A DNA stretch of 64,000 nucleotides, taken from the NCBI RefSeq assembly GCF_002777425.1, contig NZ_MDVC01000113.1:1-64000 (forward strand). Reading direction: 5' to 3'. Both the position numbers and the translations under genes were made by a program. This document shows, piece by piece, positions 1 to 64,000 of this stretch. Source of the stretch: Snodgrassella alvi. GTDB lineage: Bacteria; Pseudomonadota; Gammaproteobacteria; Burkholderiales; Neisseriaceae. Every line of letters begins with the position of its first letter. Within the stretch, counting starts at the first letter, position 1. A model generated the notes under the pieces. It ran no database searches and was not told the DNA's origin. It was given only the letters and a program-made list of their open reading frames with translations.

Positions 1-893
1 TTTAAATCTAAAATAAACTAATGTTATGGTTCAAGTAGTTATTTTGGTTTAATTTTAAGTATGCTTTTAGGATGTGATTTTAAATAATATTTTCCTTTCA
101 TTTAGGCATAATAAGGTGTAGTTGAGTAAGAGGATTGATAATCCTTTCTTAATCAATGGGAACCAATTCGGTTAGTTTTGCTAATTCGAATCAGTTGGAT
201 ACACGAATATTTACTGGATTTAAGCTGCAATTCTCCATTAACTTGGTAAAATAAGTTTTTTGATAATTGTTTAAATTAGGGCTTTAAATGTTTAAGTTTA
301 ATTAGAGTTACTCTGTTTAATAATCAATACTAAAACGGGATAAGTTTTTGTAATTAATATTAATTTAATCAGTGTGTTTTAATTAACTGATTATCTGTGT
401 ATAAAATTCTCTGCATCTGCATCCGTTTGTTGGATGCATGCTTGATTTATTAATAAATACGCTATGAATTTTTAAAATATACAATTATGTAAGTATATAA
501 TTATTTTATACTATGGTTTGAATTTTATCAATCTATTTTTGTAAATGGATAATTGCCAGCCTCTTTAATTTATTGTTTTTAAATTTTTATTATAAATTTA
601 AGAAGATTAATTTTGTATTTCTTCTTTAAAGTAACAATTTATGCTATCTATTTAATTGTTATTTCTTTTGTATTTTGCAAGCTGATTATGAATTTGAAAA
701 TATAACAGGTTCCGCTAATTTCAAGTTTTTTATTCGATGAATACGGTAAGAGCTGTTCAAGCGGTATTTATGGTAATTTTTTTCGGTGCTTATTTAAAAA
801 TATCTGTATCTGTTTATTGAAAAGTCGATAAGTTGGTTATTTTTTATCGTTTTTAAATATTATATTCATACGATAAAGTAAGTATGTGGTGGC
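1..893. other. AT-rich spacer without a recognisable gene
   Basis: No open frame here has convincing length, codon use or a ribosome binding site. A short frame at about 157-255 would encode some 32 residues and could be the tail of a lost gene, but nothing supports that. A 7-bp hairpin, TGCATCC / GGATGCA, lies at 418-438 with a T-rich stretch after it and might end a gene left of the window. Confidence 0.6.
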
Positions 894-1424
894 TTATTTG
901 TTTAATTTTTGCACTTGTTCACCAAATTCGCGCACTTTTTGCCAGTCGGTGTATTCAATATGTGCGTTGAGACGGGTTTCGCCTTTGTTCAGTTTCATTA
1001 CCAAACGCATCATGTAGCGGTCGAGCAGGTTGTATTTTGCGTAATGCAGTTCTCCGGCAAAGATGCCGATAGCTTGCGGCTGCCACGGGCTTTTGGTAAA
1101 GAATTTGCGGGTGTAGGTATGGGTTTGCGGGGTGCTGCGGTGCGGTTTGTTGGCCAGAATGCTGACGCTGAAAAAGGCACTTGGGGTGCTGTTGAGGATG
1201 TGCTGATGGCGTTCAATCCATGGTGCCAGTGCGGCAGCGTAGTGGCCGTAGCGGATAGACGCACCGATAATGATTTTATCGTATTCACCCGGCTGAATAA
1301 CTGGTGTATCTGCCAGATCAACCATGTTAACTGTGTTACCGGCAGCAGTCCATTGTGCTTCCAGTGTCTGGGCAATTTTATGGGTGTAGCCAAAACGGCT
1401 GCTGTATATAAGCAGAAAATTCAT
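894..1424 (-). CDS. hemG: Flavodoxin-family protoporphyrinogen IX dehydrogenase (HemG-like)
   Basis: This 176-residue protein is a flavodoxin-like oxidoreductase. The N-terminal LLIYSSRFGYTHKIA segment is the FMN phosphate-binding loop, and IIIGASIRYGHY near residues 51-62 is a second flavin-contact loop. The C-terminal half has the HemG pattern (GIFAGELHYAKYN, then a helical RYMMRLVMKLNKG). HemG enzymes oxidise protoporphyrinogen IX to protoporphyrin IX in haem synthesis and pass electrons to quinone at the membrane. It stands alone, divergent from proS. The flavodoxin fold is clear; the HemG assignment rests on similarity of pattern and length, and a general flavodoxin is the alternative. 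Confidence 0.75.
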   Translation of the reverse strand: MNFLLIYSSRFGYTHKIAQTLEAQWTAAGNTVNMVDLADTPVIQPGEYDKIIIGASIRYGHYAAALAPWIERHQHILNSTPSAFFSVSILANKPHRSTPQTHTYTRKFFTKSPWQPQAIGIFAGELHYAKYNLLDRYMMRLVMKLNKGETRLNAHIEYTDWQKVREFGEQVQKLNK

Positions 1425-1550
1425 GGCAGGGTGGGTGTGGTTAAATAAGGTGAATCATACCATGCTTGCCGAGTTTGGCTACGAGTAATTGTTTTGTGCA
1501 AAATTTGTTTATTTTGGTGTGGGATATTGGCTTTTTTACTGGCCGGAGGC

Positions 1551-1559
1551 TGGTACAAT
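1551..1559 (+). promoter_or_regulatory. Possible extended -10 promoter of proS
   Basis: TGGTACAAT fits an extended -10 element (TGn-TACAAT) and lies 24 bases upstream of the proS start codon. No good -35 was found at the usual distance. Prediction from sequence only. Confidence 0.35.
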
Positions 1560-1582
1560 GGCGGCTGTTTTTGGAGATATAT

Positions 1583-3298
1583 ATGAAAGCCAGTCAGTTT
1601 TATATTTCGACATTAAAAGAAGCTCCGGCTGAAGCGGAGTTGGCCAGTCACAAGCTTATGTTGCGTACGGGAATGATTCGCCGTTTGGCCAGCGGATTGT
1701 ATACGTGGATGCCGATGGGTTTGCGGGTGCTGCGCAAGGTAGAGCAGATTGTTCGGGAAGAAATGAACCGGGCAGGTTCGATTGAGTTGCTGATGCCGGT
1801 GGTGCAGCCAGCAGAATTATGGCAGGAAAGTGGCCGCTGGTCGTTTTATGGCAAGGAATTGTTGCGCATTACCGACCGTCATGAGCGTGAATTCTGCATG
1901 GGGCCAACCTGTGAAGAGGTGATTACTGATATTGTGCGCAGTGAGATTCGCAGTTACAAGCAGTTGCCACTGAATTTTTATCATATTCAGACTAAATTCC
2001 GTGATGAGGTGCGGCCACGCTTTGGTGTGATGCGTGCGCGTGAATTTGTGATGAAAGATGCGTATTCTTTCCATACGACATTTGAATCGCTGCAACAGTC
2101 TTATCAGGATATGTTTGATGCCTATTGCCGTGTGTTTGACCGGCTGGGGCTGGACTATCGTCCGGTGGCGGCGGATACCGGCAGTATCGGTGGCACCGGG
2201 TCGCATGAATTTCAGGTTTTGGCTGAAAGCGGTGAAGATGTTATTGCTTACAGTGATGCTTCTGATTATGCAGCTAATGTTGAGCTTGCTGCTACTTTGC
2301 CGCTGGCTGGTGAACGCCAGAATGCCGGGCAGGATTTAAGCAAGGTTCATACGCCGAATGTACGCAGTATTGATGAGTTGGTGGCTTTTTTACAGGTGCC
2401 GGTAGAACAAACGCTGAAATCGCTGGTGGTTGAGGGCGAGGAAGAGGGTACGGTGGTACTGTTGCTGGTACGGGGTGACCATCATCTGAATGAAATCAAG
2501 GCTGAGAAGCTGGCAGGGGTGAAAGCACCGTTAACCATGGCTTCGGAGGCTGCGATTGAAGCTGCTTTTAATGGTGCGCATGGTGGTTCACTTGGCCCTG
2601 TGGGCTTCAATGGCAAGGTGTATGCTGATTTTGCTACGGCTAAAGGTGCAGACTGGGTGATTGGTGCCAATGAGGATGATCATCACTATACTGGCTTTAA
2701 TTTTGGCCGTGATGCTGCTGAGCCGGAGTTTGTTGATTTACGCGAGGTGGTTGTCGGTGACCCAAGTCCATGTGGTACGGGTAGTCTGAAACTGGCGCGC
2801 GGGATTGAGGTGGGCCATGTATTCCAGTTGCGCACGAAGTATTCTGAGGCGATGCAGGCTACGGTACTTGATCAGAATGGCAAGAACGTGGTGCTGGAAA
2901 TGGGCTGTTACGGGATTGGCATTACTCGTGTGATTGCTGCGGCAATTGAGCAGAATAATGATGAGCGCGGTATTATCTGGACAGAAGCGATGGCGCCGTT
3001 TACGGTGGTGATTGTGCCGATGAATTATAAGAAATCTGCTGATGTGAAAGCGGCGGCAGATGATTTATATGCGCAATTGCAGCAGGCAGGTGTGGATGTG
3101 CTGCTGGATGACCGTGATGAGCGCTCTGGTGTGCTGCTGCATGATTCGGAGCTGATTGGTATTCCGCACCGTATTGTTATTGGTGATCGTGGCCTGAAAG
3201 CGGGTAAGGTGGAATATCAGGCACGTAAGGATACTGCGGCTACCGAGCTGCCTATTAATGCGGTGGTGGCGCATATTTGTGCGTTGCTTAAACACTAA
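1583..3298 (+). CDS. proS: Prolyl-tRNA synthetase
   Basis: ProS charges tRNA-Pro with proline in the cytoplasm. The 571-residue length matches the long bacterial type that carries an editing (INS) domain between class II motifs 2 and 3. Motif 2 is visible as [17 protein letters not shown], and motif 3 as [17 protein letters not shown] near residue 440. The editing domain spans roughly 225-390. The anticodon-binding domain follows, with [23 protein letters not shown] start it at ATG 1583, with GGAG a few bases upstream and the standard [15 protein letters not shown] start; the frame stays open further upstream, but those residues do not belong to the family. A strong hairpin terminator follows. 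Confidence 0.97.
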
Positions 3299-3317
3299 TA
3301 GGTAAGTTACTGTGAAG

Positions 3318-3347
3318 AAAACCAGACATTTAAAGTCTGGTTTTTTT
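3318..3347 (+). terminator. Rho-independent terminator after proS
   Basis: Perfect 10-bp stem AAAACCAGAC / GTCTGGTTTT with a 7-base loop, running into seven T residues. Confidence 0.85.
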
Positions 3348-3408
3348 GTGGGTGGTTTATTTAATATTTTTAATCTGGTTGATTACCGGTAAATGGCTTG
3401 CTGCCTGT

Positions 3409-4473
3409 TTAGTGATTGGCATACAGGGTTTGGCGGATGTTGATTAAGGTGTGCATCACTTCTGCTGTAGCAGGCTCCTCTGGCAGGCTACTGGTTTTGC
3501 TGGCTGCCGTAATCTGGCTAACCAGTGAATCGACTTTGTGCAGGATTGCTGTATATGAGAATTTGCCATGTTTGATATCCAGTAATTCTTGTCGATTTGG
3601 GCGTTTGTTGGTGACGGTGCCATGCGAAATGATTTCTAATGCCACTTGGAGCAGACGGATGGTATGCATCATATTTTTGGTATCATAATCCTGCCCGCTT
3701 TGGCTGTTGGTGAGATAGCGCTGTTCATTTCGCTTTTCCACCCATTGCCAGTAGCTTTTGTATTCGTGGCAGTAGGTGGAATATCCGCTACGATTGAAAC
3801 TCAGATAGGCAATAAACGGGTCGGAGGCGCCGATTGAAGATAAGCAAATATCATTGGCATTTTCTTGCTGAATGATGCCACGATATCCTTTGTTGCCGCT
3901 TTCGTCATAGTACAGAGCATATAAGTCGGTGGCATGAGGAATGTTGACCAATCCACACTGGTGTTGTTGCCATTGGCGCTGTTGCAGCCAGTTGCTGAGT
4001 GGGTAGGTGTGCTGTTGGTCAATGATATGGCAGAAATCGAAAACGGTTTTGCGTTTGCTGTCTACTGGATTATTGATTTTTTTGTTTAGTCCTTTGGCTT
4101 TTTTTATTTGTGAGCAGGCATAATTAATAAAGGTCTGCTGAATTTGCTTGGATAAAAACTGCTTTAGTGAAAATTGCTGCATCAGCGGATGCTGATAAAG
4201 AATACATTCAGGAGCTGAGGCCAGTACTTCGATGATATTCGGGTTGTTTTTCAGCAATAGTTCTGTAAACCGGCCTAATTCGTAGTAAACAATATCGTTG
4301 CTGGCGTTGCTTATCTGTGGAATATAGTGCAGACCGTAAAATTTGTCTTTGGGTAAGTAGAATACGCCTTTGATATCTGTGTCTGAAGTTTCGGTGGCCA
4401 GACCGAATGCACGGCTGCCACTGATTACTTCCAGTAAAATCAGGTTTTGTGCTTTTAAATCATTGATGTTCAT
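3409..4473 (-). CDS. Predicted nucleotidyltransferase, COG3541/PF10127 type (second gene of pair)
   Basis: A 354-residue member of the DNA polymerase beta-type nucleotidyltransferase superfamily. The N-terminus has the active-site signature SGSRAFGLATETSDTDIKG (about residues 18-36): the G-S motif plus the two metal-binding aspartates of the S-D-x-D motif. It is followed by YELGRFTELLLKNNPNIIEVL, typical of the COG3541 branch that includes the RNA-ligase-associated protein RlaP. The real substrate is unknown. Its start overlaps the end of the upstream gene by 14 bases, so the two are almost certainly co-translated. No RNA ligase or HEPN toxin gene is next to it. Confidence 0.75.
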   Translation of the reverse strand: MNINDLKAQNLILLEVISGSRAFGLATETSDTDIKGVFYLPKDKFYGLHYIPQISNASNDIVYYELGRFTELLLKNNPNIIEVLASAPECILYQHPLMQQFSLKQFLSKQIQQTFINYACSQIKKAKGLNKKINNPVDSKRKTVFDFCHIIDQQHTYPLSNWLQQRQWQQHQCGLVNIPHATDLYALYYDESGNKGYRGIIQQENANDICLSSIGASDPFIAYLSFNRSGYSTYCHEYKSYWQWVEKRNEQRYLTNSQSGQDYDTKNMMHTIRLLQVALEIISHGTVTNKRPNRQELLDIKHGKFSYTAILHKVDSLVSQITAASKTSSLPEEPATAEVMHTLINIRQTLYANH

Positions 4474-5230
4474 GGCTGGTACAGTTTTTTAATGTGTTGA
4501 TGAAAAAAGTATCCAGTTGTGTGGCGGTGAAATTTAGTTCTGGTAATTGGGGTATTTGTGATTTGATGTAGTTGGTAGTGGTTGTAATGTAATCATGTAG
4601 ATTACTACTGATTTCGATTATATGGGACTCGACAACTGTATTTTTAAAATCGATGAGCTCTAGAATCTGTTTATGTAAATCTGCTGGTAGTAATTGTAGT
4701 AGAGGAGTGATTGTCATTGGTGCAATTTGTTTGTGTTGGATGCACCAACAGGCACAGAGTAATGGTCTGAGGATATAAAATAGCTGTTTGATTTTAATTT
4801 GCCGGCCATTGAGGTTTTGCAGGGCGCTGGAAGCTATGCCCAGATAATGATGGACGTTGCCTCTGGGATTAAAGTAATGGGCACATAGACGCCATAGTTG
4901 CTGGGCGAGGTCTGTTTGTTGCTGATATATGATTGGCGATTGTAACCATTCAAATGGTGTGGCGTTGGATTTGTGGATGAGTTGCAAGGTTTTTTTTAAA
5001 TCCCAGCCGTGAATGTCAAGCTCGCTGGTAATAGGAAAGGTGAGCTGATTTTTTATGGGTTCGATGGCTAGATATTTTTCGATTGGATGCAGGTAAATAA
5101 AGCGCACATCATAGTCACTGTTGGGCGAGGCAAATCCCCAGGCACGGCTGCCGGATTCGCATGCATGAATAATCTGGATATTATATTGTTGTTCTATTTG
5201 TTGTAATTGTTGCTGGATAATATTTTGCAT
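4460..5230 (-). CDS. Predicted nucleotidyltransferase, COG3541/PF10127 type (first gene of pair)
   Basis: A 256-residue protein of the same superfamily as its downstream neighbour, but clearly diverged. The catalytic signature ACESGSRAWGFASPNSDYDVR lies at about residues 24-44, and DIHGWDLKKTLQLIHKSNATPFEWLQSP at about 93-120 fits the family's second conserved block. It is well below the length of its partner (354). The overlap of 14 bases and the shared family suggest an old duplication followed by specialisation, perhaps a two-subunit enzyme. Substrate and role are unknown. Confidence 0.75.
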   Translation of the reverse strand: MQNIIQQQLQQIEQQYNIQIIHACESGSRAWGFASPNSDYDVRFIYLHPIEKYLAIEPIKNQLTFPITSELDIHGWDLKKTLQLIHKSNATPFEWLQSPIIYQQQTDLAQQLWRLCAHYFNPRGNVHHYLGIASSALQNLNGRQIKIKQLFYILRPLLCACWCIQHKQIAPMTITPLLQLLPADLHKQILELIDFKNTVVESHIIEISSNLHDYITTTTNYIKSQIPQLPELNFTATQLDTFFINTLKNCTSHEHQ

Positions 5231-5435
5231 AATGCTGTGGGATTTAAAGTTATTTTATTATGCTAGTATGACTGGATTAATATATTTTTACAATTTTTGT
5301 TCCGGGTATGATTTCTCGGTGAGGATTTGAGTCTGTGTGAAGTTATGGTTATTTAATCCTGACTTGATGGTTATGGCTGCGTAATGGATATGTTTTTTGC
5401 CAGACTTTTGATTTGGCCATTAAGGTTTCAGTAAG

Positions 5436-5468
5436 GAATAAAAAAACCAGATTTTGCAATCTGGTTTT
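5436..5468 (-). terminator. Rho-independent terminator after nadE
   Basis: Eleven-bp stem AAAACCAGATT / AATCTGGTTTT with a TTGC loop; read on the minus strand it runs into a T tract. It lies just past the nadE stop codon. Confidence 0.8.
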
Positions 5469-5472
5469 GGTG

Positions 5473-6273
5473 TTAGTTAAGTAATTCAGGCGGAATTTTG
5501 CATACTGGAATCGGGTTGATTTTATGCTGCATGGCGCGGTGGTAGCGGTCGTAGATGGCAAATACTTCGCGTTCGCGGCCGGTGAAGTCGTCGATTTTAT
5601 GTGTGTCGTAGATGCTCATTGCCCATTCCAGCTCAGGGTAGGTGGCGCCAATCTGTTCTTCATCGGTTTTGTCTGCATCCCACAGGCCGTCGGTAGGCGG
5701 GGCGTCGATGATTTTCTGGTCGATATTCAGTTCTTTGGCCAAGGCATATACCTGACTTTTGAGCAGGTCGGCAATCGGGCTGAGGTCTACGCCACCGTCG
5801 CCGTATTTGGTGAAAAAGCCTACACCGAAATCTTCTACTTTATTGCCGGTACCCACGACGAGCAGGCCGCGTTGCTGGGCATAGTAATACAGTGCAAGCA
5901 TGCGCAGGCGGCTGCGGGCATTGGCCAGTGCCAGCTGGGTTTGTTCTTCTTTGTTATCACCGATATCTACGGCCATGGCGAATGAATCGAAGGTGCGGGT
6001 GAGGTCTACCCAGTGTTCTTCGATGTTGGTAAAGCGGCTTTTCAGCTGGCGGATATGTTCTTGTGCACGTGCTATCTGGTTAACTTTCTGGTGAATGGGT
6101 AGTTCCAGTACCAATGTGGGCAGGCCGGTTTGGGCGGCAAGGGTGGAGACGACGGCGGAATCGATACCGCCAGAAACGCCAACGACAAAGCCTTTGCAAT
6201 TGGCCTGGGTGGCGTAATCGCGTAGCCAGTTAACGATGTGTTTGATGATGGCTGTTGTTTGCATGGTGTGCAT
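5473..6273 (-). CDS. nadE: NH3-dependent NAD+ synthetase
   Basis: NadE makes NAD+ from deamido-NAD+, ATP and ammonia, the last step of NAD synthesis, in the cytoplasm. The 266-residue length is that of the ammonia-dependent form with no glutaminase domain. The ATP-pyrophosphatase loop VGVSGGIDSAV lies at about residues 27-37. Conserved VVGTGNKVEDFGVGFFTKYGDGGVDL and PPTDGLWDADKTDEEQIG follow. The first two methionines (MHTM) are both possible starts. It is a single-gene unit with its own terminator. Confidence 0.95.
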   Translation of the reverse strand: MHTMQTTAIIKHIVNWLRDYATQANCKGFVVGVSGGIDSAVVSTLAAQTGLPTLVLELPIHQKVNQIARAQEHIRQLKSRFTNIEEHWVDLTRTFDSFAMAVDIGDNKEEQTQLALANARSRLRMLALYYYAQQRGLLVVGTGNKVEDFGVGFFTKYGDGGVDLSPIADLLKSQVYALAKELNIDQKIIDAPPTDGLWDADKTDEEQIGATYPELEWAMSIYDTHKIDDFTGREREVFAIYDRYHRAMQHKINPIPVCKIPPELLN

Positions 6274-6459
6274 CCTTTGGCTGATTGTGCAACTCAGTTA
6301 ATATACTTCTTTACAGGCAGGCTTGCAAAGTATCTGCAAGGTGGTTGCTGATGGGGGTGATTTGCTGGCTGCTGCATGTAATCTGTGTGGGCAGTAAGCG
6401 GGATATTGGGTTAGAATAGGTATAGTTTATTAATGTCTTGTGATGGGAATGTAGTTTGT

Positions 6460-6819
6460 ATGCAGGATAGGGTGCCAGCTGAAATCCGTTTGAGCCAGAG
6501 CCGACAGGTATTGCGGCTGGTGTATGCATCACAGGTATATGAGCTTGCAGCTGAGTATTTGCGGGTGTTTTCGCCCAGTGCTGAGGTGCGCGGTCATGGT
6601 GTGGGGCAGGAAGTCTTGCAGACAGGCAAGCGTTATGTGACGATTGCCGGTTTGTCGCAGGTGGGCAATTATGCTTTGCGTATTGCTTTTTCGGATGGGC
6701 ATGATACTGGCCTGTACGACTGGGATTATCTGTATGATCTGGCCGTACGGCAGGCTGAACACTGGGTCGGTTATGAACAACAGTTATTTCTGGCTGGCGC
6801 CAGCCGTGAACCGGATTAA
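6460..6819 (+). CDS. DUF971 (GBBH-like N-terminal domain) protein
   Basis: A small cytoplasmic protein of about 119 residues with the DUF971 fold, the same domain found at the N-terminus of gamma-butyrobetaine hydroxylase. Diagnostic segments are AAEYLRVFSPSAEVRGHG and VGNYALRIAFSDGHDTGLYDWDYLYDLA. The stand-alone version has been linked by others to iron-sulphur or metal handling, but no function is shown here. I prefer ATG 6460 because family members begin shortly before the P-x-x-I-x-L motif; ATG 6433 in the same frame is an alternative. It sits 70 bases upstream of ubiE and may share its transcript. Confidence 0.8.
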   Translation: MQDRVPAEIRLSQSRQVLRLVYASQVYELAAEYLRVFSPSAEVRGHGVGQEVLQTGKRYVTIAGLSQVGNYALRIAFSDGHDTGLYDWDYLYDLAVRQAEHWVGYEQQLFLAGASREPD

Positions 6820-6874
6820 TGCTGTAGCGATACTGGTACTGGTTGCTGGATATATTTATTTGGGCAATATTTAA
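6773..6874 (+). CDS. Possible 33-residue single-span membrane protein
   Basis: An ATG frame overlaps the end of the DUF971 gene and ends just before ubiE. It encodes a polar N-terminus, then a hydrophobic run (AVAILVLVAGYIYL) that would make one membrane segment. The ribosome binding site is weak. It may be chance; it is listed because it fills the gap between two co-oriented genes and its stop lies 15 bases before the ubiE start. Confidence 0.25.
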   Translation: MNNSYFWLAPAVNRINAVAILVLVAGYIYLGNI

Positions 6875-6889
6875 TTCTGAAAGTGTGGT

Positions 6890-7627
6890 ATGAGCGATCA
6901 CAAAACTCATTTTGGTTATCAAACTGTTGATGAAGATGAAAAAGCGGGTCGTGTTGCCGGGGTGTTTCATTCGGTGGCCAAGAACTATGATGTGATGAAC
7001 GATGTGATGTCTGGCGGTTTGCATCGGGTCTGGAAGCACTTTACGATTACTACAGCGCCGTTACGCAAGGGCGACAGAGTGCTGGATATTGCTGGTGGTT
7101 CGGGTGATTTGTCGCGCGGCTGGGCTAAACGGGTAGGGCGTTCCGGTGAGGTATGGTTAACGGATATTAATTCTTCTATGCTTACTGTGGGGCGTGACCG
7201 TTTGCTGAACGAGGGGCTGGCGCTGCCTGTGGCGTTGTGTGATGCGGAGAAACTGCCGTTTCCAGATAATTATTTTAATCTGGTATCAGTGTCGTTTGGT
7301 TTGCGCAATATGACGCATAAGGAAGTGGCGCTGGCAGAAATGTATCGGGTATTGCAACCGGGCGGTACGTTGCTGGTGCTGGAATTTTCCCATGTATTTA
7401 AGCCGCTCAAGCCGATTTATGATTTGTATTCTTTTAAGATGTTGCCGCTGATGGGCAAGCTGATTGCTAAAGATGCAGATAGTTATCAGTATCTGGCGGA
7501 ATCAATTCGCATGCATCCGGATCAGGAAACGTTAAGACAGATGATGCTGGATGTGGGTTTTGACAGTGTAAGTTATCACAATTTAACTGCTGGGGTAGTG
7601 GCTTTGCATAAAGGGGTTAAGTTTTAG
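6890..7627 (+). CDS. ubiE: Ubiquinone/menaquinone C-methyltransferase UbiE
   Basis: UbiE is the SAM-dependent C-methyltransferase that methylates the benzoquinol ring (and demethylmenaquinol where present) in quinone synthesis. The 245-residue protein has the SAM-binding motif [16 protein letters not shown] at about residues 64-79. The family signatures [17 protein letters not shown] (about 34-50) and [25 protein letters not shown] (about 143-167) are present. It ends with the usual [15 protein letters not shown] hairpin terminator follows at 7648. Confidence 0.96.
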
Positions 7628-7647
7628 TTTGCTGGTTGACACTGTGT

Positions 7648-7680
7648 TCAGGCTGCCATATGGTGGCCTGATTTGTTTTT
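7648..7680 (+). terminator. Rho-independent terminator after ubiE
   Basis: Stem TCAGGCTGCC / GGTGGCCTGA (10 bp including two G-T pairs) around an ATAT loop, followed by TTTGTTTTT. The left arm holds a GGCAGCCTGAA-like word on the minus strand. Confidence 0.75.
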
Positions 7681-7702
7681 ATCTGTGACTGGATTAAAGA
7701 AT

Positions 7703-9145
7703 ATGAGTGAAATTGAACAATTACAGCCGCAGCCGGTGTGGCAGTGGTTTGCGCGCCTGTGTGCTGTGCCACGTCCGACTTTTCATGAACAGGCTGTACG
7801 GGAAATGCTGGTGCAGGCGGCGCAGCAGCGTGGTCTGGCAACGGATATTGATGCGAAAGGTAATCTGCGCATTTGCAAGCCGGCTACACCGGGTATGGAA
7901 AATTGTGTACCGGTGGCGATGCAGGCGCATATGGATATGGTGGCGCAGAAAGGTGCTGATTCGCTGCATGATTTTCGGCATGATCCAATTCAGACCAGAA
8001 TTGAGGACGGCTGGGTTTGGGCTAACGATACAACGCTGGGTGCTGATAATGGTATCGGCCTGGCCATGGGGCTGGCGGTGCTGTTTGCTGATGATGTGGC
8101 TCATCCTGAATTAACGCTGATTATTACGGTGGAAGAAGAAATCGGTATGGGCGGTGCTGAGGCATTGAGCGCAGACTGGTTACAGATGCCATATCTGATT
8201 AATCTGGATACGGAAGAAGCGGGTGAAATTTTTATTGGCTGCGCCGGTGGTCGTGATGCCAGCCTGACTTTGCCGCTGGACTGGCAGCCTAATCAGGCGC
8301 CAGTGTGTACGATTCGGGTATCCGGTTTGCGTGGTGGCCATTCCGGGGTAGATATTGATAAGAATCATGCTAATGCTAATGTGTTGCTGACGCGGGTGCT
8401 GGCCAGCCTGTATGTGCAGAAACCGTTTGCGCTGGGTTCATGGCAGGGTGGCGAGTTGCGTAATGTGATTACGCGTGAGGCTCAGGCTGTGATCGTGATG
8501 GATGAAGCAGCAGCTCGTGCGGCGGTAGAACCGATTGCTGCTGTTATTGCGGCAGAATGGGCAGAAGAAAAGCAATTGTGCATTGAGGTGTTACCGGCGG
8601 AAAGTTTGCCACAGGTTGCTACACTGGCATGTACACAGAAAGCGTTGGACTTACTGGTGGCTGTACCCAATGGGGTGATGCGCATGAGTGCAGAGTTTAC
8701 CGGTATTGTGGAAACTTCATCCAATATGGGCGAGGTGAAAACCAGTGCAGAGGGCTTGCAGATACATTGTCTGATGCGCTCGCTTCTGGAAACGCCGAAA
8801 GATGAATTTAGTCTGCGTCTGGCGGCTCTGGCTCGTTTGGCTGGTGCACACTTGGATTTAACGGCGGATTTTCCGGGTTGGGCTCCGAATGCAGATTCGC
8901 CATTGCTGAAGCTTACCAGTGATATATTTGCCAGACATTATGGCAAACAGCCACCGTTACAGATTATTCATGCTGGTCTGGAATGCGGTATTCTCAGTGG
9001 TAAGGCGCCACATCTGGATATGGTGTCTTTCGGGCCGACTATTCGTGCAGCCCATTCGCCTAAAGAGCGGGTAGAGATTGCTGCTGTGGCTGAGTGCTGG
9101 GCTATTTTACTGGATTTGCTGAAATCGATACCACCGCGCCAGTGA
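7703..9145 (+). CDS. pepD: Aminoacyl-histidine dipeptidase (beta-Ala-His dipeptidase), M20 family
   Basis: PepD is a cytoplasmic zinc dipeptidase of broad specificity, able to split Xaa-His dipeptides. The 480-residue protein shows the M20 metal motifs in order: MQAHMDMVAQKG (first His/Asp) near residue 80, LGADNGIGLAMGL (bridging Asp) near 120, EEEIGMGGAE (catalytic Glu pair) and NLDTEEAGEIFIGCAGG. The C-terminal HAGLECGILSG supplies the last ligand. I start at ATG 7703 (MSEIEQLQPQPVWQWF), the family-typical start; ten more in-frame codons upstream look non-coding. A terminator follows at 9164. Confidence 0.93.
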   Translation: MSEIEQLQPQPVWQWFARLCAVPRPTFHEQAVREMLVQAAQQRGLATDIDAKGNLRICKPATPGMENCVPVAMQAHMDMVAQKGADSLHDFRHDPIQTRIEDGWVWANDTTLGADNGIGLAMGLAVLFADDVAHPELTLIITVEEEIGMGGAEALSADWLQMPYLINLDTEEAGEIFIGCAGGRDASLTLPLDWQPNQAPVCTIRVSGLRGGHSGVDIDKNHANANVLLTRVLASLYVQKPFALGSWQGGELRNVITREAQAVIVMDEAAARAAVEPIAAVIAAEWAEEKQLCIEVLPAESLPQVATLACTQKALDLLVAVPNGVMRMSAEFTGIVETSSNMGEVKTSAEGLQIHCLMRSLLETPKDEFSLRLAALARLAGAHLDLTADFPGWAPNADSPLLKLTSDIFARHYGKQPPLQIIHAGLECGILSGKAPHLDMVSFGPTIRAAHSPKERVEIAAVAECWAILLDLLKSIPPRQ

Positions 9146-9163
9146 TAGGTTGGTTTGATTCAG

Positions 9164-9192
9164 AAAGGCATGGTGATTCCATGCCTTTTTGT
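9164..9192 (+). terminator. Rho-independent terminator after pepD
   Basis: Stem AAAGGCATGG / CCATGCCTTT with loop TGATT, then a T-rich tail. Confidence 0.85.
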
Positions 9193-9298
9193 TATTTTTG
9201 CTGCTACTCATGACAAACTGGGCTATAGTAAGGTATGGTTGGGGTGTGTGTCGGCTTTAATGTTCTGGTTCTGGCTGTTAATCGGTATGAACTGTCTT

Positions 9299-9307
9299 TT
9301 GCTACAA
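9299..9307 (+). promoter_or_regulatory. Possible extended -10 promoter of ldcA
   Basis: TGCTACAAT fits an extended -10 (TGn-TACAAT) about 50 bases before the ldcA start. No clear -35 box. Prediction only. Confidence 0.3.
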
Positions 9308-9357
9308 TGGCTGGTGTTTTCACTCAGCTAATCCACTGGATCAGGAAGTGAGTTTTT

Positions 9358-10551
9358 ATGGATGCCCAACAACAGAGCCGTCGTGGGTTTTTGCGTGCCA
9401 GTGCTGCTTTTGCAGGTGCTGGCTTATTGCAGGCATGTGGTAATACCCAGAAGCTTTCCGTGCCCACAACGTCTTCACCTAAAGTACCTGTACAATCGAA
9501 TAATAATTTGAATACTATGCGTATTTTTGCCTGTTCTGGTTTTGGAGAGAGTGCCAGCCGCAGTGAGCTGGCGGCGCAGCGTCTGGCTGTGGCCGGTTTT
9601 GCAGTCAGTAATCAGCAGGCGTCTGTGCGTCGCTATCAGCGTTTTGCCGGCAGTGATGCTGAGCGGGCTGCTGATTTGCAGGATGTGGCCGCTGGTCGTG
9701 TACCTGTGCCAAAGGTGCTGATGGGGCTGCGCGGTGGCTATGGTGCGATGCGTATTTTGCCGCTGGTTAACTGGTCTGCTCTGGGGGAGCGGATGCGTGA
9801 ACAGGGTACGTTATTGTTTGGTTACAGTGATGTGACTGCGGTGCAACTGGCTTTGCTGGCGCAGGGGCAGATGTGCAGTTTTGCGGGACCAATGTTGTAC
9901 AGTGAATTTGGCAAGCCGCAGATGAGTGAGTTTACTACCCGTTCTTTTATTGATAACAGTTGTAATCCGGCTATGTCGGTTAGGGTTGCTGCCATGCAGA
10001 ACCATCAGGTTCAGGCCGAGGGGATTTTATGGGGTGGTAATCTGAGTGTGCTGTCTGCTCTGGTGGGCTCACCTTATATGCCGCAGGTAGATGGCGGTAT
10101 TCTGTTTATTGAGGATGTTGGTGAGCAGCCATACCGGATTGAACGTATGCTTCAGACTTTGTATCTGAGCGGCATTCTCGGACGCCAGCAGGCGATTGTG
10201 CTGGGTAATTTCCGTATGGGGTCGATTCGGGATGTGTATGACAGTAGTTATACATTCAATTCCGTGGTACAGACGATAGCTCGGTTGACGAAGGTGCCGG
10301 TATTAACCGGATTTCCTTTTGGTCATGTGGCTGATAAGGTAACTTTCCCGCTTGGTGCCCGCGCCAGTTTGCATTCGACCAGTGATGGCGGTTATCAAAT
10401 TGATTTCAGGGACTACCCGGTTTTAAATGCTTCTGTGCTGGCTTTGAATACTTTGATTCCGCAACCGCCGGCAGTTGAAGGTTTGCTTAATGGAATAGTG
10501 GGTGCGCCAGCTAATGAGACTCCGTCATCAGAAACGGAAGATGCGATGTAG
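9358..10551 (+). CDS. ldcA: Exported murein LD-carboxypeptidase (family S66), Tat-type lipoprotein
   Basis: S66 enzymes remove the terminal D-alanine from muropeptide tetrapeptide stems. The first 28 residues contain a twin-arginine motif (SRRGFLR) and a lipobox (LLQAC, Cys27), so this copy should be exported folded and lipidated, unlike cytoplasmic E. coli LdcA. The S66 core is visible: GLRGGYGAMRILP near residue 123 and LLFGYSDVTA with the likely catalytic Ser157. The Glu segment FIEDVGEQPYRIERML and the His segment TGFPFGHVADKVTFPLG complete it. Total 397 residues. Neisserial LdcA is also reported to be an envelope enzyme, which fits. It has its own spacer upstream and no obvious operon partner. 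Confidence 0.92.
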   Translation: MDAQQQSRRGFLRASAAFAGAGLLQACGNTQKLSVPTTSSPKVPVQSNNNLNTMRIFACSGFGESASRSELAAQRLAVAGFAVSNQQASVRRYQRFAGSDAERAADLQDVAAGRVPVPKVLMGLRGGYGAMRILPLVNWSALGERMREQGTLLFGYSDVTAVQLALLAQGQMCSFAGPMLYSEFGKPQMSEFTTRSFIDNSCNPAMSVRVAAMQNHQVQAEGILWGGNLSVLSALVGSPYMPQVDGGILFIEDVGEQPYRIERMLQTLYLSGILGRQQAIVLGNFRMGSIRDVYDSSYTFNSVVQTIARLTKVPVLTGFPFGHVADKVTFPLGARASLHSTSDGGYQIDFRDYPVLNASVLALNTLIPQPPAVEGLLNGIVGAPANETPSSETEDAM

Positions 10552-10591
10552 TCTGTTCAGGCTGTCTGTGTTTGCACATACCTTGTCTGGG

Positions 10592-11041
10592 TTATTTTTG
10601 TTGATCCAGCCATTTGATGACAGCCTGATTGGTGGCCGGTGTCTGTAGCTGTCTGAGGGTATAGCAGTTTAGTGCATGATAAAAAGCCTGCTGTGCTTCG
10701 CTGAATATTTGTGGCAGGTAACAGAATTCTGTCATTGAACAGGGTGGCTGCTGACAGTTGATTAAGGCGGATGTTTCGGACGAAGCCTGTTCCAGTGCCT
10801 GAACGATGTCCCCCAGTTTGAGACGGTGGCTAAGGGCAGACAGCCTGATACCGCCGTTTCTGCCTTTAAATGAATCAATCCAGCCGGTCTGTGCCATAAA
10901 ATAAACAATTTTTACCAGATGATTTCTGGATACGTTGAGCTGTTTGGCGAGGCTTTCTACTGTGGAAAGCTTGGATTCGGGCAGGTATTGCAGTGATATT
11001 AGTACGCGCAAACCTAAATCGGTGAAGCGGTTTAATTGCAT
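10592..11041 (-). CDS. nsrR: Rrf2-family nitric-oxide-sensing repressor NsrR
   Basis: NsrR is an iron-sulphur repressor released by nitric oxide; it controls NO-detoxifying genes. The 149-residue protein has the Rrf2 winged helix (LAKQLNVSRNHLVKIVYFMAQ at about 31-51, GRNGGIRLS wing at about 60-68). Its cluster-binding cysteines are Cys96, Cys101 and Cys107, spaced C-x4-C-x5-C exactly as in NsrR rather than IscR. It lies directly downstream of hmp on the same strand, 85 bases away, and a matching operator is present upstream of hmp. Together these make the NsrR call strong. Confidence 0.92.
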   Translation of the reverse strand: MQLNRFTDLGLRVLISLQYLPESKLSTVESLAKQLNVSRNHLVKIVYFMAQTGWIDSFKGRNGGIRLSALSHRLKLGDIVQALEQASSETSALINCQQPPCSMTEFCYLPQIFSEAQQAFYHALNCYTLRQLQTPATNQAVIKWLDQQK

Positions 11042-11126
11042 GGCAGACTGTCGGGTTGTTGATGGAACAATTTTGCCTGTTTTCAGCTGCCATGAAAAGT
11101 TTGACGTTTAAATTGCAGTTGATTTC

Positions 11127-12344
11127 TCAGGCTGTGAGCTGGCTGAATCCGCCTGTACCAAACAGTTCCATATAGATTTGATTCTGCGGTATATGGAGGT
11201 TACGCAAGGTATGATACTGGCTATGCATAAATTGTTTGGGACCGCAAATATAATAATCGGCATCTGCTGGCAGCAAGGCGCGATTTAGCTCGGATAGCTC
11301 CAATCGGCCGATTTTGTCTGCGGCTAATTCTGTACCCGGATTTTCGCAGGCCAGATAACTGTGCAGATTAGGCATGGTTTGCTGTAATTCGATGATGTGC
11401 TGATGCATGGCCAGTACACTGCTGTTGCGGCAGGCGTGGATGAAACTAATCTGCTGGTGCGGATTGTTTTCTGCTGCGAGAGTATTGAGGATGGCTATCA
11501 TGGGGGTAATGCCCACACCTGCGCTAATCAGTACTGTATTTTTATCCGGATTGTGTAATAAGAAGGTGCCAGTTGGATTGGTAACTTCTATTTCATCGCC
11601 AATCTGGTAGTGTTCATGCAGAGTTGTGGAAACATAACCTGCTTTGTGCTGCTGATTTGCAGTTTCTTTTTTGACGCTTATGCGGAAATATTCGGGATGA
11701 TTGCTGTCGGAAAGGGAGTACTGGCGCGGTTGTCTGATACCCAGTTGCGGCACCATGACGCGTACGGATATGTACTGGCCGGGCTGATATTCCGGCAATG
11801 GGCTGTTGTCGACTGGTTGCAGATAAAATGAGGTAATTTCGCTGCTTTCTTCTTGTTTATCGACAATTTTGAATTTTTTCCAGCCATTCCAGCCGCCTTT
11901 GGTGTTGTTTTGTTGCTGGTAAAGGTTTGCTTCGGCCTGTATGAGAATATCGGCCAGTTGTTGGTAGGCTGCGCTCCACGCTTCTATCAGTTCGCTGTCC
12001 ATGGGTACGTTTAATACTTCGCTGATGGAGTGCAGTAGATTGGTGCCGACTATTGGATACTGGTCTGGCTGGATATCCAGACTGACATGGCGGTGCGCTA
12101 TCTGGCTGATGGCGTTGTCAAGATTCTGTAATGCGGTGATGTTTTGTGCGTAGGCAAGTATGGCGCTGGCCAGAGCCTGTGGCTGGGCGTCGTTGCGCTG
12201 GTTGCCGAGGTTAAATATTTCTTTCAGGTCTGGGTTGTTGCTGAGCATCCTGTTGTAGAAGTAACGGGTTAATTCAACGCCATGTTGCTGTAGTGTGGGA
12301 ATGGTTGCCTGAACCAGTTCGATTTGTCTGGTAGTTAATTGCAT
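11127..12344 (-). CDS. hmp: Flavohaemoglobin, nitric oxide dioxygenase
   Basis: Hmp converts NO and O2 to nitrate using NAD(P)H. The 405-residue protein has an N-terminal globin domain (proximal His in the IAHRHVSLDIQPDQYPIVG block), then an FAD domain (RQYSLSDSNHPEYFRISVKKE) and an NAD domain (VLISAGVGITPMIAILN). It ends in the usual YMELFGTGG. I start at ATG 12344 (MQLTTRQIELVQATIP), which has GGGAGAA upstream; the frame is open for 25 more codons, but they overlap the operator. A perfect NsrR-like palindrome lies 22 bases upstream of the start. nsrR follows and is probably co-transcribed. Confidence 0.95.
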   Translation of the reverse strand: MQLTTRQIELVQATIPTLQQHGVELTRYFYNRMLSNNPDLKEIFNLGNQRNDAQPQALASAILAYAQNITALQNLDNAISQIAHRHVSLDIQPDQYPIVGTNLLHSISEVLNVPMDSELIEAWSAAYQQLADILIQAEANLYQQQNNTKGGWNGWKKFKIVDKQEESSEITSFYLQPVDNSPLPEYQPGQYISVRVMVPQLGIRQPRQYSLSDSNHPEYFRISVKKETANQQHKAGYVSTTLHEHYQIGDEIEVTNPTGTFLLHNPDKNTVLISAGVGITPMIAILNTLAAENNPHQQISFIHACRNSSVLAMHQHIIELQQTMPNLHSYLACENPGTELAADKIGRLELSELNRALLPADADYYICGPKQFMHSQYHTLRNLHIPQNQIYMELFGTGGFSQLTA

Positions 12345-12366
12345 GGTTGTTCTCCCGAAAAAATTA

Positions 12367-12387
12367 ATATGTATATAAAATACATAT
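12367..12387. promoter_or_regulatory. Probable NsrR operator in the hmp promoter
   Basis: A perfect inverted repeat ATATGTAT-N5-ATACATAT. Its core ATGTAT-N5-ATACAT matches the ATGYAT-N5-ATRCAT arrangement of known NsrR sites such as that of E. coli hmp. It lies 22 bases upstream of the hmp start codon and probably covers the core promoter, consistent with repression by the NsrR encoded downstream. Confidence 0.7.
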
Positions 12388-12628
12388 TTTATCTTAGGCT
12401 GCCTGTTATTGGCTGTCAATGTGTATAGGGCTGTTTGCGAGGATTATTTTTACTCTGGTATGCCTGTGGGGAAGCAGGGAGTGCTGAAAGGGGCGCATGG
12501 TTTGGCTAATATGGGTTAAACTGTGTGCTGTTTTGGCTGTAGTATTTATGGCCGTACTGGCTGTTATCTGACGCATGTGGTTGTGGCAGATAAGGTGATG
12601 AGCAAGATATCTGAGGAATGACAAGTTT

Positions 12629-13480
12629 ATGATGATTCATCCGAATTTTGACCCGGTGCTGGTGCATCTGGGACCGCTGGCGATTCGCTGGTATGCGTTG
12701 AGTTATATTGTTGGGTTTTGTTTGTTTATCTGGCTGGGACGCAAACGGATTAAGGGCGGGCAATCGGTTTTTACCAATGAGATGCTGGATGATTTTATTA
12801 CCTGGGGTGTGCTGGGGGTAATTCTTGGCGGGCGTCTTGGCTATGTGCTGTTTTATCAGTCGGCTTTTTATTTGAACCATCCGCTGGAGATTCTGAAAGT
12901 TTGGCAGGGTGGGATGTCGTTTCATGGTGGTTTTGTTGGTGTACTGGTAGCTATGTGGCTGTTTGCGCGCAAACACCGGGTTAAGTTCTGGGCTGTGGCT
13001 GATTTTGTTGCACCGTTGGTACCGCTCGGGCTGGCATGTGGCCGTATAGGTAATTTTATTAATGGTGAGCTATGGGGACGGGTGACCAGCGTAGATGCTT
13101 TCTGGGCAATGGGTTTTCCGCATGCACGTGAAAATGATGTGATGCTGGTGATGCAGGATCCGCAGAAATGGCTGCCGATATGGGAGAAGTTTCAGATGCT
13201 GCCGCGCCATCCTTCGCAACTGTATGAATTTATGCTCGAAGGGATTATGCTGTTTGTGATTTTATGGTTGTTTACCAAAAAACCACGCCCGCTGGGACAA
13301 GCATCGATGCTGTTTTTACTGGGTTATGGGGTATTCCGTTTTATTGTTGAGTTTGCACGCGAACCGGATGATTTTCTTGGTTTGCTGGCGATGCATATGT
13401 CGATGGGGCAATGGCTCAGTCTGCCGATGATTGTGATTGGTGTGATTGGCTTTGTTTATGCTGGCAGGAAAACGAAGTAA
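12629..13480 (+). CDS. lgt: Prolipoprotein diacylglyceryl transferase
   Basis: Lgt attaches diacylglycerol from phosphatidylglycerol to the lipobox cysteine of prolipoproteins in the inner membrane. The 283-residue protein has about seven membrane segments. The N-terminal [12 protein letters not shown] motif and the signature [20 protein letters not shown] (residues about 132-151) are present. [14 protein letters not shown] and [14 protein letters not shown] follow. ATG 12629 or 12632 can serve as start. It ends at a long hairpin shared with convergent ftsK. Confidence 0.95.
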
Positions 13481-13500
13481 GCCGGACTGGTGATATGGTT

Positions 13501-13540
13501 AAAGCCGCAATAAAGGTGTGTTTATTGCGGCTTTATTATA
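13501..13540. terminator. Bidirectional terminator between lgt and ftsK
   Basis: Perfect 14-bp stem AAAGCCGCAATAAA / TTTATTGCGGCTTT with loop GGTGTG between two convergent genes. Confidence 0.8.
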
Positions 13541-13559
13541 TGGACTGCTTCCGAATGGA

Positions 13560-15938
13560 CTACAGATTGTCTTTTTGTGCCAGAATCCGCCGGTTACCGC
13601 CCAGTTCGGCAGCAGAGACAATGCCAGCAGCTTCGAGTGCTTCCATCAGGTTGGCGGCACGATTGTAGCCAATGCGTAGATGACGTTGTAATGAGGAAAT
13701 AGAAGTTTTGCGTGTTTCGAGTACGAAAGCCACTGCCTGATCAAATAATTCGTCGCTGTTGGCATTTGGGTTAACTTGATTGACGTTGGTTTGGGCGGCT
13801 TCGCCAGACAGTAAACCTTCCACGTACTGAGTGGGTGCTTGCTGTTTGATGAAATTAACAACGGCGTGTACTTCTTCGTCAGACACAAATGCGCCATGCA
13901 GGCGGGTTGGTTCAGCCTGACCGGGCGGTAAAAACAGCATATCACCTTTGCCAAGCAGGTTTTCTGCACCCATCTGGTCGAGAATGGTGCGGCTATCGAT
14001 TTTGCTGGATACCTGAAAGGAAAGCCGGGTGGGGATGTTGGCTTTAATCAGGCCGGTAATGACGTCGACGCTGGGGCGCTGGGTAGCCAGTATCAGGTGA
14101 ATGCCAGCAGCGCGGGCTTTTTGTGCCAGACGGGCAATCTGCTGTTCTACTTTTTTGCCTTCAACCATCATCAGGTCGGCCAGTTCGTCAATGACTACTA
14201 CAATGTAAGGCAGTTTATCCAGCGGCTCCGGTTCATCAGGATTGTTACTGAACGGGTTGACCAGCGGGGTGGAAGCAGCTTTGGCCGCTGCTACTTTGTC
14301 GTTGAAGCCAGTGATGTTGCGTACACCCACGTGTGCCAAGAGCCGGTAGCGTTTTTCCATTTCGGTAACGCACCAATTAAGTGCCTGTGCAGCTTCTTTC
14401 ATGTCGGTAACTACTGGTGCCAGCAGGTGCGGAATGCCGTCGTATACGCTTAATTCGAGCATTTTCGGGTCTACCATGATGAAGCGTACTTCATCTGGCT
14501 GCGCTTTGTATAAAATCGACAGAATCATGCAGTTGACGCCGACTGATTTGCCGGAGCCGGTGGTGCCGGCAACCAGTAAATGCGGCATTTTTGCCAGACT
14601 GGCGATAACGGGTGCGCCGGCAATGTCTTTACCCATGGCCATGGTTAATTTATCGGCAGCATCATGGAAAATTTTTGCGCCAAGAATTTCTGTTAGCAGA
14701 ACGTTTTGGCGTTCATCATTGGGCAGCTCAATTCCCATGGTGGTTTTGCCGGCGATGGTTTCGACAACGCGTACGCTCTGGACGGACAGTGAGCGTGCCA
14801 AGTCTTTGTTGAGATTAACTATCTGGCTACCCTTGACGCCTTGTGCCGGTTCGATTTCATAGCGGGTGATGACGGGGCCTGTGGTAGCGCTGGTAACTTC
14901 TACTTGAACGCCGAATTCTTTTAATCTGGATTCGATATGTGCGGCAGTTTGTTGCAGAAGTTCACTGTTGACGACGGCTGGCTGGCTGGTTGGCTTACTC
15001 AGTAATTCAACATCCGGTAAATGGATAAGGCCATTTTCACTTGTTGCAGCTGGCTGGCTGGGCTCTGGTGTCGATTCGGTTATGTTTTGTGCTATTGTGG
15101 GTTCAGTACGCACGGCTACAGTTTTGCGATTGCTGGTAGCAAGCACAGGCGTATCGATATTTTGGGCGGTAATGGTTTTGGCCTGTTTGACCATGCGCCT
15201 TACGGTTTTATTGTTAGGAAATTCGGTAATCAGACGTCTTGGCCGGCGCAGCAGTTTGCACCAGAACCATTCACACTGGGCGCCAAGTTTTTCGATTACT
15301 GTTAGCCACGATACCTGTAATAACAGTGACACGCCAATCAGCATCATGAAAATACTGATAATTAATCCACCGGTAAGGCCGAAAAATTGCTGTAGCAGCC
15401 TGCCGAGTAATTGCCCGATCACACCGCCAGCACCAATAGGCAAGGCATCCTGTAGCATGTTGGCAAACACCAGATTTTCCAGAGCAGGACTGAAAACGAG
15501 CAGGATAAATAAACCGGTTAAGGCCAGCCAGCTGTTATAGGGCGTACTGTCATCGCTGGTATTGAGTGAGCGAGCGTTTAGAGGGCGAAAACTCCGATAG
15601 AGAGCCATGATAGCGGCGATAATGCTCCACCAAACGGATAGTCCGCAAATGTAGTAGCCAATATCAGATAACCAAGCTCCAGTTAAGCCGGCCAAATTAT
15701 GGGGTTTGTTAATTTGGACGATGCCGCGTGACCAAGCCGGATCTGCCATATTGAAGCTGATTAATGACAGAATGGTAAACAAGGTAATCATCAATGCCAG
15801 CAGCCAGAAAATATCGTTAATCAGGTTCATTAACCACGGCTGTTTCGGTTTACTAACTTTCTGCGCCTGCACATTCTGTGATTTTACTTTTTGTGACGGC
15901 TGTTTACGGGGGACGGATTTTTTTCGTGTGGTGGCCAT
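13560..15938 (-). CDS. ftsK: DNA translocase FtsK
   Basis: FtsK pumps DNA at the division septum and activates chromosome dimer resolution. The 792-residue protein begins with a basic Lys/Arg-rich tail, then four to five membrane segments (about 30-215). A short variable linker (about 250-310) leads to the RecA-like motor. Walker A is [12 protein letters not shown] at about 455-466 and Walker B is [13 protein letters not shown] near 580. The C-terminal gamma winged helix ([21 protein letters not shown]) reads KOPS-type sites. The linker is short compared with E. coli FtsK (1329 residues), as is usual outside enterobacteria. Confidence 0.96.
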
Positions 15939-16050
15939 AAATCTTGCGATTGAATTCGGTATTCTTATCTGAAATTAACCGGTTATTATAAGGTCTGTTG
16001 GCGATTATAGCTGATATTGATAACAGGATTTAACGGTTTTTTGCGGATAG

Positions 16051-17166
16051 TTAAGCCCAGTAGCCGCAACCGAGAATGCGCGCACCGACAGCACCGGTAG
16101 CATGATGGGTGGCCACGGGCTGACGTTGATACCAGCATGCCGCTAGCCAGGCAAAGGCAGCGGCTTCAACCAGTTGTGCTGGTATTTGTAAATTATCGGT
16201 ACTGTGTAGGGAAATCTGGTGCTGTTCAAGCAGTTGTGCCAGTGTATGCATTAAGAGTCGGTTTTGGCTTCCGCCGCCGCAGACATAGACGTTATTGGTG
16301 GCGGGTGCGGCATTGATGATGGCGTTTATCGCAGTTTGTGCAGTAAGCTCGAGCAAGGTACGCAGAACATCAGCAGGGTTTTCCTGTCCGGTGAGATATT
16401 GGTTGAGCCAGTCGAGGCTGAATAAATCGCGGCCGGTACTTTTGGGGTAGGGCTGGCTGAAGTAGTCATGGCCGAGCATGGCTTGCAATAGTGGCTCAAT
16501 GATTTGTCCCTGACTGGCCAGTGTACCGTTGTAATCAAATTCCTGCTGCCAGTGATGTTGTACCCATGCGTCCATAAGCATGTTGGCTGGTCCGGTATCG
16601 AAACCGAAAGCAGGCTTCTGAGGTTGCAACACGCTGATGTTGGCAATGCCACCCAGATTCAATACCACACGACTATGCTGTTCACTGGCAAAAACGGCCT
16701 GATGAAAAGCTGGTACTAATGGCGCGCCCTGACCACCTGCGGCCAGATCGCGACTGCGAAAATCGCCTACAGTAGTGATGCCGGTGAGCTCGGCCAGTAA
16801 TGCCCAGTCCATTAGCTGAATACTGTAGTGTTGCTCAGGTGCATGGCGTATGGTCTGGCCGTGGCAGCCAAGCGCCGTTATCGCCTGAACCTCTATATCG
16901 GCTTCAGTGAGTACGGCACTTACTGCCTGTGCGTTGAGGTATGCCAGTTCCTGTGCCAGTACGGCTGCCTGTGCCAGCTCATTGTGCGCTGGTGTTTGCA
17001 GCGCCAGTAACTTTTGTTTCAGATTTTCGGAATAGGGAATGAATGCATGCGCACAGACGCCCTGCCATTGGGTACCTGTGAGCTTGGCCAGTACTGCGTC
17101 GATGCCGTCCATGCTGGTACCAGACATAAGGCCAATATAGTATTGGCAGGATTGCATGCTGTTCAT
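16051..17166 (-). CDS. anmK: Anhydro-N-acetylmuramic acid kinase
   Basis: AnmK phosphorylates and opens 1,6-anhydro-MurNAc released from peptidoglycan turnover, giving MurNAc-6-P for recycling. The 371-residue protein starts with the phosphate-binding GLMSGTSMDGIDAVLA (about 12-27). It has GCHGQTIRH (about 98-106), FRSRDLAAGGQGAPLVPAFH (about 138-157) and NLGGIANISVL. FDTGPANMLMDAW carries the substrate-binding Asp. The ATG overlaps the xthA stop codon by one base (TGATG), so the two are translationally coupled. Confidence 0.94.
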   Translation of the reverse strand: MNSMQSCQYYIGLMSGTSMDGIDAVLAKLTGTQWQGVCAHAFIPYSENLKQKLLALQTPAHNELAQAAVLAQELAYLNAQAVSAVLTEADIEVQAITALGCHGQTIRHAPEQHYSIQLMDWALLAELTGITTVGDFRSRDLAAGGQGAPLVPAFHQAVFASEQHSRVVLNLGGIANISVLQPQKPAFGFDTGPANMLMDAWVQHHWQQEFDYNGTLASQGQIIEPLLQAMLGHDYFSQPYPKSTGRDLFSLDWLNQYLTGQENPADVLRTLLELTAQTAINAIINAAPATNNVYVCGGGSQNRLLMHTLAQLLEQHQISLHSTDNLQIPAQLVEAAAFAWLAACWYQRQPVATHHATGAVGARILGCGYWA

Positions 17167-17930
17167 CAGGCGAGTGTAGCCATAACCGGCGCATGGTCAC
17201 TGGGGCGTTCCCAGCCACGGGCGGCGCTATCAACCTGTACTTCACGTAATGCCGGTAATAATGGCTGACTCAGCAGGATATGGTCAATGCGTAACCCGAG
17301 CTTGCGTTTGAACATGTTCATGCGGTAATCCCACCAGGTGTAGTGGGCGCTGTCGGGATACAGATAATGCAGGCTGTCGGTCAAGCCCAGTTGCAGCAGT
17401 TGCTGAAACCAGCTGCGCTCCTGTGGCGAGCATAGTACTTTGTCCTGCCATTTTTCTGGATCGTAAACATCTATATCCTGCGGAGCAATATTGAAATCAC
17501 CCAGCAGGATGGTTTTGGGATGCTGTGCCAGTTCACGACGCATATAGGCATTTAGCGCGGCAAACCAGCGCTCTTTATAGGCAAATTTTTCACTGCCTAC
17601 TGCTTCACCGTTTACGCAATAGGCACAGATAACCCTGATGTCGTTGATGCTGGCGGCAATAATGCGCTTTTGCGGTTCATTCAGCTCAGGAATATCGATG
17701 GTAACCTGCTCAAGAGGCTGACGGCTAAGTATGGCAACGCCATTGTAAGTTTTCTGACCATTCCATGCTGCATGATAACCAATCCGGGTAAATTCGGCCT
17801 CTGGAAATTTGTCCTGCTCAAGTTTTAGCTCCTGCAAGGCCAGAATATCCGGCTGGTTCTCTTCCAGCCAGCGCAGGGTGTGGGGCAGGCGCACATTCAG
17901 TGAGTTGACATTCCATGTAGCGATTTTCAT
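17166..17930 (-). CDS. xthA: Exodeoxyribonuclease III
   Basis: XthA is the major AP endonuclease/3'-5' exonuclease of base-excision repair. The 254-residue protein has all the EEP-family motifs: TWNVNSLNVRLPH (residues 5-17), LALQELKLEQDKFP (metal-binding Glu near 37) and LLGDFNIAPQDIDVYDP. The C-terminal half has YTWWDYRMNMFKRKLGLRIDHIL and ERPSDHAPVMATL, with the catalytic Asp-His pair. It is upstream of and overlaps anmK by one base. Confidence 0.95.
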   Translation of the reverse strand: MKIATWNVNSLNVRLPHTLRWLEENQPDILALQELKLEQDKFPEAEFTRIGYHAAWNGQKTYNGVAILSRQPLEQVTIDIPELNEPQKRIIAASINDIRVICAYCVNGEAVGSEKFAYKERWFAALNAYMRRELAQHPKTILLGDFNIAPQDIDVYDPEKWQDKVLCSPQERSWFQQLLQLGLTDSLHYLYPDSAHYTWWDYRMNMFKRKLGLRIDHILLSQPLLPALREVQVDSAARGWERPSDHAPVMATLA

Positions 17931-18001
17931 GATGAATTCTGTAACAGCAAAACGGTTATTGTATGCGTAAAATGTGGTGAATTCCAGACTGGATACAGTG
18001 A

Positions 18002-19333
18002 TTAATCCAGTTGTGCAATGCTTACCCTGAGGTTGCGGATGCTGGCTAGCTGCTCATTCCAGTGGCGCTGTTTCTGCCTGAAATCGGCCAGTTCGCGAGC
18101 ATTCAGTGTACGGGTGGGCAGGGCGACGCTGGTTGGGTTTACCGGCTGGCCGTTAATCCGCACTTCGTAATGCAGGTGCGGGCCGGTAGAAACACCGGTG
18201 CTGCCCACATAACCAATAATTGTTCCTGCCCGCACATGCTGGCCGATACTGAGGTTGGCAAAGGCACTCATGTGTCCGTACAGGGTTTGCATGCTGTCGT
18301 TGTGGCGTAATACGACTGTATTGCCATAACCACCTTTGATGCCAAAACTTTCAACGGTACCATCAGACGGTGCATGGATGGGGGTGCCGCTGGCGACAGC
18401 ATAATCAATGCCGCTGTGCATGCGCAGTGTTTGCAGTATCGGATGAAAACGGGTGCCGAATGGTGAGGAGATTCGCGCACCTTCAACCGGTACACTGGTA
18501 AAGCCTTTGCGCAGCGGTTTGCCGTTGGCATCATAATACTGGCCATTGCCATCATTGCCGGTATCGTAATAATAGGCCTGATATAGATTGCCATTATGGT
18601 TGAATTCGGCGGCACGGATATCGCCGGTAGCTAGTTCCTGCCCACGATAATAGAGGCTGTCGTAAATCAGGCGGATGGTATCACCGCTTTGCAAGGTGTT
18701 GATGTCTATTTTATCTTTGAAAATTTCACGCAGTGATTCGCGGATTTCCACGGGTATGCTTGCCTGTGCCAGTGCGCCGCGGGCGGAGGTTTTTACGACT
18801 ACAGCCTTGAATGTTGGCAGAGTTTCGGTATCAACCGCACTCACATCGGCATGCCAGCTATTGCCAGCTTTTTTCAGTGCCACCAGATTTTTTTCACCAT
18901 TGTCGTCGTCATTAAAAAACTGGATATCGGTGAGGTGACCATTATTATCCATGCGTATGCTGAATACCTGATTAACCTGTAAATGCTGTACTTTATTTTT
19001 GATAATTTTAAGATTGGTTATTTGCTCGATTTCTTCGGGGCGGATGCTAAAGCGGCTCAGTACCATGCTGATGTTGTCGCCCGGCTGAACAATTTCATCA
19101 CGCCAGAAATTCAGGTTCACAGCATGAGTTTTGATGGTTACCGGTGCTATTTTCAGGGTGATGTGTTTTGCCTGATAGCGCTCTGGAGTATGTTTGCGGC
19201 TGGAAATAAGCACAACAGCTATGCACAGTAGCAATGTGATGGCTACGGCAATGCTACACCAGAGTTTGGGTTTGCTGGCTATTTTCTGCCTGAGGTGCCG
19301 GAGTAACACTGCTGAGTGGGTAAACATAGTCAT
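18002..19333 (-). CDS. Membrane-anchored M23 zinc metallopeptidase (peptidoglycan DD-endopeptidase type)
   Basis: A 443-residue envelope protein with one N-terminal membrane segment (about 25-43), then an OapA/LysM-like region (NFWRDEIVQPGDNISMVLSRF). The C-terminal LytM/M23 domain has zinc ligands visible in MHSGIDYAVASGTPIHAP (HxxxD) and GPHLHYEVRINGQPVNP (HxH). Such enzymes cut peptide cross-links to allow wall growth. The best-known neisserial relatives are the gonococcal Mpg (NGO1686) and meningococcal NMB0315 proteins, the first tied to piliation and oxidant survival. I infer the same general role here. Both metal motifs are intact, so it should be active. Confidence 0.88.
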   Translation of the reverse strand: MTMFTHSAVLLRHLRQKIASKPKLWCSIAVAITLLLCIAVVLISSRKHTPERYQAKHITLKIAPVTIKTHAVNLNFWRDEIVQPGDNISMVLSRFSIRPEEIEQITNLKIIKNKVQHLQVNQVFSIRMDNNGHLTDIQFFNDDDNGEKNLVALKKAGNSWHADVSAVDTETLPTFKAVVVKTSARGALAQASIPVEIRESLREIFKDKIDINTLQSGDTIRLIYDSLYYRGQELATGDIRAAEFNHNGNLYQAYYYDTGNDGNGQYYDANGKPLRKGFTSVPVEGARISSPFGTRFHPILQTLRMHSGIDYAVASGTPIHAPSDGTVESFGIKGGYGNTVVLRHNDSMQTLYGHMSAFANLSIGQHVRAGTIIGYVGSTGVSTGPHLHYEVRINGQPVNPTSVALPTRTLNARELADFRQKQRHWNEQLASIRNLRVSIAQLD

Positions 19334-19361
19334 GGTTGTTATTTTGCTGAAAGTGCAACGC

Positions 19362-19390
19362 TAAAACCGGTAAATGTAAAACTATTTACC
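19362..19390 (-). terminator. Weak terminator after the YihY-family gene
   Basis: Stem GGTAAAT / ATTTACC with an 8-base loop; on the minus strand it is followed by GGTTTTAG. The T run is short. Confidence 0.4.
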
Positions 19391-19415
19391 TGAAAATGCC
19401 AGTGGCAGATTATTT

Positions 19416-20657
19416 TTATGCTTCATTTTGTGACTGCTGGCCTGAAAGCTGCTGTGGCAACTGTTTTGCCCATTCACACAGACTGATATCCAGTTGCTGT
19501 AAACACGGTTGCAGCAGTGACTGAATGGAACTGCTTATTGCTGAATTGTGGTTTGGCTGATAAATAAATAGTTTATACAAATCGGCCAGCATGATTTTGT
19601 CTGGATCTGTTTGCAATAGCCAGCCATTGCTGCTGTGAGCAATATAATGTTGTTGTTCGAGCTGGGTAAGTATCTGGTCTAGATGTTTATCGCTGATACT
19701 GAGCTGTTGCTGAAGCTGACCGGATTTGACAGCCTGTCCCTGTTGCTGAGCCTGTAATAGCTGGTATAGCATATCCAGTGCGTTTTCAAATGGCTGACAC
19801 TGATGCAGATAGCGAAATCTTTCCTGATGCCAGTAGGGTAGTGAAGAAGTGAGTACGGCACCGGCGAGTAATAAAAGCCATAATAAATTTAGCCAGATTA
19901 AAAACACCGGTATGGCAGCAAAGGCACCGTACACTTTCTGGTAATTGCCAAAATCAGTTACGAAAATGGCAAATCCACGCCGCAGTAAATCCAGCCCGAC
20001 TGCTGTGATGATGGCACCCAGTAAAGCATGATGCCAGTGAACAAAGCAGAATGGCACCAGTTTGTATATCAGAAACAGCAACAGGGTAATCAGTGCCAGA
20101 TTGGTAACAATGCCAAAAAGTGTGCTGTAAAACGGAATCTGGCTGGCCATATTGGCCGGATTGGACAATAAACCAATGGCTGAAAGACTCATGCCCAGTA
20201 CTACCGGCCCAAGAGTGAGTAATGCCCAGTAAATCAGGATTCGAATCCATAGCGGGCGCTGGTCGCGTGCCTGCCAGATTTGATTGAACGCATGTTCTAT
20301 GGTCTGAATCAGCATCAATGAAGTGATAATCATAAAGCTGATGCCTACTGCGGTGAGGCCGCTGGCTTTATCGCGAAAGGCATACAGATAATCGCTGACT
20401 GAATCAGCACCGGCTGCCGGCACAATAATGTGAGTCAGAAACTGGTTAAAGCGTGTGGCCATATCCGCGAACATGGGAAAGGCGTTTACCACAATCACGG
20501 TAATGGTAAAAAACGGTACCAATGCCAGCAAGGTGGTGAAAGTCAGGCTGGCGGCAATCAGGGGCAAATTACAGCGTTGATAATTTTGTCCGATAAACAG
20601 TAAAAACTGCGGCAGGCGCTGCTGTAAATATTTGCTTTTAAATGAATGTATATCCAT
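19416..20657 (-). CDS. YihY/UPF0761 family inner-membrane protein
   Basis: A conserved membrane protein of the YihY (formerly BrkB) family, function not established. The 413-residue protein has six hydrophobic segments in its first 275 residues, including LPLIAASLTFTTLLALVPFF and a C-terminal pair ending LIWLNLLWLLLLAGAVLTSSLPYW. A cytoplasmic winged-helix-like tail of about 130 residues follows. I choose ATG 20657 (MDIHSFKSKYLQQ) because AGGAG lies just before it; an in-frame TTG five codons earlier sits on top of that site. It is divergent from wrbA. Confidence 0.85.
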   Translation of the reverse strand: MDIHSFKSKYLQQRLPQFLLFIGQNYQRCNLPLIAASLTFTTLLALVPFFTITVIVVNAFPMFADMATRFNQFLTHIIVPAAGADSVSDYLYAFRDKASGLTAVGISFMIITSLMLIQTIEHAFNQIWQARDQRPLWIRILIYWALLTLGPVVLGMSLSAIGLLSNPANMASQIPFYSTLFGIVTNLALITLLLFLIYKLVPFCFVHWHHALLGAIITAVGLDLLRRGFAIFVTDFGNYQKVYGAFAAIPVFLIWLNLLWLLLLAGAVLTSSLPYWHQERFRYLHQCQPFENALDMLYQLLQAQQQGQAVKSGQLQQQLSISDKHLDQILTQLEQQHYIAHSSNGWLLQTDPDKIMLADLYKLFIYQPNHNSAISSSIQSLLQPCLQQLDISLCEWAKQLPQQLSGQQSQNEA

Positions 20658-20741
20658 GGCTACTCCTGACAAGTGGCTAGTTGATTGTAACCAAAAAGCG
20701 CATACAGTGCAGAATTTCCGTGCTGACTGGTCAAGCTATGA

Positions 20742-21389
<648 letters not shown>

Positions 21390-21405
21390 AATAACTTTAG
21401 GAATT

Positions 21406-22149
21406 ATGATGAGTTACCACTCCAATTTAAGCAGTGCGGCTACTTTGCCCACTATTTACCGTCACCGCTCCATTCGTAAATTTACCGAGGAAGCGTTAAC
21501 GGATGAGCAGCGTGAAGCCATTTGGGAAGCAGGACGTGCAGCTTCTTCATCCAGTTTTATGCAAAGTACGCACATTATTCGCGTAACGGATATGGAAAAG
21601 CGTGCAGCTTTGTGTGAAGTTGCCGCTAATCAGAAATATGTGCGCACCGCAGCCGAATTCTGGGTATTTTGTGTGGATTACACCAGACACAAGCTTGCTT
21701 TTCCTGAAGCGCAGCTAGACTGGACTGAAGGCATGATTATCGGGGCTGTTGATGCGGGCATTATGGCGCAAAACTGTCTGTTGGCTGCTGAATCGCTTGG
21801 ATTGGGCGGGGTGTATATTGGCTCTCTGCGCAATGATGTGAAACGGGCAGCCGAAATTCTGGAATTGCCCCAGTTAACCTTCCCCCTGTTTGGACTGTGT
21901 CTGGGGCATCCGGCACAAGACCCGATGTATCGTCCGCGCTTGCCGCTGGATACATTGGTGAGCGAAAACCGCTATCGCCCGCTTGATCCGGCTAAACTGG
22001 CCGCTTATGATGAACAGCTTACGCTGTATTACCGTGAGCGCAGCGGGCTTGATCTGAACTGGAGTAAGGCGGTAGCCAATAATTTTGCTCAGCCGGTACG
22101 TCCGCAGATTCTGCCATTTTTGCACCAGCAGGAATTGGCCAAACGTTAA
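21406..22149 (+). CDS. nfsA: Oxygen-insensitive NADPH nitroreductase
   Basis: NfsA-type FMN enzymes reduce nitro compounds and quinones by two-electron steps. The 247-residue protein has TIYRHRSIRKFTEEALTDEQ and RAASSSSFMQSTHIIRV at its N-terminus. GIMAQNCLLAAESLGLGGVYIGSLRN in the middle and FGLCLGHP near residue 162 are family marks. ATG 21406 or 21409 may be used, with AGGA upstream. Pairing with wrbA suggests an operon against quinone or nitro-compound stress, which is inference. Confidence 0.9.
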   Translation: MMSYHSNLSSAATLPTIYRHRSIRKFTEEALTDEQREAIWEAGRAASSSSFMQSTHIIRVTDMEKRAALCEVAANQKYVRTAAEFWVFCVDYTRHKLAFPEAQLDWTEGMIIGAVDAGIMAQNCLLAAESLGLGGVYIGSLRNDVKRAAEILELPQLTFPLFGLCLGHPAQDPMYRPRLPLDTLVSENRYRPLDPAKLAAYDEQLTLYYRERSGLDLNWSKAVANNFAQPVRPQILPFLHQQELAKR

Positions 22150-22160
22150 ACAGGTTCGCT

Positions 22161-22205
22161 AAAAAATTCACCAGTTCTGGCTGTATCAGCCGGAACTGGT
22201 GTTAT
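22161..22205. terminator. Bidirectional terminator between nfsA and the ape1-like gene
   Basis: Imperfect stem CACCAGTTC-x-GGCTG / CAGCC-x-GAACTGGTG with a TAT loop. The minus-strand reading runs into a strong T tract (AATTTTTT); the plus-strand tail is weaker. Confidence 0.75.
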
Positions 22206-22226
22206 TGGCTTAAAACAGGATTAATG

Positions 22227-23381
22227 CTACTGTCGCAGTGACAGAATAGTGTCTGCCAGTGCCTGACCAAGGCGCTGATAACCACTGGCAGTAAAGTGAA
22301 CGCCATCACCGCGCGCTAGTCCCTGATTTATCCATGATTTCATACTGCACTTGCCACCCATAACTGCCTGCCAGTCCCAGTAGAGAATATGCTGGCTTTG
22401 AGCCACTTCTTTTTGCATTGTCTGTAATTCAGTTAGTTTTTCCGGGCGTACGCCACAGGAACCGGCAGTACTTTTCAGGCTTTCCGGCGCGCCCAGAAGC
22501 ATAATGGCGCTATTGGGTGAAGCAATGCGAATCTGGGTAATTGTCTCAAGCAGATTCTGCTTAACTGTTTCGATTTCTATACCGTTATAGGCTTCATTTG
22601 TGCCAAAGGCCAGAATAATCAGGTCTGGCGCAATCACATTCAGCTCCTGCTGCCATGCCTCTGTATTCCAGCGGTTCCACTGATTGAGCTGAAAACCATT
22701 AATTCCCAGTGCAGAAAGCACTACTCCCTGCCGGTTTTGATTTCGTGCCCACCAGCCGCCGATAGCAGTCTGAAAATTCATGCCTGCTTTAATCGTAATT
22801 GGAAAACGCGCATTAAACTGGCTGAAATGCCACTGATTATCTTTAGGCTGTGCAGAAAGCAAAATCTGCTGGCCGTTACTGTCGGTAACTGTTAAATCTT
22901 CATCGTTCTGTCCCTGTCGGATACTGACAATAACCGTTTGCTCTGCTTCGGGTTCACGGGTTTTGATGGTCATCACCGCACCGACAGAAGGGGTAGCAAT
23001 CAGGCCACCAAGGGCGTAGTTCTGGCTGGTTTCCGTACGGCTGGATACGGCTTGCCAGCCCTGATTCTGATAGGTAAAGCGCGCCAGCCGCATACCGGGA
23101 AACTGAGTGGGCATTGCCCAGCCGGGGCCACCATTGCCCAATTGCTGTTGCAGACGCACACGTGCGGCGTTGGTGAGGTAATCTGCTGCGGTGTGAGAAT
23201 CGCCCAGTTGCACAATGCTGATGCTTTTATTCTGTAAAGCCTGAGCCAGTTGTGCAGTATGGTTAGCCTGAGAAGATAAAGGGGCACGATTGTGGCCAGA
23301 TTGAACCGGAGCAGGATCGGCTGAGCAGGCCATTATCCAAAGACAGCAGCCCAGAATGGCAAAATGTTTTTTAGTGTACAT
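22227..23381 (-). CDS. ape1: SGNH-hydrolase lipoprotein, O-acetylpeptidoglycan esterase (Ape1-like)
   Basis: Probably removes O-acetyl groups from MurNAc so that lytic transglycosylases can act. The start MYTKKHFAILGCCLWIMACS gives a lipoprotein signal with lipobox Cys. The SGNH motifs are split, as in Ape1: block I SIVQLGDSHTAADYL before an inserted carbohydrate-binding-like domain, block III LIILAFGTNEAYNG, and block V DGVHFTASGYQRLG. Length is 384 residues, close to meningococcal Ape1. The chosen ATG overlaps the pacB-like stop by 11 bases; a longer frame upstream lies wholly inside that gene. Third gene of the O-acetylation operon. Confidence 0.85.
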   Translation of the reverse strand: MYTKKHFAILGCCLWIMACSADPAPVQSGHNRAPLSSQANHTAQLAQALQNKSISIVQLGDSHTAADYLTNAARVRLQQQLGNGGPGWAMPTQFPGMRLARFTYQNQGWQAVSSRTETSQNYALGGLIATPSVGAVMTIKTREPEAEQTVIVSIRQGQNDEDLTVTDSNGQQILLSAQPKDNQWHFSQFNARFPITIKAGMNFQTAIGGWWARNQNRQGVVLSALGINGFQLNQWNRWNTEAWQQELNVIAPDLIILAFGTNEAYNGIEIETVKQNLLETITQIRIASPNSAIMLLGAPESLKSTAGSCGVRPEKLTELQTMQKEVAQSQHILYWDWQAVMGGKCSMKSWINQGLARGDGVHFTASGYQRLGQALADTILSLRQ

Positions 23382-24582
23382 TTGATGTATCGTTTTCAAC
23401 AGGCTGTACCGGTAGGTTAAAGCGGTTAAAAATGTTTCTGGCAATGATTTTCTGTCCTGATATTGTGAAATGAATACCATCCGCACTACGGGTTTTAATT
23501 TTCTTTCCATCAGCTTCAGTAACTGTATCATTGAATCCATTACCATTGCTACCGAGCATAGCCCGGGTATCAATTATATAGCCGTGATTTTTGCTTACTT
23601 CATCGGCCGTGAGCTCGCGCAGGTAGGCCATTTGTTCGTTAAGCTTATTGCGACGCATATCCGGTGGCGTAAGCCATAAAACAGTTACCTGATGCTGCCG
23701 GGCTGTATCCATAATGGTTTTAATCCGGCTGCGGTACATACTTTCCCATTGTGCAGATGCAAAGCTGATGAAACGGCTGCCGTTACGCGGGTCGGGAATA
23801 TCCCACGGGTCATTCGGGCCGAGAAATATTACCAGTATTTTGATATGCGGATGCGTATCCAGAGTATGGGCAATGGTTTGCGGCCAGTTAAAAAAGCTGG
23901 GGTAGCTAAGCCCGGTACTTTGCTTGCTCAGATTAATGGTTTTAATACCATAATCTTCACTCAGCCATTTCTGCACATGTGGTGCCACACCTTGCATCAG
24001 TGAATCACCGGCAAAAAATACTTCATCGGTAGGCGTGAGGGTAAAAGCTGCCTTAATACTGTTTTCTCTGGCTGCTTTTTGTAGAGCCAGTTGGCGTTGT
24101 TGTTCGGCCAGTTGTGCCTGTTGCTGTATTCTGGCCCAGTCACTTTCAGCGTAAGCATAATGCTTATTAAAAGCAGTAATAATATTGTGGTTAGCTGTGG
24201 CAATATTCTGATTAAGCCAGTCGATACCATCATTAAGCATCATGCCTGCCTGTGCGCCGCTTTGCCACCAACGCTGCTGTTTCAGTTTTGATAAAATACT
24301 GTTCTGATGATAAGTCTGCTGATAATAAGCCGCTACCGAATCTTGCATCAGCCATAAGGAAACACTGGCAGTAATCACTAAAGCAAGAAAAACAAAGCGA
24401 AATTGCTGCTTGTTGCTTTTGTCTACCTGAACTTCAGTTTTCGGTTCTTCACTGACTACTACCATAGGCAAGGTGGTGACTGTTTTCAGGCTAACCACAG
24501 GCATGTACTCAAACTGGCTGTATTTTCTTTGCTGGTTGTGGTTTTGATAAGAAGGCAGACGACGGTATTTAGAAGTTGGCAT
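23371..24582 (-). CDS. pacB: Membrane-anchored SGNH/DUF459-type peptidoglycan O-acetyltransferase (PacB/PatB-like)
   Basis: The 403-residue protein has a cytoplasmic N-terminus of about 65 residues, one membrane segment (FRFVFLALVITASVSLWLM) and a Gln/Ala-rich helical stalk (about 150-180). A periplasmic SGNH domain follows: FFAGDSLMQG, VIFLGPNDPWDIPD and DGIHFTISGQ. In Neisseria, PacB transfers acetyl from the MBOAT partner PacA to MurNAc O-6. It overlaps the MBOAT gene upstream by 14 bases and the esterase gene downstream by 11, so all three are one translation-coupled unit. The name follows that gene order. Confidence 0.82.
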   Translation of the reverse strand: MPTSKYRRLPSYQNHNQQRKYSQFEYMPVVSLKTVTTLPMVVVSEEPKTEVQVDKSNKQQFRFVFLALVITASVSLWLMQDSVAAYYQQTYHQNSILSKLKQQRWWQSGAQAGMMLNDGIDWLNQNIATANHNIITAFNKHYAYAESDWARIQQQAQLAEQQRQLALQKAARENSIKAAFTLTPTDEVFFAGDSLMQGVAPHVQKWLSEDYGIKTINLSKQSTGLSYPSFFNWPQTIAHTLDTHPHIKILVIFLGPNDPWDIPDPRNGSRFISFASAQWESMYRSRIKTIMDTARQHQVTVLWLTPPDMRRNKLNEQMAYLRELTADEVSKNHGYIIDTRAMLGSNGNGFNDTVTEADGKKIKTRSADGIHFTISGQKIIARNIFNRFNLPVQPVENDTSNVH

Positions 24583-26074
24583 AGATAAATCCCGGGATAC
24601 CAGCCGGCGCGCAGATTAATACCAGAACCAGCAACAGCAATAAAGGGAGGATCAGGCTGTAGCGAGGTAAGGTATCAGCACGCTCATATAACAGGGTGAT
24701 GAATTTTGCCAGCAATGGATACAGTATCCATGCCAGTAACAACAGGCTAAAAAAGTAAAATGGATTGGTGCTCAGCGGCACATTAATATGGTTGTATAGC
24801 AGCGCGTGTAACAGGAGTAAGGCATCATTAAGGGTTGGCGCACGGAAAAAAACAAAACAGAAGCACACAAAATGTACCGTAAGCACAATACTGATGATTT
24901 TGCCAGCCTTGCCGCTTTTGCTCAGGCCGTTGCGTGCCTGCTCCAGCGTGCAGTGACGCAGGCGCGAGTGCAGTAAGTCGCCCAGATTGAGCAATATCAT
25001 GCCGGCGCCGTGTAAGAGTCCCCAAATGAGAAAATGCCAGCCATTGCCATGCCAGATGCCGGATAAAGCCATGGCAACCAGCAGATTGAGCTGAGTACGT
25101 GTCGTACCGTGCCGGCTACCGCCGAGTGGAATATAAATATAGTCGCGTATCCAGGTGGACAGGCTGATGTGCCAGCGCAGCCAGAATTCACGGATATTAT
25201 GAGCCAGTAGCGGCGCGCGGAAATTTACTGGCAGACGAAACCCTAGCAGCAGCCCTATGGCCACCATCAAATCACTATATCCAGAAAAATTGAAAAAAAG
25301 CTGTACGGTATAGCCGTAAATGGCCGCCAGTATCTCCAGACTCTGATACTGCATCGGATTGGCAAATACCGGATCAACCCAGTTGTCGGCAATCCAGCCT
25401 GATAACCACCAGTTTTTCATCAGTGCCATGACTATCAGAGACAGTGCCACAGTGGGCGCCAGAATCCGGCGGCATTGCTGAGTGTGGATTTGCGTTACCA
25501 TGCCGCAGGGCTTGCCGGATATATCTGTTAGCCCGCGTGCATCATAGGCACGTGCAATCGGGCCGGCTGTAATGGTAGGAAAAAATGCCAGATGCAGAGC
25601 CAGAGCGGGCAGGGAAAGATGCCTGCTCTCCGGTTGCCCTTTGCTGCGCGACTGATACAGGGAAACCAGATAGCTGATTGCCTGAAATGAATAATAGGAT
25701 ATGCCCAGCGGTAATATAATGCTCGCCAGCCAGTCGGAATTCAGTCCGAATGTATCTAGGCTGTTGCCCACCGGGGTACGGAAAAAATCGAAATATTTCC
25801 ACAATATCAGATTCAGCAGGGTAATGGCACATCCTGTTATCAGCCATATTTTCGGCTTGCTGCCGTGATTAATCCGGATGGAAATGGCGTAAATGAATAC
25901 GGTGAATACCAGTAAGGTAGTCAGTGCCTGTGCTTTGCCGCTCAGATAAACAATGAGATAGCTAGTACACAGTAAAAGCAGATTTTGTAGCTGCGGTTTG
26001 GCACTCAAAAGCCAGTACAGGCAGAAAAAGGCGATAAATGACAGGCCGAATTCGATGGAAATAAAGCTAAACAT
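24569..26074 (-). CDS. pacA: MBOAT-family O-acyltransferase, acetyl exporter for peptidoglycan O-acetylation (PacA/PatA-like)
   Basis: A 501-residue polytopic inner-membrane protein with ten or more hydrophobic segments. It has the MBOAT/AlgI core: FFPTITAGPIARAYD near residue 175, FNFSGYSDLMVAIGLLLGFRLP near 265, and WHISLSTWIRDYIYIPLGGSRHG. ALSGIWHGNGWHFLIWGLLHG holds the conserved histidine. MBOAT proteins of this kind carry an acetyl group across the membrane; alginate-type partners are absent, while two SGNH proteins follow in overlap. This makes peptidoglycan the likely target. It is the first gene of the three. Confidence 0.85.
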   Translation of the reverse strand: MFSFISIEFGLSFIAFFCLYWLLSAKPQLQNLLLLCTSYLIVYLSGKAQALTTLLVFTVFIYAISIRINHGSKPKIWLITGCAITLLNLILWKYFDFFRTPVGNSLDTFGLNSDWLASIILPLGISYYSFQAISYLVSLYQSRSKGQPESRHLSLPALALHLAFFPTITAGPIARAYDARGLTDISGKPCGMVTQIHTQQCRRILAPTVALSLIVMALMKNWWLSGWIADNWVDPVFANPMQYQSLEILAAIYGYTVQLFFNFSGYSDLMVAIGLLLGFRLPVNFRAPLLAHNIREFWLRWHISLSTWIRDYIYIPLGGSRHGTTRTQLNLLVAMALSGIWHGNGWHFLIWGLLHGAGMILLNLGDLLHSRLRHCTLEQARNGLSKSGKAGKIISIVLTVHFVCFCFVFFRAPTLNDALLLLHALLYNHINVPLSTNPFYFFSLLLLAWILYPLLAKFITLLYERADTLPRYSLILPLLLLLVLVLICAPAGIPGFIYANF

Positions 26075-26813
26075 GAAGCAGATAAACAGTCAAAAGATAG
26101 TGATTGTTAAACCATGCCAAACAAGACTAAGTAGAAAAGTTTATTAAAATCAGTTAATTAATGTTTATGCGTATGGGCAGACTGCTAGTGAGTAAGCTAT
26201 GCGCCTGCTGTATTCATAACAGGATTGTAATCGAATAGTGATGTTATCCGGGTGCTATTTATACGCTAAGAATTAATATTCACACATTATGAATCCAAAC
26301 CCGCATATTCAGACAGAGTAAGGGTTTGCTCTGGTTTTACGCAGCTGAATCTGTATTCTTTTCAGTTAATCTGAATTGGCTGTAATACCCTTAATCCGAT
26401 ACTGCCATGCCAAGGTTAATTGCATCAATAAAGGGAAACGATATTTTACCCGTAAATGTGAAATATTGTAACGAAATTCATATATAAAATTTTGTTATCA
26501 AAATAAATTTAATTTAAGGATATAGCTATTGGTAGCTGGCAGGATGTGCAGAAAACTGTATGCTTTTTACCGTTTGTCTGCCATAAATGTTTCTTGGCGA
26601 AGAACTTTATTGAAACAGCGGTCGATTGTCTTTTTTTTTCTGCTATTATCAAATAAAGCTAGGTATTTATTATCTTGTCTTGCAAGAATTTTTGTCTTAG
26701 TAACAGGTTCTGGGATTCTCCGCTTGCAAACCACAGGCGCAAATAGGTTTGATTTTGACCATATGGCAGAATTTAACCTGCGCCGATATTGGGCGATTAA
26801 AAAAAGGCTTTCT
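26075..26813. other. Long intergenic region upstream of the CDF exporter
   Basis: About 740 bases between the divergent pacA and zinc-exporter genes with no convincing gene. The exporter frame is open for 95 codons before its chosen start, but those codons encode no recognisable domain. A run of nine T residues lies at 26631-26639. Promoters for both flanking genes are expected here, but I could not fix them. Confidence 0.6.
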
Positions 26814-27791
26814 ATGCACGAACATAACCATACACATGAACACCATCATGATGGTGCACATCATCACCATATAGGTGCACACAGTGCAGATAAGCAGGTT
26901 TTACGCATTTCTCTGCTGGTTATCGGTGCATATATGGTGGTGGAAATTATTGGCGGTTACTTAACCAACAGTCTGGCTCTGCTGTCGGATGCTGGGCACA
27001 TGTTTTCAGATGCGCTTGCGCTGGCATTATCCTTGATTGCGTTTCATCTGAGTGAGCGTCCGGTAAATCAGCGTCAGACCTTTGGTTATAAGCGCTTTGA
27101 AATTATTGCTGCCGCGGTGAATGGTATGGCGCTGATTGCGATTGCAGTGATGATTGTGTATGAAGCAATCGGCCGTTTTGTCAATCCACCAGATATTGCT
27201 ACCCGTGGCATGCTGATTATCAGTGTTCTTGGCTTGCTAGTGAATATCGCTATTGCTTGGTATATGTATCGCACTAGCGAAACCGAACATAACGTCAACA
27301 TGCGCGGTGCCTTTTTACATGTATTGGGCGATTTACTGGGTTCTGTGGGGGCAATCGTTGCAGCCATACTCATGATGCTGTTTGGCTGGCGCTGGGCTGA
27401 TCCGCTTGCCAGTATCGTGGTGGCCTGTCTGATTGCCTACAGTGGTATTGGGATTTTGAAAACTACTCTGCGCATTCTGATGGAAGGTACGCCAGATGCC
27501 ATCGAACTGGAACAACTAAGCAACATTATTCTGGCTATGCCCGGAATTGAAGCTGTGCATGATTTGCATGCATGGACGATTACCAGCAATATGAATGCTT
27601 TGTCCTGCCATATCGTAGTCGATGGTGCATTAACGGTTACCGAAGCTGAAAAACTGGTGAATGAACTGGCAGAAATACTACTTCAGCATAACATCCATCA
27701 TGTAACTGTACAGACAGAAAGTACTGCCCATACGCACAGCAATAACCTGTTATGCTGTATGCCATCGGGTGCTCACCAGCATGCACATTAA
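26814..27791 (+). CDS. Cation diffusion facilitator, zinc exporter (ZitB/CzcD-like)
   Basis: CDF proteins export Zn2+ (sometimes Cd2+ or Co2+) in exchange for protons. The 325-residue protein starts with a histidine-rich metal-binding tail (MHEHNHTHEHHHDGAHHHH), which fixes the start at ATG 26814. Six membrane segments follow. The metal sites are visible in SLALLSDAGHMFSDALALAL (HxxxD in segment 2) and HVLGDLLGSVGAIVAA (HxxxD in segment 5). The cytoplasmic domain ends with HDLHAWTITSNMNALSCHIVVD and another His-containing tail. It leads an apparent three-gene run with gph and the racemase. Confidence 0.9.
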   Translation: MHEHNHTHEHHHDGAHHHHIGAHSADKQVLRISLLVIGAYMVVEIIGGYLTNSLALLSDAGHMFSDALALALSLIAFHLSERPVNQRQTFGYKRFEIIAAAVNGMALIAIAVMIVYEAIGRFVNPPDIATRGMLIISVLGLLVNIAIAWYMYRTSETEHNVNMRGAFLHVLGDLLGSVGAIVAAILMMLFGWRWADPLASIVVACLIAYSGIGILKTTLRILMEGTPDAIELEQLSNIILAMPGIEAVHDLHAWTITSNMNALSCHIVVDGALTVTEAEKLVNELAEILLQHNIHHVTVQTESTAHTHSNNLLCCMPSGAHQHAH

Positions 27792-27827
27792 TACAAAACA
27801 TACGGATTATATACTGGATAGAAAATC

Positions 27828-28481
27828 ATGATTAAAGCAGTGTTATTTGATTTGGATGGTACGCTTGCCGATACTGCGCCGGATTTGGGCGCCGCCCTCA
27901 ATCGCGTACTGGAGAAGCAGCATTTGCCGCCTAAAAGTATGGCGGAAATTCGCCCAGTTGCCAGCCATGGTGCCGCAGGGCTGATTAAGCTTGGTACGGG
28001 GATGCAGGCAGACAATCCGGAGTTTGCTGCTTTAAGACAGGCTTTCTTGGCAGAGTATGAACTGCACTTTACCGAGCAGACTGTACTGTTTGGCGGTATT
28101 GACGAAGTATTACAAAAACTGGCTCAGCAGGGTATAGCATGGGGTATCATCACCAATAAACCGCATGTATTCACCGATCGTCTGGTACCGAAGCTGGGTT
28201 GCAGTATTGCGCCAGCAGTGGTGGTAAGTGGCGATACCACCAGTGCGCCCAAGCCAAGTACCGAACCGATGCTGTATGCCTGCCAGCAGATAGGCGTGGC
28301 TCCAGAAAACTGTCTGTATATTGGTGATGCGGAGCGTGATATGCAGGCCGGGCGCAATGCCGGCATGATAACCGTACTGGCAAACTGGGGCTATATAGGT
28401 GCCGAAGACAACACAGCAAGCTGGCCGACAGATTATATTATTGAGCAGCCAAAAGAGATTCTCGAACTACTGAAAAAATAA
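27828..28481 (+). CDS. gph: HAD-family phosphoglycolate phosphatase
   Basis: Gph dephosphorylates 2-phosphoglycolate, for example from repair of oxidised DNA ends. The 217-residue protein has the HAD nucleophile motif VLFDLDGTLADTAPDL (residues 5-20), motif II WGIITNKPHVF and the Lys segment SAPKPSTEPMLYA. Motif IV is CLYIGDAERDMQAGRNAGM. It begins 36 bases after the exporter and ends 25 before the racemase gene. Other HAD phosphatases such as MupP (MurNAc-6-P phosphatase) share this pattern, so the substrate is not certain. Confidence 0.8.
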   Translation: MIKAVLFDLDGTLADTAPDLGAALNRVLEKQHLPPKSMAEIRPVASHGAAGLIKLGTGMQADNPEFAALRQAFLAEYELHFTEQTVLFGGIDEVLQKLAQQGIAWGIITNKPHVFTDRLVPKLGCSIAPAVVVSGDTTSAPKPSTEPMLYACQQIGVAPENCLYIGDAERDMQAGRNAGMITVLANWGYIGAEDNTASWPTDYIIEQPKEILELLKK

Positions 28482-28506
28482 CTTTTAACTCATAAGGAAA
28501 AATAGC

Positions 28507-29208
28507 ATGAAAACCATTGGTTTACTGGGTGGCATGAGCTGGGAAAGCTCTGCCCAATATTATCGTATGATTAATGAACAGGTGCGCTATCGTCTGGGCA
28601 GCACACATTCAGCCCAAAGCATCATGTTATCCGTGGATTTTGCGGAAATTGAAGCATTGCAGCATCTGGGACGCTGGGATGAGCTGGCCGAGAGCATGTG
28701 TACGGCTGCGCGCCAGCTGGAGCAGGGCGGTGCCCAATGCATAGTGATTTGTACCAATACCATGCATCGCATGGCCGAAGAGGTTCAGAACAGTGTAAAC
28801 ATCCCGCTGCTGCATATTGCCGATGCCACTGCACAGCAGATCTGTCGCCAAAAACTCCATAAAGTAGGCCTGCTGGGAACAGAATTTACCATGAAACAGC
28901 ATTTTTATAAGGGGCGGCTTACCAATAAGTTTGGCTTGGAGGTGCTGATTCCGAATGATACAGATTGCCAGATCGTACATAAAATCATTTATAACGAACT
29001 GGTATCGGGTGTTATCCGTGAAGAATCACGCCAGCAATACCGGCAAATCATTCAGCGTCTGGCTGATGCCGGTGCAGAAGCGATTATTCTGGGCTGTACC
29101 GAAATTATGCTACTGGTATCGCAGGCTGACAGTCCGGTTCCGGTATTTGATACTACTGCTATCCATGCTACTGCCGCAGTGGACTGGGCTTTGGCGGATG
29201 AACAATAA
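28507..29208 (+). CDS. Aspartate/glutamate racemase family protein
   Basis: A 233-residue cofactor-independent racemase of the Asp/Glu family (YgeA-like). The N-terminus KTIGLLGGMSWESSAQYY is diagnostic. The two catalytic cysteines lie in VICTNTMH (about 79-86) and LGCTEIMLL (about 197-205). The substrate could be aspartate or another amino acid. It is not MurI, which has a different first motif. It lies last in the run with the CDF exporter and gph, and a hairpin terminator follows. Confidence 0.88.
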   Translation: MKTIGLLGGMSWESSAQYYRMINEQVRYRLGSTHSAQSIMLSVDFAEIEALQHLGRWDELAESMCTAARQLEQGGAQCIVICTNTMHRMAEEVQNSVNIPLLHIADATAQQICRQKLHKVGLLGTEFTMKQHFYKGRLTNKFGLEVLIPNDTDCQIVHKIIYNELVSGVIREESRQQYRQIIQRLADAGAEAIILGCTEIMLLVSQADSPVPVFDTTAIHATAAVDWALADEQ

Positions 29209-29257
29209 ATGCGCAGCTTTTTTCCGATATCGTAAAAGCTGATATAAAGCCAACACA

Positions 29258-29292
29258 GGTGACCATTATCTGCTAATGGCCACCGTTTTTTA
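29258..29292 (+). terminator. Rho-independent terminator after the racemase gene
   Basis: Stem GGTG-x-CCATTA / TAATGG-x-CACC with one mismatch and a 5-base loop, then GTTTTTT. Confidence 0.75.
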
Positions 29293-29298
29293 TCGTTT

Positions 29299-30186
29299 TC
29301 AGGCTGAGTTAGTCAGACGGTTACGCAGCCAGCGTACAGCCGCTGCTATTTCGCTGGCACACAAACCTATGGGGCCGGTTTCACTGGCTGCAAGGATGTC
29401 GGCGGCGGCACCATGTAACCATACACCAGCGAATACCGCCTGTTCCGGCGGTATTCGCTGAGCCAGCAAACTGCCAATAATACCCGCGAGCACATCACCA
29501 CTACCGGCTGTTGCCAGTCCTGAATTGCCGGTTTCATTTTGCTGTATCCGTCCATTGGGTGAGGCAATCAGACTCTGATGCCCTTTCAGCACCACCCATG
29601 CACCATATTGTTCGGCCAGCCTGCGCACAGCCTGATGGCGGTTACTTTGTATCTCACTTATTGTGCAATGCAGCAGGCGTGCAGCTTCGCCCGGATGCGG
29701 CGTTAAGATAATGTTTTGCTTATTCTGGTTGCTGGTCAGCAAGGCTGGCTGTTGCGCCACCAGATTGAGTGCGTCGGCATCCAGTAGCATGGTAGTGCTG
29801 TTCTGTTGCAGGCATTCAGTCAGCATGGTTAAAGCAGAGGTATCAGTCCCCAGGCCACAGCCAATCACCCATGCAGTAATATCTGAGCGTTGCAATAGAC
29901 GGCCTGCGGTACTAAGCATGATTTCTGGCTGTTGAGCCAGTAGGGGCATTGGTAAAGCCGGCTGGTGAAAGCCAAGCCATACCTTGCCGCAGCCGCAATG
30001 CAACGCAGCCATCCCAGCCAGTGTAATCGAGCCGGCCATTCCTTCAGAACCGCCCACAATTGCCAGCGTACCAAATGTGCCTTTATGGCTTTGCGGTGAG
30101 CGTGGCTGGCACAGAGCTGGAAAATGTGTATGTGCCAGTCGCCGCCATTGCCTCAGCATATCTTTATCAATCTGAAATCCGTTCAT
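29299..30186 (-). CDS. nnrD: ADP-dependent NAD(P)H-hydrate dehydratase
   Basis: NnrD repairs hydrated NAD(P)H back to NAD(P)H. The 295-residue protein has the YjeF C-terminal (ribokinase-like) domain: HKGTFGTLAIVGGSEGMAGS at about 35-54, VIGCGLGTD at about 106-114, ILTPHPGEAARLL and GNSGLATAGSGDVLAGIIGSL. The NnrE epimerase domain fused in many bacteria is absent, so an epimerase, if present, is encoded elsewhere. It is the last gene of cca-glnD-nnrD. Confidence 0.92.
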   Translation of the reverse strand: MNGFQIDKDMLRQWRRLAHTHFPALCQPRSPQSHKGTFGTLAIVGGSEGMAGSITLAGMAALHCGCGKVWLGFHQPALPMPLLAQQPEIMLSTAGRLLQRSDITAWVIGCGLGTDTSALTMLTECLQQNSTTMLLDADALNLVAQQPALLTSNQNKQNIILTPHPGEAARLLHCTISEIQSNRHQAVRRLAEQYGAWVVLKGHQSLIASPNGRIQQNETGNSGLATAGSGDVLAGIIGSLLAQRIPPEQAVFAGVWLHGAAADILAASETGPIGLCASEIAAAVRWLRNRLTNSA

Positions 30187-30256
30187 TGCATGCTCCCTGT
30201 CATTACAGCTTACTGCGATCGTAAAGTATGTTCCCGTTGATAAGAATCAATCCCAT

Positions 30257-32821
30257 TTATAGCAGGAGCTGATCCAGCAGGGCATTTTTAAGCCGTAATT
30301 GCTGCTGGGTATCGGCTAGCTGGGGGGCATACACCAAAAAACTGTCTTCCACACGTTCATCCAGAGTCATGATTTTGGCAAAACGGATACTGATGTTCAG
30401 TTCGGATAAAACGGCGGCAATATTGGCCAGTAAAAATCGCCGGTTGGCCGTGATAATGTGCAGGTTATACCAGCCGGTATTATCTTCTTCATCAATGCTG
30501 ATACGTGGTGCAATTGGCATATGGCGGCTTCGCCGGCTCAGGCTGGCCGGATTATTAGTAGGCATCGGCAGATGACCATTAACAAACTGATTGAGAGCCA
30601 GCTCGGTTTTATTCTGAATAGCTAGATAATCGCCTGTATTGAGCCCCGGGGGAAATTGCAGAATAAACGTGTCGAGAATAAAGTTGTGCTCGGTAATATA
30701 AGCGCGGGCAGTCAAGATATTCATACCGGCCTCACTGAAAACAGAAGCCAGCTCGGTAAACAGTTTCGGGCGATTAGGCATATACACCATTACTTTTAAA
30801 GTATCGGTGTCTGGCAGTAGCTGGCTGTGTGCCTGCGCCTGCTGTTCATAATTAATAATTTTTGACAAATGCCACAGAATATCCTGCCACTCATGGCGGG
30901 CAAAATAAGCCTGCCCCAGAATGTGCCACAGCTCGCGTTGCTGTGCTTCGCTGATATGATACTGACTTAATTCATGCATTGCCTGCTGCCGGCGGTCGAG
31001 GATGGCCGTTTGCCGGTTACTTTGTTTACCGCTCAAATGGTGCAGTGCAGCTTTATATAATCTTTCCAGCAGACTGGCTTTCCATGAGTTCCAGATTTTC
31101 GGATTGGTACCACGAATATCAGCTACGGTAAGCAGGTACAGTGCAGTCAGGCGCTCAACCGTTTTTACCTGTTTGCTGAATCGGGCAACCACTTCCGGGT
31201 CCTGAATATCTTCTTTTTGTGCTGTCATCGACATCAGCAGATGCTGCTCCACCAGCCACGCGAGTAAATCACTTTCTTCCGCATCCAGAAAATGATCTTC
31301 AGCAAAACGCCGTGCATCTGGCACACCCTTTTGCGCATGGTTGCCACCACGCCCTTTGGCAATATCATGAAACAGCGCTGCCATGTATAAAATATGTTTA
31401 TGCGCAAAGGTATGCATCAGGGTAGAAGCAAAAGGCAGCTCATGGCTGTGCTGCTCCATGGCCAGACGCCGCATATTGCGCACAACCATTAATATATGGT
31501 CGTCTACCGGATAGATATGAATCAAATCATGTTGTAGCAGACCAACGATTTTTCCCCATGCAGGCAGATAGCGTCCCAGCACCCCATACAGATTGATAAA
31601 CCGCAGTAAATGGGTTAGCCCGTTGCCATGCCTGAAAAAATCGGCAAAGCATTTACGGTTGACCGGATGCTGATAAAACGTTTCATCAACCAGCTGGTGT
31701 GCTGCCGCCCACCAGGCACGCAAGGTTTTGGGCGCGAGGCCAGTAATATCACTGTGTTCCTGAGCAATGCGCAGAATGGTAAAAATATGCTCCGGTTTCT
31801 GCCAGAAAAGTTCAAGGTCATGTACCGCCAGCATATTGCCAACCTGATAATAATGCTGGTCAAGTTCCACTACCACACGGGGTAGTGCAGCATAGACACG
31901 GTCGCGCAGCATCGGCACCAGAATACCACTGAGCTGTTTTACCCCTTTTAGTGCACGGTAAAAATCATGCATCAGTTTTTCACTGGCGCGTGAAGTGGCA
32001 TCATCAACGTATCCCAGATTCTGTGCCACCTGTGTTTGCAGATCGAAAATAAGCCGGTCTTCTGCCCGTTTGGCAGTCAGATGCAGCTCAATGCGGATTC
32101 TCGCCAGCTGCTTCTGGCAGCTAAGTAACAGTCTTGCTTCAGTGCGGTTCAGAATTGCTTTTTTCATCAGTTCATGAATCTGCGGCGGTAATCCCTGCAC
32201 CTTGGCCAGCCACAACAGCGTATGAATATCACGTAAACCACCCTGAGTGGTTTTTACATTCGCTTCCAGCAGGCTGGCTTCTCCTGAGGCCTTAGCATAG
32301 CGCTGCCATTGTTCCAGTATCTTACCTTCAATAAAAGCGGCCACATCACGTTGCAAATCGAGCTGATGGATAAATTCTGTTGCCAGTTGCCGCTGGCCGC
32401 ACAGAAAGCGGCTTTCCAGTAAGGCAGAGTCGCCCGTTAAATCCTGCCGTGCACTTTCACATAATTCCTCAATCGTGCCCATCTTTGGTGCTGGCTGTAA
32501 GCGCATATCCCATAATATTTGCACAAATGCGGCAATCTGCTGCTGTAGGTCAGCATCAATCACATTTTTGCTGACAATAGCCATATCCATATCCGAATAC
32601 GGATACATCTCGCCGCGCCCAAACCCACCTATAGCCAGTAAACACAATTGCTGACCGGCAAAAAATTCCTGCCACAGCGTTGTCAACACTTCGGTAATAA
32701 TCTGAGTATGCTGCCGAAAATATACAAAAGGATGCTGGCGTTGCCGGTACATCTCAGCAGCAAGCTGCTTGTGCTGATGTAATCTATCCGACAATTGGGT
32801 AACAAGCGCTGAGGCAAACAT
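30257..32821 (-). CDS. glnD: [Protein-PII] uridylyltransferase/uridylyl-removing enzyme
   Basis: GlnD reads glutamine and adds or removes UMP on the PII signal proteins. The 854-residue protein has the expected four domains. The nucleotidyltransferase site is LLAIGGFGRGEMYPYSDMDMA near 60-80. The HD hydrolase domain has YMAALFHDIAKGRGGNHA near residues 480-497. Two ACT domains occupy the last 180 residues (MVYMPNRPKLFTELASVFSE and LHIITANRRFLLANIAAVLSE). It starts two bases after the cca stop, indicating coupling. Confidence 0.95.
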   Translation of the reverse strand: MFASALVTQLSDRLHQHKQLAAEMYRQRQHPFVYFRQHTQIITEVLTTLWQEFFAGQQLCLLAIGGFGRGEMYPYSDMDMAIVSKNVIDADLQQQIAAFVQILWDMRLQPAPKMGTIEELCESARQDLTGDSALLESRFLCGQRQLATEFIHQLDLQRDVAAFIEGKILEQWQRYAKASGEASLLEANVKTTQGGLRDIHTLLWLAKVQGLPPQIHELMKKAILNRTEARLLLSCQKQLARIRIELHLTAKRAEDRLIFDLQTQVAQNLGYVDDATSRASEKLMHDFYRALKGVKQLSGILVPMLRDRVYAALPRVVVELDQHYYQVGNMLAVHDLELFWQKPEHIFTILRIAQEHSDITGLAPKTLRAWWAAAHQLVDETFYQHPVNRKCFADFFRHGNGLTHLLRFINLYGVLGRYLPAWGKIVGLLQHDLIHIYPVDDHILMVVRNMRRLAMEQHSHELPFASTLMHTFAHKHILYMAALFHDIAKGRGGNHAQKGVPDARRFAEDHFLDAEESDLLAWLVEQHLLMSMTAQKEDIQDPEVVARFSKQVKTVERLTALYLLTVADIRGTNPKIWNSWKASLLERLYKAALHHLSGKQSNRQTAILDRRQQAMHELSQYHISEAQQRELWHILGQAYFARHEWQDILWHLSKIINYEQQAQAHSQLLPDTDTLKVMVYMPNRPKLFTELASVFSEAGMNILTARAYITEHNFILDTFILQFPPGLNTGDYLAIQNKTELALNQFVNGHLPMPTNNPASLSRRSRHMPIAPRISIDEEDNTGWYNLHIITANRRFLLANIAAVLSELNISIRFAKIMTLDERVEDSFLVYAPQLADTQQQLRLKNALLDQLLL

Positions 32822-32823
32822 AA

Positions 32824-34062
32824 TTAATAGCCGTTGGGTTGGGATTGACGATAAGCATTCTGTAACGGACGGATCTGATTCAGTCTTGCCTCATCTATAG
32901 CCTGAGCAATCTGCTGCGAATCAGCCGTAGTACGGGCAATTGCGGCTGCATCAATATCCAGCGCTGCCGACTGCATGGCCAGCCAGTGCTGCTGTTGTGG
33001 GTATTGCTGCTGTTCAAATCCCAGCCGCCCGCGTATATCAGCCACACATACCCGTAAAATCTGGGTAAAACGTTGCGGGCGGCGCAAGGCATCAGTCTTT
33101 TTCAGAATATCCAGCACCGTTTTCGGTTTGAGCTGGCTCACACTGTGCAGCCTGATATGATAACTGCAAACCAGCAATGCTAATTGTGCACAGGCTTTGG
33201 GCACCTGCCAGCGCTGGTTTACTGTCTCCACCGGCTTGATTCCGGCCTGATCGTGTCCGGGGTGGCTTGGTAACTTTTCAGCAGGTGTTAATGCTTTGCC
33301 CAGGTCATGGGTGAGAGTCGCGTAGCGTTCTTCCAGCGAATAATCATGTTCGGCAGCATACTGTAAGCAAAGCAGCGTATGTTCACCAGCATCTATTTCC
33401 GGATGGTAATCAGCACGCTGTGGTACGCCAAATAAAGCATCCACTTCCGGCAGAATAATCTTCAGAGCACCGCAGGCGCGCAAAACCTCTATCATTAAAC
33501 GCGGCCGCTTTTCCATCAATCCCTTCGCCAGCTCCTGCCATACCCGCTCTGCAACCAGTGCATTTACCTCACCATTGGCCACCATCTGGCGCATTAATGC
33601 CATCGTTTCATCCGCAACCCGAAACCCGTAGCGGGCTGCAAAACGAGCTAGACGCAAAATCCGCACTGGGTCTTCCGCGAATGCCGGGCTGACATGGCGC
33701 AAGATACCGCGGCGTAAATCAGCCAAACCATTGTAGGGATCGATCAGATTGCCTGCTGCATCTTCTGCCATGGCATTAATGGTTAAATCACGCCGCTGCA
33801 AATCCTGTTCCAGCGTGACATCAGCGGCTGCATGAAAGGTAAAGCCACCATATCCTGCTGCCACTTTGCGCTCCGTGCGTGCCAGCGCATATTCTTCATG
33901 TGTTTGTGGGTGCAGAAACACCGGAAAATCCTTGCCAACCGGCTGATAGCCAGCCTGTAACATATCTTCAGCATCAGCACCCACCACCACCCAGTCGCGG
34001 TCAGCCACTGGGCGTTGCAAATACTTATCCCTTACCGCACCACCAACTAAATAAATTTGCAT
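32824..34062 (-). CDS. cca: CCA-adding tRNA nucleotidyltransferase
   Basis: Cca builds or repairs the 3' CCA end of tRNAs. The 412-residue protein starts with [18 protein letters not shown], including the GGxVRD motif, and has catalytic aspartates in [20 protein letters not shown] and ARFAARYGF are conserved. The C-terminal HD domain ([21 protein letters not shown]) places it with gammaproteobacterial-type multifunctional enzymes that also have phosphatase/phosphodiesterase activity. I reject 24 extra upstream codons because the family starts at this Met. It heads the cca-glnD-nnrD run. Confidence 0.94.
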
Positions 34063-34196
34063 ATCAAATGTATCAATCAAAAACAGAAGGTCATTGTGCC
34101 GTAGTCCGGTACAGTTGTTAACTGATTTTTCCACCGGCTTAACTGGCTACAGGCAGGAAAACGAGATATGAGGTCAGTCAGATTCAGTGACGCACA

Positions 34197-34230
34197 GAAA
34201 ATAAAACGCTCTGCGTACAGGCAGAGCGTT
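34197..34230 (-). terminator. Rho-independent terminator after the MatC-like permease
   Basis: Ten-bp stem AACGCTCTGC / GCAGAGCGTT with a 6-base loop; on the minus strand it runs into TTTATTTTC. It separates the permease from cca. Confidence 0.75.
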
Positions 34231-34245
34231 GACATTGCATGATGA

Positions 34246-35559
34246 TTACATCATCAGCGCAGGCACAATCATGGCCAAACCCGGCAAAATTGGTACTGTA
34301 GAAAAGGCAACAATCAGCAAACGTTTAAACATTGTCTCCTGCTGTTTTTCATCAGTAACACTTACTACCAGCGTACCGGCAATATGAATCGGATTAACCA
34401 CACTGAGCATAGCTGGCGCAGCACAGGCCATTATAATCAGTGAAATTTGCGGAGATTCGCCAAAAATGGTGAATACCATCGGAATCATCAGGCTGATTAC
34501 GCCCAAGGTAGAAGACTCTACATTACTCAGGAACGTAGTCAGGTAAGCAAGCATAAACAGCAGGGCGATTTTACTGCTGGTCAGACTTAACAGCCCATGT
34601 TCAACTGCATCCATGGTATTTATCTGCATCATGGTACCAATGAGAACCAGCAAGCCGCTGATAACCACCACTGCATTCCAGGGAATTTTTTTCACAAAAT
34701 CCTTACTGTTTTTGGGGAAAAACAGCATCAATACCACAGCCAGCGTCAAGGCAGTCAGGCCAACATTGGCTTTAGCAAATACCACCAGTAGCAGAAAAAT
34801 CAATACGGCAATCGTAGAGCATATTGCGTAAAATGGCTGTAATTGATGAGTATCACAGGTTTCCTGTTTGATTGGTTTAAGCAGCAGAAAACCCTTTACA
34901 GGCTTGTCAGTATTGTCTGCATCAACCACTCTTTTTTCATGAAACACAATCTGTAAAGCAATGACAAACAGAATACTGATTACTGTACCCAGCAGCCACA
35001 CCAGCCACGGGTTATACTCCACCTGTGCTTTTTTAGCCGCATCGAGAATTACCTGACCGGTAGGATTAATCGGCGACAGTGCACCCGTATTGGCACCAAT
35101 AATTGCCGCCATTTCACAGATAAAAAACAGTCGGGGATGTTTTCTGCCTAAAGCCGCAATTACTGGCACCAGCAACGTAATCGAAGCAGTAGAAAAGGCA
35201 CCGGCTGTTGAAATAGCAAAGCCTATAAAATAGCCAATCCACGGCACAACATGAGTATAGTGCCCCATTTTGGCGTAGACCTTATCTGTAAACCAGCTCA
35301 GACCACCGCTTTTTTCCAGATGGGCAAATAATAAAGATACTCCGATTAACAGCGTGACAATAGCACCGGGAAAATGATGCAGAACCTCCTTACTGCTCAG
35401 TACCATCCCTGTAGCGGAACTATCTGCAATTTTAGCAGATGCCATAACCAACACTGCTGTAGCACTAAACCCCAGCAAACCTATATTGACATGTCGCCAG
35501 ACAGCCAGAATCAAAATCACAACCAATAATACGAGCGATAATACTTGTAGTAAGTTCAT
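34246..35559 (-). CDS. MatC-like dicarboxylate carrier / ion-transporter superfamily permease
   Basis: A 437-residue permease with about twelve hydrophobic segments and no signal peptide. The N-terminal half fits the dicarboxylate carrier MatC family (LLQVLSLVLLVVILILAVWRH, then FPGAIVTLLIGVSLLFAHLEKSGG and TGALSPINPTGQ). A matching motif in the second half is LSVVNPIHIAGTLV, as expected for inverted-repeat ArsB/SLC13-type carriers. A C4-dicarboxylate or malonate substrate is likely from the family but unproven. A decayed second copy of its C-terminal half lies directly upstream. Confidence 0.78.
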   Translation of the reverse strand: MNLLQVLSLVLLVVILILAVWRHVNIGLLGFSATAVLVMASAKIADSSATGMVLSSKEVLHHFPGAIVTLLIGVSLLFAHLEKSGGLSWFTDKVYAKMGHYTHVVPWIGYFIGFAISTAGAFSTASITLLVPVIAALGRKHPRLFFICEMAAIIGANTGALSPINPTGQVILDAAKKAQVEYNPWLVWLLGTVISILFVIALQIVFHEKRVVDADNTDKPVKGFLLLKPIKQETCDTHQLQPFYAICSTIAVLIFLLLVVFAKANVGLTALTLAVVLMLFFPKNSKDFVKKIPWNAVVVISGLLVLIGTMMQINTMDAVEHGLLSLTSSKIALLFMLAYLTTFLSNVESSTLGVISLMIPMVFTIFGESPQISLIIMACAAPAMLSVVNPIHIAGTLVVSVTDEKQQETMFKRLLIVAFSTVPILPGLAMIVPALMM

Positions 35560-35954
35560 AGATAGTCCTGATTTGTTATCGTTCTGAAAAAAATTACGCT
35601 GAAAATCGTAAAATAATCAAACAGAATTTATGTTTATTTTGAATTAAGTGGTACCCTCTTTCGTTAAAGTTCAGTGGATTCTTAACTTGTCATTTATAGC
35701 GTATTTGCCGGATTTTAACAAACAAAAATTAACTAAATATTCATATTTGTTATGATGAATGCTAGTGTTGAAGTATGGCGTTGAAATAAAGTATAGGATG
35801 TATGTTTATATAAAATAAAAGAAAAAAATTTTATTTGATGATATTTTGTTTCCGGGGAAAACAGAATGTGCTTATCAAAATTATTAATGTTTATACACAT
35901 AAAGAATGTATGTACAAAATTGTTAAATGCAGCGATTAGCATAAACTCTCCACG
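35560..35954. other. AT-rich spacer upstream of the permease
   Basis: About 395 bases. A minus-strand frame at 35733-35942 encodes a low-complexity Phe/Ile/Asn-rich peptide with no motif and is not believed. The permease promoter is expected here but was not fixed. Confidence 0.5.
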
Positions 35955-36350
35955 TTATTGCCGATAAGCATAGCTGTTGCCTGGAATAATCGGGAAGGTT
36001 AAAAAGCAATTATCAAGTAGGTGCCCGCAAATCGTAGCTTGCTACTCAGCGGCATAACAAGCCACCAGCACACTCGCTATACCAACCAGAGTTATCACAC
36101 TCAGCAATAACACTAGAGGATATTCCGCCATAAGCAGCGATAAATGCCCAGTGATCCAAAATCATAAAAATCATCGGCCTTATCTGGCTAATCAGCCTGA
36201 TAGCAGACGATTTCACATTATTCAGATAGAAAAGATAACAGAATTAGCTGGTTAGTAGTCATGCTGAGCAAACTTTCATCTGGCATCTGTAACTTGGATA
36301 TAGCACTATCGTACCGCTAAAAACCAGTATTGATATAAATATACTTTACG
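35955..36350 (-). pseudogene. Decayed C-terminal half of a second MatC-like permease
   Basis: Translating the minus strand in shifting frames recovers the second half of the intact neighbour permease in order. Near 36340, ILVFSGTIVL matches VVVISGLLVL. LLSMTTNQLILLSFL matches LLSLTSSKIALLFML. NNVKSSAIRLISQIRPMIFMIL matches the SNVESS...ISLMIPMVFTIF block. Near the 3' end LLDNCFLTFPIIPG matches LLIVAFSTVPILPG. At least two frameshifts and internal stops separate these pieces, so it cannot make a protein. The homology is seen directly; whether it arose by duplication or is the remnant of a formerly tandem pair is unknown. Confidence 0.82.
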
Positions 36351-36381
36351 CCATGAGGATAAATAGTCATAGGCAAAAATA

Positions 36382-36942
36382 TTAATCAGGTAAAACTAAA
36401 TTCATGCGCTGTAAGGCTTCTTCAATATCTTCATCGTGGTCTATACAAAAAAATTTAAAATCATTCGTTTTAGGAATTTTTTTAAAAATATCTGTTTTTG
36501 AAAATTCAACCAGTTGCTTCGTGAATAAATCAAGCAAACTATTGGCGAAAGCTTTCCATGCACCATAATCGTCATTAACATCATTAGGATAAAGTTTATT
36601 AAAATAGTTTTCTAGTTCTTCCTCACTAAAAACGTATAGCGTATCAAAACATTGATATTCCCAATCACCAGTATTGTATCTGAGTTGATAAATCGCCTCT
36701 GTTGTTCTGTAATTCTCAGCAAAATCCCCGTTTTGATACCTGTTTAACACCTTAGAAAAAGCATGTTCAGTATTAAAGCATAAATTAATTTCACCGTATT
36801 CAACGTTACAATCAAAAGCAAAAGCGTAAAATCTTAACTCAGGGTGTTGTATTAGAAATTTCTCAACCCCGTTAATAGAAAAATCAAGAATTTTTTTACT
36901 TATCTTAGAGTTGTAGCTGACCAAATAATTATTCTCTCTCAT
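36382..36942 (-). CDS. DUF4303-like hypothetical protein
   Basis: A 186-residue acidic, soluble protein rich in Asn, Phe and Tyr, much more AT-rich than the core genes around it. FYAFAFDCNVEYGEINLCFNT near residues 38-58 and YQLRYNTGDWEYQCFD near 85-100 fit the DUF4303 pattern, a family often found beside polymorphic toxins as a presumed immunity or effector-associated gene. No toxin gene is visible next to it. The family call is from memory of the pattern; the function is unknown. It lies just upstream of the permease pseudogene. Confidence 0.6.
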   Translation of the reverse strand: MRENNYLVSYNSKISKKILDFSINGVEKFLIQHPELRFYAFAFDCNVEYGEINLCFNTEHAFSKVLNRYQNGDFAENYRTTEAIYQLRYNTGDWEYQCFDTLYVFSEEELENYFNKLYPNDVNDDYGAWKAFANSLLDLFTKQLVEFSKTDIFKKIPKTNDFKFFCIDHDEDIEEALQRMNLVLPD

Positions 36943-37290
36943 TGTGGAATACTATTTTTATTAATTAATAATATATAATCAATTCCTAAGCAATCATTAA
37001 AGTGATTACAATAATCTCTCACTTCCTTAATAAAATATTATATCTAAAACACTAATTGGTATATTGGTTGGGAATTGACATAAAATCAAAAGTATAAAAA
37101 AGAGTGGAATATTATTAATTAAAAAGCAGCCAATGGTAACAAATAGTTTATAGTACTAATACAGCGTTAATATGTTTAATAACAAACAGGGCTATCCAGT
37201 TGCTTGTTATTGTGCAGTAGTTACCAGAATAACAAATTATCTTTTAACAGCATGCATTACAAACAACCAGATAACTTTCAACAAAAACAA
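36943..37290. other. AT-rich spacer, nothing recognised
   Basis: About 350 bases of low-complexity AT-rich sequence with no supported gene, repeat or hairpin. Confidence 0.5.
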
Positions 37291-37473
37291 TCAATGATTA
37301 CTGTCTGGCGTTCTGTTCTTCAGTTTCCAGCTATTACCTGCATGCTGGGTAGGAGGTGCTTTTTCATGGTCTTTAAGCGTAACATAATTTTCCACACCAT
37401 GACCATGCTGATCGACTTCCTGATAAATTCCGCCATTAGTGCCAGAATTATCACCGGGTTTCAGATTGCTCAT
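37291..37473 (-). CDS. YjzC-like small protein
   Basis: A 60-residue polar protein. LKPGDNSGTNGGIYQEVD at the N-terminus, VTLKDHEKAPPT in the middle and the closing HAGNSWKL follow the YjzC family pattern (KPG...NG.Y.E...G... then P.T....W). Members are small proteins of unknown role known mostly from Bacillus and some proteobacteria. The start ATG 37473 has a good AAGGAG site seven bases upstream; the longer frame upstream of it lacks one. The complementary-strand frame is a shadow. Confidence 0.65.
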   Translation of the reverse strand: MSNLKPGDNSGTNGGIYQEVDQHGHGVENYVTLKDHEKAPPTQHAGNSWKLKNRTPDSNH

Positions 37474-37884
37474 ATACCACTCCTTGTACAATATCTGCCG
37501 TGAAGCTACGGTAGGCTTATTATTGATTGTAATTTTAAATAATACAAGCACTTAATCTTAATTTAATTTACCAGAATTAAATTAACAGCTACTATGGTTT
37601 AAAGTGAGTCACAATATCTTCAGACACTGCCGGTTATCAGCAGAATATATTGACTCAGCCAGCCATTAATAAGCAAATAATCTCTTTGTCGGCAACAAGC
37701 AATAAAATAAATCATTTATAAATAACTGATAAAAATGATTTAATTTTGCCTGCTGATTTTCATTACCAGAAAAGGCAATGATAAATAATAAAGCAGTTTT
37801 TAATTACCCTTGTAGCTTGTTATCCGGTATCCGAGTGATTTTCGGTTACAATAATCGCTTGCAAAGAAAAAAGTAAGGAAAAGT
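37474..37884. other. AT-rich spacer upstream of the GAF-like gene
   Basis: About 410 bases between divergent genes without a supported gene. A TACAAT box at 37847-37852 may be the -10 of the gene at 37885, but no -35 was found. Confidence 0.4.
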
Positions 37885-38589
37885 ATGGCATGCGCTCAGG
37901 TGCGTGATTACCTGCAAACGCAAGGATTAAAAGTATCGGCAGAAGAAGTACGGATGGCCATGCTGGCTGTACAGTCTGTATTGGAGCTGGCACAGGCTGA
38001 AATCGATATGTCTGTCTTATGGTATGAAGAAAACGGATTCAGTCTGGCACAAAAATTTGGCTTGAATACAGCAGTACTGCATCAGCTACAGCCGACTGAT
38101 CTGTTTACTATCAATAATAACAGTGCATATACATTGCGGCAGATGTATCTCGCTTTAGATTCAATCGCAAGCCGTTATCATAACGATACCTTTGCTTTAT
38201 ATTTATACGAATCAGATGATGAAGCAGGGCAGTTATATCGATTACTGGCTCAGGGCAGCAAATTGCCGGCGAGAATTGAATGTGGACAGCAACAGGTACA
38301 ACAGTATTTATTTGCCCGCACGGCAACAACCGGCTGGCTGAATCAGGTAAATAACGTGCAGCAATGGCTGGCAGATGGCAGCCTGGTCGATGAACAGGTC
38401 GGAGCTTCCCAGCTAGCTGTCCCCGTAACCAGCGGGCAGGGGCAGATATTGGGTGTGCTGTATACTACTCATCAGCACGATAATGCCATCACCGAAGCCG
38501 AACTAATCGACTGGATAGCTATGGCCATTGTTATCACACCGTTGCTGCAAAATCTGCATAACGCCAGTACAGCACTCATCAAGGGATAA
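37885..38589 (+). CDS. Hypothetical protein with a GAF-like fold, upstream of ribA
   Basis: A 234-residue soluble protein. The first 60 residues are helical ([29 protein letters not shown]). The rest has a GAF-domain-like pattern: [23 protein letters not shown], then [25 protein letters not shown], then [24 protein letters not shown] do not recognise a named family. It ends five bases before the ribA start, so the two form an operon, which hints at a link with flavin or guanine-nucleotide metabolism but does not show one. Confidence 0.7.
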
Positions 38590-38594
38590 ATATC

Positions 38595-39218
38595 ATGACA
38601 ACAACACATCAAAACCAAATTAAAGACCATAGCCCAGTGCGTTTTATTGCTTCCTGCCGTTTACCAACGCAGTGGGGTGAATTTACTATGTATGGATTTG
38701 AAGATGTGCGCAACCGGCAGGAGCACGTAGCACTTACCGTAGGTGATATTGCTAGTGGTGAAGCTGTACTTGGACGAATTCATTCTGAATGTCTTACCGG
38801 CGATGCCTTATTTTCCAAGCGTTGCGATTGTGGGCCGCAGCTTGAAGCTGCTATGAAAGCCGTGCAGCAGGCAGGACGTGGAGTGATTGTTTACTTACGT
38901 CAGGAAGGACGCGGCATTGGCTTACTGAATAAAATCCGTGCCTACAAGCTTCAAGATGAAGGACTGGATACAGTTGAAGCCAATCTTGCTTTAGGCCTGC
39001 CAGTAGATGCACGCGATTTTGCGCTGGCCAAAGACATGCTCGACTATCTTGGCGTACAGTCAATCCAGCTAATGACCAATAATCCGCAGAAAGTAACCAC
39101 ACTCAAAGCACTCGGTATCAATGTAGTCAATCGTGTGCCCTTACATGTTGGCCAGAATCCTGAAAATCAGCATTATCTGCACACTAAAATGGAAAAACTG
39201 GGACATTTTGCTAATTAA
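38595..39218 (+). CDS. ribA: GTP cyclohydrolase II
   Basis: RibA opens the GTP ring to start riboflavin synthesis. The 207-residue length is that of the stand-alone enzyme, without a fused RibB domain. Zinc ligands are in [20 protein letters not shown] (three Cys). The GTP-binding and catalytic stretch is [21 protein letters not shown], with the nucleophilic Arg and a Tyr in the motif. LMTNNPQKV closes the active site. It follows the GAF-like gene with five bases between them. No FMN riboswitch was seen upstream. Confidence 0.95.
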
Positions 39219-39259
39219 AGTCCAGACCAAAAGTTTATTTTTTTAATTATACTCAAAAC

Positions 39260-39290
39260 AAACGGCTAGTATTAACTAGCCGTTTGTTTC
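39260..39290. terminator. Bidirectional terminator between ribA and the first pilC
   Basis: Eleven-bp stem AAACGGCTAGT / ACTAGCCGTTT with ATTA loop, TTTG(TTT) on both sides. The same stem and loop recur after the second pilC. Confidence 0.75.
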
Positions 39291-39301
39291 ATCAATAGAA
39301 T

Positions 39302-42300
39302 TTAGCTGGTGTAGTCAGTTTTAACCTCTCTCCATGACAAACGCTTGAATCTGATCGGGCATCTAGGCACATGAGGAATCGAAATCTTATTGCCCTCTGT
39401 GTCAATACCTTCCACTGATGCTCGAGTGCATGCTTTCGGTGGTTTGTCCTTCTCCTCTAATTCAGACTGTATTCCATCACGACTTAATTCATATGGATTG
39501 ACACCAGTACCTATTACGCTAGAACCATCAGATATTGTGGTACTATATAGCCCCTCAATAGTCAGTACTGCACCAAACGGGATATCCGAGAAAGCAAAAT
39601 GCGGATCCTTATCTTTCAGTCTCGCGCCCGTTTTAATATTGTACTGTATTACACTACTGTAAACTTTACTTTCCTGTTTACGTTCAGTTGTGTCACATGG
39701 ATCAACCAATTCATCATCTTTTTTGACTTCATATTTTCGGGAAAAAACAACCCCTGCATAGGCAATAGTAATAGGTTTGGTAACCACGCGCTCACCTGTA
39801 CCGCTTTCCAAGTTGAAATACCAGCCTTTATGAACCCTTGGATTAAATTCGTTTTCTGAAAGTCGACGATAGCCACCACTGGCGGTTAATTCCTGTTTCA
39901 GTAGGGTACCTTTTGAAATCTCGGCTGGTTTTGTGTTAGTCAGGTCGTCATAGATACCATATACAGTCTGTTGCTCTTTACTTGTTAAATCAGATTGATA
40001 AATATCACTGCCGGTACCGAAAGTAATAATAACATCCCAATTGCTCAAAGGATTGTTATTATTTGAATTATTATTCTGTGTCTTTTCAACCATTGTGACA
40101 CCTGGTGCCGAAGTGATAGGTGCACCGGCAGAAAATATTTTGTGTACAGTCCATTTATCAGGATCAGGTGATCTCAGGTCAAAACGATATAAGTTACCAC
40201 CATAATCGCCGGCATAAGCCACATCTGCAACACCATCGCCATTAATATCAATTACTGTCGGGCCAGAAAGTCCACCAGTATGGGTATTTGATTTGTCTGC
40301 TTCTTCTGATTCGTCGTTATCAGATGAATTCAGCTCTGGCACCAAAGCAAGCTTGGCAATCAGATCACCTTTGCTGAAGCCAATTTTTCTGTAGCCATCA
40401 GTACCGACATCCACACCAAGAATATCATAGATATAAAGCGCGGACTCTGAAGACTGGGAACCCGCACCATCACTAGCCAGCGTAGAAGAATAATTATAGC
40501 CATTACCGATAAACGCAGCTTCACGGATATGGTTTGCTACAGAAGTAGCGGATGCGCCGTCCTCTTCATTTACTCGTAGCCTTGCTATGGCCGGTGTACC
40601 CACGGTAAATCCAAAGTAATTGTTTTGTCCGGTAGGCGTCTGGAATAGGGGTACATCGTGATACCACCCGGAACTGCTCATATTATCTACAGCAATTGGC
40701 TGGCGGGAAACCAGATCATTGCCGCCGATATTGATTGCAAATGCGCCGCGTCCGGCCTGCCCCATTGTTGATAGCATAAATGTCTGTTGCGGACGGAGTT
40801 TTCCATTTTTATCATTACTCCGTTCAGTTTGCTGTACCATCATTCCTCCATTCAGGAGGAAGCGATGTGGATGCTCACTGTTTTTACCATAGTTATTATC
40901 GGTAAGGTACTTATAATAATGGGCAACCAAGTCAGAACCATCATTGCTTTGGCGCTCAATCCCCATAGGCATGAAGTTAAATTTTAAATCGTAAAAATGA
41001 GTTTTATCATTGGTAGCGCGGAAAACATATACCATGCCATCATTGGCAGAAGTAATCATGTATTTCTGAAGGTCACTTCCCTCATCCTTATTACCCGCGG
41101 TGATAATCGGATTATCAATGATGTCGCCCATATTTCGGGTTTCACCAAATCCGGGCATGGGTGAGGTGCCACGTTGACGGTAGTCAAGCACAAAATCATC
41201 GTTTTTGATGGCGTCATCCGGTTTGGCACGGCTAAGCCAGGTTAGTAACCCATTTACCCATTCTGACTGGTTTTTGCCATTATTACTTATCTTAAATGTA
41301 TCATTATTTAAGCCTGCCAGACTTCCTGAATACAAATAGGTTTTGGTACCATCATGCAATAATAGCTGGCGGTTATTAAATGATGGTTCGGCGCATTTGT
41401 TATTGGTTGTATCATCAGTTTTATCTTCTATTGGGCGAATACAGAGTTTAGTACTCCACGAGCCAGATTCAATCATGGCTGTAATTGATAAGTTGCTCTG
41501 CTCGGAGCGGGATACGGCCACTGTTGGCGCAGTAGCAGTAGTATTTGTTGTAGAGGTTTCGGCGGATCCTTTAATTGATTCGAAGATTTTGTTAAAGGCA
41601 TCCTTAATTTCTTGTTGAGAGTTGGTGTTAAAGAAATGACCGGCACTTGGCTGAGCTCCGTTTTTCAGATATGGAATAGCTCCTTTACCTAATTCGCTGT
41701 CTTTCTGGCCTAAACCCGCCCCAATAGTAAATGTTTCGGCCGTTTGCTCGAACGGCTTGCCGCCATTCAGGGGATTAGGAGCATCCCATGCTTTCCTTGC
41801 CTTATCGGTAGGGCGTTTTGGAACATTATTAATGCTGCTAGCATCATCGTTGTAATAATTTCCATCGTAAATATAAGACCCGAAACTTTTTTCATTTAAT
41901 GTTTTGGTGTAGTACTGCAGACGGTAGGGCATATATTTATTATCTTTCTTAAAGAAAGTTTCCCTTACATCTTTATTTCTCATTTTTTCATCAAAATCAA
42001 AATAGCCATCATCAGGTGCTTTGGCATAATAATATTTTTTAGCTTCACCATCAGAAAGCAAAATGATATAAGATTTCTGACAGCGATATTGTAATTTATT
42101 CATTACTAAATTTCTGGCCAAAGTCGGAAATTGTCGTGTAGTTGGTGTAGTGCCATGAGTTGGCATATTTTCGATGAGATTAGTCAAAGTACGATATTCT
42201 GTAGGATTCGAAGTATCATAAAAAGTATTATAACGTGGATCAACACCACCACTATGTAGTGGGTGGAAAGCAAAATACATATTATCATGGTAGTTTGCGA

Positions 42301-42748
42301 CAATATTCAGCAAAACATCTTTTACCCCATCAATTTTTCGGTATGGTCGGCAATAATAACGAATATCATTGGTATTAGCTGGTTTTCCTTCGTACCCATA
42401 CTGATATTCACTCCATGGAGACCAAGCTACGGTTTTTCCCTTTGCATTTTTTCTTATTGATTTACGGTGTTTGCACTTGTATGTTATTTGTCCTGCTTTA
42501 ATTTTTTCCCTCATACTGGCTGAATCGTCGATGAAGAGGGTAACATTGGGTTTAACACTATAAGCTTTAGTAATTGTAGATGAGTTTTGCAAATGCAGAG
42601 GAATATCGGCAAATATATTGGCTTGTGCCAATGCCGGCAAGGCTGGAGAAGTAGTCAGCGCAGCAATAACTGCGGAAAACAGTATTTTCTGTCTTTTGAA
42701 AAATTTGTCTTTTTTGTTATTTTTTGTAAATTTATATTTGCGGCGCAT
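39302..42748 (-). CDS. pilC: PilC/PilY1-family type IV pilus tip adhesin and assembly protein (copy 1)
   Basis: PilC proteins sit at or near the type IV pilus tip, oppose pilus retraction and mediate adhesion. The 1148-residue protein has a long signal peptide (cut after about PALAQA, residues 36-43). Next is a von Willebrand A-like domain with MIDAS motif DDSASM (D74-x-S76-x-S78) and SYIILLSDGEA. The C-terminal half is the PilY1 beta-propeller, with an EF-hand-like calcium loop DINGDGVADVAYAGDYGGNLYRFD. The ribosome site GGAGAG is good. It is the transcriptionally downstream copy of a pair with the gene at 43361. No poly-G phase-variation tract is present. Confidence 0.92.
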   Translation of the reverse strand: MRRKYKFTKNNKKDKFFKRQKILFSAVIAALTTSPALPALAQANIFADIPLHLQNSSTITKAYSVKPNVTLFIDDSASMREKIKAGQITYKCKHRKSIRKNAKGKTVAWSPWSEYQYGYEGKPANTNDIRYYCRPYRKIDGVKDVLLNIVANYHDNMYFAFHPLHSGGVDPRYNTFYDTSNPTEYRTLTNLIENMPTHGTTPTTRQFPTLARNLVMNKLQYRCQKSYIILLSDGEAKKYYYAKAPDDGYFDFDEKMRNKDVRETFFKKDNKYMPYRLQYYTKTLNEKSFGSYIYDGNYYNDDASSINNVPKRPTDKARKAWDAPNPLNGGKPFEQTAETFTIGAGLGQKDSELGKGAIPYLKNGAQPSAGHFFNTNSQQEIKDAFNKIFESIKGSAETSTTNTTATAPTVAVSRSEQSNLSITAMIESGSWSTKLCIRPIEDKTDDTTNNKCAEPSFNNRQLLLHDGTKTYLYSGSLAGLNNDTFKISNNGKNQSEWVNGLLTWLSRAKPDDAIKNDDFVLDYRQRGTSPMPGFGETRNMGDIIDNPIITAGNKDEGSDLQKYMITSANDGMVYVFRATNDKTHFYDLKFNFMPMGIERQSNDGSDLVAHYYKYLTDNNYGKNSEHPHRFLLNGGMMVQQTERSNDKNGKLRPQQTFMLSTMGQAGRGAFAINIGGNDLVSRQPIAVDNMSSSGWYHDVPLFQTPTGQNNYFGFTVGTPAIARLRVNEEDGASATSVANHIREAAFIGNGYNYSSTLASDGAGSQSSESALYIYDILGVDVGTDGYRKIGFSKGDLIAKLALVPELNSSDNDESEEADKSNTHTGGLSGPTVIDINGDGVADVAYAGDYGGNLYRFDLRSPDPDKWTVHKIFSAGAPITSAPGVTMVEKTQNNNSNNNNPLSNWDVIITFGTGSDIYQSDLTSKEQQTVYGIYDDLTNTKPAEISKGTLLKQELTASGGYRRLSENEFNPRVHKGWYFNLESGTGERVVTKPITIAYAGVVFSRKYEVKKDDELVDPCDTTERKQESKVYSSVIQYNIKTGARLKDKDPHFAFSDIPFGAVLTIEGLYSTTISDGSSVIGTGVNPYELSRDGIQSELEEKDKPPKACTRASVEGIDTEGNKISIPHVPRCPIRFKRLSWREVKTDYTS

Positions 42749-42789
42749 GTTAGTTACTCTCCACTTGCATGTCAGTTACTCTTCACTTT
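42746..42789 (-). repeat. Tandem 22-bp duplication at the pilC copy 1 start
   Basis: Two adjacent 22-bp units (42746-42767 and 42768-42789), 19 of 22 bases identical, each containing a GAGAG/AAGAG ribosome site and an ATG on the minus strand. The upstream ATG opens a six-codon frame (MQVESN) whose stop lies just before the real start. Confidence 0.75.
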
Positions 42790-43317
42790 AAGTGTAACAA
42801 CAGTATTGGTTTATATAAAATGCATACAACCTTTAAATGTTCTTTTTTATTATTACTCCTAAATTTATATTTATTCAAATAAAAAATTAAGCTTTTATTG
42901 TAAAATTTAGTTTACCCGAATGAGTTATTATGTGCAATAAATTTATTTTGCATTTAATGGTTAAAACTATAAATTACTTATGTAATAAATTTAATTTAAG
43001 ATTAATCTGTTGTAAATAATCTGTTTGTTATAATATATCTTTTAAAATAATGAAATTATAAAGTATTTTTCAATAGCATATATATGACAATTGCTATTAA
43101 ATAAATAATTGTTTATTTATTAAATTATAATGTTTGATTGAAAAATTTTTAAAGATTTTAATTAACTTACCATAAAAATATTATCTAAATCAATTATTGT
43201 TTTAGTTATAGTGTTGCATATTTGTAAAAAATATTTCTTTTAAATTCATCATCTGAATTATCGCAAAATTAGTGATTTTCAGATAATTCTGGTTTTGCAG
43301 AATAAAAAACCAAATAT
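42790..43317. other. AT-rich spacer between the two intact pilC genes
   Basis: About 530 bases of very AT-rich sequence with no gene. It should carry the promoter of pilC copy 1; I could not choose one among many AT-rich candidates. Confidence 0.5.
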
Positions 43318-43343
43318 AAAACGGCTAGTATTAACTAGCCGTT
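43318..43343 (-). terminator. Hairpin after pilC copy 2
   Basis: Ten-bp stem AACGGCTAGT / ACTAGCCGTT with ATTA loop, identical in core to the hairpin after ribA/pilC copy 1. The minus-strand tail is TTTATATTTGG, a weak T run. Confidence 0.65.
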
Positions 43344-43360
43344 GAGTTCATGAATTAGAT

Positions 43361-46300
43361 TTAGCCAGTATAGCCTGTTTTAATTTCCCGCCATGATAAA
43401 CGCTTGAATCTGATTGGACATTTAGGTACATTAACTGTAATCACATTACCCTCTGTATCAACACCTTCTACTGGTGCTCGAGTGCATTCTTCTGATGGGA
43501 GAGCGCGTCTTCCTAATGGAAGCTGTGTCCTACTTTCGCCCACATCGTTAGGATTGGCGCCCGGTACAGTGAAATTATATAGTCCTTTAATGGTTTTCAC
43601 TGCACCAATCGGAAGCTTTGAGTCCAACTTAAAATGCGGATCAGATTTTTTCAGTCTTGCGCCTGTTTTAATATTGTACTGTATTACACTACTGTAAACT
43701 TCGTTTTCCTCTTTGCGTTCAGTTTCCTGGCAAGGATCGGGCAATTTGTCATCTTTTAAGGTTTTATATTTTCGGGAAAAGACAACGCCGCCATAGGTAA
43801 TCGTAACAGGTTTGGTTACCACACGTTCACCTGTACCGCTTTCCAGATTAAAATACCAGCCCCGGTTAACCTTGGGGTTAAACGGTTTTTCCGAAAGTTG
43901 CCGATAGCCACCACTAGTAGTTAATTCCTGTTGCAGCAGAGTGCCCTTTGAAATCTCGGTTGGCTTTTTGATAGTCAGGTCGTCATAGATACCATATACG
44001 GTCTGTTGATCTTTATTTGATAAATCAGACTGATAAATATCACTACCGGTGCCAAAAGTAATAATGGCCGTCAGATTATTCTGACTATTATTATTGTTGT
44101 TTGAGTTATCATCTTTTGGATTATTAACCAGAATGACACCCGGTGCCGAAGTGATAGGTGCACCGGCAGAAAATATTTTGTGCACAGTCCATTGGGCAGG
44201 ATCAGGCGATCTCAGGTCAAAACGGTATAGGTTACCACTATAATCTGCCGCATAAACTATATCTGCGATATCATCACCATCTATATCAATTACTGTCGGG
44301 CCGGAAAGGCCTCCAGTAGATTCATCAGAATCAGGATCCTGATTAGGATTCACCTCCGGTGCCAGCTTGGCAATCAGTTCACCTTTTTTGAAGCCAGTTT
44401 TTCTATAGCCATCCGTACCGACATCCACGCCAAGAATATCGTAAATATAAAGTGCAGATTCTGAGGAGGGTAAACCCGCATTATTGCTTGCCAGCGTAGA
44501 AGAATAATTATAGCCATTACTGATAAACGCAGCTTCACGGATGTGGTTCGCTACAGAAGTAGCAGATGCGTTGGGATCTTCGTTTACACGCAGCCTTGCT
44601 ATGGCTGGTGCACCCACAGTAAATCCGAAGTAATTGTTTTGTCCAGTGGGTGTCTGGAATAGGGACACGTCATGATACCAGCCAGAGCTGCCCATATTAT
44701 CTACAGCAATTGTCCGGCGGGAAAGCAGATCATTGCCTCCGATATTAATTGCAAACGCACCACGTCCGGCCTGTCCCATTGTTGACACCATAAATGTTTG
44801 TTGAGGACGGGGAATGCCATTTTTATCGTTGCTCTGTTCAGTCTGCTGTACCACCATGCCCCCGTTCAGCAGGAAGCGATGCGGATGCCGGCTGTTTTTA
44901 CCATAATCTTTATTGGTAAGATCTTTATAATAATGGGCAACCAGATCAGAGCCATCGTTGCTTTGGCGTTCAATACCCATAGGCATGAAGTTAAATTTCA
45001 AATCGTAAGGATGCTGTGTGTTGTTAGTAGCACGGAAAACATACACCATACCATCATTGGCTGAGGTAACCATGTATTTTTGCAAGCCGCTACCCTCATC
45101 ATGATTACCTGCGGTGATGATTGGATTATCAATGATGTCGCCGATATTTCTTCTGGATTCATCAAATTTTCCTTCGGCTAAAATGGTACGATTACGGTAG
45201 TCGAGCACAAAGTTATCGGTTTTGATGGCATTGTCAGGTTTGGAGCGGCTAAACCAGGCCAATAAACCATTTACCCATTCCGACTGATTTTTACCATTAT
45301 TGCCTATCTTAAATGTATCATTGTTCAAACCGGTCAGACTACCTGAGTACAAATAGGTATGGGTGCCATCGTTTAATAATAGCTGGCGGTTATTAAATGA
45401 TGGCTGCGCGCTGCATGCGTTATTGGTTTTATCTTTTATTTCGCGAATACAGATTTTACTACTCCATGAGCCAGATTCAACCATGGCTGTAATTGATATC
45501 TTGCCCCGTTCGAATTGGGATATGGCCACAGTTGGTGCAGTCGCAGTAGTGGTGGTGGTGTTAGTTTCGGACTCGCCTTTAATTGATTTAAAGATTTCTT
45601 CAAAAGCACCCACAATTTCTTTTTGGGAATTGGCATTAAAGAAATTACCGGATGGCATGGCTCCGTTTTCCAGATATGGGATAGCAATCTGTCCTTTTGC
45701 ATTGGTTTTCTGACCTAAACCCACGCCAATAGTAAACGTTTCAGCTGTTTGGGTGAAAGGCCGGTTGCCATTCAGGGGGTCAGGAGAATTCCACGCTTTA
45801 CCCGCATTATCGGTAGTGCGTTTGTGAATATCGGTATGAATATTACTACCATCAGAGAAATAAAATTTATTGTCGTAAATATAAGGCCCGAAACTTTTTT
45901 CTTTTAATATTTTGGTGTAATGTTCCAGACGATGGGGCTTGTGTTCAGTCCGATAATTGCCGCCACGAGTAAAGAAGTCTTTTCTTTCCTGAGTTGTTTT
46001 CCATTTTTGATCAAAATAGCCATCCATTATGGTATCTGATCTGGCAACGGTGTTATCAGCCTCACCGTCTGAAAGCAGAACAATATATGATTTCTGACAG
46101 CGATACTGTAATTTGTTCATCACCAGGTTTCTGGCTACAACTGCGATTTGTTCTGTAGTTGGTGTTCCGCCACCAGTTACAAGATCTTTGATGTGTGTAG
46201 TCAATTCATCGTATTGTGCAGGATCTGAAGTATCATAAAAGGTATTATAGCGGTCATTGGTACCAAGTAGGGGACGGAAGGCAAAATACATATCATTACG

Positions 46301-46732
46301 GTATTTGGCCAAAATATTCAGCAAAACATCTTTTACTCCATCGATTTTTTTGAATTGCCGACATCTATATTGAATATCATTGGTGTTGGCAGGTGTTTCC
46401 TGAAATCCATACTGATATTCACTCCATGGAGACCATGCTGAGGTTGTTCCCTGCGCATTCTTTCTTATGGATGTACGGCTTCGACATTTAATTGAATCCC
46501 CCTGGAGTTTTTCATTCATACTGGCTGAGGAATCAATTAATAAGGTAATATTAGGTTTAATACTATAAGTAGTAGTAACCGTAGATGAGTTTTGCAAATG
46601 TAGTGGGATGTCGGCAAATATATTAGCTTCTGCCAGTGCCTGGGTACTTAATGCTCCTGCTACTGCAACAAATAGAAATTTTTTCCCTTTTCGAAATCTG
46701 CTTTTTTTATTGTTTATATTTAAAGTGCTCAT
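43361..46732 (-). CDS. pilC: PilC/PilY1-family type IV pilus tip adhesin and assembly protein (copy 2)
   Basis: An 1123-residue paralogue of the copy at 39302, near-identical over long central stretches and diverged in the N-terminal adhesin half and the last 150 residues. It has a signal peptide (cut near STQALAEA), the MIDAS motif IDSSASM (D67-x-S69-x-S71) and SYIVLLSDGEA. The calcium loop DIDGDDIADIVYAADYSGNLYRFD and the conserved C-terminal KCPIRFKRLSWREIKTGYTG are also present. Both copies look functional. Neisseria species also often carry two pilC genes, but at separate loci; here they are adjacent. Confidence 0.92.
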   Translation of the reverse strand: MSTLNINNKKSRFRKGKKFLFVAVAGALSTQALAEANIFADIPLHLQNSSTVTTTYSIKPNITLLIDSSASMNEKLQGDSIKCRSRTSIRKNAQGTTSAWSPWSEYQYGFQETPANTNDIQYRCRQFKKIDGVKDVLLNILAKYRNDMYFAFRPLLGTNDRYNTFYDTSDPAQYDELTTHIKDLVTGGGTPTTEQIAVVARNLVMNKLQYRCQKSYIVLLSDGEADNTVARSDTIMDGYFDQKWKTTQERKDFFTRGGNYRTEHKPHRLEHYTKILKEKSFGPYIYDNKFYFSDGSNIHTDIHKRTTDNAGKAWNSPDPLNGNRPFTQTAETFTIGVGLGQKTNAKGQIAIPYLENGAMPSGNFFNANSQKEIVGAFEEIFKSIKGESETNTTTTTATAPTVAISQFERGKISITAMVESGSWSSKICIREIKDKTNNACSAQPSFNNRQLLLNDGTHTYLYSGSLTGLNNDTFKIGNNGKNQSEWVNGLLAWFSRSKPDNAIKTDNFVLDYRNRTILAEGKFDESRRNIGDIIDNPIITAGNHDEGSGLQKYMVTSANDGMVYVFRATNNTQHPYDLKFNFMPMGIERQSNDGSDLVAHYYKDLTNKDYGKNSRHPHRFLLNGGMVVQQTEQSNDKNGIPRPQQTFMVSTMGQAGRGAFAINIGGNDLLSRRTIAVDNMGSSGWYHDVSLFQTPTGQNNYFGFTVGAPAIARLRVNEDPNASATSVANHIREAAFISNGYNYSSTLASNNAGLPSSESALYIYDILGVDVGTDGYRKTGFKKGELIAKLAPEVNPNQDPDSDESTGGLSGPTVIDIDGDDIADIVYAADYSGNLYRFDLRSPDPAQWTVHKIFSAGAPITSAPGVILVNNPKDDNSNNNNNSQNNLTAIITFGTGSDIYQSDLSNKDQQTVYGIYDDLTIKKPTEISKGTLLQQELTTSGGYRQLSEKPFNPKVNRGWYFNLESGTGERVVTKPVTITYGGVVFSRKYKTLKDDKLPDPCQETERKEENEVYSSVIQYNIKTGARLKKSDPHFKLDSKLPIGAVKTIKGLYNFTVPGANPNDVGESRTQLPLGRRALPSEECTRAPVEGVDTEGNVITVNVPKCPIRFKRLSWREIKTGYTG

Positions 46733-47237
46733 AGTTAATTACTTTCCAGCATAGGTAAATATGGCAAATTGATTAAAATAATATGCTATTAATGTGTTAT
46801 ACATAAATTATCATGATTATATACTATTTTATATATGTTAAATAAGATGTTATCTTGTTTTGAATAATGATAATTTAAAATTATGTAATGGTAATTTATG
46901 TTTTATTTATATTTCTCTTTAAATGAACAATAGCTTCAATCTAGAATTAAATACATGTATTTATTATTAATTATAGCCAAAATGGAAGAAGTTTAATGTA
47001 TTTAAAATACAAAATTGTATTTATAAAAAACCATACATTTATAAATTTATGTAATATATGAAAATAATTTATTTAACATAATGATTTTTCGATTAAATTA
47101 TTCTTTTGTTCTTTTTAATATATTGTTTTTTTATAAAATTATAATTATTGAGATAAAGGCGGGTAGATTAATTTTTGGTTATATGTAAATTAATGAAAAC
47201 GAATGGCTGGTTAGTCTCAGCCAATTTGTTTATTAGT
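46733..47237. other. AT-rich spacer upstream of pilC copy 2
   Basis: About 500 bases, extremely AT-rich, no gene. It should hold the copy 2 promoter. An imperfect hairpin TGGCTG / CAGCCA at about 47208-47227 may be the degraded terminator of the pilC pseudogene. Confidence 0.5.
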
Positions 47238-49530
47238 TAATTTTAATAATCTGTTTTAATTTTTCATGAGGAGCGAGCGTTAAATCTGATGGGGCAGTGT
47301 GACACACGAACGGTTGTTTTTTCTTTATCAGTAGCAGTAATAACAAATATGATGAAGATGTACTCTCCAGAATTGTTTGTAATTTGAAGAACTAGCCTCG
47401 ATGCTTAAAGGAATTAAACGGTTTATTGTTTAGCTGGCGGTAGTGGCTGTTTTAGGTAACAACTTTTGTAAAAGGCTTCCTTTGCTAATTTAAATCATTA
47501 TCGATTGCGCATACGGTTTGCCGTCTTTATTTTCAGATCAGTCTGATAGATAGCGCTGCTAATAGCAAAAGTGACTATTGCAGTTGGGTATAAGCTTTAG
47601 TTATGAAGAACGCTGCTAATATTAGAACTTGCTATGCCTTTTGTCAGAAGTGCATCTGGCACTGCTGTAGTTGATGCATCAAGGATAAAAATTTTATGCA
47701 CTTTCCAATTCTCAGAATTTGATACATGCAAACCAAAGTAGTACAGATTAATCATGTAATTGCTGGCATATACGATATTGGTTATGCCATTACTATTTAT
47801 CGCAATCACTATAGGGTTAAAGGTTGGCAGTGCTATTTGGTGCAATCAGTTTGGTAATCGGTTCATCTTTTTGCGTTTTGCTACGGATATAGATTGTGGT
47901 GCCTACGTCTATGCCGGGAATATCATAAAAATACAATGCAGATTCTGGCGATGGTCTGGTGGTAATATGCTGTGCCAGTGAAAGGAAACAGTAATAGCCA
48001 ATACTGATAAATGCAGTCTGACGAATATAATCAGTTATTGATGTATCTGAGACGCCGGCATTGAAGTTAACTTGTACACGGGCAATGGCAGGAATGCCGA
48101 TGGTGTTGCCAAGCTGATTATTTTTACTGCTAAGTGTCTAAAATAAGAAGACATTCTCATACTAACTCTACAACTGCATTGTTTTCAGCCGCTACGGTTC
48201 TGTCAGTAATGACATTATATCCACTGGTATTCCTGGCAAATGCACCATCTCTGGCCTGTACGAGTGTGGGAAGCATAAATATCTGTTGCGGAAAGTTATT
48301 GCTGTCTTCAGTTTGCTATATGTTTATGCTGCTATGTAGCAGGAGGAGGTGAGGGTAGAGTTATTGGTGCCATAATTTTTACAGGTTAAAGTTCTATGGT
48401 AGTGAAGGCGACCAAATTGGAACCATCATTACTTTGTCTTGCGATGGCTATGGGTATGTAATTAAATTTAAAATCATAGAGATAATTGGTATTGTTGCTG
48501 GAGCGGAAAACGAAAACCATGTCAGCATTGGCTGATGCAATCAGGTATTGCTGGCGATAGTTTTCGATATTGCCGGCAGTGAGAATGGTATTGTTGATAA
48601 TGTCTTCCTGATTGTGGATATTGCCAAAATCTTTCAGCAGATTCGAGGATAAGAGTATTTTTCAGGACTGTGCCATCGATATGTAAACGGTTTAGCCAGA
48701 CAAGCAATTGTTGTTTCTGATTTTGAACGTGTCGCTATTAAAGCTGCGGAGGTTCTCATTGTACAGGCAGGCATTTTTACTTTCATTGAGTAACAGTAGT
48801 CGGTTATTGTGGGAAGGCAGCATCTGGTAAGAGTAATTGCTATTAATTTTATCTATAGTAAATGCAAATCTGGCTACTTCCATAAACCGGTTTCTATTTG
48901 GCGATAATTGACAAATTACCTATGCTGGTATTGGAAATGGCTATGGCTGTAGTTTGAATGGCTGTTATGGTTATTTTACCTTTGATGGTTTTAAATATTT
49001 TGCCAAAGGTACGGATGATTTCATTGCGGGGATTGGCATTGACAAACAATCTTTGGAGTCGTTTTTTTCATTGTATGCACTGTTTGATATTGCTCCAATT
49101 TGCAGATGGGGGATAGCTATGTTTGTTTTATCGGTATTGCGCTGGCCTAAGTTCAAGCCAATAATGAATGTTTGCGCAGTTTGGCTAAAGCGTTTACCGG
49201 TTAGCGGATAAATTGCATTCCATGGCTGGCCTGAATTATCAGTATTTGTTCTGTCTGCTGAGGCATTAATAGATTTGCCGGTTGAGTTGTAAGAATCTTT
49301 GATAGATGTAGTCACCAAGGTTGAAGTGGTTAAGGCTGTCTGTGTAGTATTTCAGACGCAATGGTTGTTAGCATTGTGATTATGCGCAATGAAGTTCAGT
49401 TGAAATTTGTTACTCAGGGAGTCGCAATCACAATAGACATCATGGCGTGAATCTTTGCTATTAGTGTAGCTTTGTTGAATATGGAAATAGGTGTTATCAG
49501 TTTCACTATCATCTTGTAATTTTGATTTCT
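47238..49530 (-). pseudogene. Decayed third pilC copy
   Basis: Fragments of PilC recur in the right order in all three minus-strand frames. At the 3' end about 47250-47320 resembles the last codons of the intact copies. At 47597-47845, NSNGITNIVYASNYMINLYYFGL matches the calcium-loop block, with the calcium ligands lost. At 48692-48883, NNRLLLLNESKNACLYNENL matches NNRQLLLHDGTKTYLYSGSL. At 48971-49318, FSQTAQTFIIGLNLGQRN matches FTQTAETFTIGVGLGQK. At about 49490-49530 the DNA matches the LLSDGEA region. Everything before that (signal peptide, MIDAS) is missing, and the C-terminal part is shortened. Many stops and frameshifts make it non-functional. Confidence 0.85.
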
Positions 49531-49739
49531 ATTTTAAGATATTAATTGTGATGTAAGTTAATTGTATTGTTAATGTTGATGTGCTTGTGAATTTCAGGTG
49601 AAAGGTGTGTATCTGCTGGTAAAGTGTATCTGATCATATGGTTTGCCTATAGTCTATAAAAATTGATTACTGGTTATGGTGAAATTTATTTTTAAAAACA
49701 GTAAATTGTAAAATAAGTGCGCTCTGTTGAAAAAAAGGC

Positions 49740-49769
49740 TTGCTGTGTTGCTTACTCTATGATTAAATA
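49740..49769 (+). promoter_or_regulatory. Probable promoter of the tRNA cluster
   Basis: TTGCTG, 17 bases, TTAAAT, followed by a GC-rich discriminator (GCGCC), a form typical of stringently controlled stable-RNA promoters. It lies just upstream of the first tRNA-Val. Confidence 0.5.
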
Positions 49770-49786
49770 CGCGCCTCAACAGCACA

Positions 49787-49862
49787 GGGTGATTAGCTCA
49801 GTTGGTAGAGCGTCTGCCTTACAAGCAGAATGTCGGCGGTTCGACTCCGTCATCACCCACCA
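49787..49862 (+). tRNA. tRNA-Val (TAC), copy 1
   Basis: Acceptor GGGTGAT / ATCACCC with encoded CCA; anticodon loop CTTACAA gives TAC, valine. 76 bases. Identical to two further copies downstream. Confidence 0.95.
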
Positions 49863-49870
49863 GTTTACTG

Positions 49871-49889
49871 TTTTATGCATCGCATAAAA
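49871..49889 (+). other. Hairpin between tRNA-Val and tRNA-Asp, copy 1
   Basis: Perfect 8-bp stem TTTTATGC / GCATAAAA with a 3-base loop ATC. No T tract follows, so it is more likely an RNA-processing or spacer structure than a terminator. Confidence 0.5.
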
Positions 49890-49894
49890 TATGC

Positions 49895-49971
49895 GCGGTG
49901 GTAGCTCAGCTGGTTAGAGTACCGGCCTGTCACGCCGGGGGTCGCGGGTTCGAGCCCCGTCCGCCGCGCCA
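49895..49971 (+). tRNA. tRNA-Asp (GTC), copy 1
   Basis: Acceptor GCGGTGG / CCGCCGC, discriminator G, encoded CCA; anticodon loop CTGTCAC gives GTC, aspartate. 77 bases. Confidence 0.95.
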
Positions 49972-50000
49972 ATTTACTTTTTTGCTGTTTTCTTTTTTAT

Positions 50001-50076
50001 GGGTGATTAGCTCAGTTGGTAGAGCGTCTGCCTTACAAGCAGAATGTCGGCGGTTCGACTCCGTCATCACCCACCA
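50001..50076 (+). tRNA. tRNA-Val (TAC), copy 2
   Basis: Identical in sequence to copy 1, 214 bases further on. Confidence 0.95.
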
Positions 50077-50084
50077 GTTTTTTA

Positions 50085-50103
50085 TTTTATGCACAGCATA
50101 AAA
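50085..50103 (+). other. Hairpin between tRNA-Val and tRNA-Asp, copy 2
   Basis: The same 8-bp stem TTTTATGC / GCATAAAA as in copy 1, but with loop ACA instead of ATC. The stem is kept while the loop and flanks vary. Confidence 0.5.
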
Positions 50104-50108
50104 TATGC

Positions 50109-50185
50109 GCGGTGGTAGCTCAGTTGGTTAGAGTACCGGCCTGTCACGCCGGGGGTCGCGGGTTCGAGCCCCGTCCGCCGCGCCA
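50109..50185 (+). tRNA. tRNA-Asp (GTC), copy 2
   Basis: Same as copy 1 except one base in the D-arm region (CAGTTGG versus CAGCTGG). Confidence 0.95.
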
Positions 50186-50213
50186 ATCAGCATTTTTGCT
50201 GTTTTCTCTTTAT

Positions 50214-50289
50214 GGGTGATTAGCTCAGTTGGTAGAGCGTCTGCCTTACAAGCAGAATGTCGGCGGTTCGACTCCGTCATCACCCACCA
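50214..50289 (+). tRNA. tRNA-Val (TAC), copy 3
   Basis: Identical to copies 1 and 2, 213 bases after copy 2. No third tRNA-Asp follows. Confidence 0.95.
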
Positions 50290-50515
50290 TAAATTTCTCT
50301 CTTTTTTATCCTGCCTGATTAATTTTCTATTTGGTTAACTCAACTATTAGTATTTAAATGTGATATTTTTGCTGATAGTGCGATTAATGTATAATGATAT
50401 TTGCAATAATAAATTTGTTGTAATTACAGCATTTACGGTAACAGGTTCTCACACATATTTATGCGTTACTGAATAAACGATATGTATCTACTTGTATATC
50501 CATGAGATATTTTAC

Positions 50516-50544
50516 TTGGCAGAGGTTGCAAACTATCTTATAAT
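50516..50544 (+). promoter_or_regulatory. Promoter of tRNA-Leu
   Basis: TTGGCA, 17-base spacer, TATAAT: close to the sigma-70 consensus, 30 bases upstream of the tRNA. Confidence 0.7.
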
Positions 50545-50574
50545 TTAATGCTCAATCAGCTTTTGATTGTTTGT

Positions 50575-50659
50575 GCGGATATGGCGAAATTGGTAGACGC
50601 ACCAGATTTAGGTTCTGGCGCCGAAAGGTGTAAGAGTTCGAGTCTCTTTATCCGCACCA
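50575..50659 (+). tRNA. tRNA-Leu (TAG)
   Basis: Acceptor GCGGATA / TATCCGC with encoded CCA, a long variable arm and anticodon TAG, which reads CTA leucine codons. 85 bases. Confidence 0.95.
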
Positions 50660-50667
50660 TTGATCTT

Positions 50668-50704
50668 AAAAGATATCTCAGAAATGAAGATATCTTTTTT
50701 ATTT
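50668..50704 (+). terminator. Rho-independent terminator after tRNA-Leu
   Basis: Stem AAAGATATCT / AGATATCTTT with an 8-9 base loop, running into TTTTTT. Confidence 0.75.
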
Positions 50705-51160
50705 TGTTTATGCTGTTCAGTTTGATTTACTAGTCTACATTTGATTCAAGTTTGTAGTTTTCTACTGTTCTTAAAATCATTTATTTGCTTATCCATTTGT
50801 TTTATCAGTTGGAATAAGCTTAATCCAAATTGTAACCAGTTTACTCAATATTATTAGCAGGATAAATCTCAGGTTTATGTTAGCTTTTATTTGGTGAAAG
50901 CAGCTAAATATCTGTTTGAGTTAAGTCTGAGTACTCAAATATTTATTCAGAGTATAGACACGCGCTATTGTATTGGAATTGATTATAAGACGGAGCCATA
51001 TATTGGCATTTAAATGAACTCATTCGATTTAATTAACTATGCCGGATTGATTTGTGTTAGTTAATATGCTGATTTTTAAAATATATCTATTCTATGGCGT
51101 CAATCTGAACTGAATTAAAATATAAATTGCTTGGTTTCAGTTTACTGATTTATATTTATA
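50705..51160. other. AT-rich spacer between the tRNA cluster and argS
   Basis: About 455 bases with no supported gene or strong hairpin. Confidence 0.5.
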
Positions 51161-51207
51161 AAAAAATGCACTGTCTGGAATAAAGCTGATTCAAACAGTG
51201 CAGTTTA
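51161..51207 (-). terminator. Rho-independent terminator after argS
   Basis: Stem TGCACTGT / ACAGTGCA with a long loop; on the minus strand it ends in seven T residues. Confidence 0.7.
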
Positions 51208-51232
51208 TGATTCAGATAAGTGATTGCTTGAA

Positions 51233-52960
<1,728 letters not shown>

Positions 52961-53229
52961 TTAACTATTAGGAGAATGACTAATTTTCGCACAAATACGC
53001 GTAAATCGCATTAACAGAATATAGCAATGAGTAGGTATAGTCAGATTCGTTTTGTTACTGGGTAGGAAAATTTATTCTATAACGGGATAGAAATGTTGTT
53101 GTATGAGTAGATAAATAACTCTCCATTGGTTGGCTGAATTTTTATATTATTTGTTGTGGAGGCAGGCAAGGCATTGCTGCTATCAATCTGGATTGCAGAT
53201 AGATATTTAGTTTATGCAGCTTTGCAAAA

Positions 53230-53826
53230 TTAGCCGACGCGATAAAAAGCCAGGCTACCTAGCAGGTTTGGCCACAGGGAGATACGTTTATTGCCACTCA
53301 TAACGGCGCGTTGCAGCACTTTTAAATGGTTTTTGGTACATAATCTGTCGAAATCCTGAAGTGTACACCAGTGTATATTGGGGGTATTGTACCATTGATA
53401 AGGCATGCGTTCTGATACGGGCATATGCCCACCAAGGGCGATTTGCAGGCGATTGCGCCAATAGCCGAAGTTGGGAAAGGTCACAATGGCTTCTCTGGCT
53501 ACGCGTTTCATTTCCTGCAGGATGTTTTCGGTGTTTTTCATCGCTTGGATAGTCTGGCTTAAAACAATGATATCAAAGCTGTTATCGTTAAAGTGTTGCA
53601 AACCGGCTTCCAGATCAGCCTGTATGACATTAACGCCACGCTGCATGGCGGCTAAAACGCTGCTGGTGGCAATTTCTAGTCCGTAACCCTGACAGTTTTT
53701 GTGTTTGATCAGGGCAGCCAGTAGTTCACCATCACCACAGCCTAAGTCGAGCACACGACTATTGGGGGCGATCCAGTCGAAAATCATTTGTAAGTCACCA
53801 CGTAGTGGTGTTGACAAAGTATTCAT
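53230..53826 (-). CDS. metW: Methionine biosynthesis protein MetW
   Basis: MetW is a SAM-methyltransferase-like partner of MetX in proteobacteria, needed for efficient homoserine acylation. The 198-residue protein has motif [18 protein letters not shown] (about 23-39), then [18 protein letters not shown] and [24 protein letters not shown], the MetW signature. Its ATG overlaps the metX stop (ATGA), so the pair is coupled. It has the fold of a methyltransferase, but no methyl acceptor is known. Confidence 0.93.
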
Positions 53827-54962
53827 TGTGTTAGTTCGGTGGCTATATTATTAAAATAAATACGGATGGCAGCCTGATAGTCTGCGTCTTCCATTAAAAA
53901 TGCATCATGACCATGAGCAGACTGGAGTGCTATGTATTGTACAGGTTTGTTGGCGGCAACCAGAGCGTCGAGCAATTCCTGTGAACGTCTGGGGGAGAAG
54001 CGCCAGTCACTGCTGAAGCTGGCAATCAGTATTCTGGCCTGAATTGCTGATACTGCGGCAACTAAGTCGCCAGCATAATCACGTGCCGGATCAAAGTAAT
54101 CCAGTGCTTTTGTCATCAGTAAATAACTATTGGCATCAAAAGCATCGGCAAATTTATCACCTTGATAATGTAGGTAGGATTCTACTTCAAATTCAACGTT
54201 GTAATCATACTGATAGTTTGGCTGACGCATTTGCCGGCCAAATTTTTTGCCTAGCCCGTCTTCTGCCAGATAGGTGATGTGTCCCATCATGCGTGCTATA
54301 CGCAAGCCACGGCGGGGAATCCGTTGTTGTAGGGCATAATGACCCTGACAGAAATCAGGGTCGGTAAGAATGGCTTGACGGGCTACATCATTAAAAGCGA
54401 TATTTTGTGTCGATAAACGGGGAGCGGAGGCAATGATTAATGCATGACGTAAGCGTTGTGGCTGATCAATTGCCCACTGTAATGCCTGCATTCCGCCCAG
54501 GCTGCCGCCCATTACTGCTGCCCACTGCTGGATACCCAGCCGGTCGGCCAGCATGGCCTGACTCTGAACCCAGTCTTTTACTGTCACCATGGGAAAATCG
54601 GCACCATATGCTTTGCTGGTGGCTGGATTGATGCTCAGTGGTCCGGTACTGCCATGGCAGCCTCCCAGATTATTCAGGCCTACGACAAAAAAGCGGTTGG
54701 TATCAACCGGTTTGCCGGGGCCAACCATGTTGTCCCACCAGCCGGGATGTTTATCGTTACTGCTATGATAGCCGGCAACGTGGTGATTTCCAGACAGCGC
54801 ATGACATATCAGTACCGCATTACTTTTGTCTGTATTAAGGGTGCCATATGTTTCAACCATTAATTCAAACTGTGGTAAAACACAACCGTTCTGCAAGGTT
54901 AACGGGCAGTCAAAAGACATTTTCTGCGGGGTAATTATGCCAATACTGTCTATTTCTTTCAT
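53823..54962 (-). CDS. metX: Homoserine O-acyltransferase MetX
   Basis: MetX activates homoserine with an acyl group at the first committed step of methionine synthesis. The 379-residue alpha/beta-hydrolase has [19 protein letters not shown] near 48-66 and the nucleophile elbow [14 protein letters not shown] near 147-160. The catalytic Asp lies in [14 protein letters not shown] and the His in [15 protein letters not shown]. Whether it uses acetyl- or succinyl-CoA cannot be told from length alone; MetX enzymes paired with MetW in proteobacteria often use succinyl-CoA. It heads the metX-metW unit. Confidence 0.93.
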
Positions 54963-55043
54963 GGGAATAGGTAAAAGAATAGAAAACTGGCATTATAACG
55001 GCTTTGTCTGGTTTGCACAGATTTAACGTGTTTTGGAAAATAT

Positions 55044-55226
55044 ATGCTAGGCCGATTGTTGCGTTTGTTTGTTGTGGTAATTTTGCTGGGTGTGCTGTTA
55101 AAGTATGTGCTTGGAAAACAACAAAAGCAGAAACTTGGTTATTGGGTAAACTGTCTGGCGCTGATATTGCTGTTGATTACTTCGCTGATGTGGCTGTTGC
55201 ATGCACTGCAATCGGATTTCTGGTAA
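55044..55226 (+). CDS. Small two-span membrane protein, unknown function
   Basis: A 60-residue hydrophobic protein with two membrane segments (LLRLFVVVILLGVLLKYVL and WVNCLALILLLITSLMWLLHAL) joined by a basic turn (GKQQKQKLGY). GGAAA lies just before the ATG, and a strong hairpin terminator follows at 55259, which supports a real gene. It is divergent from metX. I do not recognise the family. Confidence 0.6.
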   Translation: MLGRLLRLFVVVILLGVLLKYVLGKQQKQKLGYWVNCLALILLLITSLMWLLHALQSDFW

Positions 55227-55258
55227 TTGAGAAGTGTTGTGATTTTGATTAATAAAAG

Positions 55259-55298
55259 ATATCCGGCCAGCTATTCAGGCCGGCCGGATATTTTGTTC
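55259..55298. terminator. Bidirectional terminator between the small membrane protein and mdh
   Basis: Ten-bp stem ATATCCGGCC / GGCCGGATAT, with TTTTG on one side and TCTTTTATT on the other when read from mdh. Confidence 0.8.
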
Positions 55299-55303
55299 GT
55301 GTT

Positions 55304-56281
55304 TTATAATAAATTGCTAACTTCAGCTTTTTCTTCTTCAAGCTCAGCTAAAGTCTGGTTGATACGCTGCTGGCTGAATTCATCAATTGGCAAATCTTTG
55401 ACAATGGTGTACTCACCATTTTCACAGGTCATGGGGAAGCCAAATACAATTCCTTCCGGAATACCGTAGGAACCATCGGATGGGACACCCATGGTAACCC
55501 ATTCGCCATCACTTCCGATTACCCAGTCATGAATCTGATCAATAATGGCGTTGGCGGCACTGGCTGCTGAGGACAGGCCGCGAGCTTCGATAATAGCAGA
55601 ACCGCGTTTACCTACTTTAGGCAGATATTCGTTTACATACCAGTCCTGATCATTGATCATTTCTGCTACATTTTCGTTATCTAAAGTTGCAAAGCGGTAA
55701 TCAGTGTACATGGTAGGGCTGTGATTTCCCCATATGCACAGTTTTTTAATTTTACTCACTGGCTTACCGGTTTTTTCAGCCAGCTGGCTAAGTGCGCGGT
55801 TTTGATCCAGACGCATCAGAGCCGTGAAATTTTTAGCCGGCAGGTCTGGTGCGGACTTCATGGCAATATAGGCATTGGTATTGGCCGGATTACCAACTAC
55901 CAGTACTTTTACATCACGGCTGGCCACTTTATTTAAAGCCGCACCCTGAGTGGTAAATATTTCTGCATTTGCCTGTAGCAGATCGCTGCGTTCCATACCT
56001 TTAGTACGCGGGCGGGCGCCAACGAGGATGGCTATGTCTGCATCTTTGAATGCTACCTCTGGATCATGTGTAGTGAACATGTCGACCAGCAGAGGAAATG
56101 CGCAATCCTGTAATTCCATCATCACGCCCTGAGCAGCAGTTTGTGACTGTGGTAAATCAAGAAGTTGCAGAATAACCGGAGTATCAGTTCCAAGCATGTC
56201 ACCACTGGCAATGCGGAACAGCAAAGCATAACCAATCTGACCGGTAGCACCCGTCACGGCGATGCGCACAGGTTTTTTCAT
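55304..56281 (-). CDS. mdh: Malate dehydrogenase
   Basis: Mdh interconverts malate and oxaloacetate with NAD in the TCA cycle. The 325-residue protein is of the cytosolic-like (MDH2-type) form: NAD loop [23 protein letters not shown] (about 9-31), [21 protein letters not shown] and [16 protein letters not shown]. The active-site His is in [15 protein letters not shown] near 187-201. A possible promoter on the minus strand (TTAACC, 16 bases, TATCAT) lies at 56374-56401. Its neighbours are other TCA-cycle genes, including a GntR regulator. Confidence 0.96.
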
Positions 56282-56466
56282 AACTTATCCTCTTAAAAAT
56301 AAAAACACGACTACAAATATTTTTCTTGTCTTTGAAGCGGTGGATTTGGCAGCACTACAAGAATTTGGCGCGTATGATAACAAAATTCTGTTTAAGGTTA
56401 AATTAATTGGCGTAATAGATTGGTGTCTTTTTGAGAATATTGGCGCAATTTTTCATGCTATCTTAT

Positions 56467-56480
56467 GTCTTATATAAGAC
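56467..56480. promoter_or_regulatory. 14-bp perfect palindrome upstream of the GntR gene, probable operator
   Basis: GTCTTATATAAGAC is a perfect 14-bp inverted repeat 20 bases upstream of the GntR start codon. GntR dimers bind palindromes of this size, so it is a good candidate for autoregulation and for control of the adjacent mdh promoter. Confidence 0.5.
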
Positions 56481-56500
56481 TTTGTTTACTTGAGTTTGAA

Positions 56501-57265
56501 ATGTCGTACAATAGATTAAAAATTAATCCGCTTAAAAGGCATATGCCTTTATATCAGTTAGTAATGCAGAGGGTTGTACATTTACTTGTGGATGGTGATT
56601 TCAGACCCGGACAGCAGTTACCCAGTGAATGGGATCTCGCTGCACTATGGGGCGTGAGTCAGGGTACGGTACGCAAGGGTTTGAATGAACTGGTATCACG
56701 AGGCATTTTGCAGCGTCATCAGGGGGTAGGTACTTTTGTTACTCAGCAAAACTGGGACTGGGGCAGTTATTCTTTTACCGCATTGCCTGTATTGCAGCAT
56801 GGTAAAACGAAGCAGGTTTGGCCGGTAGCAGAAGTACTTAGTCTGGTGGTGACTGCTGCGGATGAGGAAACAGCGGTTCAGTTAGGCTTAAAAATAGCTG
56901 CGCCGGTGTGGAAGATAATGTTGCTGTGGCGTACAGGTTTCACTGAGGTGGCAATAGATGAGTTATTTTTACCTGTTGCATTATTACCAGATTTAAATGT
57001 GAGGTTTGTGCGTCGTCGTCGCAGTTTTTATGCTTTTTTGTTGCTTGAATATGATGTTCTGGTGGATACTGCGCAACAATGGCTTTGGCAGACTATATTG
57101 CATCCAGAAATAGCCAGACTGCTAAACGCAGATATGGCTCTGCCTGCACTTTGTCTGGGACGTTTGAGCCAGAGTGTCGACGGTGTGCTCTATGAGTGGC
57201 GCCGGCGTTATTTACAGCTTGGAAATCAAGCTCTGCAGTTAAGTGGTACTGCTGCTGAATTTTGA
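56501..57265 (+). CDS. GntR/HutC-family transcriptional regulator
   Basis: A 254-residue regulator with a GntR winged helix at the N-terminus (MPLYQLVMQRVVHLLVDGDF, then GQQLPSEWDLAALWGVSQGTVRKGLNEL). A UTRA-type ligand domain follows (residues about 90-245), as in the HutC branch. The start ATG 56501 gives the family-typical length; an upstream in-frame start would run across the palindrome at 56467. It sits between mdh and the sdh operon, so a role in TCA-cycle control is the obvious guess, not shown. The ligand is unknown. Confidence 0.88.
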   Translation: MSYNRLKINPLKRHMPLYQLVMQRVVHLLVDGDFRPGQQLPSEWDLAALWGVSQGTVRKGLNELVSRGILQRHQGVGTFVTQQNWDWGSYSFTALPVLQHGKTKQVWPVAEVLSLVVTAADEETAVQLGLKIAAPVWKIMLLWRTGFTEVAIDELFLPVALLPDLNVRFVRRRRSFYAFLLLEYDVLVDTAQQWLWQTILHPEIARLLNADMALPALCLGRLSQSVDGVLYEWRRRYLQLGNQALQLSGTAAEF

Positions 57266-57307
57266 GGGCTGAATTGTAAATAATGTGTGTGTTTTGTTTT
57301 TACCTAT

Positions 57308-57336
57308 TTGTTAAAAACTAGGTCAATTGCTGTAAA
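57308..57336 (+). promoter_or_regulatory. Possible promoter of the sdh operon
   Basis: TTGTTA, 17-base spacer, TGTAAA, about 70 bases upstream of the sdhC start. The -10 is a 4 of 6 match. Confidence 0.35.
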
Positions 57337-57406
57337 TTTCGGTTTGAGGCGGCTCAGGTCGCTGGTTTTGAGTTTTAAATCTTCTAATAATCAAGAGGAG
57401 TTACCG

Positions 57407-57787
57407 ATGCAAAAAGAAAGGCCAGTGTATCTGGATATACATAAGATACGATTACCCATTCCGGGTATTGTATCTATTTTTCATCGTTTCAGTGGTGTGG
57501 CGCTGTTTATCTGTATTCCGCTGTTGTTATGGCTGTTTTCAGGTACGCTGTCCCATGAATCTGCGTTTAATACCTATCATGCGCTTGTGCAGAATCCTTT
57601 GGCGAAGTGTGTTCTTTTTGTTCTGCTGCTGGCTTATGTTTATCACAGTCTGGCTGGTGTTCGCTTCCTGCTGCTGGATATTCATAAAGGCACAGAGTTG
57701 AAAACAGCACGAACTTCTGCCAAAGCAGTAGTTGTTTGCGCAATTGTATTGACCGTTATTATTTATGGAGCGTGCTTATTATCATGA
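57407..57787 (+). CDS. sdhC: Succinate dehydrogenase cytochrome b556 subunit
   Basis: SdhC is one of the two membrane anchors of complex II, which oxidises succinate and reduces ubiquinone. The 126-residue protein has the SdhC start RPVYLDIHKIRLPIPGIVSIFHRFSGVAL and three membrane helices. The haem-ligand region is YHSLAGVRFLLLD near residue 83. I take ATG 57407, which has AGAGGAG upstream; 40 extra in-frame codons are not part of the family. Its stop overlaps the sdhD start (ATGA). Confidence 0.93.
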   Translation: MQKERPVYLDIHKIRLPIPGIVSIFHRFSGVALFICIPLLLWLFSGTLSHESAFNTYHALVQNPLAKCVLFVLLLAYVYHSLAGVRFLLLDIHKGTELKTARTSAKAVVVCAIVLTVIIYGACLLS

Positions 57788-58131
57788 TTGATCGTAACTT
57801 GGCTGGCGCGCACTATGGTTTGCGCGACTGGATTATGCAGCGTATCACCGCAGTAGTCATGTTGGTGTATTCAGTACTTTTTTTAATCATGATTATTTGC
57901 TTACCGCACAGTTATCAGCAATGGCAGTGTTTCTTTGCCCAAACCTGGGTACGTCTGATAACACAGATTTTTGTGCTGGCGCTGGTATTACATGCCTGGG
58001 TTGGCATTCGTGATTTGTGGATGGACTATATCAAACCGGTAGGTTTGCGCCTGTTTTTGCACGTCGCCACAATTTTATGGCTGCTTGGCAGTCTGATTTA
58101 TTCTGTTAAAGTGATTTGGGGGTTAGCATGA
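57784..58131 (+). CDS. sdhD: Succinate dehydrogenase membrane anchor subunit
   Basis: The second membrane anchor of complex II. The 115-residue protein has three hydrophobic helices and the motif [20 protein letters not shown] at its start. [17 protein letters not shown] holds a likely haem-ligand His and the quinone-site Asp-Tyr. The start overlaps the sdhC stop by four bases, and its own stop overlaps the sdhA start the same way. Confidence 0.92.
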
Positions 58132-59903
58132 GTATGCCCAAGAGTTTACCGGTACGTCGTTTTGATGCAGTAATCGTTGGCGGCGGTGGTGCAGGGCTTC
58201 GTGCGGCTCTGCAATTATCTAAAGCAGGTTTGAATACAGTGGTGTTGTCCAAGGTTTTCCCAACCCGTTCTCATACGGTAGCCGCTCAGGGTGGTATCTC
58301 TGCCTCTCTTGGCAATGTGCAGGAAGACCACTGGAACTGGCATATGTACGATACGGTTAAAGGTTCTGACTGGCTGGGTGATCAGGATGCGATTGAATTT
58401 ATGACGCGCCGTGCACCTGATGCTGTTGTGGAACTGGAGCACATGGGTATGCCGTTTGACCGTGTTGAATCTGGCAAGATTTATCAGCGTCCGTTTGGCG
58501 GACATACAGCCGAATTCGGTAAACGTGCGGTAGAGCGTGCCTGTGCTGTGGCAGACCGTACCGGCCACGCGATGCTGCATACTTTGTATCAGCAAAATGT
58601 ACATGCAGAAACTCAGTTTTTTGTTGAATGGGCTGCTCTTGATCTGATTCGTGATTCCGAGGGTGTGGTTATTGGTGTTATCGCCATGGAAATGGAAACT
58701 GGTGAAGTTTTCATTCTGCATGCCAAAGCGGTGTTATTTGCTACAGGTGGCGCGGGTCGTATTTATGCTTCTTCTACCAATGCCTATATGAATACTGGTG
58801 ATGGTTTGGGTATGGCTGCGCGTGCTGGTATTCCTCTGGAAGATATGGAGTTCTGGCAGTTCCATCCTACTGGTGTGGCTGGTGCCGGAGTTTTGATTAC
58901 TGAGGGAGTACGTGGCGAAGGCGGAATTCTGCTGAACAGTGAGGGTGAGCGTTTTATGGAGCGTTATGCACCTACTGTGAAAGATTTGGCTTGCCGTGAT
59001 GTGGTTTCGCGGGCTATGTCCATTGAAATCCATGAAGGCCGTGGTGTTGGTAAGAATAAGGACCACGTTCTGCTGAAAGTCGATCATCTTGGTGCAGAAA
59101 AAATTATGGAAAAATTGCCGGGTATTCGCGAAATTTCCATTCAGTTTGCTGGTGTTGATCCGATTAAGGATCCGATTCCGGTGGTGCCAACCTGCCACTA
59201 TATGATGGGGGGTATTCCTACCAATTATCATGGTCAGGTAGTAATGGCCAAAGGTGATGATCTGGAAGCTCCGGTGCCTGGTTTTTATGCAGCAGGTGAA
59301 TGTGCCTGTGCATCGGTGCATGGTGCTAACCGTCTGGGTACCAATTCATTACTTGATCTGGTGGTGTTTGGTAAGGCGGCTGGTGATCATATGATTGATT
59401 ATATTAAGAAACAGGGTGCGCATCGTGAGTTGCCTGCTGATGTGGGCGAGAAAACACTTGCACGCCTTAGCCGTCTGGATAATCAGACTAATGGTGAAGA
59501 AGTATCTGAGGTACGTAATGACTTGCAACGGTGTGTTCAGTCGCATGCAGGTGTGTTCCGTACCGATGCTTTGTTGCAGGATGGCATTGAGAAAATTAAT
59601 GCAATTGCTGAACGCGTAGCCAAAACGCAGATTCATGACAAGAGTAAAGTGTGGAATACAGCACGACTCGAAGCACTGGAGCTGGATAATCTGATTGAAG
59701 TGGCTCAGGCTACGCTGGTTTCTGCTGCTGCACGTAAAGAATCACGCGGCGCCCATGCTTCAGATGACCATCCAAACCGTGACGATGAAAACTGGATGAA
59801 ACACACACTATATTATGCAGAAGACCAGCATCTGGAATATAAGCCGGTACATACTAAACCTTTGAGTGTGGAATATATAAAACCGGCTGAACGCGTTTAC
59901 TAA
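58128..59903 (+). CDS. sdhA: Succinate dehydrogenase flavoprotein subunit
   Basis: The FAD-carrying subunit that oxidises succinate to fumarate. The 591-residue protein has the dinucleotide-binding [17 protein letters not shown] (about 14-30) and the histidine for covalent FAD in [11 protein letters not shown] (about 45-55). The substrate-binding block is [22 protein letters not shown] near residues 245-266. [18 protein letters not shown] and the C-terminal [14 protein letters not shown] helices are conserved. ATG 58128 overlaps the sdhD stop codon. Confidence 0.97.
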
Positions 59904-59915
59904 GGAACTATCAAG

Positions 59916-60620
59916 ATGGAAAAAATCCGCCTCCAAGTGTACCGCTACAATCCTGATGTGGATGCCAAGCCGTACATGAAAGATTATGAACTCGAAATCG
60001 AACCTACAGATGTGAAGCTGTTGGATGCGCTGATTAAGCTTAAGGCGCAGGATGACAGCCTGTCTTTTCGCCGCTCTTGCCGTGAAGGCATTTGTGGTTC
60101 TGATGGGATGAATATTAATGGTAAGAATGGCTTGGCCTGTCTGACTGATATTCGCAGTTTGAAGCAGCCAATTGTTTTGAAACCACTGCCAGCTTTGCCT
60201 GTTATTCGTGACTTAATTGTTGATTTTACGCAGTTCTTTAATCAATATCATTCGGTTAAACCCTATTTGATTAATGACACGGCGGCACCGACAGGGGAGC
60301 GTTTACAGTCGCAGGCGGAACGCAAAGAGCTGGACGGTCTGTATGAATGTATTTTGTGTGCCTGCTGTTCTACCTCATGTCCTTCGTTCTGGTGGAATCC
60401 AGACAAGTTTGTTGGCCCGTCCGGTTTGTTGAATGCTTATCGTTTTATTGCTGATACTCGTGATACGCGCACTAATGAACGTCTGGATAATCTGAATGAT
60501 CCTTACCGGCTGTTCCGTTGCCATACAATTATGAATTGTGTGGATGTTTGTCCGAAACATCTGAATCCAACGCGGGCTATCGGTAAGATTAAAGATTTAA
60601 TGTTAAGAAGAGCAATCTGA
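59916..60620 (+). CDS. sdhB: Succinate dehydrogenase iron-sulphur subunit
   Basis: SdhB passes electrons from FAD to ubiquinone through three clusters. The 234-residue protein has the [2Fe-2S] motif RSCREGICGSDGMNINGKNG with the fourth Cys in GLAC. The [4Fe-4S] motif is CILCACCSTSCP near residues 148-159. The [3Fe-4S] cysteines lie in CHTIMNCVDVCPK. All ligands are present. It begins 12 bases after sdhA, and its TGA overlaps the sdhE ATG. Confidence 0.97.
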   Translation: MEKIRLQVYRYNPDVDAKPYMKDYELEIEPTDVKLLDALIKLKAQDDSLSFRRSCREGICGSDGMNINGKNGLACLTDIRSLKQPIVLKPLPALPVIRDLIVDFTQFFNQYHSVKPYLINDTAAPTGERLQSQAERKELDGLYECILCACCSTSCPSFWWNPDKFVGPSGLLNAYRFIADTRDTRTNERLDNLNDPYRLFRCHTIMNCVDVCPKHLNPTRAIGKIKDLMLRRAI

Positions 60621-60877
60621 TGCAGCATTTTGATGATAATGCCAAACGTCGCATACGCTGGTTAACCCGTCGTGGCCTGCTGGAGCTGGATATTATTTTA
60701 GGTCGCTTTATGTCTCATACCTTTGATCAGCTATCAGATGATGAGTTGAATGCATTTGTGGCGTTAATGGATTTACCTGACCCGGAAATTCTGGCATTGA
60801 TCAATCAGTCTGGAAACTGTAAAAGTGTCCAGTTTGAGCCTGTTCTGGAGAAAATCAGGCAGGCTCAATTTTTGTAA
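60620..60877 (+). CDS. sdhE: FAD assembly factor SdhE
   Basis: SdhE helps attach FAD covalently to SdhA. The 85-residue protein has the diagnostic RRGLLELDIILGRFM (RGxxE motif, about residues 17-31) and LSDDELNAFVALMDLPDPEIL. It overlaps sdhB by one base (TGATG), the usual place for this gene, and gltA follows. Confidence 0.94.
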   Translation: MQHFDDNAKRRIRWLTRRGLLELDIILGRFMSHTFDQLSDDELNAFVALMDLPDPEILALINQSGNCKSVQFEPVLEKIRQAQFL

Positions 60878-60949
60878 ATGCTTCTCTTTCGTTAATGTTT
60901 TTTAGTTTAGTTTATTTAAATAGAAAAAGTGAAAATTAAGGAGTTGGAG

Positions 60950-62233
60950 ATGGCCAAGAACGCTATACTAAACATTGAAGGACAAGAGTCTTTTGAGATG
61001 CCGGTATTGTCTGGCAGTTTGGGGCCGGATGTAGTTGATATTAATAAGCTGTATGCTGGTACAGGCATGTTTATGTTTGACCCAGGGTTTACATCAACAG
61101 CATCCTGCGAATCGAAAATCACCTTTATCGATGGTGAAAAGGGGCAGTTATATTATCGTGGATATCCCATTGAACAGCTAGCGGAGCACAGTGATTATCT
61201 GGAAACCTGCTATTTGCTGATATATGGTGAGTTACCTGATGCAGTCGAAAAACAGAAATTCGAACTGGGTGTTTTGCGTCATAATATGGTGCATGAACAG
61301 CTAACCTGGTTTTTCCGGGGATTTCGTCGTGATGCTCATCCGATGTCAATGATGGTAGGGGTAGTAGGTGCACTGGCGGCATTCTATCAGGATAGTTTGG
61401 ATATTAATAATCCTGATCACCGCCGGATTGCTGAATACCGCATGATTGCCAAGGTGCCAACTCTGGCTGCAATGTGTTATCGCTACTCAAAAGGTTTGCC
61501 ATTTAATTATCCGCGTAACAGTTTGTCTTATACCGGCAACTTTATGCATATGATGTTTGCTAAACCAACTGAGGACTATGTAGTCAATCCTGTGCTGGAA
61601 CGTGCTCTGGATCGGATTTTCATTTTGCATGCAGATCATGAGCAGAATGCTTCCACATCAACTGTGCGTTTGGCTGGTTCGTCTGGTGCCAATCCTTTTG
61701 CCTGCATTGCCGCGGGTATTGCCTGCCTTTGGGGGCCGGCTCATGGTGGTGCCAATGAGGCAGTGTTGAAAATGCTGGATGAGATTGGTGATGTATCCCG
61801 TGTTGAAGAATTTATACAGGGAGTTAAAGAAAAACGTTATCGTCTGATGGGTTTTGGGCATCGTGTATACAAAAACATGGATCCACGTGCCAAGATTATG
61901 AAACAGACTTGTGATGAAGTATTAAATGAGCTGGGATTACAAGACAGTCCTAAATTCAAGCTGGCAATGGCTTTGGAAAAAATTGCTCTGGAAGACCCGT
62001 ATTTCATTGAACGCAAGCTGTATCCGAACGTTGATTTTTACTCCGGTATTGTTTTAAGTGCATTGGGTATTCCGACCACGATGTTCACTGTGCTGTTTGC
62101 TTTAGCCCGTACCGTAGGCTGGGTATCACACTGGCACGAAATGATTGCTGACCCGAATCAGAAAATTGGCCGTCCACGACAGCTATATACTGGTTCTGGC
62201 CGGCGCGATTATCTACCTGTAGATAAACGCTAA
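60950..62233 (+). CDS. gltA: Citrate synthase
   Basis: GltA condenses acetyl-CoA and oxaloacetate. The 427-residue protein is a type II (hexameric, NADH-regulated class) citrate synthase. Active-site blocks are [20 protein letters not shown] with the first His, [16 protein letters not shown] with the second, and [27 protein letters not shown] and [10 protein letters not shown] close the protein. ATG 60950 has AAGGAG upstream; seven extra upstream codons are unlikely to be used. Confidence 0.97.
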
Positions 62234-62244
62234 TTATTTGTGTG

Positions 62245-62271
62245 TTCAGGCAGCTTTATAAGCTGCCTGAA
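62245..62271. terminator. Perfect hairpin after gltA
   Basis: Twelve-bp perfect stem TTCAGGCAGCTT / AAGCTGCCTGAA with TAT loop, but no T tract. Each arm resembles a neisserial DNA uptake sequence variant (such as AGGCTGCCTGAA); paired uptake words often serve as terminators in Neisseria. Confidence 0.55.
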
Positions 62272-62308
62272 ACATACTGATGCTTCATCCCTATGTATGC
62301 ACGTGGTG

Positions 62309-62349
62309 ATCTGGAATCGGTATGTTGATATGCGGTAATCTGGAATCGG
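62309..62349. repeat. 12-bp direct repeat upstream of sucA
   Basis: ATCTGGAATCGG occurs at 62309-62320 and again at 62338-62349, a 29-base period, in the gltA-sucA spacer about 80 bases before the sucA start. It could be a pair of regulator sites or simply a small duplication. Confidence 0.5.
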
Positions 62350-62430
62350 CATTCGATTCTCGAATTGAATATTGGTAGGGGATAGTGATATTCCTGTTTT
62401 ATTAGTTTAAGGTAAAAAAGGGTTTTTACC

Positions 62431-64000
62431 ATGATGGAAGAACAAACCAGTCTTTCTTATTTATATGGTGCCAATGCTCCTTACATTGAGGAGCTGTATG
62501 AGAACTACCTGAAAGATCGAGATTCAGTTGATGAATACTGGAAAGATTATTTTGACAAAGTAGCTGCATTGCCAGGCTATGTTGCCAAAGATATCCCGCA
62601 ATTACCGATTCAGGAATCTTTTGCCAATCTGTCCAGACAGCATGGTACCGCTGCGCAGGGCAGTGTTGATTTAAATATGTTGCAAAAGCAGGTATCAGTA
62701 TTAAACCTGATGAATGCTTATCGTATTCTGGGTAGCCGCAATGCTAATCTGGATCCGTTAAAACGTCGTTCTAAAGAATATCTGGCTGAACTGGATCCGG
62801 CACAATACGGATTGACGGATGCTGATATGTCTACCAGATTCTATACTGGTAGTGATTTTGCACGCAGTCAGAAGCTGCCTTTATGCGAAATTATCAATAA
62901 GCTGGATCAGACTTACTGCGGTACGGTAGGTGTGGAATATATGCACATTACCCGCCCGGATGAACGTAATTGGGTTCAGGAGCGGGTAGAAAAAGATTTA
63001 TCAGCTGGCAGTTTTACTCCTGAACATAAACGTCGTATTCTGAAACAGTTAACTGCTGCCGAGACGCTGGAACGTTATTTGCATACCCGCTATGTTGGCC
63101 AGAAACGTTTCTCACTGGAAGGTGGCGAAAGTACGATTGTTGCTCTGGATTATCTGACGCAGCATTGTGGCAATCAGGGCGTTGAAGAAGTCATGATTGG
63201 TATGGCTCACCGTGGTCGTCTGAATGTGCTGGTAAATATCCTTGGTAAAGAACCACGCGATTTATTTAGCGAGTTTGAGGGTAAATATACAACCACTCTG
63301 CCTAGCGGTGACGTGAAATACCATATGGGTTTTACTTCTGATCTGGCTACTGGTAATGGTCCGTTGCACGTTTCACTGGCTTTCAACCCTTCTCACTTGG
63401 AAATTGTTAATCCGGTAGTTGAAGGTGCCGTCCGTGCACGGCAGAAACGTCGTGGTGAGTCTGGCCGCCAAGCTGTGTTGCCGGTATTGATTCATGGTGA
63501 TTCTGCGTTTATCGGTCTGGGTGTGAATCAGGCTAATTTCAATCTGTCCCAAACCCGTGGCTATACTACTGGTGGCACTATTCATATTGTGATCAATAAC
63601 CAGATTGGATTTACCACTTCTGATTTGCGTGATACACGTTCAACTGTGTATTGTACAGATCTGGCTAAAATGGTTGACGCACCAATTTTCCATGTGAATG
63701 GTGATGATCCTGAAGCTGTAAGCTATGTTGTAAGTCTGGCGATGGATTATCGCAAGTCATTTGGTAAAGACGCGGTAGTAGATATTGTTTGCTTCCGTAA
63801 ACTGGGCCATAACGAAGGTGATGACCCAATGCTGACGCAGCCAATGATGTATAACAAGATTCATCAGCACCCGGGAACACGTGCACTGTATTCAGAGCGT
63901 CTGGTAAGCGAAAATGTGATTACTAAAGAGCAGGCGGATGGGCTGATTCAGGCTTATCGTGATGCGCTGGATAAAGGTGAACATGTTGAACAGACTACGC
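62431..64000 (+). CDS. sucA: 2-oxoglutarate dehydrogenase E1 component (partial, runs off the window)
   Basis: SucA is the thiamine-diphosphate E1 enzyme of the 2-oxoglutarate dehydrogenase complex. About 523 residues are in the window and no stop is reached. The N-terminal E2-binding segment SYLYGANAPYIEELYENYL (about 9-27) and VDEYWKDYFDKVA are typical. YVGQKRFSLEGGESTIVALDYL and MIGMAHRGRLNVLVNILGK follow near 215-275. QTRGYTTGGTIHIVINNQIGFT near 370-395 and FCFRKLGHNEGDDPMLTQP complete the visible part. AAAAAAGGG lies upstream of the ATG. sucB and lpd probably follow outside. Confidence 0.96.
   Translation, partial: MMEEQTSLSYLYGANAPYIEELYENYLKDRDSVDEYWKDYFDKVAALPGYVAKDIPQLPIQESFANLSRQHGTAAQGSVDLNMLQKQVSVLNLMNAYRILGSRNANLDPLKRRSKEYLAELDPAQYGLTDADMSTRFYTGSDFARSQKLPLCEIINKLDQTYCGTVGVEYMHITRPDERNWVQERVEKDLSAGSFTPEHKRRILKQLTAAETLERYLHTRYVGQKRFSLEGGESTIVALDYLTQHCGNQGVEEVMIGMAHRGRLNVLVNILGKEPRDLFSEFEGKYTTTLPSGDVKYHMGFTSDLATGNGPLHVSLAFNPSHLEIVNPVVEGAVRARQKRRGESGRQAVLPVLIHGDSAFIGLGVNQANFNLSQTRGYTTGGTIHIVINNQIGFTTSDLRDTRSTVYCTDLAKMVDAPIFHVNGDDPEAVSYVVSLAMDYRKSFGKDAVVDIVCFRKLGHNEGDDPMLTQPMMYNKIHQHPGTRALYSERLVSENVITKEQADGLIQAYRDALDKGEHVEQTT

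Follow-up and report, generated by a model that had tools for sequence, protein, structure and literature searches.

The interval between argS with its adjoining tRNA genes and ribA in Snodgrassella alvi is best read, with a probability of about 0.78, as an old, recombining PilC/PilY1 locus in which the gene set turns over, the middle of two intact copies is overwritten by intragenomic recombination, and alleles seem to move between species. The two intact copies, A and B, are clearly mosaic, and a third gene, C, is a neutrally decaying remnant of another family member, P. Together with gene sets that are partly shared and partly variable across the genus, and with the high synonymous divergence of A, these results lead to the conclusion that the locus recombines and is probably exchanged horizontally, and that it is not a silent-cassette system.

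Organization of the locus
The analyzed stretch, referred to as the window, comprises 64,000 nucleotides of contig NZ_MDVC01000113.1. Three PilC/PilY1-type copies lie head-to-tail on its minus strand, as described in a first-pass annotation of the sequence. A and B are open reading frames, while the third copy is fragmented, with five tblastn pieces (query B), stops and frame changes. The locus contains the following features:

38595 to 39218, plus strand: ribA (GTP cyclohydrolase II), conserved flank, downstream
39302 to 42748, minus strand: A, intact gene of PilC/PilY1 type encoding 1148 aa, the downstream one of the two intact copies; vWA-like domain at the N-terminus, propeller at the C-terminus (open reading frame, PF05567, structure matches)
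43124 to 43153, minus strand: promoter-like site 5' of A (consensus scan, weak)
43320 to 43343, minus strand: terminator-like hairpin 3' of B, 10 pairs (consensus scan)
43361 to 46732, minus strand: B, intact gene of PilC/PilY1 type encoding 1123 aa, the upstream one of the two intact copies (open reading frame, PF05567)
47246 to 49519, minus strand: C, remains of a third PilC/PilY1 gene, orthologous to P (tblastn pieces and tree position)
49787 to 50659, plus strand: tRNA cluster Val-Asp-Val-Asp-Val and Leu, bordering the array upstream
51233 to 52954, minus strand: argS, conserved flank, upstream

The consensus scan returned 14 terminator-like sites against 9.0 expected, and 53 promoter-like sites against 41.6 expected in shuffles. 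The hairpin after B suggests that A may form a separate transcription unit. No PilY1-type match was found elsewhere in the window's assembly using B and PF05567 as queries.

The C-B-A state is common to four bumblebee-associated species, represented by one genome each: that of the window, gandavensis, Nev4-2 and WF3-3. Other members of the genus carry different gene sets at the locus. G005, for example, carries P-Q, two intact head-to-tail PilY1 genes between argS-tRNAs and ribA.

Family membership and domains
A and B are members of the PilC/PilY1 family. Both match PF05567 (T4P_PilY1), at 8.5e-36 for A and 2.4e-32 for B, with bit scores of 124.2 and 112.8 against a curated cut-off of 28.1. 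A structural search with a predicted model of A (mean pLDDT 71) recovered the PilY1 C-terminal domain fold at residues 548-1128 (3hx6_B, Z 24.9, 392 aligned, rmsd 3.0, 27% identity). The VIA-align match list for this model also includes many unrelated propellers. Residues 60-398 matched Mfa5, PilB and SpaC (Z 17.7-19.1), the vWF domain of Mfa5 aligning with residues 63-397 at Z 19.1. The propeller of PilC/PilY1 proteins carries a calcium-binding loop, D-x-D/N-x-D/N-x-x-x-D, and their N-terminal vWA-like domain carries a DxSxS-type metal site; a motif scan predicts the former at A 834 and B 816, and the latter at A 74 and B 67. When the window's genome was searched for the secretin and T2SSE of the type IV pilus machinery, the secretin gave one match and T2SSE three, all above the cut-off. 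Judged from sequence and predicted structure, A and B may function as adhesins, the vWA-like N-terminal domain of each being probably ligand-binding.

Mosaic structure and recombination of A and B
In the window's genome, A and B are 76.7% identical at the nucleotide level and 71.4% at the amino acid level. Broken down into blocks of 50 codons, nucleotide identity lies at 76-86% in columns 450-850, compared with 58-76% for those blocks of columns 0-450 that were scored; the block at 1150 has 56%. The central propeller, originally described as near-identical between the copies, is therefore not so in this genome; near-identity is seen in the relative WF3-3 (93-99%, columns 600-850). The accompanying claim that the copies differ most at both ends holds, as fixed amino acid differences are concentrated there. 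Counting gap-free positions across the four species, residues 1-325 of A hold 186 variable positions, of which 45 are such differences; for residues 1051-1148 the figures are 56 and 9, compared with 279 and 4 for residues 326-1050. Direct repeats of at least 30 bases in 38500-52000 form 12 families, ten of which link A with B and two of which are tRNA repeats, with none involving the wreck.

Trees built from different segments of the same genes conflict with full support. The N-terminal tree separates clean A and B clades (100/100), whereas in the tree of residues 326-1050 A_G010 pairs with B_G010 (100/100), B_G009 groups with A_G008 and A_G009 (100/100), and the AU test rejects an A clade (p-AU 2.2e-5). 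The C-terminal segment has no strict grouping by copy and no A clade (AU p 0.1). In WF3-3, dS between A and B is 0.17 in the propeller versus 0.67-1.48 in three N-terminal segments. A runs test on 362 synonymous codons at invariant amino acids gave, for within-genome A-B pairs, p_ss values of 0.0002 in the window's genome, 0.0002 in WF3-3 and 0.0007 in gandavensis, and none of the 12 cross-genome A-B pairs fell below 0.05. Intragenomic conversion was not detected by this test in Nev4-2 (p_ss 0.70). The test is not perfectly clean, since a same-copy pair, B of the window and B of Nev4-2, gave p_ss 0.008. The synonymous-site runs indicate intragenomic conversion in three of the four genomes, the window's among them. 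The proposal that the intact copies recombine is thus strongly supported by mosaic blocks, region-dependent trees and intragenomic runs. The sliding pairwise comparison suggested as a check showed mosaic blocks. The refuting condition set in the first-pass annotation has a split outcome: divergence along the genes is not uniform, while the three-copy state is common to four species, though not to the entire genus.

Phase variation by repeats is rejected for the window's copies for lack of a qualifying run: in A and B with 300 bases upstream, G/C runs of 6, A/T runs of 8 and 2-5-base repeats in five copies are all absent. Among the relatives, B_G008 contains an A8 and A_G008 an ACT repeat; T8 and G6 are located at A_G010, and A_G009 is preceded by a TA repeat. 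A DUS-like uptake word was likewise rejected in the window, where the ten commonest 12-mers are parts of tRNAs.

Origin and decay of the third copy
With P of G013 as the query, pieces of C at E 1e-3 or better correspond to P residues 275-1008 and window positions 47377-49519. Below 47377, one weak piece extends the low-coordinate end to P residue 1165 at position 47246, and the first ~274 residues of this query are unmatched. P is the first gene of the array and is intact in the same slot in G005 (a wkB2-like honeybee relative), G007 and G013. In trees that omit X_G011a/b, X_G006a and X_G003, all four wrecks nest within the clade of P (100/98 or 100/99). The PilY1 tree in which A and B unite as a single clade (100/100) omits these rows and also the wrecks of G008 and G009. 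None of the pilY1 trees includes the broken gene of G012 or the additional copies and fragments of G001, G003 and G004. When the wreck row was built with B as the query, the window's wreck still fell within P (100/99); in AU tests on such rows, a grouping of C with A/B was not rejected for the window (p 0.12) and was rejected for gandavensis at 0.002. C is a decayed orthologue of P, and its descent from A or B is rejected by the position of all four wrecks in the trees. Repeated duplication, which the first-pass annotation had suggested, consequently fits A and B but not the wreck, which lies outside that duplication.

C decays neutrally. Differences between wrecks, counted from a nucleotide alignment, are flat across codon positions (82/72/68 and 55/41/49); independently placed rows inflated the differences, which were likewise flat. 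Two wreck haplotypes, one in the window and gandavensis and the other in Nev4-2 and WF3-3, carry different large deletions, and this grouping disagrees with the argS tree (which lacks G006, where argS had no match). The nucleotide donor test was complete for the window's wreck only. Where this wreck aligns with the A and B genes, identity is 65-74%; the most similar segment in any intact gene reaches 89% across 27 bases, and no near-identical patch common to it and A or B was found. Because C decays neutrally and has no such patch, it is not a donor store, and the suggested role as a store of adhesin variants is not supported for the wreck.

Constraint and probable exchange between species
Median dN/dS among orthologues ranges from 0.12 to 0.61 by segment (0.12-0.14 in the propeller), so both A and B are constrained. 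Both are open in all four species, and their changes are third-position-rich. A evolves faster than B, with A-A dN medians above the B-B medians in eight of eight segments.

Between the window and Nev4-2, the two closest relatives, dS is 0.81 for A and 0.34 for B, compared with a median of 0.15 (range 0.02-0.31) for 36 flanking genes. A and B diverge more than the flank genes in three species pairs, none of which involves WF3-3, and lie within the flank-gene range in the three pairs that do; for A of Nev4-2 versus WF3-3, dS is 0.35 (flank range 0.07-0.78). High dS could stem partly from weak codon bias or saturation. Since the placement of Nev4-2 is described as unsettled in passages of a published phylogeny (PMC9239279), it is likely, not proved, that transfer took place between the lineages of Nev4-2 and WF3-3. 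Alleles, A above all, seem to move between species. The A/B lineage may be either an old paralogue lost elsewhere or an import.

Proposed model and alternatives
The interval between argS-tRNAs and ribA would be an old site of PilC/PilY1 genes (type IV pilus-associated adhesin/biogenesis) with a changing gene set. P, at the head of the array, has rotted into C in the four bumblebee-associated species, and the sister-lineage paralogues B and A fill the remainder. Each combines a vWA-like N-terminus with a C-terminal calcium-site propeller, thought to serve the pilus machine. Homologous recombination within the genome would repeatedly overwrite their shared middle, the N-terminal part remaining copy-specific and the C-terminal tail partly so, probably through selection, which may favor two binding specificities. 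Alleles, those of A in particular, would move between species, and homologous recombination within the conserved flanks may be what exchanges them.

Absence of conversion, with a middle that is merely more conserved and tree conflict arising from interspecies whole-gene transfer alone, is unlikely. Low propeller dN/dS and the likely interspecies exchange agree with it, but the runs test was restricted to synonymous variation at invariant amino acids and left cross-genome A-B pairs without runs, and neither the fully supported conflict between N-terminal and middle trees nor the dS contrast within WF3-3 fits. Very improbable, and to the same degree, are two further histories. In one, a recent tandem triplication in a single lineage left one copy decaying, which accords with the head-to-tail order and the A + B clade; however, the N-terminal tree puts the A/B split before the four species, all four share the same state, and the wreck belongs to P, albeit with the one AU test at p 0.12 noted above. 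In the other, the duplicates drift under relaxed selection and all become wrecks. One copy in three is indeed dead in four species and A is the faster, yet A and B remain open throughout, changes favor third positions, and median dN/dS is below 1 in every segment.

The least probable history makes the wreck a silent cassette that donates variants to A and B, as pilS does for pilE. A broken partial copy does adjoin intact copies on the same strand in an actively recombining locus, but its role as donor is largely refuted by the repeat families, which bypass it, and by its low identity to A and B; it also belongs to a different orthologue group, lacks codon-position constraint and occurs as two deletion haplotypes.

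The model of a recombining old locus admits a tentative extension, doubtful as a joint proposal. The argS-tRNA to ribA interval may be a pilus-adhesin cassette site of this bee-gut genus, its conserved flanks acting as homology arms through which the P-Q, Q alone and C-B-A sets, as well as single alleles, are swapped between species; conversion may re-tune the propeller to the resident pilus, with the vWA end keeping host-matched specificity. If so, some bumblebee-associated symbionts would have shifted their binding target when they lost P and gained A/B.

Comparison with known systems
Passages of published work tie Snodgrassella type IV pili to biofilm formation (PMC11389375) and link them to host differences via SNP patterns (PMC8597283). 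One-step gene knockouts are feasible in S. alvi wkB2 (PMC11389375). A literature search found no paper on Snodgrassella PilC/PilY1 proteins, although one transposon-screen study may mention them. The A/B pair offers a natural experiment that separates the ends that may set specificity from the middle that may serve the pilus, and the locus supplies specific candidate genes through which symbionts of different bees may diverge.

Neisseria meningitidis and N. gonorrhoeae likewise have two related PilC proteins per genome, PilC1 and PilC2, for which distinct binding is reported in sections of PMC9000118 and PMC7157529. Their tags NEIS0371 and NEIS0033 suggest separate loci (PMC7157529, in part), whereas Snodgrassella A and B are adjacent. 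Neisseria pilC1 is described as switching via a G tract (excerpt of PMC5231331), while the window's A and B have no qualifying 5' homopolymer tract. Kingella kingae also has two PilC-family proteins, PilC1 and PilC2, with different adhesive specificity, and the PilC C-terminal domain supports piliation; they are reported to be 7% identical overall (all from portions of PMC9000118), in contrast to 71% with conversion for A and B. Pseudomonas aeruginosa PilY1 shares the propeller domain (PF05567; 3hx6_B vs A), but is a single protein according to the same portions of PMC9000118, unlike the tandem mosaic pair here. Intragenomic recombination of pilus genes is also known from pilE/pilS (passages of PMC7157529); that system has a silent donor, whereas none was seen here and both recombining copies are intact genes. 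The P-Q pair of G005 occupies the same locus as C-B-A: its intact P clusters with the wreck, and its Q represents another lineage.

The intact genes and their setting

Two PilC/PilY1-type genes are intact in the window, and the wreck of a third lies upstream of the second:

39302-42748, minus strand: gene A, open over 1148 codons, with a PF05567 match
43361-46732, minus strand: gene B, open over 1123 codons, with a PF05567 match
47246-49519: wreck C, in several frames with stops; below 47377, one weak piece only
49787-50289: Val-Asp tRNA tandem array

By their matches to Pfam PF05567, A and B are members of the PilC/PilY1 family. In the predicted structure of A (mean pLDDT 71), residues 548-1128 match the C-terminal domain of P. 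aeruginosa PilY1 (Z 24.9), and residues 63-397 match the vWA domains of pilus proteins, e.g., Mfa5 (Z 19.1). Searches of the window's assembly (115 contigs, 2,577,724 bases) with B and PF05567 as queries returned no PilY1-type genes beyond A, B, and C. That this genome encodes a pilus machine is suggested by one match to a secretin and three to T2SSE ATPases above cut-off.

The locus across the genus

With B as the query, matches were obtained in 41 of 61 genomes, and every one of the 14 genus members was among them. Four of these, namely the window, Nev4-2, WF3-3, and S. gandavensis LMG 30236, share the order argS - tRNAs - wreck C - B - A - ribA; the hosts of the latter three are given as Bombus nevadensis, B. 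pensylvanicus, and B. pascuorum, respectively (PMC9239279). In three further genomes (G007, G013, and G005, the last like wkB2 from Apis mellifera), the order is argS - tRNAs - P - Q - ribA, P and Q being two PilC/PilY1-type genes, both intact. G002 carries a single gene, Q, at the argS/ribA locus, with no wreck trace there at E 1e-3. Neither arrangement was seen in the remaining six members; P was found in G001, G003, and G004, and in G001 and G004 it shares a contig with argS. Consequently, the three-copy state is common to four species and not to the genus. The first-pass annotation, which suggested repeated duplication and recombination, had named uniform divergence together with three copies in every strain as the contrary finding; such fixation is not observed.

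G004 has six PF05567 matches (contigs C3, C6, C16, C77, and C79), three of which lie no farther than about 1,200 bases from the start of a contig, and may represent a larger PilY1 expansion, perhaps under-assembled.

The copy number of the Val-Asp tRNA array varies between species: the window and Nev4-2 have five Val/Asp genes each, WF3-3 has 11, and gandavensis, G005, G007, G013, and G002 have three each. Among the relatives, arrays lie at L041:3698-4828 and in loci L040, L042, L043, L044, L045, and L049. The neighboring tRNA-Leu gene runs opposite to the Val/Asp array in G007 and G013 (L044:5029-5113, L045:14507-14591), whereas the two share one orientation in the window and at five further loci that were scanned. 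A second argS-type gene, about 60% identical, is present in six genomes (G001-G004, Nev4-2, and WF3-3); in gandavensis, just a stop-containing piece turned up. A DUF4303 gene close to the PilC/PilY1 genes (36382-36942) is intact in the window, is matched in three pieces in gandavensis (L042:773-1329), and at the Nev4-2 locus is matched over its first 40 residues only.

Origin of the wreck

When 28 intact proteins were searched against the four wrecks, each wreck was matched best by the P protein of G013 or of G005. Placed singly in a tree, each wreck fell inside the P clade (support 100/98 or 100/99), and grouping with A/B was rejected for all four (p-AU 0.003-0.047) in rows guided by P. Because such rows might favor P, two of the four wrecks were redone with B as the guide. 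The window and gandavensis wrecks again fell in P (100/99 and 100/100); the A/B grouping was rejected for gandavensis (p-AU 0.002) and not for the window (0.12). Unlike the differences in A and B, which fall chiefly at third codon positions, wreck differences are flat across the three positions (82/72/68 for window-gandavensis; 55/41/49 for Nev4-2-WF3-3). The P-clade placement and these flat differences thus mark the wreck as the neutrally decayed remnant of a gene still intact at this position in G005, G007, and G013.

The Nev4-2 locus (L040) also holds a pair of transposase-like frames that closely resemble each other, point in opposite directions, and look IS3-like by eye; the longer has about 274 aa. 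They lie in the wreck and near it, in the stretch from argS to the tRNAs.

Mosaic structure of A and B

Divergence between A and B is not uniform: identity per 50-codon block spans 56-86% in the window, and in WF3-3 it reaches 93-99% over columns 600-850. At gap-free positions, amino-acid differences fixed between the A and the B genes of the four genomes account for 45 of the 186 variable positions in residues 1-325, for 4 of 279 in residues 326-1050, and for 9 of 56 in residues 1051-1148. The trees change along the genes. Residues 1-325 split A from B at 100/100. In residues 326-1050, gandavensis A pairs with gandavensis B (100/100), WF3-3 B joins the A genes of Nev4-2 and WF3-3 (100/100), and the topology test rejects an A clade (p-AU 2.2e-5). 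Residues 1051-1148 show no A clade, nor is one rejected (p 0.1).

A runs test was applied to 362 codons with an identical amino acid in all eight A/B genes. Within-genome A-B pairs gave p_ss of 0.0002 in the window, 0.0002 in WF3-3, and 0.0007 in gandavensis, and 0.70 in Nev4-2. None of the 12 cross-genome A-B pairs fell below 0.05, and one of the 12 same-copy pairs was low (B of the window vs. Nev4-2, 0.008). Since only synonymous variation was counted, conservation of the propeller alone does not account for the A-B runs.

Divergence between species

Flanking genes for comparison comprised 36 open frames of at least 130 codons with matches in all four genomes.

Synonymous divergence (dS) between species: flank median (range); A; B
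Window-Nev4-2: 0.15 (0.02-0.31); 0.81; 0.34
Window-gandavensis: 0.20 (0.07-0.36); 0.58; 0.50
Nev4-2-gandavensis: 0.26 (0.09-0.48); 0.70; 0.55
Window-WF3-3: 0.43 (0.15-0.87); 0.81; 0.66 (both within flank range)
Nev4-2-WF3-3: 0.42 (0.07-0.78); 0.35; 0.66 (both within flank range)
Gandavensis-WF3-3: 0.45 (0.21-0.82); 0.69; 0.74 (both within flank range)

A high mutation rate alone is insufficient to explain the excess, since the excess varies by species pair; judging from these values, A alleles must have been exchanged between species or retained as old variants. The wreck haplotypes group Nev4-2 with WF3-3, the same pairing as in A.

Proposed function and relation to known systems

Median dN/dS among orthologues ranges by segment from 0.12 to 0.61, and by this measure both A and B are constrained. 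In the PilC/PilY1 family, the N-terminal part binds the host, and the vWA match of the predicted model supports a putative host-binding role for this part of A. With regard to function, expression, and host meaning, we infer two proteins whose pilus-facing part would be shared through conversion, with two ligand-facing ends kept distinct. Scans that count as weak evidence gave a terminator-like hairpin downstream of B and a promoter-like site ahead of A, which suggests that A and B may be transcribed separately. In Kingella, the C-terminal domain suffices for surface piliation (PMC9000118).

No paper on these genes was found in a search of mostly open-access literature for Snodgrassella pilC, pilY1, or type IV pilus adhesins. 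A and B are ordinary members of the known PilC/PilY1 family, and paired PilC proteins are already known in Neisseria and Kingella; what appears to be new here is the adjacent mosaic A/B pair together with the relic of the P gene.
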